Source: Antedon bifida (lineage: Eukaryota > Echinodermata > Crinoidea > Comatulida > Antedonidae). From it: a stretch of 64,000 nt of DNA. This document shows, piece by piece, positions 1 to 64,000 of this stretch. The position numbers were made by a program, and so were the translations under genes. Positions within the stretch are counted from its first letter, which is position 1, and each line of letters begins with the position of its first letter. The notes beneath the pieces were generated by a model. The model was given only the letters and a program-made list of their open reading frames with translations, was not told the origin of the DNA and searched no databases. The stretch spans positions 25,977,409 through 26,041,408 of the forward strand of contig OY727093.1 in assembly GCA_963402885.1 (NCBI GenBank), in the 5' to 3' direction.

Positions 1-2410
1 TGTTTCATTAGAGTCATCATGGCAAAACATACTTCACCTTCTCTAGAATGACCAAATACCAAATGAATTAATTAAAAAAAACTTTATTCTGGGAAATTTG
101 TTTAGTCGTACAGTAGTAGTAAACAAATATAATAAATATGTTTAAAAAATGCACAAGAAATTACAAAAATTATCATCTACGAGTTAAATTACAAAAATTT
201 GTCCAGTGTGAATCAGTCAAGACATAAACCTGTATAAAAATAAGTTTTACTAAATTATCCTACTCTGATCAGGGAGGTATTACTATTATTTGTATACCTC
301 ATGCTCTGATGATTGAGGAATTTGAAAGGAAAATACTGTATCAATGACTAATAATACACTAACTCACACAGATAAATAGCGATCCTCTCAACACCGCCTG
401 GATGGGTGTTGAAAAGAAAATCCTATCTTGCAAAATTTCAAATTGCACATAACATAGTATGCTGACTGGTGGAAATAGTGTATTTCAACCTGATGGTATA
501 TTTCCATTATTGAAAAGAGTTATGTTGAAAAAGTGTTGTACTGTGGAAGTTAGTAGAATATACTATTGATTGGCATGGCCAGTCAATCTCGGTTTATTGT
601 GCGACCAGTTCTTTTAAGCCGATAGACAACACAAAAAAGGTACGCGGTCGATAGAAATTAGACATTAGACACAGTAATGTTTTTTTTGATGGATTTTAAT
701 CGGTGAAAAATTATTTTTATTTTTTACAATCATAACAGTGATGTAGGCCAATCTTTTGAGAACATTTTGCATTAAATATGTTTGTCATACGATACGATCC
801 TACGTTCAGTTAGAAATTAACGCGGTTAGAAATTAAATTTGGCGAAAGTGCTGATCCTCCTGCTCTTACTATTTATAGACAACTTAACTTTTTGTGATAC
901 GGAAGAGAATAGATGACAAACAGTCGTGATCAGCATGTTAATTATAAAATCATAACTACTACTGAACGTAGGATCGTATCGTATGACAAACAGATTTAAT
1001 GCAAAATGTTCTCAAAAGATTGGCCTACATCACTGTTATGATTGTAAAAAATAAAAATAATTTTTCACCGATTAAAATCCATCGAAAAAAACATTACTGT
1101 GTATAAGCATAGGTGTGTCGTCGTGCAGTCGTCTACAGCCTATATTCATGAGCAAAGAAATTCCTTAATAAATTAAATATTAAATTATTAATTCATATAC
1201 ATACAGGTTCGACCGTGCCAATACAAATATTTAATTTACACACAAGGTTGACCGTGTCTATAGCATCAAAGCCTTTACTACCTATGCACCAAGTCCTACT
1301 GTATTATACCAGATTAGTATCAGTCAGTCATAGGCCTACCTTGGTAGGCCTACCTAGACAGTCTGGCTGTCTCCGTGTTTAAAGTGTTGTTGTTGTGGTG
1401 GGTGGTTATCTGAAAATTCACAACAGGTTGCAGTCGCAACTTAATATTTCAGACATCTATCGAGTAACGAGCTGAAATTAATGTCAAAATAGCTTTATCT
1501 TTTCATATTATATATTAACTTACTTTGTTTACCTACTGATATTTATGCTTCAACCTACAAACAACGAAAATATAATGTCCAGTAAAGGCCCTACAATGTC
1601 AGTGTTGTACTACTACACGAAACCTGAAAAATACTTTTTGATAAATATGCAGAGCGCCACCAATGTCTTTACTGCTGCTGCACACAAAATGTTGTGCATG
1701 ATGTAAAATACGGAAACGTCCATAAATCGGGAAAAAAAATAAGGAAAAGCCAATAAGAAATATTTTCTAAATATGTAACATAATTTACATACATATAGCC
1801 TATATTAGTAAATAATTATAATTTGAGTGCCAGTTTTTGTAGGCCTAGGCCTATTCGTTTAACTAGTTGTGGAGGATGTTTAATAAGTGAATGAAGAAGA
1901 AAGTTCTCTCGGGGATTACAATTACACTATTTACCAAAATCCATTATGGTTGTGTCGAATTTGCATTTTTGAAGAACGTAGTGGGATTTATTTTCACATT
2001 TGACGACCTTTTGGAAGTTCTTTTGAGGCATGAAAAACTGATTTTGTATTTCTGAATATATTTGAATTATTAGGATAAATGGTTTTATTTTATTAGGTGA
2101 TATTATTTATGAAATTGTACATCGAATTGAAGCCAATGCTAGGCCATCTGTGCGATCCTCGTTGGCGCGATTTTTGCTGAATATTGACGGTCGTGAATGG
2201 CGCTGTGTTCCTACGCCTGAAAGAGAGAAGTCAGCCTGGATGCAGAACCCATCACCAAACTGAACTGCACAACCAACATGAAAATTAAACCAACTAATGT
2301 TACATAAATATGTGGTAGATTATGAAGTGAACATCTTTTTATTTTTCTCTTTCATAAAATAAAATGTTAATGAAAAATATGTTAATTCTTATTGTTTTTT
2401 TTAATTACAG
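1..2410. other. 5' flank of the PSIP1/HDGFL2-like gene
   Basis: No coding exon is recognisable here. The stretch holds a long inverted repeat (669-1102, listed separately) and otherwise unremarkable AT-rich DNA. A good splice acceptor (T-rich run then ATTACAG) ends at 2410 and the initiator ATG is at 2457, so the exon begins with about 46 bases of 5' UTR. At least one noncoding first exon and the promoter should therefore lie upstream, but I cannot place them from sequence alone. Confidence 0.6.
669..1102. repeat. Fold-back element with about 142-bp inverted arms
   Basis: The left arm (669-810) and right arm (961-1102) are near-perfect reverse complements, separated by about 150 bp. The outer ends are ACACAGTAATGT and ACATTACTGTGT; the inner ends are TACGTTCAGT and ACTGAACGTA. 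No ORF lies inside. This is the structure of a fold-back or MITE-type nonautonomous DNA transposon. The arms differ at very few positions, which suggests a fairly recent insertion or arm gene conversion. Confidence 0.85.
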
Positions 2411-2456
2411 ATTTAGGACCCCTATATTATAGGCTAACCTCCACTGACACACAACA

Positions 2457-11383
<8,927 letters not shown>

Positions 11384-11956
11384 GCACATGAATGAATGAT
11401 ATCAGGAAAAACATTTGTGATCAAATGAACTGAAAAGTTGACAGAAATACACTGCTGAAGAAATCATGAAAACACAAAATGGAAAATGTAACATGGATGT
11501 TTACAATTGTTCATGAAACAAAATTATCAGAGAAAACCACACAATGAGTAATAAGCAATGTACTTAGGATCAAATGAATTGAATGATGGCCAGAAATACG
11601 TTGATACAGTATTAATAATTCTTGAAACCAAAATATAAAAATTACATGGACATTTCAGACCACTGATGCATATTAATTTGTGGTTAGTTTCTGGCAATAA
11701 ATAACTTCCATAGATCAAATGAACTGAGTAAGGTTGCCAGAAATAGTAAGTTTGCCATTAATGAGTACAACATAAACAGACTTACCCCTGATTAACATCA
11801 TTTTTTCTTAGATTATGTGTAAGAAAAAGAAACATGGCTAAAAACATTAACAATGATTAAATGTTATTGTTATTAAAATGAAAAAAACAAAAAACATTGT
11901 GCAAAATGTACTTGCTGGCTATGAAATTGAATGTTGTGTTGACTGGAACTGTACAA

Positions 11957-11962
11957 AATAAA
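11957..11962 (+). promoter_or_regulatory. Candidate poly(A) signal of the PSIP1/HDGFL2-like gene
   Basis: A canonical AATAAA lies about 570 bases after the stop codon. Another occurs near 11695. Which one is used cannot be decided from sequence. Confidence 0.4.
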
Positions 11963-12624
11963 TGCATATCAATTGTGTCATTACATAACATTTAATATGT
12001 GGTGTATAGTGGTATGTAATCTACTGTATATGCAGTATGTGACAGATGCTGTTGGCCATTCTACAAAGGAAATAACCTATGTGAATGGGTATTAATATTG
12101 TACCCAAAGACTATTCACTATTGATAATGTGAACAGACATTTCGCATGAATAATATTCTAGTTGTCTGTCTGTCTGAACAGAATCTTGGATAAACTATAC
12201 CGTAGTTTACAGGACAAAATGCAGGCTTCTATTATGTATAAATTGTAAATAATAATTTTACATTTTGTTCTGTACTTGTTAATTTTCTTAAAATGTGTAA
12301 TGTTCAGAGCAAATTATTCTTTTCTGGATATGTTATCCATGTTCAATTTTTAATATTCAATTATGATACAGTAATGTAAATACACTTATGTGTAATGTAT
12401 TGTAGCAAGACTTCTTTGATTGTTTTCTTCTTCCATTAAACTGAAATTACTTTTATTTTTAACTTCTCTACAAAACTTTTTTGTTGTGAAAATGATTTAT
12501 CTAATCTATCCACAGCCAGACATCCATTCACTTTTAAATGTGTATATATACATTACTGTAGTATTTACACAACATTGCATTACCATTATTACAACATTTG
12601 TAGAAAATAAATGCTACTATTTTT

Positions 12625-12945
12625 TAAGATATATTGTCCCCCTGAAAAATAATTTGTACAATTTTTCTGTTGAATATGCCATTTTAATGTCGCATAATAG
12701 TTATCCACTTTGACCGAAAAAAAAATGTATTTACCTGAAACAACAGTAATTTAAAGCAAAAAATAGTCAAATTGGCTGCCAGCCAGTGGGTTTTTGGTTG
12801 AATTTAATTTATTTTGTCATTTTATAAGTGAAACAATGTTTTTCTACGGAAAGGATTAACTTATTAAAACTACAAAATCACCAATTCAAAGTCTGATTTA
12901 ATGAATCTTCATTTTTCATGTATTTGGGGGACAAAACGTCTTTAA
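12625..12945. repeat. MITE family B, copy 1
   Basis: This element of about 320 bp begins AAGATATATTGTCCCCC and ends GGGGGACAAAACGTCTTTA. Its interior (ATAGTTATCCACTTTGACC, TTGGCTGCCAGCCA, TTCAAAGTCTGATTTAAT) matches 28286-28607 closely and 29661-29825 in part. Confidence 0.8.
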
Positions 12946-13327
12946 GCCAGAAAAGGTTTGATAACATCTACAATATAGCCTCCATTGACATAAATGTCCA
13001 ACCGTAAAATGTAACATTTATGCCAACTGAACATAATTTGTTTATAGTAAAAATCCTCAATTACGAGCCCCAAATTAACGAATTCTCAATTTTACGAACA
13101 CAAATTTATGAAGTACGTACGTAAATATATTCATACAGTATATCACAGAAACAATGGTCTTAACAGGTGAATCATTGTTTATGGTAAGAGTTCAAGACAA
13201 TTTTTTTTTAAATTCTAATTCAAAGAAAATAAATAGAAATACCTCAGTAGTCATTGTTAAATATTCCTTCTTTATTTAAAACAGGAAGACTTAGAACTAG
13301 ACATGAAACTCGTCACTTTGACGAGTT

Positions 13328-14891
13328 AGTTATCCGCACAACGACAAACGCCACGTGCACGTCATACGTTGGAATATTGCACACAGATAAAGATTATGGC
13401 ATTATGACAAGAACTGAAGAATATGATATGCTGTTAGTGCTGAATTCTGTCAATTTGTGTCATATAGTATATACATGCAAAGAGTATAATCTGTATACAT
13501 ATTACATACAGTGTAGAATAGGTGAAATTACGGGACCCGCCATTTATTCCAATTTTTAACATGGCGACGGTATCAAAATGAAACACTTAAATAGCAATTT
13601 CTGGAGGAAATTATCTCAGGAACAACATATTAACGTGTAGAAGAAATTTGAATACGTAAAATATAGATGCGCACCCTTTTAAATGTGATGAACTATTACG
13701 CAAAATATGAAAATACGACTTTTTTTATTCAACTGGCCATATGATGACGTCACAACATCCGATTGGCAAAATGTTTACATGAATTCGTATCTACAATCCA
13801 ATAGCTTCCAGAAAACGTTTTAATCGTGATTATCACATTTTATTCTTACGAGCTATTACAGATTAAAATTTACTGTAAAGATGAAATTAATGACCCACGT
13901 AATTAAAATTTTTAGGCATGATGACGTCATAAAAATTAAAATATTTTTATCTCATGCTAAAGAAAGTTGATTGACCTACACAATATATAAATTTAGGAGA
14001 AAAAGGAATACAGATAAGCGTGATGCGCTCCATTGAATGTGATGAGCAATAACGAAAGAGACAAAAATCCTAATTTTTACATTCGTGTGGCCATACGATG
14101 ACGTCACAATGTTTTTTTAGCCTTATCGATGCATGATCCGATATCTACAACTCATCAACTTCTAGATTTTGTAATAAAAATAAACGGTTCACGGTTTACT
14201 TTAGAAACTATGACTGTTTAAAAAAAGACATAATTTTGACGATTTTTTAAGCTTTTTCATAAAAAACGCGCACGAATTGTCTAATTCAACGTGTTCGTAT
14301 GGCGTTATTTAAACTGGAAAAGGTCTAAATTGTTTTCAAAATTACTAGGAAAGACTTGAAAAATATAATTCAAGAGAAAAAAATATGTTTTTAACGCTAC
14401 GTGCGCACCGCGTGCGTAAAAAATTGCGCGCCCGTGGGAATTTTTGACATGCTCAAAATGACAAGAAACGCATAAAAAGTTGATTAGAAATTAATTTTGC
14501 GCATTTTGAAATTTTAAATGCGCGTGCGCGCGTAACTTCTTGTGAAACATGCCATTTTTAATCCGTAGAAAGTTTGCCCCTGATATGACTTAAATTTTGT
14601 CAAAGTGTCAATACTAAATGACTTTTGGTTTTTAATCTATAATCAATCATTGAAATTCATAAAATTGCGCGTAAGTCACGTTGCGCAACTATGACGTCAT
14701 TCAAAAATAGGAGGTGCACAACTTCACGTAAATGCCCATATGTTGTCAAAGTTATGAAATGTTATGTTTACACATTTTAGAGAAACGCGACTCACAAAAA
14801 GGAAGGAAGGATCCAAGAATAATACAGAAAAAAACTATTGATCCCATACAATAACAAGGAGTTATCCGCTTGGTATACCAAGCGGATAACT
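13328..14891. repeat. Repetitive block bounded by AGTTATCCGC / GCGGATAACT
   Basis: AGTTATCCGC occurs at 13328-13337, and its inverse GCGGATAACT closes the block at 14882-14891. Inside, two diverged direct units (about 13660-13780 and 14010-14130) each pair an AATGTGATGA motif with a GGCCAT(A)TGATGACGTCAC motif about 70 bases on. No ORF of note. The limits are tentative; this may be one composite element or several nested ones. Confidence 0.4.
14860..14891. repeat. Perfect 32-bp palindrome
   Basis: Two 16-base halves, AGTTATCCGCTTGGTA and its exact reverse complement, meet with no spacer. The outer ten bases also occur at 13328-13337. Confidence 0.95.
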
Positions 14892-16705
14892 AAATAGAAG
14901 AATTTATTATTTACTCTACAACTATAAACATATTAAACTATAACTGCTGTAAATATTTAAACAAGATATGGATTTTAAAGTGAGAAAAACATGTATTCAA
15001 AAAGGTATCAAAATAAATACATACACTGTAAAAAAAAAACACTGTGCTAAATAAACTATCCCAAATAATGGAAAATTGCTAGATTTTGAAAAAAATCTAA
15101 AATGAAATTATCCCAGGAACTATTTTAATGTTCCATGCTTTCTGCTGGCTGGGACGTCCCACTGAAAGCGATTGAGTTCGCTATAATGGAGTCACCCAGG
15201 TCTAGCATGTGTGATGTATGTGTTATTATTTGTATTGTAAAATCCAGAATAAATTGGATTTAATTTAATTTTTTTCTTTCTAATACTACAGTACATAAAT
15301 ATTGTACATCACATATTCAAAACAGATGTAATAATACAATAATAATAATACCTTATCTATCTAATAATTTATCAATAAATGCATTACATTAGATTATAAA
15401 ATGAAAAAAATATTTCCAAACATCCGAAATGCTTGTTTTTCTATAAGAACTTGAAATAGACCTTACTAGTTTTAATGGTTTTACTGTATTGCACGTCTGT
15501 ATGTGTGACTAGATGATATATAATAGAGAAACATATGACAAGGTATCGCCAATAAAGAAATGATGGATTTAACAATAAACTATATTACAATTAGATATAC
15601 TGTATTCAAAATAAGCAATAAATACATAAAAAATGACAACATAAATAAGAGTATTGTAACAAGTGTAGGCTGTGATAGCAAACAACAATAATTAAGCAAC
15701 TGTTTTTACAAAAATACATTCTAAAACCCAGGGAAGAGTGAAATTACTCTTCCCTGCTAAAAACTATCAATCTAACATGTCCATATAAATATAACACCTA
15801 GCTACTCTACAGTTTAAATCAAAATAATTACTTTTAAAATGTATTTCTAGTGCTATGTGATTTTAATTGGTAGAGCAAAGCTATTTTTAATATGAATAGT
15901 TTGAGAAAATATTTGGAAGAATATTTAATATTGAGCTTCTGTTGTGTATGAATGTTGTTATTATATCCATATCAATATATAATCAATCCATATAAAATAT
16001 TCAAATACTAATAATGTATATCCCTCCAATCCAAACATACTTTATATGGTCTTATTCAATATGCCATGCAAAGCTATACCCTATTTCATGTTACTCAAGT
16101 TTAAACTATGGCACAACTTCCTCATCTCCCTTCCCCCAACTTCCTCATCTCCCTTCCCCCTCCTTCCTCTTTCTTGGCAAGATACAGGTAGAGTATTGCT
16201 GTTGGGACGTTACATGAATGTAGGAGTGATGTTAGGTTATACAAACCATTTCCCACAAACATGATAAGATTTTATTTATCTATTTTACCTTTATACTTTT
16301 TTTTTTATTTCAGCTGCAATAAATAAAACCAATGCTAGAAGCATCACATTTAGAATAAGTAATTCATTTTACCAAAACATGCCGCTATTTAAAAATGAAT
16401 ATTTATCTAATGTGGTGAATAAATAAGTCAAGACCCACTGGTACAGTACAGTGTGTTAATAATTCAATATGGATAATAAATATATCTTTCCTAATATTTG
16501 TAAAATTCTTCCTTTACTGTGCCTTCATGACTTTATTGCTATTATATTGCTTAATTTGTCCAAGCAAATCCCAAGCATCTCATGGAAATAGATACAACAT
16601 TAATTCGAACCAACTTAACTGGTGGAAATGTTCAAACAAAATGGTAGCATTACCAAGAAGTAATTATACTCATTCGTTATATTCATTCAGTATTTAAAAG
16701 ACCAA

Positions 16706-19700
16706 TCAGTAGACAATATTCCATTTTGAAGGCTGGTCACAATCCGGGTCTAAATCTGGGTCACCGCAAAAACAGTTGTACGTCGTCTTTGGGTCAAATC
16801 CGATGATTTGTCTCTCTTCTTGTATACGAAACGAAAACGTGGAAACGCATGTTCCAATGAAATACCTACACGAAAAACATCAACATTGAATAACAAAATG
16901 AGAACAATTAAGATTGAAATAATTAAAAGAGATTTGGGGTGTGAGGAAGCTGATGAGAGAGCAGGTTCTGGTCCAGCGCCAGCAAATTAAAACGAACGTC
17001 AATGTTTTGTTTTCAAGCAGCTATGCGCATCGATTGCCGCATAGCCACGTCGTGAAAAGGAAACATTGCCTTTCGATTTGATTTTCCAGCGCCGGACCAG
17101 AACCGTGCCGGAACAGGTGTAAAAGACTCTTAAGACATGGTACTGAAAGCTGCAGTGTTTCACAATAAATACAATTATTATTATTTATTCTTTATACTGG
17201 GTAGCCTCTTCAGTCTAAGACTGTTCTCCCAGAGGGCCCAGTGTATGTATATATGATGAGTTTGTGATAAATACACCAGGGTAACCCCCTACTCATCTCG
17301 GAAGATGTACTAGGTTCTTTAAAGTGCACATGAGCTAGATGAGTGCACATGAGCTAGATGTGTACACTCGACCTACGGTTTATATTACATTACATAGAAC
17401 CATGGAGCGACTAAGCCTTGAACCCTTGTCGATGTTAACATGTGTTTGAGACACAGACATACTGATGTTATTGTTATGGTGAAACAAATGTTGTTGGGAA
17501 AGACAGACAATAATATAGTAAGGTGTATCGGTTTCTAGCACCTACTGGCAAACTTTAATGGCTGCTGTCTGTAAAGTTAAATGATACAACATGTTTTGAT
17601 AAAATGAGAATGTACTCTTACTTAGCATGAGCTGCTACCCATTGATCTATGATAGCTACACCTCCATCCTTAAACCTCTCCATGATGTCTTTAGGTGGTC
17701 GGTAGTGAACAACTTTGCCATCAACTTGACTCTTTAGGTCATCAATTTCTAACATAAATTATAATTATAAAATCAATATTTTGGTAAAGAATACACGGCA
17801 GCACTAACAATACTAATTTCATTATGTAGAAGAAATTAAAATGATTTTAATACCTGATTTAATAGCATCTGTGCATAGAAACACTGATTTTAATCCCTCT
17901 CTTTGAAGAATTTCATTAATTTGCGTTGCGGCATTTTTAATTGATGGAGCTTCCTTTCGTTTATTGCGAGCAAAGTCCTGCCTACGTAGATGTACTGCTA
18001 GATAATCTCCTCCTTTGGCAGAACCAATTACTGGCTGAAAGTATAGTGCATAATTGCTATGTAATTTTGATGTTTGTATCGGTTACGGTTACACGCAATC
18101 TGGCCATGAGTTACATGAGTTAATTTGTTACAATGCATGTCTTGTTTTTTTTAATGAAATAAAGTGAATTTTTTGCCCATCTACGTATTACAACATCAGT
18201 AGATTTCCAATTTTTAGGGCGAATCTACAGCAGAATAAATACTATTTCTACCTCCTCCAAGAAGGTTATGTTTTCACCCCTGTATGTTTGTGTGTGTGTT
18301 TGCGTGTGTGTTTGTGTGTCTGTGAACAGCCTGGAGGCCACAGTTTTTATCCGATTCTCACCAAATTTGGCAACAATGATCTATACCCCAAAAGCTCGGA
18401 CGAGTTCGAATTTGAGGGGAAAAGGTCATAGGTCAAGGTCACAACTAACAAAAATCTATTTTACTGCCTAGAGACCACAGTTTTTATCCGATTCTTACCA
18501 AACTTAGCCACAATGATCAATGACACATCATATAATTGTGGTTAAATTTTGAAGGGTCAGGGTCAAAGATTAAGGTCCACAAAAAAACTAAAAAAAAAAG
18601 AAATAAAATAATAATAAAAAAAAAACCTCAGTGGGACTTGAACCAGCGATCTCAACTGTGAGAGGCTGGATACATAACCATTACACCACACTGTCATCCA
18701 CAACTTTGTAGTGTGCAGTTAACATATTTACACTTAGAACTAATAAAAAAAAATGTAAAAAAAAAATATTCAGGGGGCATTTTATGTAGGGGAATTTTAC
18801 AGTAGGCGGAGGTTTGTACTCTCAGAGTACCCTCTAGTTTTACTTATTTATTCATAACACATTTATTTCCAACTGATAAAAAGAAAATATATGACACATT
18901 TTTTTATATGAACAATTTGTTCAGAATTATAACTAGAAATGCAATAGCACTTGTCATGAGATGGCCCTTATAATAAACAATATAATTATTTATTTTCCAT
19001 TTCATATTAAAAATATAAATTTTGAAGCAGAATTTAACTTCAACCCTACCCATGATAATTTCTATATCAAGACCAGAATAATATACCTTTTGATCTTGCC
19101 AATTTCTTTCCATAATCGTGTTATCCTTTTCATCAGTTGAATGAAAATACTTTTTTCTGATTGCGTCTCCAATACCAATAAGAGAATCAGAGAACCTCAT
19201 ACTTCTTCTTGCCTTTAAAATAAAAATTTATTTTAAATAACTAGAAACTCCCTTGTCAAAATACACATCAACTATTAGCAAGTACAGTAAACGCTCAGGA
19301 CGTACTATTTTTTATGATTAAATACATTTATCATATTATCTATCTAATATCTCCCTTGATATTTAAATAACAAATTAAATTATCATATCAAAAAGAAAAG
19401 GTCACATTAGTACAATAACTACTGTAATAAATTAAAAGTAAATTGTATTTTTTGTTGATCCAATAACAAGTAAACAAAACACAGGATAAATAGTGCTTAT
19501 GACAATAACACATTTCAATTGTTAAGTGGCCTAAGCAAACACTATGTGACATACAGTACATTTGTCAGTGCAGCATAAATGTTCATACATTAATACTAAC
19601 TTCACAAGAATTACAATCTTACATAATCTTGATTTTTAGTGATCTAGTTATGTAAACAACAATAATAAAGTAACATCTTGCATTACAACTGTCCTCTCAG

Positions 19701-22700
19701 TTAAATGGGAGAAACATCAATGTCCTTAGAGTTGGAGAGACATGTATTTTTGACATTAGAAAGACACGCCCTTTAGTTGGATAGACACACCCTTTGTGTT
19801 AAGTGTTAAGAGAGACGTCTTTTGTATTGGAAAGACACACCCTTTGAATTGGAGAGACACACCCTTTGTGTTAGAGAGATGTGCCATTTGTATTAGAAAT
19901 ACACGCTCTTTGAGTTGGATAGACACACCCTTTGTGTTAGAGAGACATGCCTTTTGCATTAGAAATACACGCTCTTTGAGTTGGATAGACACACCCTTTG
20001 TGTTAGAGAGACATGCCTTTTGCATTAGAAATACACGCTCTTTGAGTTGGATAGACACACCCTTTGTGTTAGAGAGACATGCCTTTTGCATTAAAAATAC
20101 ACACCCTTTGAGTAGGAAAGAGATGCTTTTTGCATTATTTCATTTCTATTATTAATATTACTGAAATAAAATAATGTATACCTACTTCACCAGTATTAAT
20201 TGATAAGCATTAGTTGCACAAAGTGTTTGTAAAATAGAGCATTTATAATTGGAAGATGTTACTGTGTGCTAATAACATGCATATTAAAATATATACAATT
20301 GAGGGAAATGGTGAATCGAGATGACGTCACTAAAAATTTGCGAGTTGGGTAAAAATTGGAAACAAAACATATACCTATATACCAAATTCAATAGTTGGAC
20401 ATCTGTTTGTCATTTCCCTCTATTGCTACCATCCCAAAAGCAATTTATTAAATGTTATAGGTGCATTGCCTAATTTTTTTTGCTGACATAAATTTGCATT
20501 TTAAATTTGTAACAAATTAGAACATAGAAGTTAGAACATAAACAATCTGTGGAGGACAAACTCCTTAAATGAGTAATAAAAGAACAAATAAATGACAGCA
20601 GAAATAAAACCAACGTAAAGTGCTAGTTTCCTACTCACATCCCAATAATCTTTTCCTCCATAATGGTCGTGAAGCAACTCCTCGGCTCGGTCAACAAACA
20701 CTGACCTGTGTCCGATGGTAAATAGGTTAATGATTAATAAGGTTAGTAGTCACACATATACCTGATAAAGAATGCCATTGTTCAACACATTTTTTTAGCT
20801 CAAATATTTTATCCTGTGCTTGTAGACAAACATTTTATCACGTGCTTGTGCAAAATGCTATTTTTAAGCAAACAAAGCTAGCAAAAGATTTTTTAAACCC
20901 ATCACCAAAGCAGAGATAGAATGTGCAGTAGTATGTTACAATATATTAAGGATTTTTTTTATATATATTCTACCTCTATAGTAATATGTTGCAAAACATA
21001 TTGCTTTACTACATACAGTAAAGCTCTGTCTACACTATCAAACTTTATGTGACAAAAAAAAAATGCGATGGTGTCATCACTATGATATTTGGCCGGATTT
21101 CATTTGGGCACATCACACTTTTGTTGTTAAACTAGTTTGATAGTGTAGATAGAGCTTAAGAAACAAACTCTGATGAAAAAAATGAAATTCATCATATATT
21201 TTGTATTAAATTTTTGCATTTAATTTCAGAGAATGTTTTGAAGGATTTGTGCAAAGTGAGCAAGTGATCCATTTACAAGATGAATTTCCATGTAGTTTAG
21301 AATTTTCTCTGTGAAGAAAAATGTGTGAATAAGAGTGAAATACAGTGACAAAAACAGAGATTTAAAGTTGAACATTGACATTTTTCACAGATACCCAGGT
21401 CAAAGGGCAACTTACTTGCCAATACATCTTTCCCCCGAATCTGTCATGCAGAACTGTTTCTGCTCTGGTTATTAATACTGATCTGGTAATAGAAAATTTA
21501 AGAAAATACAACTAGTCTACGGATGAATATATTAGTATTTAAAAATTTGAAAACATTCATAATTTTAGATTCTAATCTACCAATAAAATATGTCCAGTGC
21601 CTAGACTGATTAGATTACTATATTATAGAATCGGTCACAAAAGCACTATACTAAATGATTGATATCAAATGATATGATAATTATACCGTTTGTATGTATT
21701 AAATTTGTATATTGACTTTGTTTTGACTGTGAATACTATAATGATATTCTAATATGGCTTGGTATTGATGAGGTATTTGTTAGCAAAGTGTTTTTGTTTC
21801 ATAGTGTTTACTTTCTTTCTACATAAAAAAAGACAGAAATAGAGAATGGCGTATAGCATTAATAATGATGGAATTTATGAGTATATTGATAGTATTATTA
21901 TCATGATTAAAATGAATTTTCTAAATCTGTTTTAAAAGTATTGAAACAGACATAAACGCAAATAAATTACATTCAGTATAAATTTCGACTTTTAAAAAAA
22001 ATTTCACAAGTATATTATATGCATCCAACAGCGAACAACTCGCCAATTACAGGATGGATAATATATTTATAATTGATCGTTTCATGCTTGGGGTGTGGAG
22101 TTGAAAGAGTTGTTACAATCCAAGGTCAGGATTGGGATTTGAAGACAGGCACATTAACCACTAAGCTACACCTCCACTGTATATAACTATGATATTGTTA
22201 TTACCTCCGCCAAGGAGGTTATATTTTCATCCCTGTATGTTTGTGTGTCTGTCTGTCTGTGAACAGCCTGGAGGCCACAGTTTTTATCCGATTCTCACCA
22301 AATTTGGCCACAATGATCTATGCCCCAAAAGCTCGGACGAGTTCGACTTTGAGGGGAAAAGGTCATAGGTCAAGGTCACAACTAATAAAAAACTATTTTA
22401 CTGCCTATAGAGACCACAGTTTTTATCCGATTCTCACCAAACTTAGCCACAATGATCAATGACTTATCATATAATTGTGGTTAAATTTTGAAGGGTCAGG
22501 GTCAAAGATCAAGGTCCACAAAAAAAAAAAAAATAAAAAAATAATAATAAAAAAAAAAAACTCAGTGGGACTTAAACCAGCGATCTCAACTGTGAGAGGC
22601 TGGATACATAACCATTACACCACACTGTCATCCACAACTTTGTAGTGTGCATTTAGCCTATTTACACTTAGAACTTATAAAAAAAAATATATAGATTTTC

Positions 22701-25613
22701 CGGGGACATTTTATGTAGGGGAATTTTACCGTAGGCGGAGGTTTGTACTCTTGGAGTACCCTCTAGTTATAACTATTTTAATTCCAATAAAAATGGAAGT
22801 TTTGGAAATATGTATCATAAAATTGTATGCATACTTTCAAAATTAAAAATTGTTCGTAATAAGAATTTATTGAAAACAATATCTAACACTGTATGTATAC
22901 TTTGCACACATTTACAGTTTAAATATCAAACAGTTTCAGAAACTGACATATCACCTACTTCCTTTAATAAGCCTATAGTTTACTACCCTACATTCATCAA
23001 ACTTTTATATTAACCCCTATTACAGGGTACTTAGAACCAATAAAGATAACCCACAAAGTAAACATACCTTGCAGTTGTATTTTCCCACAGCATAGGAGCT
23101 AGAATGCTTGCAAAGCCCTGTACAGACAGACATGTAAAGTTCAAGCCATACACGTCGTTGTAACCCCAGAACCAGCCTCTAAATTTTCCATCTTTTTTTA
23201 TATAAGGAGGTCGATCAATGCACTCTCGTCTGTCATACTTTTCTTCAAATTTACCATTCTTCCATCCTTCAGCATAACGTTGGAGTGTGTATATTTCTTC
23301 AATTTCTGGTTCTCCTGTATTATTATTATAAATACAAAAATTAATTGTGATTACACAATGAATAATAACTAACTAAATTGTTTTGTTACTCTTCTTTTGG
23401 GAAACCCTATTTATTTACCTCCCCCAAGGAGGTATATATGTAATCGGTAGCGTGTGTTTGTTTGTTTGTTAGCAGGATTACTCAAAAAGTAATTACAAGA
23501 TCTTTACTAAAATGAATATACAGATAGATATGTGGACCATTCAATTAAATTTTGGGACCATTTGGGACCATGGTCCCAATTCTGGACCACTTTTTAGTAT
23601 ACTTTTCAGACCTTTTTCAAAAGCCGGCAAGCAGTCTTAAAGTCCCAAGTAAACTGAAATTGCATTTTCTCAAGAACTACTTGTCCAAAAAACTTCATTT
23701 TTGTACAAGAGGCAAGAGTTATAATTTGTGATTTGTAATTTTAAAACATAATTTGATTTAATGTGGACGTTTTTTGATGCGAGTAGTTTAAAAAACCTAT
23801 TTCTTTTCAAATTCACTCGTTTGATTTTCGCGTTGCTGTTCTATTGTTAGTCAACTGAAGCTATTGTTAATTGAAAGGCTTGTTACATAACCATTACACC
23901 AAACTCGCATACACATGCTTGTTGTAGTGAAATTAGCCTAAATCACAAACAGCACATTAAGACACACACAAATATATATATTTTTTTTTTATCGGAGAAA
24001 TCTTATGTAGGAGAATTTTACAATAGACGGAGGTATGCACACTCGGAGTGGCTTCCTAGTTGATACTGTAGATGTGGAAGATAGATTTTATTATTAACGA
24101 TGGTGTGATGATTGTTCTGATAGCCAGAAAAAACCAATAGTCATCAAGTAAACAACAAGACCGAGGTTCTAGATATTGTGAAGTTACCTTAAGTTTTATT
24201 ATTTAAAATTACTGATTTTTTAGGCAGGAGACAATTAATTATAAACATTTTTTTATCTACACTTATTCATAAGCTAATTTAATAATAATAAATACATTAC
24301 TGTTGGCATGCCATAGGTATTCTTCAAATTCCATAACAGGAACATGTTGGTTCAAGCTTTCAACATTAAAGAATAAAGACCACGGTATTCGATTTTGGTC
24401 AAGCCTTGGCGTCTTCCAATGATACATCCTGCCCCAAGGCGGAAGTACCAAAATCCATTCTTCTTTTTCACAGAGAGTTTTAACAAGATTTGCTATTCGC
24501 ATGTAAACATCTCGTCTTAAATTAAATCCTTCTCCAGGATTGACATCATACAGTAGATACCTATAAATTAAGAATTATAACAGATATTTCTCTGGAAATG
24601 TCCATTCAAATTTAATGTAATAGGTTATACTGCCCAGACAGCCTAATGCACAATTGTCGTGCTACAGAAGATGGAGAGATTGCTAAAACATTGGTGTTAG
24701 TTCTGTTTTGCACCTATTTCAACTCCAAATTTAGAAGTTAAAATTTACTGTAACTTTATTGTGAATACTTTAGAATATCTAGAATTAGGCCTTATAACTA
24801 CTTTTATGAAGGAAAATCACATAAAAAGTAACAAATAAATCCTTAAATTGATAATTATTTTCATGCTACTACTTCTATTTATTCTAGACTGTAATACAGA
24901 TAGATAGAAGATAAGTCTAGAATAGAAGTAGTAGGCCTAGCACGAAAATAAAAAACAATTACAAAAAAGATACAATTTCAATATTTGTCAATGATAGATT
25001 AATATAAAGAAGTCAATATAATATATAAATATAGTATATTATATTGACTTTTTTATATTAATTTATCGTTATTATATTGAAATTGTATCTTTTTTAATTA
25101 TAGTATAATTAAAAAAGGACTAGGCTAGTAATTAATAATATACCATTATGTTTTATTATTTATAATTATATTATTTTATAATTATTATTAACGTTTTTTT
25201 TTTTCAAAATACACAATAACAGCATAGGTTGCTAGATCTAGTAGGCCCAGCCCTAGAAACCTAGGGGCGTAGATTATTGCACCGACCGCCGGTCAAACTG
25301 TCACTGACGAGTTGACGTTATCCCATTTTGACACGTCGTCACATAGAGAGGCGGGCTAGAGAGAGACCTCTCGTTCCGCCGTACGCGTAGGCCTATTGTT
25401 GCCCTTTCTTTGCTTGGTGGTGATGGCCTAGGCTCATTCATACCTTACTGGCTTAGCGACTCCTACGTTTAAACCTTTTTGTGACGAACTAGCTTGAAAT
25501 ATGTCATCATCAAGTAAAATTGTTTCTGCGTAACATGCAATTATGTTTAATAAAACAGATAATAATACGACAGACTTAAACAACTTGAGCAGACGTCGTA
25601 TGTACGCAGCCAT
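16706..25613 (-). CDS. POFUT2: GDP-fucose protein O-fucosyltransferase 2
   Basis: Coding exons in transcript order: 25613-25444, 24560-24301, 23314-23068, then one of 21482-21416 or 20705-20639, then 19212-19087, 18034-17854, 17748-17622, 16865-16706. Phases are consistent and the product is 445 residues, against 429 in human. The enzyme adds O-fucose to Ser/Thr in thrombospondin type-1 repeats in the ER. Residues 1-29 look like a signal peptide (hydrophobic [15 protein letters not shown]). The donor/acceptor site motif [14 protein letters not shown] holds the likely catalytic Glu67; [12 protein letters not shown] follows. The fucosyltransferase motif HLRRQDF is at 305-311. The C-terminal STFSFR and DPKTTYN motifs are present; the human TSVSTF reads TCVSTF here. 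The start was chosen at the ATG in AAAGATGGCT; an upstream in-frame ATG would put 16 residues ahead of the signal peptide. Confidence 0.95.
16971..17108. repeat. Fold-back MITE in the last POFUT2 intron
   Basis: The left end GGTTCTGGTCCAGCGCCAGC and right end GCGCCGGACCAGAACC are inverted and continue, more weakly, for about 65 bp per arm, meeting around GCGCATCGATTGC. It has no coding capacity. Confidence 0.75.
17165..17465. repeat. Dispersed repeat with internal 19-bp duplication
   Basis: The sequence contains ACTGGGTAGCCTCTTCAGTC, CCCAGAGGGCCCAG, CCCCCTACTCATCTCGG and GTACACTCGACCTACGG, a style of moderately GC-rich dispersed repeat I recall from several marine invertebrate genomes. AGTGCACATGAGCTAGATG occurs twice in tandem near 17320-17360. 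The minus strand reads GGGTTCAAGGC near 17420, a weak B-box resemblance. Classification is uncertain. Confidence 0.45.
18249..18838. repeat. Repeat family C (ACCTCC...GGCGGAGG), copy 1
   Basis: This repeat of about 590 bp begins TACCTCCTCCAAGAAGG and ends AGAGTACCCTCTAGTTTT. It contains a GT-rich stretch, two tandem CCACAGTTTTTATCCGATTC modules, and a tRNA-like segment on the minus strand. It is in a POFUT2 intron and closely similar to 22201-22767. Confidence 0.8.
18625..18690 (-). repeat. tRNA-like module inside repeat family C
   Basis: Read on the minus strand it gives TGGTGTAATGGTTATG, an A-box-like stretch, and about 40 bases later GGTTCAAGTCCCACTG, which fits the B-box. These are the two internal RNA polymerase III promoter blocks of a tRNA. 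The same module sits at 22563-22624 with one B-box change. It is embedded in a repeat, so it is a tRNA-derived part of a mobile element rather than a tRNA gene. Confidence 0.55.
19735..20130. repeat. 22-bp minisatellite with 66-bp higher-order unit
   Basis: The units are 22 bp: AGACACACCCTTTGTGTTAG(AG), AGACATGCCTTTTGCATTAG(AA), ATACACGCTCTTTGAGTTGG(AT). In the right half, triplets of these repeat with an exact 66-bp period (GAGTTGGAT at 19912, 19978 and 20044). The left half is less regular. Because 66 is divisible by three, one frame stays open on each strand, giving spurious ORFs of about 110-120 codons. The array lies in a POFUT2 intron. Confidence 0.9.
20639..20705 (-). CDS. POFUT2: POFUT2 alternative exon 4b
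   Basis: The exon is 67 bp with an acceptor ending CACAG and a GTGAGT donor. After completing the Arg codon left by exon 3 it encodes 22 residues including [19 protein letters not shown]. This is the copy closer to the human segment ([17 protein letters not shown]). Its length and phase are identical to the exon at 21416-21482, and it lies downstream of that one in the transcript. Joined after that exon it would be read one frame off and hit TGA at its fifth codon. Confidence 0.9.
21021..21157. repeat. MITE family A, copy 3
   Basis: It begins AAGCTCTGTCTACACTATC and ends GATAGTGTAGATAGAGCTT, a 137-bp element with inverted termini. It lies in the 710-bp intron separating the two alternative POFUT2 exons. 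Confidence 0.85.
21416..21482 (-). CDS. POFUT2: POFUT2 alternative exon 4a
   Basis: The exon is 67 bp with acceptor TTACCAG and a consensus GTAAGT donor. It encodes 22 residues including [19 protein letters not shown]. It aligns end to end with exon 4b: R-AE--LHD--GGK-YW is shared, and about half of the positions differ. No stop or splice-site damage is visible, so it looks functional rather than a decayed duplicate. Confidence 0.88.
22021..22180 (-). mobile_element. tRNA-derived SINE, minus-strand copy
   Basis: The minus strand reads GTGTAGCTTAGTGGTTAATG (A-box-like), a diverged B-box region, CTTTCAACTCCACACCCC, and CCATCCTGTAATTGGCGAG. All these match in order the plus-strand element at 61931-62155. 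It is in a POFUT2 intron. Confidence 0.7.
22201..22767. repeat. Repeat family C, copy 2
   Basis: It begins TTACCTCCGCCAAGGAGG and ends GGAGTACCCTCTAGTTAT. It runs in parallel with copy 1 for almost its whole length, including the tRNA-like module at 22563-22624. The high similarity suggests recent insertion or duplication within the same gene. Confidence 0.8.
23416..24060. repeat. Repeat family C, copy 3 (diverged)
   Basis: It shares the ends (TTACCTCCCCCAAGGAGG and AGACGGAGGTATGCACACTCGGAGTG) with copies 1 and 2. Its middle differs, keeping only part of the tRNA-like module (ACATAACCATTACACCA near 23885). Confidence 0.6.
24964..25097. repeat. Snap-back inverted repeat in POFUT2 intron 1
   Basis: AAAGATACAATTTCAATAT at the left is matched by ATATTGAAATTGTATCTTTT at the right, and inner AT-rich segments pair too (GTCAATATAATAT / ATATTATATTGAC). 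The result is a nearly continuous hairpin about 60 bp per arm. A second, smaller inverted pair lies just before it (TACTTCTATTTATTCTAGAC / GTCTAGAATAGAAGTA, 24870-24935). Confidence 0.75.
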
Positions 25614-26936
25614 CTTTGTTATTTTGGAGCATGCGCTAAAGTAGTCCAAACTAATGACCAATCAAAAGGGTTTAAAGTACTCAACCAAACGACGCGACAA
25701 AACTGTCGTGCTAACAATATTTTGTTTGTTTGTTTGTTTGTTTTATTCGGTACTCAATACAACAAAAATACCAGGATGACCCATAAAGCTGAAACAGCTT
25801 AATTCCAATGGGGTCCTTTAAACAAGCAAGTTAGATAATAATGTGTACATTATAAATGCATATTAATACAATAAACAGAAACATCCATATACAAAATACA
25901 ATCATCATCAGCATGGTTAATGCACAATACCAAAGTGAACCTTTAACGCACGTTTATATTCAATTAATTTTTTTATTTATTTTATAATATCATAATAAAA
26001 TAACTTCTAAAAGAGTAATTATTTATATTTTTTTAAATGATGCCATATATTTGAATTCTTTCAAATCATAGCCTATCTATAATTTAACCATTTTTAGTCT
26101 GGACCAACGAGAAGCTTTTCTTTTTATTTAGGCCATATCTTTTTCAACCGCACTAACTGTACTTGGCAACGACAAGGCAAGTCTTCACATTTCCAAAACT
26201 ATTATAAAGGTTATTTTGCTTAGCCTTAACCACGAATAACCTTTCTGTGATAGTATTACGAGGATCTTACAATATAGGACGACTCATAAAACAACAACAT
26301 AAACACAGACTGCAAATGGAAATAACAAAACACGTGGCTAGTCACGGTTTTACATGCTGTTATTAAACATGTTTCTTTCCACAAGTTTACTATCATTTTG
26401 TGTCGACCGACCAATCGGCGGTGTTATATGATAATATATTTATGAACTTGACTTACGGCCGAATTAATGACGTTTAGTAGTAACACAGACATACAATTTA
26501 GCCTAACACCAAACATAAGTCAAAACAAAACATCATGTGCCTTCAATTTAGGCCTACCATGAGAAGAAAATTACTAGGCCTGCCAGTTTACAATTTCGCT
26601 TGGGTTAATAGATGAATTAAATGGGAAAACCATGGAAGAGTGAGTTTACATTCTTCTTTTGGTAAACAACTATACGGTATCCCTATTTACACACAGTAAA
26701 TTAGTAAATTTAAACAAAATTTACATGGTTTGTTCAAGTCAAGTTCAAGTTGTTTTAGTCCCTGTAATTATTTGTTTTTATCAATACGTGAAATAGGCCT
26801 AACCGGCACATAATATAATAACTCAATTTAAACATAAATCCTTAAAGATTGTTTGTGTAAGATAAAGAAAACTGCTGCCTCTAACAACCTGAAAGTAGAC
26901 AATAGACAAACAAATTGATGATGCACTGTTTTTTTC

Positions 26937-27270
26937 CTTCTGCCCAGTTTCTATTTTGATAGCAAATACGCACTTTTGAACGGGCGCCGTTTGGGGTAGC
27001 ACTCGACATGAAGGGACACTTGTGGGAGTAGAACGTTGTGGTATGTGTCGTCCACACCTGTGCGCAATTCAGCCCAGTAGGCCGGCTCAAGTCGCAGGTT
27101 ACTCCCCCATTTACATTTACAAACTTGTCCAAATTTAGTTCCAATATCACGAATGAAATGCCCCCCTTGGTGATACCCTTCTTCTGCGCAGTTTATATTT
27201 TGATAGCAAACACGCACTTTCGGACACCGTGTACCAAACTTGTCTAAATTCAGTTCCAATCACGAATGAG
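26937..27270. repeat. Partially duplicated segment
   Basis: TTTTGATAGCAAATACGCAC (near 26952) recurs as TTTTGATAGCAAACACGCAC (near 27195), and ACTTGTCCAAATTTAGTTCC (near 27121) recurs as ACTTGTCTAAATTCAGTTCC (near 27236). The two pairs have different spacings, so this is an unequal, internally deleted duplication. The overlapping minus-strand ORFs are not convincing as genes. Confidence 0.55.
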
Positions 27271-27411
27271 AGAGAGAGCACTGTGAGCCGAGTTTAACTG
27301 TGCAACCATTTATGACTTATGGTGTGAATCAATCAAGAACAATAATCAATGATTTAAAAAGTGTTTTCAACAATTTATAGATCTATTATTACTTATCTGC
27401 GTTTTTGCATC

Positions 27412-27795
27412 ATGATTATGTTTGAATACCGACGATGTCTATTCGTAAAAAGACGGTGCTTAAAAAACAACAGGAAACTTTTCTTGATTCTCGTCATCTG
27501 TCTGTCCGTTCGGATGTCTGGTTCCTGTAAGGTGGAGGAAGAACCAAATTTATTTGATTTCATTCGAACGCACATTCAGGAACTTTGCGATGCAATTGAA
27601 GCGAAAGCTGGAAGACGTTTGACGTTTTGTAAACACGTGTCAACATGGTCAGAAAAAAGGATTAGATGGAAGATCATTAAACTTTCTTTGGATGAATTTA
27701 CCTTTCGGGAAACAAACATATTTATGACAAAAGTTATTACTGAAACTGAGATACAGCATCAAAAATGGAGAGAGAACTGTACACCATTCATTTAG
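27412..27795 (+). CDS. Possible small secreted protein, unrecognised
   Basis: This single-exon ORF of about 127 codons from the ATG at 27412 is not recognised as a member of any family. A basic stretch (KNNRK) is followed by the hydrophobic LFLILVICLSV and then RMSGSC, resembling a signal peptide with a late cleavage site. The remaining part of about 90 residues is charged and carries four cysteines (GSC, ELC, TFC, ENC), which would suit two disulfides. AATAAA lies 360 bases downstream (28153-28158). It sits between the divergent promoters of POFUT2 and the RFX7-like gene. It could be a real short gene, the last exon of a longer one, or a chance ORF. Confidence 0.3.
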   Translation: MIMFEYRRCLFVKRRCLKNNRKLFLILVICLSVRMSGSCKVEEEPNLFDFIRTHIQELCDAIEAKAGRRLTFCKHVSTWSEKRIRWKIIKLSLDEFTFRETNIFMTKVITETEIQHQKWRENCTPFI

Positions 27796-28285
27796 AAGAA
27801 AACAATCCAAATGTCCGGCTGGAACAACTGAAACAAAATTGAAAGTTAAACTGTACGGTACCGCTGTTTATGCTATGGGCTATAATCATTGACTTACGAG
27901 CACTGGAAATGAAGCCTCCATATATATAGAAAAGTAACTCGGACATAAATAAGAAGACACGTTGATTTTTGTTAAAGTTTTGAACTATACAACAATATAG
28001 GCATACTACAATTAAAAACCTTTTTAAAATAATATTTTTTGTTCTCCGGGTGTGACGACAACACCGAAATCTTGTATAGTAATGTTTTATTGTAAGTAAT
28101 ATATTGAGTCATGCATTTTGTATAATATGGAAGAAACAGTTCCTTGAGTTGAAATAAATGGATCTTTAAAATAGCTTTATTTTAGTGTTTTCAAATTATT
28201 TTCTTTCTAATAATTACTAAAGCCTAGCCTAAATCTACCAGATAATGTTATATAGAGGAATAACACATTTTATACCGTGTCAACC

Positions 28286-28607
28286 TTAAAGATGTATTGT
28301 CCCCCAGAAAAAATAATTCTTTAAAAAAATGTTGTTGAATATTCCATTTTAATGTAACATAATAGTTATCCACTTTGACCAAAAATTGGATTGAAAAAAA
28401 ATGTATTTACCTGAAAAAAATGGTCAAATTGGCTGCCAGCCAATGGATTTTTGATTGAATTTAACCATTTATTTTTTCATTTTATAAGTGAAAATTTTGT
28501 TTTTGTCTATGGAAGTGATTAACTTTATTAAAACTACAAATAAGTATTCAAAGTCTGATTTAATTAATCTTCATTTTTCATGTTTTTGGGGGACAATACA
28601 TCTTTAA
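28286..28607. repeat. MITE family B, copy 2 (complete)
   Basis: It begins TTAAAGATGTATTGTCCCCC and ends GGGGGACAATACATCTTTAA, a perfect 20-bp terminal inverted repeat including terminal TTAA. It is 322 bp long, about 380 bp upstream of the RFX7-like start codon. Confidence 0.9.
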
Positions 28608-28985
28608 TGTAATCGACACGCGCACACTTTACCAGTATTGTTTCTAGCAATGGCCCAAGCTAACGGTTAACCGCAAAGTAAACAGTTATAGAGGATTTGT
28701 TTACAATACCGTATTGTTGATAACCATACTCATCTATTTACACGCTTGTTACACACTTAATACGTCATTGTGTTTTATTTTGTTTTTCTGTTTTGTGATG
28801 AGTTATCCGCCCTCTGTCGAACGCTTGGTAACGTCATGTGTGGGAAAATGGCCGACAGCAGAGTTGGGCATGGGTTGTATAGACAGAGAGTTTACTTCTA
28901 AATTTCTGTAATATCTAGCCTTTCTGGCTGGTATTGCTGATTTCATCAATATTTTCACACCTTTTAGTTTTTCATTTTTCTGAAA

Positions 28986-31900
28986 ATGACGTCTGTTGGG
29001 TCGGATAAAGCAACAAATAACATACGCAGTTATGACAACTTTCGAGGAAAGTCGTCGGTTCGTCATGATGAACAGACAACAATGGGTTCAAAATCCAACG
29101 AAGGGTATTTTGATAAAGGTAAAATTCAGCAGGAAGAACCAAGCAGAAGTCGCCCAGACTCGCCTACCACAGCCTATGTTACTAAAAGATTAGAAGATAC
29201 TATCAGGTATTATAATAATTATAATTATATTATTAATAATTGTATAATTACTGATGATTGTAATTTACCTTTTTTATCAAAAAAAGTGAATGAAACCCAA
29301 ACAAACAACATGAGAAATGTGAGAAGACCTAATTTCTTTGTATAATTAACAAAATACCAAATACCATTTCTTCTTATAGGCCTACTGTAGTACACCATGT
29401 CAGTCAGTGACATTTTTTTTTTTTATTTTGTAAATATTACGTTGTAATCATATATTTAAGAATTGTCTTCACACTCACAATACATGCCAACATATATTAT
29501 TAACGGAAGATGTAGTGGTTGTATTAGTTTTGGAGGGTATCGTCAAGACATGTTATTCTAGGTGAGGAGCGTATAGCTGTTATCGGTTGTGACTATGTTA
29601 GTGGAATCCGGAATCCGCTCCACTTGGGAAAAAAAAATTTTTTTTTGCATGCTGAGTCAATGTATGCCATTTTAATGTCACATAATAGTTATCCACTTTG
29701 AACAAAAATTGAATCGAAGAAAAAAAATGTATTTACCTGAACTTTACTACAAAATAACCTATTCAAAGTCTGATTTATAATTAATCTTCATTTTTCATGT
29801 TTTTGGGGGACAATACATCCTTTAAAAATTTTCTTTTTCAATAGTTTAAATTAATTGTTAGGCGCTCTGTTCTTGGTAGGGCGCCATTCAAAGCCTAAAT
29901 AAAATAAAATAGATTAGTAAAATACTTAGTAAAATACTGTATTGAATCCACCTTTCCTGCCATCATTTCAACAAGCTATGCAAACAATTGTCATTATTAA
30001 TGATTTTCCGATGCTAAACAATAAACAAAAATGCCTTTTTTCTAGTTGCATTACTGTCGTGACAAGTGATTCAATAAAATATAATTGTTTCAGTGAAACT
30101 TTGTGTTTAAATATTAATGACACTGCATTCATTTAATATTGTACAATTCCAACCTTTATGAATTTTTTATTCCATATTTCATATAATATTGCATGCTAAA
30201 TATATTTATCTAATTACTGGATAATATTGAATGTTTTCAACTTACATTCAGGCAGATTCCATTTGCTTCTAGGAAAGCTCTCTCAGTCTATGACGTAAAC
30301 GTGCTTTTACCAGGTTTATATTTACTACCCTGGATATATTTTAATGTAAATAAGAAAACATGGTAAAATATTGCTGAAAAGCTAATACTATTACCATTAA
30401 TCTTAAATTTTAATAATAATAGAAAATGGACTGAATGAACATACTGTAAGAAGCTATAGTTTACACTGTCTAATTATAATGTGCACAACTAATGTACACT
30501 ACATCATTCATTTCTTTTTATTGCGGACTTCATATCATAGAATAAAATGGTTCATAATTAACAAAGATTTATCCACAAACTACATGAGTTTAAATGTTAT
30601 GACAAAATGATGTGGAGATTATTATTTAATACTACATACAGCTATCTATTTTCATAATTATCTAGTACCACCTTCATAATAGTGTATACAGTGACCAGAG
30701 GGCCTGGCTATGAAACTTAGATTGGATTATTTTAACAATGGAATTACCAAATCTCTGCGTCTGAATTTAGCTTAAAATTACTGTAGGGGTGGGATTATAC
30801 TCAGTCATAAGGTAATCGGAATCTCAAAGTTGAATTGTTATATAATTCTATACCAGTAAAATAGTTGAATCATAAAATTAAGCACCTGTCAATTGAGAAG
30901 CTGAGTAAACAACATAAATTCCACTTTAAAATATAAAGGTAAACACTAATACATAATAATATCTAAATTAGAAAAGCATATTGATTTATTTACTACCATT
31001 TAGTACAGTATGAGGGACAGTGGTGGTTTTTATGTCCAGAGGTGTTTCTAGTATAAGCCGACTATACAGTAATTATGTTTGTGACATAAAAAAAATGTAC
31101 ATGAACACAATGATCTTGGTAGGAATAGAGAAAGCTCTATGGGATATGATAAGTAGTTGATAATTGTTTACATTTGCCTTTTTCATGTAATTAATTAGTT
31201 ATTAAGACAGGTACAGTACATAGGCAGAGGATGAACAGCAACAAGGTTGAGGTGGTAGCAGTACCCCCATTTCCCCTCCCACCTCAACTCTCATAAAAAA
31301 AAAAAATTAGAATGCAAAAGATAGGATAATTAGGTTCTGCACTTAATTCCATCATTTTTAGAGCCTGGGCTGCCCTATTTCAAAATTCTGGATCCTTACA
31401 CTGAGTCAACTGCAGATGAGTGTTATAAAGGAACATAGAGTACTTCCTTGAACTAATTTTATGTTCAATGTTGAATCCTATTACTGTTTGAAGGATATTG
31501 TTTGAGTGTTCCTCAACCTCATTCATAAACATGGAAGAAATAAATGTATACCAAGGCAATCTAACAACAGGAGCTCCTGAGATCAAAGAGTTTATTTGTG
31601 TCTGCGGCACGATCAGTTCCATTCAGACACCGCGCGCCACGGAGAATATAGTAAAATACTGCATGGTATTTGTTGCAGCCAAGCATAAGATCAAAGGACT
31701 GTTGTTAATGTTAGATTGCCTTGGTTAAATACTATACTGATATTGAATTGAATTACCTCCTCTTTGTATAATAAATTGTGCTTTTGTTTCTTGCATCTCG
31801 CTACTGTACAGACTTATTATTCAGCATCAAGGCAGACCTTGAAATATGTAAAGTAAATAAATAAATATGAAACTGAATAGTGATATTAATATTAATGGAT

Positions 31901-34900
31901 CTAACATGTAATAAGGTCATATAGTGACTATTCTAGCACGCTGATATTATCCACTCGCCTGCTTATCAATTGCTTGGTATACAACGGCCTGTTTTACTCT
32001 TACTGTTGCCCTGGCTTTCTGCTCCATTTACTTATAATAATGATTAAACTGTTTTTTCCATTTTACTTTCCTATGTAGTGTACAGTAAATGCAGGTGTTT
32101 AAAATGGGAAAAAATATCAACAAGATGTAGTGAATATAGATTTAAACAGATTTTGTTTAGCAATATTACTACTGTACAGTAAATGTAATTGAACTGAATT
32201 TTTGACAATTTACAATAATGTGTATCAGTATTAGCATGGAAGTTATTTCTCCATGGTATTAGGTAGTATTATTATGGTAAAACTGACCATATTATTGATG
32301 AATTTTGCATGATTACCAGTGTAACAATGTGTTAATCATAAACACAAGGGTGTCTTTTTGAAATTGAATAGACAGTGGACACAATTTTAATTGTATCCAA
32401 ATTTATTGTTGTATTTTTATAGATTTTTTTTTTTTTTTTTTCAATATTTTTTATTGTAATACAAACATTATTAACTGTGTGCTATTGCTTTTGTACATTT
32501 TATATACCGTAATAAAAAAATAAAAAAAAAATAACGTAAAATGCAGGGCCCCAATGGAAACAAGTTTTTAACTGTTTGGGCTACCCTGGGTAAATAAATG
32601 TAATAATAATAATAAAATAGGGGTTAAATAACAGGCAAACTTTAATGTAGCAGTACCACTGTAGTATTTGATTAGTCTATTTTGTGCCTACCCTACCAGG
32701 ATAAACCAGGTAGATCATAGGTTATTGTTGTAAATGTAGCCTACTGTACTGTACGATTGTTATGATAATTATCTACGCGTTAATTGTAGGGTGGTTTGTA
32801 GAGTTAATAAGCACCATTTTTATAGCCGCCCTATGCAGTGGTTAAACTATTTGGCTGGATGTACGCTGCTGAGACAAAGTCGTGGGCCTACTGTGTGTAC
32901 TGTAGATAAGGTGGTGGGCCTAGGCCTACATTATTAATTGTTTAATCCAACTGTACACTACATGTCTATATAATATCTTTCAAATATCAGAAATTAGAAA
33001 AATGGTAAAATTTAACTGTGTTGCCTTTTTTATTTTCACTCCTCAAATTTATTTTTTGTTTGTATTTTTCAGACCTGAAATAAAAAGAAAAATTGATGAG
33101 ATTGTGGTGAGTATATAGAAACATTTGAGAGGTTGGATAAAAAGGAAAGCACCTGCGTTAATAGACTGCCCGCCCTTGCGACTAAGCATGGAAGTTTTCC
33201 TTTAAGCTGCGTAGATTGTAGATGCATACATTATAATTTGTATGCCTAGACGAGCTTAGTTGGACCTACAATACTGTATGCTTTATTGAAAAATAATTGT
33301 TGACTGGGGTTCACAGAAAATTGTTATATTGGATGCATTCATTTGCTCGAGTCCAGTACTGGACAAAGTACAATATTAATAGTTACAGAAACAAACATAA
33401 TTTCACCTCTCATTCGATCACATACATTGCATCACAGTCAAATAATCTGTTAAATGATATTACCAAAATAGTGAAAAACACCAAATTAATTTGCTATTTT
33501 CACTTATGGTATTTATGGTGAAGTTCTTAATTAAATAAAAAAATAAAATTAAATAATTGGCTATGATTTATATTGTTATACTGTAGCTTCAAATGATTCT
33601 ATGTGATCAATATCTAATTTATACTTATTAGTAATAGGTTTAAACTGTTGATTGTATGCTAATGTACACTGTGTCAGTCAGTGTGCTGTATTTAATTTAT
33701 TAAGTGTTAGCAATGCAAGATAGAAAATGAATAACTTACAATACTGTAAGCTACATTCACTTGTTGTTTGACTGACGCAACGGAAGATAGTGCTTTTCAA
33801 CTCTTTATATTATTTTCCATTAGTTGGCAAACATCGCTGTTTTACTGTAGAATAGAAGGTGTAGTCAAAATTAAAACGATCTAAAATTTGTATCTCCTTT
33901 TGTGTTAAATGTTATTATTTGTTGTTAATTGCTGCCATGTAAAGAAAAACTATTTCTTTATGATTTGTTGATTGTTTTATGTAAACATTATATTATGATA
34001 AAATTTACAAATAGCCAAAAACTTGCATTCAAGAAGGTAACATAATGATTGTGTATATTGTTTTTCAAATGAATAGTGGAGAACTATCTTGCCTTTATAC
34101 AATCACAAGGCCCATTCTTAAATCCTGACATAGTGGCAGGGTTGTAACTTAAGCCTCAAATGAGACTTTGTTTCATAAGCACAATATATTTTATCCATCA
34201 TAAAATTGACTAGTTACAGTAAATTGGCAAAAAAAACAACTGTAGTGGTCATTTGAGTATTTTCATCCCTTTACTCAATTCTGGCATGGATATAAAAAAT
34301 AAATTGAGTAAGGTATTTAAAAGTAACATTTTATTAAATATTACCAGACTGATTATTAAAAAAATATTACTGAAATTTACTTATGTTGAGATGATCACTG
34401 TTTGCTATACATTGGTTGTTGTAGCTACAGTAGAATGCCACAAATTGTAATTTAATTCAATGTGTGACCTTTAAACTAATGTACAGTATAGAATAATCAA
34501 TGCTTTTCTACTCAAAACAATTCTTAAGATTTTACTTTACTTCAATGCTAGTACTTCAATGGGTTTGTAATGGGTTTTCTAATTGCTATAATTAAAATGT
34601 GTGATACTGAAAAAGTAAGATGATTTGTTCACATTTGTCAAAATTATTATTTACTTACTTACAGTATAGTACTTTAAAAACAATACTATAATACAGAAAA
34701 CCACAAGAATGACCTTGGGTGTGTATTGTTAGACTTTAAGCTTGAGGTGTGGTTACATATTCCTAGTTACTGTACATGTTCTGTTTCTGCTACATACAGA
34801 CCTCCCAACTCTCCCGAAAATCGTGGGAGTCTCCCGATTTTTTTGGTTCTCTCCCGCGAAACCCAAATTTCCCCCGATTTTTTCATTTTTAGATAAAAAT

Positions 34901-37900
34901 GTCCCGATTTTAAATAAGGAACATATACAATATGGCCAAGCCAAGTAATCACATTTTTAAGGTTGGATTTTGTTGAATTGACAGGGCGTTGTGAAGTTGG
35001 TTGTTTAGTTAAAAGCAAAACAAAAGCCACACGCAAATACCATTGTTTGTAAAAAGCATGGTAGGTCACAACGCGTACGTACAAACAACAAATCACGTAC
35101 GTATGCGTTGTGACGTTTGCTCCCAAATCCTTCCCATCATGCATCGCACACGCTATTTGCGATAAACCTTATTCAACTAGTTAAAATATTATTATTATTA
35201 TTACCGAAAAAATCTCCCTATTTTTTGTCAATCCAAGTTGGGAGGTCTGTACATAGCGCCAAATATACTATTTAAAATTTAATTTTGATATCAACTGCAT
35301 CTCTCCTAAATAACTGTTTGATCGTCGACAGAAATCGTTGCATGGTCATGAGCATGATCATGTTTTGGACGTGCACAGAATGACTTTTCTACTCGACAGC
35401 TGCATAGTGTAGTGACTTCTTAGTCCTGTATGAATGTACAGTAAGTTTGAAAGAAAGGCAACATTAAATTGACTACAGTAAATACCTTATGAATCATTGT
35501 GTATGCAATAATTGACATCATTTCAAATACAATATTGTTTCAGTAAAGTTTTTAAATCAACAGTAGTCTTTTTTAAATTGTCATTGGCAGTGATTGTCAA
35601 TACCTTTGTAATTTATTACATTAAATAATTGCAGTTCACCATTCTATTGAAAATTACATTATTAATTATCTCTTTTAAAAATGTATTCTGAATTTATTTG
35701 AATGCGCAGTACATACATTGAATAATATACAGTACCGACTGTTCTGTTAGTTTAATTAGTTACAGTGAAAAAGTACATGAATATTATAAACATAATTAAA
35801 AGGTCAAATTGAAAGGATAATGTGTATTTTTAGCAAGTGTTCACATTATTTCTAGTTGAGCAGGTTAAGTGTATGTTTACACATGCATAGCAGTCAGGTA
35901 GTGTTATGCATAAATCTTTTTGTTAAAATGAAATCTAATCTAGTAATTCATACATAATACTCATCAATACTGACACAGTAGTACATCAAAAGGACTGTTG
36001 TATTACTGTATGCGTTATACTAATATGTTATACTATCAAATGTACTGATTCTGTACACCTATGAGCATTTTTGTATACTGTATGCGTTATAATAATATAA
36101 TAATAATAGTACACTACTGTAGTGTATAATGTTCAGTGACGTCCTATTTACAATTCTGAATGATCTCAGTCATGATGTACCTGTTCTATATAATGTTATT
36201 GTGTTATTTGTGTGTGTTTTTTCTTGTGATTTAAAGTTCTACTCAACAATTACTTGCAATTTTTGTCTCAAAGTGTTCTCAATGTACTGAACATTCAGTA
36301 ACTCCAGACCTCACAACCTTGAAAAATAAAATATCGGGAAGATTTTTTAAAGCATTTCCAAACTATAGAGGGCGCAATAATATTGTGAAAATTACCTCAA
36401 AATAATTCGGTCGCTATTCAAAAATAGAAAGATATTTGCATCTATTAATAACCATTGGTATTTCATGACGTACCAGCAGCGTAAAAGAAATGGAAAATGA
36501 CACGAAATATCAGGAGATTATCACCATTATGGGGATATTATGTTTATCCAAAATAATGGGAGAAATTATATTTTAGTCGGTGAGCGGGAGATGACATGAA
36601 ATATCGGAAGATTCCTGCTATTATTGAGAGAGTTGGGAGGTCTGTACAGTAAGTCCCTGATGCAAAGCTAGTGGAAATTATCATTGCAATTGCATTGGTA
36701 TACCATTACCAGCTGCTTCCTTCGGCTCGAATCTAACGAAACACAAGCTTGGTACAGTATTCTAGAGGTATCTACACTAATCTAGCGTTCTAGAGGTCGT
36801 TGATAGAGTCGTACCTGAGGATTACTTTTTACATCTTTAACTATCCGACTTGGCTACCTGATTCCTGAAAGTAACCATCATGTATTCTTTGTTGAAATCA
36901 AGATTGAAGGATAATTTATGTAGATTAAGGTTACCAGCCCAGTGGGTGAAAGAGCTGTAATATTCTACCACAGGTATACACCATCCTGTGAAAGTATGGT
37001 GGTTATACCATACAATAGTATCCACATACTGTATTGCTCTGGAAACTCCTAACTGATACTATAGTCTAAAATTAATAACATTAGCCACAATAATTATTTA
37101 TGGTTAATAAACATGATACATGGTAAATAATAGTACAAACAATGCTTGTTTAATGATTATAAGGATTTTAAAATACTTTATTTTACACACTCAGAATAAC
37201 ATTATTATATAACAATATAGTTTGAAGGTAAAACTGAGTTCAGTATTTCCTAGCAAATGGCTAATTTATTCAACGTGAAAAACATCAATATTTCACAATA
37301 GGCTTTTTGCAGAATTGAATTCTCATAAAATTCTCATAATAAATACTCTAACAATAAGTGAATGTTTTGGACCTTTTGTTATGATTTGCACTTTATTTGA
37401 ACCTTAAAGTCTACAATAGAATCAATAGATGGTAAGATGGATTAGGCCTTTAAAAAATGACACAGCCAATCAGGGTCAGTTATCTGGTTTTGTTTTCAAT
37501 TTACCTCCTACCTAGGCCTTGGGCAAAATAATTTGGGCCAAACTACTACTGTATTGTACACTACCAGTAGCTATAGGGTCTTTTTGTTTTTCTGTATGAA
37601 TACACATTTAACACTTATTTTGTTTTTCTACATTAGTGGCATGGTTTGTTGTTGACAACAAGGACTACTATCATAATATCATAAAACCTACAACACAATG
37701 TGTTCCTTTAACATGTTATAATGGTGTTTTCTCATGTTGTATTTATGCATTGATTGAAATTAATAAATTCATTCTCATTGGAAATACTATTTCCATGTAT
37801 TCATGAACATTTGCATATTAATGCAATATAGAAAATACATAAAATAAATAGTAATTTACATTAATAATAAAAGCATTTATAATGCACCGTATAGATCCAA

Positions 37901-40900
37901 TAAAATTACTCATAGGCGCAGTAAATAAAATACAAAACAATTGCTATTTGAAACGATTAAAACTACGATATTAAAATGATCAAGATATTATTTTAAACTG
38001 CATCCAGAAAATATTTAAGTGATTATGAAAATGTTCTCTCCAAATTTTCAAGAAATAATTCAGATCCGGACTGTTTTTATTATGCAAATTGCAATTAAAT
38101 AATATGCTTTGTTGCAGGAAATCAATTTATTTGAATTAGGATCAACATTACATATTATATTGTATGTTATTTTTGTTTCATCTTTATTGTTAGTGATTAA
38201 CTTTAAACAATGAACCCGCTACAATATGCAAACTTTGACCCAGCTCAATCAATACAATACAGTGTATCTCTGTTAATCATTGTTTTTAACTGTACAAGCT
38301 TACTGTTAAATTGGTCTTATGTGTTAGACCGGTGATTATCATTCATATTCATATATAATCAATATTATATTATAATAATATTAATATAAATACTGTATAT
38401 TATATTGTACGTTATGTACAGTACAATATGTGCATATTGTGATGATTTGATTTTTATACTAGTATAGACTACATGTTAAATTTTATACACATTTTATTCT
38501 GCGGTTAATTTACTCTATAGTATAGTACTGCTATTCATACCTGTACCTGGAGTACACATGTGGACCCAATACTACTTCCCTCCTCCTTTTTTGGTCCCAT
38601 CCCCTTTCCTCCTCTTCACCAAGATTACAATCTTATTTTATTTTTAAATATATTGAAATAATTTAATAGTTTATTTTTACTTGACACTGATATTTTTATA
38701 CTCATATATTTTTATATTGTATGTTTAATTGTTTTAAGGATGCACCATTATTATGTGTGCCGCTGTTCAAAAAGCGTTTTCCGAATAAATTATTATTATA
38801 CTTTTATTAATGATTCTGCCTTCCCTTTTAACCATGTTTCTTTCTAGTTGTATTCAAGTTGGTGTATTTGTAATAAACAACTAAACATTTTTATATGGAT
38901 GCGTTATTTAACCAGTCCTCCTCTTCACAGTTAGCAGCAGGCTATTCAATTCATGGTTACGAAAAATCAATGTTTTATTTGTAAATTAATTGTAATACAA
39001 TTAAGCAGTATGTTTGTTTCTTCACATAGGCAAGTACTCGGAAGTTCAATGACTTAGAGAAGTTACTACTCTACCTCAAACTACCTACAGGATCTTCTCT
39101 ATGCACAAAACCAAATAAAGACAAATCGTAAGTAGAATCAGTTTACTGTACAGTATTGGCATCCACCAATTTGTAAAAGGAATATGAACTTTGTTTTATG
39201 ACTTAAGCTTGGTTCCCACTAGGATGCAACGCAAGCATGTTGGCCAATGACAAGCAACAGTTTGAATAATCCATCGCTTGTGGTTGGTCAACTCACTTAC
39301 ATTGCGTTACGTCCTTGTGTTGCGTCTCTAGTGGGAACCAAGCATTAGCAGCGTTCATAATAACACTGGTCCGCACACCAATCGCCAGTTAAATATGTAG
39401 CGGACCAGTTAAATAGTCAAATAACAAGTCCGCTTGGACAGTTAAAATTTCAGTAAAACCTGACAATCAATAATTTTACTCAATTCATGTCATGATTTCC
39501 TTACTAAATATTTCACACCTATACTAATGTAAACAAGATCGATTTTCTGTACCTCATTTTTGAGGGATTTTCTTTCAAGTTAATGTTAAGGTACAAACAG
39601 TATTTTGTAAATTAAAGGCCTTCCTATTATATCTAGGCCCATATTCTGGGACCAGTAAAAGGAGTGGATGACCAGTAAAAATGTAATTTTACTGGTCCTC
39701 TTAAGTTAAGTTTAAAAAAAAGAAGACCCTTACACACTTATTTTAATATATCATTTTTGTATTCTTACAGTTCAAGTCAAGTGTTGTCATCACGCCCTAC
39801 ACATTGGCGTGGTTTAAACTGGATACGCACCCACCTTGAAGAAAGTGTTGAAACTTCACTATCAAAACAAGACATTTATGATGATTATAGGTAACTATCG
39901 ACAATAATAACTTATTATTCTGTAAAGTTTATATTTACATTGTACAAAAAAATGAGTGACATGATATAATTGGTTGTCGGTTGGTCGGTCCAGGACTATT
40001 GTTGGTTATTGGTTTTTATTTTTGTAGAACATGAAAATTACTAATTTCTTATATGGGTTTTTTGCGAGGAAGGGGTTTGAAGAAACTTTTAACTACTGTA
40101 GTTATCCACTAGTCCTGTTGGTTCTAAGCTTGTGACCCCATTCAACAGTATGCGGCCACAGACCACAACAGTATTTTGAGGTTTAAAGATGTTCAGTATT
40201 ATTTAATAATAGGGCCTTAAAATATATTTAGGTACCCAGTAAAATCCTTCTTAATACTAGTTTTATTTTTAACTACTTTAAAATTATTATAATCAAACAG
40301 GAGCAAGATGACGTAAATAATACATGATGAGTCATCCTCGTAGTGTTTCGCTAAGTCTTGGCTTGAACCCAAATTGTATGCGAGATAATTTGACTGAAAA
40401 ACTAAATAGAATGTTCATGTGACAAATACATATATTTTTTACCTAAATGTTCAAGAAAAAACGATACTTCCTGCTTATCTTGCAAGGATTGGTTTGCTGT
40501 GTATTATCACCTTTTTTTAAAAAAAAGATTTGATTAACCTAATTAAATTTGAAACAATATTTCAATTACAAACTTGTCTTGGTCAAACAGAGTGCATCCA
40601 TGATATGAGTATTGGTGGTTATTAGTGTTGTGTTAATTTCAATTTCTAGTAATTCTGAATCTTGCTAATGATATCTTGATTATCATCATCATCATTGTCG
40701 TCATCATCATTGTCGCCACCATCATTATTGTCATCATCATTGTCATCGTCATCATCATCATTGTCATATTGTCGTCATCATCATCATTGTCGTCATCATC
40801 TTCATTTTCGTCATATCATTGTCGTCATCATATCATTGTCTTTATCATCATTATCATCATCATCATCATTGTCGTCATCATCATCATTTTCGTCATCATT

Positions 40901-43900
40901 GTCGTCATCGTCATTGTCGTCATCATATCATTGTCGTTATCATTGTCGTCATCATATCATTGTCGTTATCATCATTGTCATCATCATCATCATTGTCGTC
41001 ATCATCATTGTCGTCATCATCATTGTCGTCGTCATCATTGTCATCATCATCATTGTCGTCATCATTGTCGTCATATCATTGTCATCATATCATTGTCGTT
41101 ATCATTGTCGGTATCATATCATTGTCGTTATCATCATTGTCGTCATCAGCATCATCAGCAGCCATATATTTATTCACCTTGTTATAAACAATCTATTTGT
41201 GGTTTAGAGCTGATATTTATGTTATTTACAGTAATGTTGCTTTTTATACTGTAGTGTTCAACTTCCAGTTACTATTTCCTGAGCTTTACCAACATCCTTG
41301 CTATCTTGGCAAATATCCTCTGCCAAGTACAATATGTTTGTACACTACTAAAATAGCATTGTGTCCTTGAAATCATAATCATTCACAATATTTTTTTTGC
41401 TGTTATTTTAACATTGGCGAAACATTACACTAATTTCACATATAAAAAGGCACTAAACTTTGATGTGTGCCTAGTACAAATTGATCATTGCTATCATTTC
41501 TATAACCAGTTCCTAGTGCGCTCCTTAACATCTTCAAGGAGAGCAACTAATCATGCTCCTTAAATCTCACATGAGGCACCAAAAAGGGGGATTCCCCTGT
41601 CTGCATTCAATTAATTGCCAGAATTCTTTGAGTAATTGCTCTCCTGAAATTTGAGCAGTCTATTTTGTGCCTAGCTTACCTGGATAAAGCGACATTAGCC
41701 CGTGCTCTCCAGAGGGAGGGCTTAGATGCAAAAAGTTAAAGTTCCTAGAACACTCCTGGACCATAATGGACTAGTCCGAAATGTGGGAATCGTCGTCATT
41801 CCATTTTGTAACGTGGAGACGTTATGACGTGAAAGAATTTATAATAATTATGATACGTATTTTATCGGAAGTTTCTAGTCGAACAGAAAAGCTAAGCTTC
41901 TTACTTTTAAACGAAGGACTAAGTAACATCCATGACAACAAAGATGGATGATATCTTTTTATTTCCAAAATGTTTTTAATTACAAGTTTGCTGTATAACA
42001 TGCCAAGTTATTAAACTTCTTCGTCGAACTTGATACCAATGCAAACTATCTTCATTTACTACTGTATACTAGATTGATCTAAAGATACTGTCAATGTCTT
42101 CAAATTTTCAGTTGATAAATGGTACAGTTAGAATGAGTCACCAGATTGCAATGTATTTTTTTAAATTACTAAATTTTATTATAAAATTTTATTGCCAACT
42201 GGTCCACCACAAATTGGAAATCTATAAATAGCTTTGTTGACCTTGAATTGCAGGTCTCCATGGCAATTTAACAGCATTTTGATATATAATTTTAATAAGA
42301 AAATGGATATATTTTTGTTACTGTATCTTGAATAGAAAATTAATCAATGCCGGCAAATTCAATAAAACTATTTAACTTGAGCTTTTAAAAAATGCAATAT
42401 GTTGTTTAGTGTAATATTGCAGATTGTTTATATATTTGAATCTGACTATCCAGATAACGGTGGTTGTGGTAGCATGAAATCTCCCTCTTCCCAACCTCCC
42501 CCTCCCCCCCCCCCTCCCCCCCCCCCCACCATTTCTTCCAAAAAAAGGGCGAAATGGAGGCTTAAGGATATCTCATTTTGTTACAAAATTTACTCGTCGT
42601 TTACAAGTATATTGTTTTTAATCTATTTCTTTTGCCTGGATTTTATTAATTGTCTGCAGGTGGAGAACCCCTTGTGGCAACAGATATTAAGCATGATATT
42701 TAAATTTAGGTACCAGACATATATCCTAGGCATGTACTGAACATTTGACAGATGTGATACTGTACAACATCATACGTGTAACAAGAGTAGGCCTATAATC
42801 CGAGAATTTTAATAGGTTTTCGCATCTTCCATACCAAATCACATGCAATGAAGAACTCTACATGTGCTCACAACATACTGTATTACCACCACGATATGCA
42901 ATTTAATACATAATTTGACAGGTCATAATATATTGGGAAAGTGCAAAAGTGAAGCCTTTAATAAAGCTTGTTAATTAATTAGACTAATTGACACTGCAAT
43001 TAATTTATGGGGTATGAATGTGAAGGTCACATTAAGATTTTCACAACACCAATTTCTGTATGTTAATATTAAGCCTTGTAAAGTAAGTAAAAAAGAAAGA
43101 GGTTTGCCAATAAATGTAAATTATGTATGTATATATTGTTTATTTTAATATAACTGTAGTGTATCTGTCATTCATAATTGTATAGCATAGATAGCAAGAA
43201 ATAAATGATTTAATAATACAAGTAGAAAAACAACACAATCATACTGTAATATGTATTACTGTTTTGTGTAAGCGGACAAATCTATTGACGTAATAGGCGT
43301 ACTCTTTGATATATTTGTACAAAGGACAATAGGTGATAGTATTCACAGTTAAATAATCAGAGCTCATCAGATTAACACACTTTGTTATTTTGGATCGCTA
43401 TTGTAATTGTCACATCTTAGTCCGTGATTTGAAATCAATAATGATTATTGGTTATTGCCATGTGGCTGTGTATGAATTTTTGCCATGTGACATTCATAAT
43501 AAATATTTGAATGATACAGTAGATGTTGAGACCAAATGCATCACAAGAAGTGCCCAAGTTCATAACTATGTTAAGAGAACTGTACTGGAGAATGTGGACA
43601 CAAACAATTTTAATTTACATGGCAAACCAGAAAAAAAATCACAATCACACTGATCTGTACTGCGGAAACCTAGGCCCTAGCTAGCCTATTATTGGACACA
43701 GTATAATGTTGTGTTGATTGTTGAAGTTAATTTTTGCTTCGAAGCATGTCGGAAAAATGTTACAATCATGCAGAGTATTTTTCAAATTAAGAACATAAGC
43801 CACATACTTCAAGTGTCTGATCTAATAATTTGACAATTCAATTTCAACATCCTTTATATTTGATATGTTCCATTTGATATGTTCCTTCTGACTAGTTCTA

Positions 43901-46900
43901 GACTACTTTCAGTTTCTTAAGGACTTTTTTTCCTATATTTGTATAATTCTTTTGTTTTTATTACAGATTACTTTAAAATTCAAACGGTATACAATACTGT
44001 ACTGTACAATTCATTATCCTATTTCCATAGTTCATTTCATTCGTTAAAGACCCATTCCCTACAATTTGTGACGTTTTGTAAAGATAATGCATGTATAACT
44101 GTAAAAACATTAAACCATGTCTTTCCTTGTGTTAAATGTACGTTTTATGGTAAATTATAATAAAAAGAGAAAAACAATGCACTACCTAAGTAGCTCGCGG
44201 TGAATGTTCTCTCTTTGGCCGTCTTTAGGCCTAACCTAACTAGGCTTAGTTTTGCAGGCCTAGCTGGTAAACATGGGTAACGTACGAACATCGTATTGGG
44301 AGAGTTGACTGGTATTGGGAGAGTTGACTGGTATTGGGAGAGTTGACTGGTATTGGGAGAGTTGACTGGTATTGGGAGAGTTGACTGTATTACATTGAAC
44401 TTTATTAATTCTATATTCCACTTAATTATTACCAATATTTTGCCAACATTAATTTATTCACCAACATAGTTGGTTTATTACAAACAAAATGAATAAAAAC
44501 AATTCATACATAAATTTGCATGTACAGTAGATAGACTTCCTTCCTTTTCTTTTTATTTTCTTTAGATTACATTATTTATGCATGTATTGCGTTTAATAAT
44601 GTTTTATTGTAAAAATAATCAAAAGAAGTTTTTTCGTATACTACTATTATTACTTGGGTAATCAATTTTCATTAGTGGTAATATCAATATATTAACTGGT
44701 AGTAGTACTGTACATTACATAAGTCAAATGTTTTAAATTCTAGTCTTCTATATTTTATCTCTATCTCAACATAAAATATTTTTATATAAAAAGGGAAAAC
44801 TAATTGAAAAAAACATAGGACTATTAATAATACTATCTAATTAACAATGATATAGAGTACGGTCAGGGTTGGATTTATATAACAGATTTTGGTAGGCTAT
44901 GTCAGTATTGTGTGGATACATTCATTTATACTTATATCTTCTTCTTTCAGGAACTTCTGTGAAATGTCCAACTATCAAATTCTAAGTGCTGCAGACTTTG
45001 GAAAACATGTTAAACAGGTTTTTCCCAACATCAAGGTACGACGTCTTGGAACCAGAGGAAATTCAAAATATCCTTTATTTTTATTCAATAATTATTTATG
45101 TAATTCCCAGTGGAAGATCTGTTGTTTAGTTAGATACTATCTAATTTTAAGTACTTAATCATTTACTTAAAGCAAGACAATCTAACAACAGGATGCTGAG
45201 CTCCAGAGATCAAAAGGTTTATCTGTGGCGGCTACACGATCAGATCCACACCCCTAACAGTTGCTATTTGTCGCAGCCAGACATAACATCAAAGGACTGT
45301 TACGAGTTCTTATCTTGGCAAGGCGAGCTCAGTCTCCTGTTGTTAGATTGCCTTGATCAAATAGTAATATTTATTATAAGCAGTTATTCTAATATAATCT
45401 TATTTAATCTTATTATTATTAATCTTTAACTAATCTCTACGTATTGCTACAGTGGCATCAATAAAAAAACAGAGGTCCGTCCACCATCTTTGCCAAACCT
45501 TGATTTAATACGTACAAAGAAGTCGGTAAGGAATCTTAAAAAATGTTGTTTTTTTAAAAATTTGTTTCTATATGTAGTATTTGTATTGTTCTTGTTTGTT
45601 TGTAATTCTAGTAATCTATATAACAACACGCACAACACACACTTATTAGCCAAAAAGGCATTCTATTCAAACTAAACATCAAGAAATAACTATAATTTGG
45701 TATGAATGTTTAATAAGGGATAATTAAATATATTGTACTTTGTTTTCATTAGGGACATGGTTCTATTCTTGGTGCTGATCAACAAATAAATGATTCTGCC
45801 AACATTGTAGTTTGTGAATGGGCATCTAAACGAATTGGATGTGCAATTACTTCAGTCGTCGATTTAGCCAAACATCTTGTCAGTACCAATAACGTACAGG
45901 GAAAATCTGCAGCAGCTTTTAATCTTCTTGTTGAGCATCCATCAAAACAGCTGCTTCACCGAGTTAGAACTGGTGCTTTGACTCACAAGGAAACTAACTT
46001 ACATCTTCAGAGGACAATACAACGTCGTCAAATGCACAAACAGAAACAACAATCTGAGGCCAACAAGCAGTCAAGTTGTACTTCAACAACAGTACCAAAG
46101 CACGTAGATTCCTCCAAAACTGTTGAATCGGTGGAAATGGTATACAGTGATTATCAATTGAAAATAGATAGCGACAGCGGACATTCAAGAGGATCGGATT
46201 CAAGCTTCAGCGGCAGTGATGTTGCTACTGATCATGATAACTCATTGTCATCTCCAAAGAAGTTCTGTAGTAGTACAGCTAATAACCAGAATAATATCAG
46301 CATGGATAATAAAGGAATCAATCATAAAGAAAGTCCAAACACAAGAAAACTTAAACCACTGATGCCAAAGACACCAATCTCTGAGTCTCAACAGAGAGGA
46401 GGACAGGTGATCTGTTTAATGAGCAGCCCGATGGCTGGATCTCAGATGACAGGAACTCAACCCAGACAGTGTACAACACCTGTAACACCTGTGACACCTG
46501 TACTTCAAGTGAATGATCAAACATACTTGTTAATTACACCAAGCACAAGTGCAGCGATCTTGCAAGATCCTAAAAGTAGTGGGACACCAGCCATTGATTC
46601 TGTCAAAAAGGCACCAACCATCGTTGCTACAAACAGTATTTCTATAAATAGTCCACAGCGTGTGGTGACAACAAAAACAAATAGTCAGACTGGTATTGTA
46701 GGAGCTTCATGTTCTACTTTGCCAAACGCTTCCACCATAAGTATTGGTGAAAGGAGCCTAAGAGTTTTGTCACTTCCTGTGCAGTCAAGTAAGCCACAAA
46801 TTAATAGTAATATGCACAATGTTATGCTAAATAACTCCACTTCAAAGTTGACATCTAACATATCAACACCTGAGTCTACACCGATGACATCTACACCAAT

Positions 46901-48623
46901 GATGTCCCGCGTTCCAAAGAAAATGACCTCTGGTCCTATACCAGTATCTATTTCAGTAGCTGGTGGTTCTGTGAATGAGAGTCAGGTCAAAGTTCAGAAT
47001 AGGTCTATTTCAGTCAATGAGCTGCATATATCAAGCGACAACAAGTCACTTAAACCAGAATCACAAGCATTAAATGTAAGTGATAATTCAAGCTCAGCTA
47101 GTTTACTCAAGCTTATTGGACTACAAAAAGAAGACCAGTCAACTAGACTATGTGTGAAGACCAGTAATAAACCTGATTCCAGTACTGGCTCAATTCTCCA
47201 GGATATGTTAGTGTTGCGGAGTGATGGCAATATCCATGACTGGCAAAATACATGCTCTTCACCATCTATTCAAGTTTTAAACTCAACCATTCCACGGGCC
47301 TCTTCAGCCAATGCAAACTCATTGACTTTGATTAATACATCTCAGGTTCCTACTAACAACATCAGCACCATCTACAACATTCACAATAACACACTGCCAG
47401 TTATTGCACAGTCTGGTAGTACTAGTGTACCATCAAGTCCTGGTTACATATCCCAACCACACACACCAACTCATGGGCAACACTATGTTATTCAGACTTT
47501 ATCATCACCTGGACCTTCGGAATCTGGCAATGTCTTCAGCTTTACTCCAATTGCAAACACAACAGGGTTTCAAAATGGCTTACCTATGAGTCCCAAGCCA
47601 ATGCCTAAACCTAAGCCAACAATGGGTGTAAAACTTGATCTTTCTGAAAAAAATTCTCAACTGGTGATGTGTCAAGACTCACCCAGACAGGTACCTAAAA
47701 CAGCTAGGCAAGAATTGAATGCCTTGAGAGGTGGACAGAGTAACATCCGTCCTGTTAGAAATCGTAGGGTATCCGCATCCTCAAGGAAAAAGATGAACCA
47801 ACCTTATGTGTCAAAGACAACAATTGGTGCTGGGGTGCTAACTTCACCTGGAAACAGTAGAAGTGCCACTCCAGTGTCATGTATGCTTACAAATGCCAGT
47901 AATATACAACTGTATCAGTCAGAATCTGAGAGTATGCCTCCCCCTTCACCAAATCCATTAAAAGTTGAAGTGTCACCGTGTGTTGCTCATGCATCTAGTT
48001 TGTTAAACAACAGAAGTATTGATCAAGCTGCTTGGAGAAGACAACGTAGGCTTTCAGGACCCCCAACCCAATTCTCGTTAACAAATGTCGGTCCACAGTT
48101 GCTAAATGCTGATGCAACAATATCTCAATTGACCATTAGACAAAGTCAGAGAAGTCAGTCGGTACCGCTGCCAGAATTAGGATTTGATGCTCTACTGCCA
48201 AAATATCAAGCTATGTGGAGTGCCAAAGAAAGTTTGACTCCATTGCCATCACACTTGCAAGAAATAAGCATAAGTGAGGAGGATTTTCTGGGTACTGATG
48301 AGCAAGCTGGAGACCTAAGCACAACTACCTCAGTAAGTGCTGATGATAATAGTATGATGGAGCCATCATGGGATCTTGATAGGGAAGACACTGTTTTGAC
48401 AAATAGCAATGCTGCCAACACTATGTTTACCAGTACTCTAAACTGTGGCAGCAATGTCACAGATGATGTCATGAGTAATAGCTTGACACAAGATAATATT
48501 CTACAACAAATAAGCACAACTTCTAGTTTCTCTGGCAGTGAAAACTCTATAGATATGGATACGGATTCTTTTGACGCTTCTTGGTCTTTAGGTCATTTAT
48601 CTTCTCTTCCTTGTGGATCATAA
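28986..48623 (+). CDS. RFX7: RFX5/RFX7-class winged-helix transcription factor
   Basis: Coding exons: 28986-29206, 33073-33106, 39030-39127, 39771-39890, 44951-45067, 45441-45525, 45753-48623; total 1181 residues with consistent phases. An in-frame TAG at 28965 precedes the ATG. Residues about 74-118 ([12 protein letters not shown], then [16 protein letters not shown]) match the N-terminal dimerisation segment of RFX5/RFX7. The RFX DNA-binding domain spans about 129-205: [63 protein letters not shown] and the following helical region also fit RFX5/7. The last exon encodes 955 residues of Ser/Thr/Asn-rich, presumably disordered sequence, with an RRQRRLSG and RSQSVPL pair like the tail of vertebrate RFX7. 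These factors bind X-box DNA. Length favours RFX7 over RFX5. Intron 5 is AT-AC. Very long introns 1, 2 and 4 are full of repeats. Confidence 0.93.
29661..29825. repeat. MITE family B, copy 3 (truncated, internally deleted)
   Basis: It keeps the CCATTTTAATGTCACATAAT and ATAGTTATCCACTTTGA segments and the right end GGGGGACAATACATCC, but lacks the left terminus and about 110 bp of the middle. Confidence 0.75.
31552..31723. repeat. MITE family D, copy 1
   Basis: It begins CAAGGCAATCTAACAACAGG and ends TTAGATTGCCTTG. The interior shares GAGATCAAAG, ACGATCAG and ATCAAAGGACTGTT with 45173-45355. The element is about 172 bp. Confidence 0.85.
34105..34200 (+). mobile_element. SINE remnant
   Basis: AATCCTGACATAGTGGCAGG, GTTGTAACTTAAGCCTCAAATG and TTTATCCATCATAAAATTG follow the order of the SINE at 61931-62155 with gaps. 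Confidence 0.5.
34797..35249. mobile_element. Nonautonomous DNA element, CAGACCTCCCAACT ends, copy 1
   Basis: The termini are CAGACCTCCCAACT and AGTTGGGAGGTCTG, and TACATA flanks both sides as a probable target duplication. The interior is rich in CTCCCGATTTT-type words and lacks coding capacity. Confidence 0.7.
36307..36646. mobile_element. Nonautonomous DNA element, CAGACCTCCCAACT ends, copy 2
   Basis: The right end AGTTGGGAGGTCTG is exact and the left end is CAGACCTCACAAC. Several ATATCGGGAAG/ATATCGGAAGAT words near both ends are inverted copies of the CTCCCGAT-type words in copy 1. About 1.1 kb from copy 1. Confidence 0.55.
39207..39343. repeat. MITE with GCTTGGTTCCCACTAG ends
   Basis: It begins GCTTGGTTCCCACTAGGATG and ends CTAGTGGGAACCAAGC, a perfect 16-bp terminal inverted repeat, 137 bp overall. 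It is in intron 3 of the RFX7-like gene. A diverged copy is at 60711-60826. Confidence 0.85.
40678..41160 (+). repeat. ATC/GTC trinucleotide-based microsatellite
   Basis: About 480 bp is built almost entirely of TCA, TCG and TTG triplets in recurring words such as ATCATCATCATTGTCGTC, with some ATATCA interruptions that shift the frame. It yields open frames of poly-Ser, poly-His and poly-Ile character which are not genes. Confidence 0.95.
42482..42531 (+). repeat. Cytosine-rich tract
   Basis: Runs of 5, 11 and 11 cytosines separated by single thymines, with shorter runs around them. The minus strand carries the matching guanine runs and could form a G-quadruplex. It makes a poly-Pro ORF that is not a gene. 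Confidence 0.9.
44294..44387 (+). repeat. 19-bp tandem repeat, five copies
   Basis: The unit TATTGGGAGAGTTGACTGG is repeated five times without a mismatch, the last copy lacking its final two bases. Confidence 0.97.
45068..45440 (+). other. RFX7: AT-AC, U12-type intron in the RFX DNA-binding domain
   Basis: The 5' splice site is ATATCCTTT (45068-45076), the consensus of AT-AC introns removed by the minor spliceosome. The 3' end reads TCTTTAAC (45423-45430, a branch-site match) and then CTAC at 45440, with the candidate branch adenosine about 12 bases from the boundary. No GT donor is usable near the conserved junction. Joining 45067 to 45441 gives the invariant RFX sequence [12 protein letters not shown] in frame. 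The alternative reading through the site runs into non-RFX sequence. The intron contains a family-D MITE. Confidence 0.88.
45173..45355. repeat. MITE family D, copy 2
   Basis: It begins CAAGACAATCTAACAACAGG and ends CCTGTTGTTAGATTGCCTTG, giving inverted ends of about 20 bp with one mismatch. It occupies half of the AT-AC intron. Confidence 0.9.
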
Positions 48624-50790
48624 CATTATTTATTTAATTTATTCATTTATTTTATTATAAAACCTTAGTCATCTGTGTAAATATATATACTATATAGTAT
48701 TCTCAGATTTATGAAAGATACCAGGTCTGTTACAAGTAAATAATAGTTCCTGGATGAAAGTTGGATGTACTATCTTCTTAAGACATAAAAATGTATAAAA
48801 CATGAATTATACCATGTTGTATAAACATGACAAGGAGATGGAGATACCAAAATGAGAAGTGTGTGATGTTTAAAAGTACAAAATATAGTTTACTGAAACT
48901 TCTTAGGATAGTTTAGGTTGAATTGCAGTTTGTTAAAAGACAAACAATATTATCATAATTTGCTAGTTTTTGTTTTAGACTTGTATAGCACTGCACCAAG
49001 GTCTGAATGTGCTGTAAAATTATACAGTACTCCATATCAATGAACTTGCAGTTAAAATACTGTATAAATGAATTTTTTTTTAAATATTGATTTGCAGATT
49101 CGTCCATTACACATATCTTTATGAAAACAATAACTTATCATTTTTATTCCTACGCATTAACATATTTTGCTACATTTTTTGTTTTTAGCGGTTTGAATCA
49201 TTATCATTGTTTTTATCATTATCATTGTTTTTGTTCGAGATATTCTCTCTACTGGGATATCTCCCAGATTAGTTTCATACAAAACTGATCTGGTATGCAC
49301 ACGCACCAAGTCTCGCGCATTTTTTACCAAATACCAAGCTCTCGCACACCGCACCTAAAATCTTGCGCTTTTTCACCAATCTCAAAGTTGTTTCAAATTA
49401 CTTGTTCATCGGGCCTAGAATCACCAATCTAGGCCGCAACAACGTAAGAATCTTTGGGGAGTATGGTAATGAGTTAGGGACGTTTCAGTCCAGGAACATT
49501 TCAACTCAGTCAGTAAGGACATTTTGTCCCAATTTGTGCCAGAAAATGTGGCAAAATTTGAAAATTTCAAACTTGACATTAAATCATATCAGTCCATGAT
49601 TCAACAAGTAAATTTTAATTATTTAAAAGATTGGTTTAAAAGTTGCATGGCTGCATACTGCTCTAAAATAAATGCATCCACTTTTTAAGTCTTGGATTAA
49701 TAAGTCACTACAGAGTAGAGTTATATAAGTATATAAATAGTGAATAGTCACTAAACCTACTTATAAATTATTCTTTATACAAAATATCCACAATGCACTT
49801 TTTTTTTAGAATTGCAGAGAAAGTATTTTACAATCAAAGTTGGTTAATTCAATGAATTGCCAATTTAGATAGTTGCATGATGTTGCATGTATGACTTCAA
49901 ATTATTTAGTAAATATCTTTACTATTAAAACAATTAGATATAGATTTTAGCTTTCATATTCCCACAATATTATATATTATAATATATTTCCCCCTGTGTA
50001 GTATTTATTTAACTTAATTGATGTGTGTTTTTTCTGTAAATATGTGTACATTATTATATTATATATCTTAAGTGTGCTTTTCCAATTCGCTTGATTAGTA
50101 TCATCTTTAATGAAGTCAAAGTAGTTGACATTACTATTTTTAGTACTCTTAGTTTTAGCCCAAATTATCTTGCCCAAAGAACATTGCATTAAGACCTACT
50201 GTCCATGCTAACCTGTAGGTTTTTAGTCAAATAAATTCAGTATCATTAAATGTTGGTTGTTTTAGTACAACCACAGTACCAATATATTTTTATTAGATTT
50301 AAAGCTATTTACAGTAATTGATTTTCTGTGATAGTTATACAGTATTAGATTTGTTTAGGCTGGCCTTGTCCAATCTTGATTGTAAGTTTGACTCCCCACC
50401 CCCCACTCCTCCCCCTTCCTGCTCTTACTATAACTTATAATATGCGGTTCCTTATTATATGCTATGGACTCCGACATCAATGAATAACACTGATAGATCG
50501 TATAGTTGGTGGATGACTTTTATTTAATCTCGGATCTCTAATCTACTACATTGCTCCATCCATGTCTATTTAATTTCTCTCTTTATACCGCCCTCTATCT
50601 GATGTTATGTCTATGATTACTCCTTTCGGAATTCATGGCAACATACATGGTTGCTAGGTTTTTTGCATATCTTTCATTTGAACTTTCTGTTTCTAAATTT
50701 AAACTGTATTTTTGTTTCTGTTACACATTTACACCATTTAAAATATAGGGATCTTCACTATACAATTATCTTATTGTAATAGTTAATTTT

Positions 50791-50932
50791 CTGTCTACAC
50801 TATCTCACTTTATGTGACAAGAAAATGTTATGTGCCCATATATGGACATGATGGTGTCATATCACTATCATATTTGTGAATATCACTAGCATATTTGCAT
50901 ACATCACACCTTTTGTCAAACTAGTTTGATAT
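50791..50932. repeat. MITE family A, copy 4
   Basis: It has CTGTCTACACTATC at the left, a central GCCCATATATGGACATGATG, and TTTTGTCAAACTAGTTTGAT at the right; the right terminus is eroded. Confidence 0.75.
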
Positions 50933-53160
50933 TTAAATCTATTTTTTGTAGTAGTCTTCTTCATTCAACAGTTGATTACCAGTCAATTTGGATGATGATA
51001 AGACAGTTCACAGATATTTATTTTGTGGCATCCTGTATAGCGGTGTGTTGATGGATTTCTTTGGACCTCTGATCTCAAAACTTAAGCTCTTAGAGTGCAA
51101 TTTCTGTTACTAATTACCCATAGTAAATCTGTCTCTACCTTTGTTTGATACACGTATAAACCCACCTTCCAAATTAAGAATAATTTTTAAGCAAAATTTT
51201 ATTTTGATTATATTGGAAAGAGACACGTATATACAACCCTAATGAACAGTGTTTGTGTATGTTACAGCATAGACCTATACAGTATATAGAAATATCATGT
51301 TTATCATTTAACCTATTGTTTAATTACTTTTACTGTACTGTGTACATGTGAATAGATACTGGTACATATGTTGCTGCATTGAAGAATAGAAATAAAATCC
51401 AACTCATTTCAATGTTTATGAAGCTTTTGTCTAACCGTAGAGCTATAGAATTAGCTACATGGTCTGACCAAGGATACCAAATCCAATTTAAATCCTGTGT
51501 TAAAAAAATATAGGATTTCTTTTAATTTGATGTCCTTTTAATTCTTTAAAGTACAAACTGTAGATTTATTCAGCTATTTACGCATAATTAGGAGAAATAG
51601 TGTAGATATAATAACATAAAGCAAAAAAAAAAAGCATGGTTTTTGTAATTTATTTTGGCTTGTTTGTATGTAAGGATAAATAAGAATGACTTATTTTCAT
51701 CATTTTTTTTATTATGTTCAGCTGTATTTAATTGAAATATGAAACCATTGTATGATATCTACTATGATAGATAGAGTGTAGAAGTTACATAATTTCACTC
51801 TTAACTGGTTAAGAAATAATATTTTGAAGTGCAGAAGACTACTTTCAAGGACATGGCAATCAACTTGCATTTTAACATAAAATGTGCAGTACATTAATGC
51901 TAAAATATTAAACATATTTTATTGTTAAAACAATGTTTATTTACACATTTACCACATTAATGCTTATCTTTACTGCAATAATTAATAATAAATTTTAGCT
52001 GTATTGAGAAATTTTTAATGAATTTTAATATTAGATAAATAATGTGAATTTACTGTTTGATATAAAACAGTCATTTTTTGTAATATTAATTATTTGGATT
52101 GGTAAGGATTAAGTATTTAACTAAATTTACTGATTACTGTATTTTTAAGTTTTAGATATTAATTTATTGTTTGTTACAATATGTGGTAACAATTAGAACA
52201 ATTCAGGTATTAATACAGTTAAAGTGAAGTTTTTTTTAGTTGTAAATTGTGTATATTGGATGGGAGGTTATAGGGTTTAAACTTGATTTTAAACTCTGTT
52301 TGCTTGGGGATAAGTCCCCATTCAAAGTGCATTTTAAAAAGTAGGTAAGAATTTGAGAACTTGGAAAGTACCGTAAAGTTTTAGGTAGGTTTTCCGGTTG
52401 ACATGAGTGGAGTTTGGAGTATATATTTAAGAATTACTCTACCAGTAACAAGAAATGGGCTGGGCCCTGCAGATGCATGCTGTGTTTGTCGTGTTTGCAA
52501 TGTTTACATCTACACTATTTACTGTAGCTTAGAATTAATAACTATCAAATATGTCATACAGTCGTGATATTAAAAATGTACTTTTATTTTGTCTAAACAT
52601 TTGAAATTATGTTAATTCATACATATGTTGTAATTATATGGCATTGTTTTCTTTGTGCTTAATTCGCAGAAAATAATGTTTGCAAGAAACAAATTTTAAT
52701 GGAGTATTAATTATCCTGGGAAATATGAGATGTGTCTTTAGATACAATGTTGTATTGTTTATGAATACAGTAAATAAGTGTTAGATAGAAAGATGTATTC
52801 TATTGGGGGTGAAAAAAGTTAATTTCTATATTTATATAGATAATCTGTGGAGAAAGGTCAAAGGTCCAGGTATGATTGACACCCATTTGTAAAGGTGTGT
52901 TTTTTGGGGACACAATTTTTTGATGTGACTTTTTTTTTTTACTATATTTTTTATCTTTCAAATGGCAGAATACCGGTACCGTTTAATATCCACGGACATT
53001 TTTTGACATTTCACCATTTGAGGTCGAAATAAAAGTTTTTGAGAAAACTGTTGTTGTTTGTTGTGGTTTTACAGTACTGTACTGTGCAGTATTAATTTTG
53101 GTTCTCGTCAGCGATTCGGTTTAATATCGGTAAACCTTGGCACACCTGTAGTGATATACG

Positions 53161-53505
53161 TCGGAGCGGATCCAGGATTTTGAATTAGGGGGGAGCGAAT
53201 TTAAGTAATTGACACCCCTAGATGGAAATTGTAATCTTGCACAACACTTACCATGAATTTGATAAAAGTCATGATAAGTGGTCTGGTTGGCCTGGAAATG
53301 TCACTCATATATATCGCGCATCAATCGGCAAAACGATCAAACTTTTTCTGACCAGTAAACACAGTGACATAACATTTTTTGCGTACCATTGATTGTTCTT
53401 CACACAGAGTTGACAGTGTTTTGTTTTGTATTAATGCATAGACATGGCTGTTGAATTTTAGGGGGTGGTTAAAGCCTGTTTAGCCCCCGCCTAGATCCGT
53501 GCCTG
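53161..53505. repeat. Nonautonomous DNA element, CGGATCCAGG/CCTAGATCCG ends
   Basis: The left end CGGAGCGGATCCAGG and right end CCTAGATCCGTGCCTG are imperfect inverted repeats, flanked by TACGT on both sides. The right half resembles 55359-55522 (TTCTTCACACAG, CATGGCTGTTGAATTTTA). Confidence 0.6.
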
Positions 53506-55358
53506 TACGTATACTCCAGTTATGAGTAAAAATCACAGTAATACTAATAACATAAAAAAAAGACTGGCTTCAGCTTATGGCAAGTCAATGTAGTACCTCC
53601 ATCTCCTATAACCGTAAACAACTGTGTTTCACTTATCCATGTTGTAATTGAACATATGTTTGAAAACAATAATTATTTTTTTATGTAAATTTATACCTGT
53701 ACTTTAATACTGATGATGTTATTTTTAGAAGGTTCTTTGATGGCTGAATTCAGAATTGATTTAATGAAAACGTCAAATAGATTGGTTTTGTATGTTGGTT
53801 AATAACACTGCTCATAATGTGTCTAAACATGATGTATTGCTAATTATTAGCTCATTATCTGTATCAGTTCAAAGGATACCGACCTCGGACACCAATACTC
53901 ATCATCTAATTACGCAAATACATGACGTCTTTAAATCTATTAGTACATTTTCATTTTAATTTCCCTTTGATGAACAAACAATATAATATAATGACTTGCA
54001 TTTAATATATGTATTTCACTTTCACTAATTTGAAAGAAATCTTATAATAATTTGATAATGAATTGCATGGTATGTCACTGTTGATCACTACTTGTTTGGA
54101 AAATCCCCTACTCATATTGAGATATTAAACTCATCTCTTTTTTTTCATAAAAAACAATCTATGGGTAAAAAATACCGTTCCCTCAAGTCATACAGAATTG
54201 TAAATATTTTAAAATGGATCAGTTGTTTAAAAATATATCATTTAATCCAGCTTCAATTTATTATTTTTTAACGATATTAAGTTATTAAAACCAAAAGTTA
54301 CTATAACATAGATGTCATTAAACTACAGTAGAGTGCTTGTAGTTTATATTCATTATCTTTTTATTGAAAAATTGTTGAAATAATTAAAAACATACAGAGT
54401 CAAAGTAAGCAGTTATGAAATATGTGATGAGTAATTCAGTTGACTTCCTACAGACAGCAATAAGCTGATTCTTTCCCATTCAATTTACCATAATGCAATA
54501 TTTTATAGTTTTCATGCATCTCAAACCTTGTACAACAAACCGAGGACTGTGTAATAGGATAATTATTAAGAGGACATGTATTGCTTGGCTTTGCACATCC
54601 ATGTCTAATGCATGCTTGCATTTGGCTAAATCCAGTACGGGAAATGCAGCATGACCATAATGATGCAAATTGTTGTGTAGGCTAGTAGTTGTTTTTATGT
54701 GGACCGACTTATGTACACTACTGTATATATAATAGTAGTAGTAGTAGACATCCCCCTGTCTTGAGAGAAAATGGCGTGCACCTTGGTTGGACCTCACTCA
54801 CACAGCAACATTACAGTAGCCTCTCCAGGGTGCAAGAATATGGAAACCTGTATATACTGTACTTTTATACCAGTATGTTATTGTTAACATATTTATATTG
54901 TTGCCTATGTATTTTAATAGAGTTCTTTTTTTTTTTAATGAAAATCTACACAGGTTATAGATAGTTGGTAAATAAATACATTATACACAGAATAACTAGA
55001 CACTTGATAGTACACATACATATTTTTATTCTGCAGAACGCTTCTGGTCTAAGAAAATAAATAGTGTTAGTTGTCATTCTACATTTCACAGAAACGTTTG
55101 TTTTCAAATTCATAACTACCTTTGGATAGCAACATTTTTAATACTATATTTTATACATGGCATGTCGATGATTCTTGTTGATAACCATAACTTTAGTCTA
55201 CAATTTTCAACCAATGATCATATAGCTTGTTTCTATTGAGCACAAGAATACAGATTTTTCTTGCACAATTTCTAGCTCAATTTGACCTCATTTCAGATGT
55301 TCTTTGATTAGTGCAACCAATTTGACTATTCTCTGTTGATAACCGTCGATTGTTTGAT

Positions 55359-55522
55359 CGTTCTTCACACAGTTTCCGCAGTCAAAAGTTAACCAATAAT
55401 TGTTATGGCTGTGGAAACACGGCCACATGTGTAGTCATGATTTTATTTTTTTTTAAACGACACGGCTGTTTAGTTTTATGGGAGGCTAAACCTGTTTATG
55501 CCCCGCCTAAATCCGCACCTGG
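55359..55522. repeat. Partial copy of the 53.2-kb element
   Basis: It shares GATCGTTCTTCACACAG, CACGGCTGTTTAGTTTTA, GCTAAACCTGTTTATGCCCC and CGCCTAAATCCGCACCTG with the right half of that element. No left end is found. Confidence 0.55.
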
Positions 55523-55751
55523 CAATCAACCACGAATGATCACCAAATGAGAAATCGGTTGGAGTTTTAGTAAAAATTAGGCAGCAAAATGATCTTTATG
55601 ACAAAAAAAACTGTTTAAAATTTTTAAATAGACCATAATAAACATTGTTGATAACCATTGTTGCTGTCCAGTATTGGAGACCCTGTTATCTCTAAACACT
55701 TTTTAAAATATAATATTCATCTGTTTCATAAATCTGTTTTTGGTACATTGA

Positions 55752-63398
<7,647 letters not shown>

Positions 63399-63639
63399 CT
63401 AACAAAAGAATTGAAAATTCAAAACACATTATATAATAAATAACCCAATTCAATCAATATATCAACATATATAACAACAATGGGGTTGTGTACCTCTTCA
63501 TATAGTAAATTGGTTTGGAACTCTGAATCAATATCATTAAATTGCAAAAATAATACTGTACAATATACAGTAGTATAAGCTTAGTTCCCACTACAGTAGG
63601 ACAAGAAATAAGTAATAATATAAGTAAAATAAAAAAAGA

Positions 63640-63760
63640 GATAAGGGAAAGGGAAGAAAAGAAGAAGAAAAGAGAGAAAGAAAAGTGAAAGGAGAAGTAA
63701 GGGGAAAAAAAAAAAAAAAAATAAAAAAAAATAATAATAATGATAATAATAATCATAATA
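63640..63760. repeat. Polypurine tract and AT microsatellite
   Basis: About 75 bases of almost pure A/G (GGGAAAGGGAAGAAAAGAAG and similar) run into poly(A) and TAA/TAATAA repeats. A tandem AAAGAATAACTAAATAG unit follows at 63796-63860 and a GAA run at 63946-63971. No coding exon of MCCC2 is seen from 63399 to the window end. Confidence 0.85.
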
Positions 63761-64000
63761 ATTATGAATAAATAAGGGAGTCAGTTTCTCTCTGTAAAAG
63801 AATAACTAAATAGAAAAGAATAACTAAATAGAAATTCTCTGTAAAAGAATAACTATAAATAGAATAATAATACACAACCAAATACAGTAGAGCTAGCAAA
63901 ACAGAGTTGGAGGAGCAGAGTCTTCACATATGAAGTTGGCTCCAAATATGAAGAAGAAGAAGAAGAAGAAATAACTTGCATTGTGCCTACGACGTCCTTG

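Follow-up and report, generated by a model that had tools for sequence, protein, structure and literature searches.

A candidate pair of mutually exclusive exons in the POFUT2 gene of the crinoid Antedon bifida

The POFUT2 locus

The window analysed in this work is a stretch of 64,000 nucleotides of the Antedon bifida genome (GenBank assembly GCA_963402885.1, contig OY727093.1, positions 25,977,409 to 26,041,408 of the forward strand), and all positions given below are those of the window. It contains a complete POFUT2 gene on the minus strand, with all of its coding exons located within 25613-16707. The coding part of exon 1 (25444-25613) runs from the ATG, has a start that looks like a signal peptide by eye, and its open frame joins to exon 2 (24301-24560), which contains the stretch with the catalytic glutamate (human Glu54). 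Exon 3 (23068-23314) ends in phase 2 and is followed by two 67-nt exons, defined by sequence, frame and splice sites: a variant copy, exon 4a (21416-21482), and a copy of the ancestral type, exon 4b (20639-20705), separated by an intron of 710 nt (20706-21415). Exon 5 (19087-19212) starts in phase 0, exon 6 (17854-18034) carries the HLRR stretch with the equivalents of human His292 and Arg294, exon 7 spans 17622-17748, and the coding part of exon 8 (16707-16865) ends with a terminal tyrosine followed by the stop codon. The coordinates, the 67-bp lengths and the common phase that the initial annotation had given for the two exon 4 copies on the minus strand were all confirmed, exon 3 ending at 23068 and exon 5 starting at 19212.

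The identity of the encoded protein was established by comparison with solved POFUT2 chains. The isoforms containing exon 4b or exon 4a matched human POFUT2 (4ap5) with 510 bits (E 4.6e-152) and 497.4 bits (E 3.2e-148), respectively, in both cases over query residues 47-445, and the worm protein (5foe) with 393.9 and 386.6 bits, whereas POFUT1 chains did not exceed 23.5 bits. The Pfam O-FucT domain was recognised with 158.5 and 158.1 bits in the two isoforms (cut-off 31.5). PMC6096484 assigns catalytic or GDP-binding roles to the human residues Glu54, Asn57, His292, Arg294, Asp371, Ser387, Thr388 and Phe389; in the alignment, with positions counted by hand, all eight are the same in the Antedon protein, and all are encoded by the common exons, none by exon 4. 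Of the two fucose contacts named in the same source, Gly55 is kept and Pro53 is replaced with glycine, as it is in the worm chain. This indicates that the gene on the minus strand is POFUT2, by its sequence a TSR O-fucosyltransferase. Homology with the human (PDB 4ap5, 4ap6) and C. elegans (5foe) proteins covers nearly the whole length; however, the solved proteins contain a single exon 4 segment, which is nearer to 4b. Two transcript variants are tabulated for human POFUT2 in PMC3935309.

Other features were visible in the window. Two similar interspersed repeats lie within POFUT2 introns on the minus strand, at about 22220-22770 and 18250-18840. By eye, both begin with AGAGGGTACTC and include a tRNA-like stretch; no tRNA was called in the window by ARAGORN. 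A MITE-like short inverted-repeat element is located at 21021-21157, inside the intron between 4a and 4b. It is one of four copies of an element with terminal inverted repeats (AAGCTCTGTCTACACTATCAAACT), the others being found at 4670-4811, 4945-5023 and 56518-56659, and the AAGCTCTGTCTACACTATCAAACT arms gave 8 matches with up to 3 mismatches versus 0 expected. On the plus strand, an exon for an RFX DNA-binding domain (44883-45155, 59 bits) is followed by an open frame of 956 amino acids (45753-48620) that has no Pfam match; this is probably an RFX5/RFX7-like gene. Also on the plus strand, a 5S rRNA-like sequence (57553-57670) scored 44.2 bits (cut-off 38) and looks altered by eye; it may be a pseudogene of 5S rRNA or an element derived from it. 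Finally, two carboxyl transferase exons on the minus strand (59109-59396 and 62042-62371; 37.8 and 33.7 bits) resemble the methylcrotonoyl-CoA carboxylase beta subunit.

Homology and reading frame of the two exon 4 copies

Exons 4a and 4b align in register, residue for residue as had been proposed. They share 13 of 22 residues and 38 of 67 nucleotides, and align with a BLOSUM62 score of 77 (the self-score of 4b is 127). Exon 4b shares 18 of its 22 residues with the human segment and 14 with the worm segment, versus 13 and 10 for exon 4a, and the BLOSUM62 scores against the human segment are 109 and 80, respectively. The initial description of the human segment as nearer to 4b was therefore correct, and since 4b is nearer to both the human and the worm sequences, it is, on these protein comparisons, the ancestral-type exon. 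By eye, 4a equals neither 4b nor human at the four positions where 4b departs from human. This fits an old duplication, although four positions are too few to decide the branching order.

One important question is whether exon 4a could be a chance open frame, an assembly error or a mis-joined paralogue. Among the 402 placements of an AG and a GT 67 nt apart in the window (164 and 238 on the two strands), the best after 4a and 4b scored 7, and when all 66-nt windows were read in six frames, the best after 4a and 4b scored 22 against the human segment. The gap between this value and the 80 obtained for 4a excludes a chance open frame and also argues against an artefact. A duplicated contig piece or an allele would be expected to extend into the flanks, but the 150-nt flanks of the two exons show no similarity (p 0.997 upstream and 0.26 downstream). 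A search of the window by tblastn with both isoforms (E up to 1) gave no second copies of other POFUT2 exons, the cross-match between 4a and 4b being the only second-copy match, which speaks against both an artefact and a paralogue; no third copy of exon 4 was seen in the window. Nothing was found in favour of this explanation, and we give it a minimal probability. No related loci were found in viral contig or genome contig collections, which include no eukaryotic set, as expected for an animal gene. At the DNA level the similarity between the two exons is modest (local score 20, attained by 0.7% of 300 shuffles), so the case for the pair is built on protein, phase and length.

Both exons are entered in phase 2, left in phase 0 and bounded by GT-AG introns with U2-type splice sites, an AG acceptor on each and the donors CAA|GTAAGT (4a) and GAT|GTGAGT (4b). 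Splice sites were ranked within the gene span, which contains 444 AG and 542 GT, using a consensus matrix. The acceptors of 4b and 4a ranked 17 and 29 of 444, and the donors of 4a and 4b ranked 3 and 11 of 542; these sites outscore five of the six other acceptors and five of the six other donors of the gene, in agreement with the good acceptors and donors previously noted.

Joining exon 3 to exon 5 through either 4a or 4b gives an open frame of 445 amino acids up to the stop after exon 8, so that each isoform taken alone encodes a full-length enzyme, as the initial annotation had stated. The two unproductive combinations that it had described were also reproduced. When both exons are included, the frame reads GTC AGT GTT TGT TGA and terminates at codon 253, 13-15 nt into 4b; when both are skipped, a TGA appears as the sixth codon (counting the split codon), which is codon 231. 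From the coordinates, the stop is located 52 nt (joint inclusion) or 110 nt (joint skipping) before the next exon junction, and 486 or 418 nt before the last one. Under the usual distance rule, stops placed so far before the last junction lead to nonsense-mediated decay. Since these distances comply with that rule, transcripts with both copies or with neither would be expected to decay.

The characters of mutually exclusive exons, namely adjacency, equal length, common phase, compatible splice sites, homology, and unproductive joint inclusion or skipping, are all present in the 4a/4b pair. The tandem-duplicated exclusive pairs described in PMC3228551 and PMC5740500 resemble it in adjacency, equal length, phase, splice type, homology and unproductive joint inclusion. 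The pairs in PMC5740500 are backed by junction reads, whereas the Antedon POFUT2 pair is predicted from one genome. The pair also has the properties used for the prediction of exclusive exons in PMC3228551, where only 90 of 16,180 other exons, in 6 of 1,705 genes on the fly X chromosome, shared them. On the other hand, according to PMC5740500, only 1,399 of 6,541 human candidates were verified when one junction read was required and 855 when three were required, and PMC3923563 states that evaluating the specificity of such predictions needs a perfectly annotated genome. In the worm data of PMC13247117, mutually exclusive events were 100% triplet as judged by the difference in exon length; this difference is 0 for 4a and 4b, which would place the pair on the triplet side. 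Another related class is that of alternatively spliced homologous exons (Abascal et al. 2015, PMC4465641), in which, as in this gene, a homologous segment is swapped, the duplication is old and the change is small; that set relies on human peptide evidence and the Antedon pair on sequence.

In the passages of the literature that were examined, homologous exclusive exons were not reported for POFUT2, and POFUT2 is not mentioned in the main text of PMC5740500. The passages on POFUT2 splicing deal with intron retention (a figure), with an alternative 3' site and, in two cases, with mammalian splicing events among which POFUT2 is listed with no type of event given there.

Age of the duplication and selection on exon 4a

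Silent divergence between the two copies is extensive. Eight of the 13 residues common to 4a and 4b use different codons; one of the remaining five, a tryptophan, leaves no choice of codon. Synonymous differences amounted to 12.2 over 13.7 sites (ps 0.89), a value beyond correction and obtained from few sites, and Ka was 0.39. Identity was 31/44 at the first and second codon positions together, versus 7/22 at the third (one-sided Fisher p 0.003). The duplication therefore looks old, with silent sites that appear saturated. If 12 of 14 silent sites are taken as changed, the divergence summed over the two branches has a 95% lower bound of 1.08 substitutions per site, an estimate from about 14 sites; assuming the same rate on both, this is about 0.5 per branch.

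The survival of an unused copy was estimated by simulating neutral change in a 4b-like sequence, with 20,000 runs at each step. The runs that retained an open frame, the AG and GT dinucleotides and at least 13 of 22 residues represented 0.5% at 0.4 substitutions per site and 0.055% at 0.5, and there were none at 0.75. Human, worm and 4b have 12 residues in common in this segment, of which 4a keeps nine, the lost ones being replaced from D to T, from H to R and from Y to F. Near-saturated silent sites together with kept residues, frame and splice sites argue that 4a has been under selection during most of its life, and this apparent selection lifts the pair above the average exclusive-exon candidate.

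Selection over most of the history of 4a does not by itself reach the present, and the exon might have been retired, that is, used for a long time and recently turned into a pseudo-exon that has not yet decayed. In favour of this, three of the 12 otherwise identical residues are gone, and an open frame and splice dinucleotides, taken alone, still persisted under simulated neutral change in 9.3% of runs at 0.3 substitutions per site and in 5.4% at 0.4. Nevertheless, not only the frame and the splice dinucleotides but also the flanking consensus are intact in 4a, with the donor at rank 3/542 and the acceptor at rank 29/444, and four of its replacements are conservative changes between hydrophobic or aromatic residues (F to L, V to I, L to V, Y to F). 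We therefore think it unlikely that 4a is a retired exon. The reading that we favour, with good though not full confidence, is that exons 4a and 4b of POFUT2 form a mutually exclusive pair that arose by tandem duplication and is used as alternatives.

Proposed enforcement of exclusivity and possible consequences of the swap

The initial annotation had proposed that the reading frame forces exclusivity. This holds for the protein, but need not hold for splicing, since nothing was found that would physically prevent the joining of 4a to 4b. An intron of 710 nt is too long for a steric block to splicing between its flanking exons, and no U12 donor or branch motif was detected by pattern search in the region 23314-19087. 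These results speak against steric and U12-based exclusion. In the absence of a steric block and of a U12 mismatch, we propose the frame together with nonsense-mediated decay as the enforcer: we infer that exclusivity is kept at least by these two elements, and it may rest on decay of the wrong products.

The possible contribution of RNA structure was analysed by a tile-by-tile duplex scan of the region from exon 3 to exon 5 in this one species, using 45 shuffles as control (an earlier run had used 3). The best, fifth and twentieth duplexes overall had energies of -35.9, -32.0 and -27.9, which were equalled in 11, 5 and 10 of the 45 shuffles, respectively. These values fall within the range of the shuffled controls and provide no general pairing signal. 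The tile of the 4a donor (-35.9) was equalled in 1 of 45 shuffles, whereas the figures for the other tiles were 4 (4b acceptor), 4 (4b donor) and 24 (4a acceptor). The 4a donor tile is predicted to pair best with a tile running from 19782 down, which overlaps the edge of a minisatellite. The minisatellite (19749-20121) lies within the intron that separates 4b from exon 5 and consists of 22-nt units with a 66-nt higher order. Because the 4a donor is one of seven measures, pairing at this site is a weak lead to a possible role. Dscam, Mhc and 14-3-3-zeta, in which competing RNA structures operate (PMC3923563), also have a cluster of exons in alternative use; in contrast with their docking and selector arrangements, the POFUT2 pair shows only weakly increased pairing, at the 4a donor.

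Two short motifs were considered and discarded. TGCATG, which we take to be an Rbfox-type motif, is present at 21450 (inside 4a) and at 20281; these two sites compare with about 0.7 expected by hand from composition and were set aside as regulatory evidence. The branch-like CTAAC situated 38 nt upstream of 4b recurs six more times in the region.

Frame incompatibility is frequent in known cases. Among genes with validated human mutually exclusive exons in a fly-human orthologue set, 20 of 28 (71%) had frame-incompatible exons leading to decay (PMC5740500), and frame incompatibility coupled to decay is thus a common arrangement among exclusive exons. Reads joining the two exons were reported in 18 of those 20 clusters (PMC5740500). 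Such joining is also what would be seen if 4a were a poison exon, serving for level control through decay of the joint product, with the 4a version of the protein being incidental. The stop produced by joint inclusion, 13-15 nt into 4b, is followed by further exon junctions, and no physical obstacle to 4a-4b splicing was found (the intron is 710 nt long and no U12 motif was seen), which fits this explanation. A poison exon, however, needs no conserved protein, and 4a keeps nine of the 12 invariant residues while its silent sites have mostly changed. For this reason we consider control of POFUT2 levels through 4a quite improbable as the main role of the exon.

Returning to the favoured reading, in which 4a and 4b are true alternatives, an old tandem duplication of a single ancestral exon 4 would have given rise to both exons, and the choice between them would be regulated by tissue, stage or cell type. 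In combinations with both or neither, an early stop precedes further exon junctions, and such transcripts would be removed by nonsense-mediated decay. Two enzyme versions, distinct in a single short segment, are thus probably available to the cell. The 4b isoform would be the ordinary TSR O-fucosyltransferase; the 4a isoform would have the same catalytic and GDP-binding residues and a small segment in which most acidic residues are lost.

By alignment (chain position + 21, anchored on Glu54), exon 4 covers human residues about 213-235. This segment includes none of the residues that PMC6096484 names as catalytic, as GDP-binding or as contacts of fucose, and it does not overlap the loop 141-155, which according to the same source selects acceptor TSRs. 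The suggestion that the swap tunes the preference for acceptor repeats finds no support in this location, although a change of acceptor preference through 4a is possible. What does differ is the charge: basic and acidic residues number 2 and 6 in 4b, 2 and 5 in the human and worm segments, and 3 and 2 in 4a, so that the net charge of the segment goes from -4 (4b) to +1 (4a). The 4a swap would most likely alter the stability or the surface interactions of the segment, rather than catalysis itself.

The sources consulted treat POFUT2 as a single enzyme with a single activity, on which the secretion of several TSR proteins depends. A more far-reaching view, possible though doubtful in our opinion, is that the exon 4 pair is an ancient regulated switch, perhaps predating the lineage and lost in vertebrates, which provides enzymes with segments of opposite charge and by which splicing tunes O-fucosylation or the quality control of TSR folding. 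If a second version of this core segment has indeed been selected, at least one animal group would be able to adjust the POFUT2 step through splicing. Exon 4a would then offer a naturally occurring variant for the study of a conserved part of POFUT2 for which we found no named role, and switching between homologous exons would extend to a protein-glycosylation enzyme of the endoplasmic reticulum.
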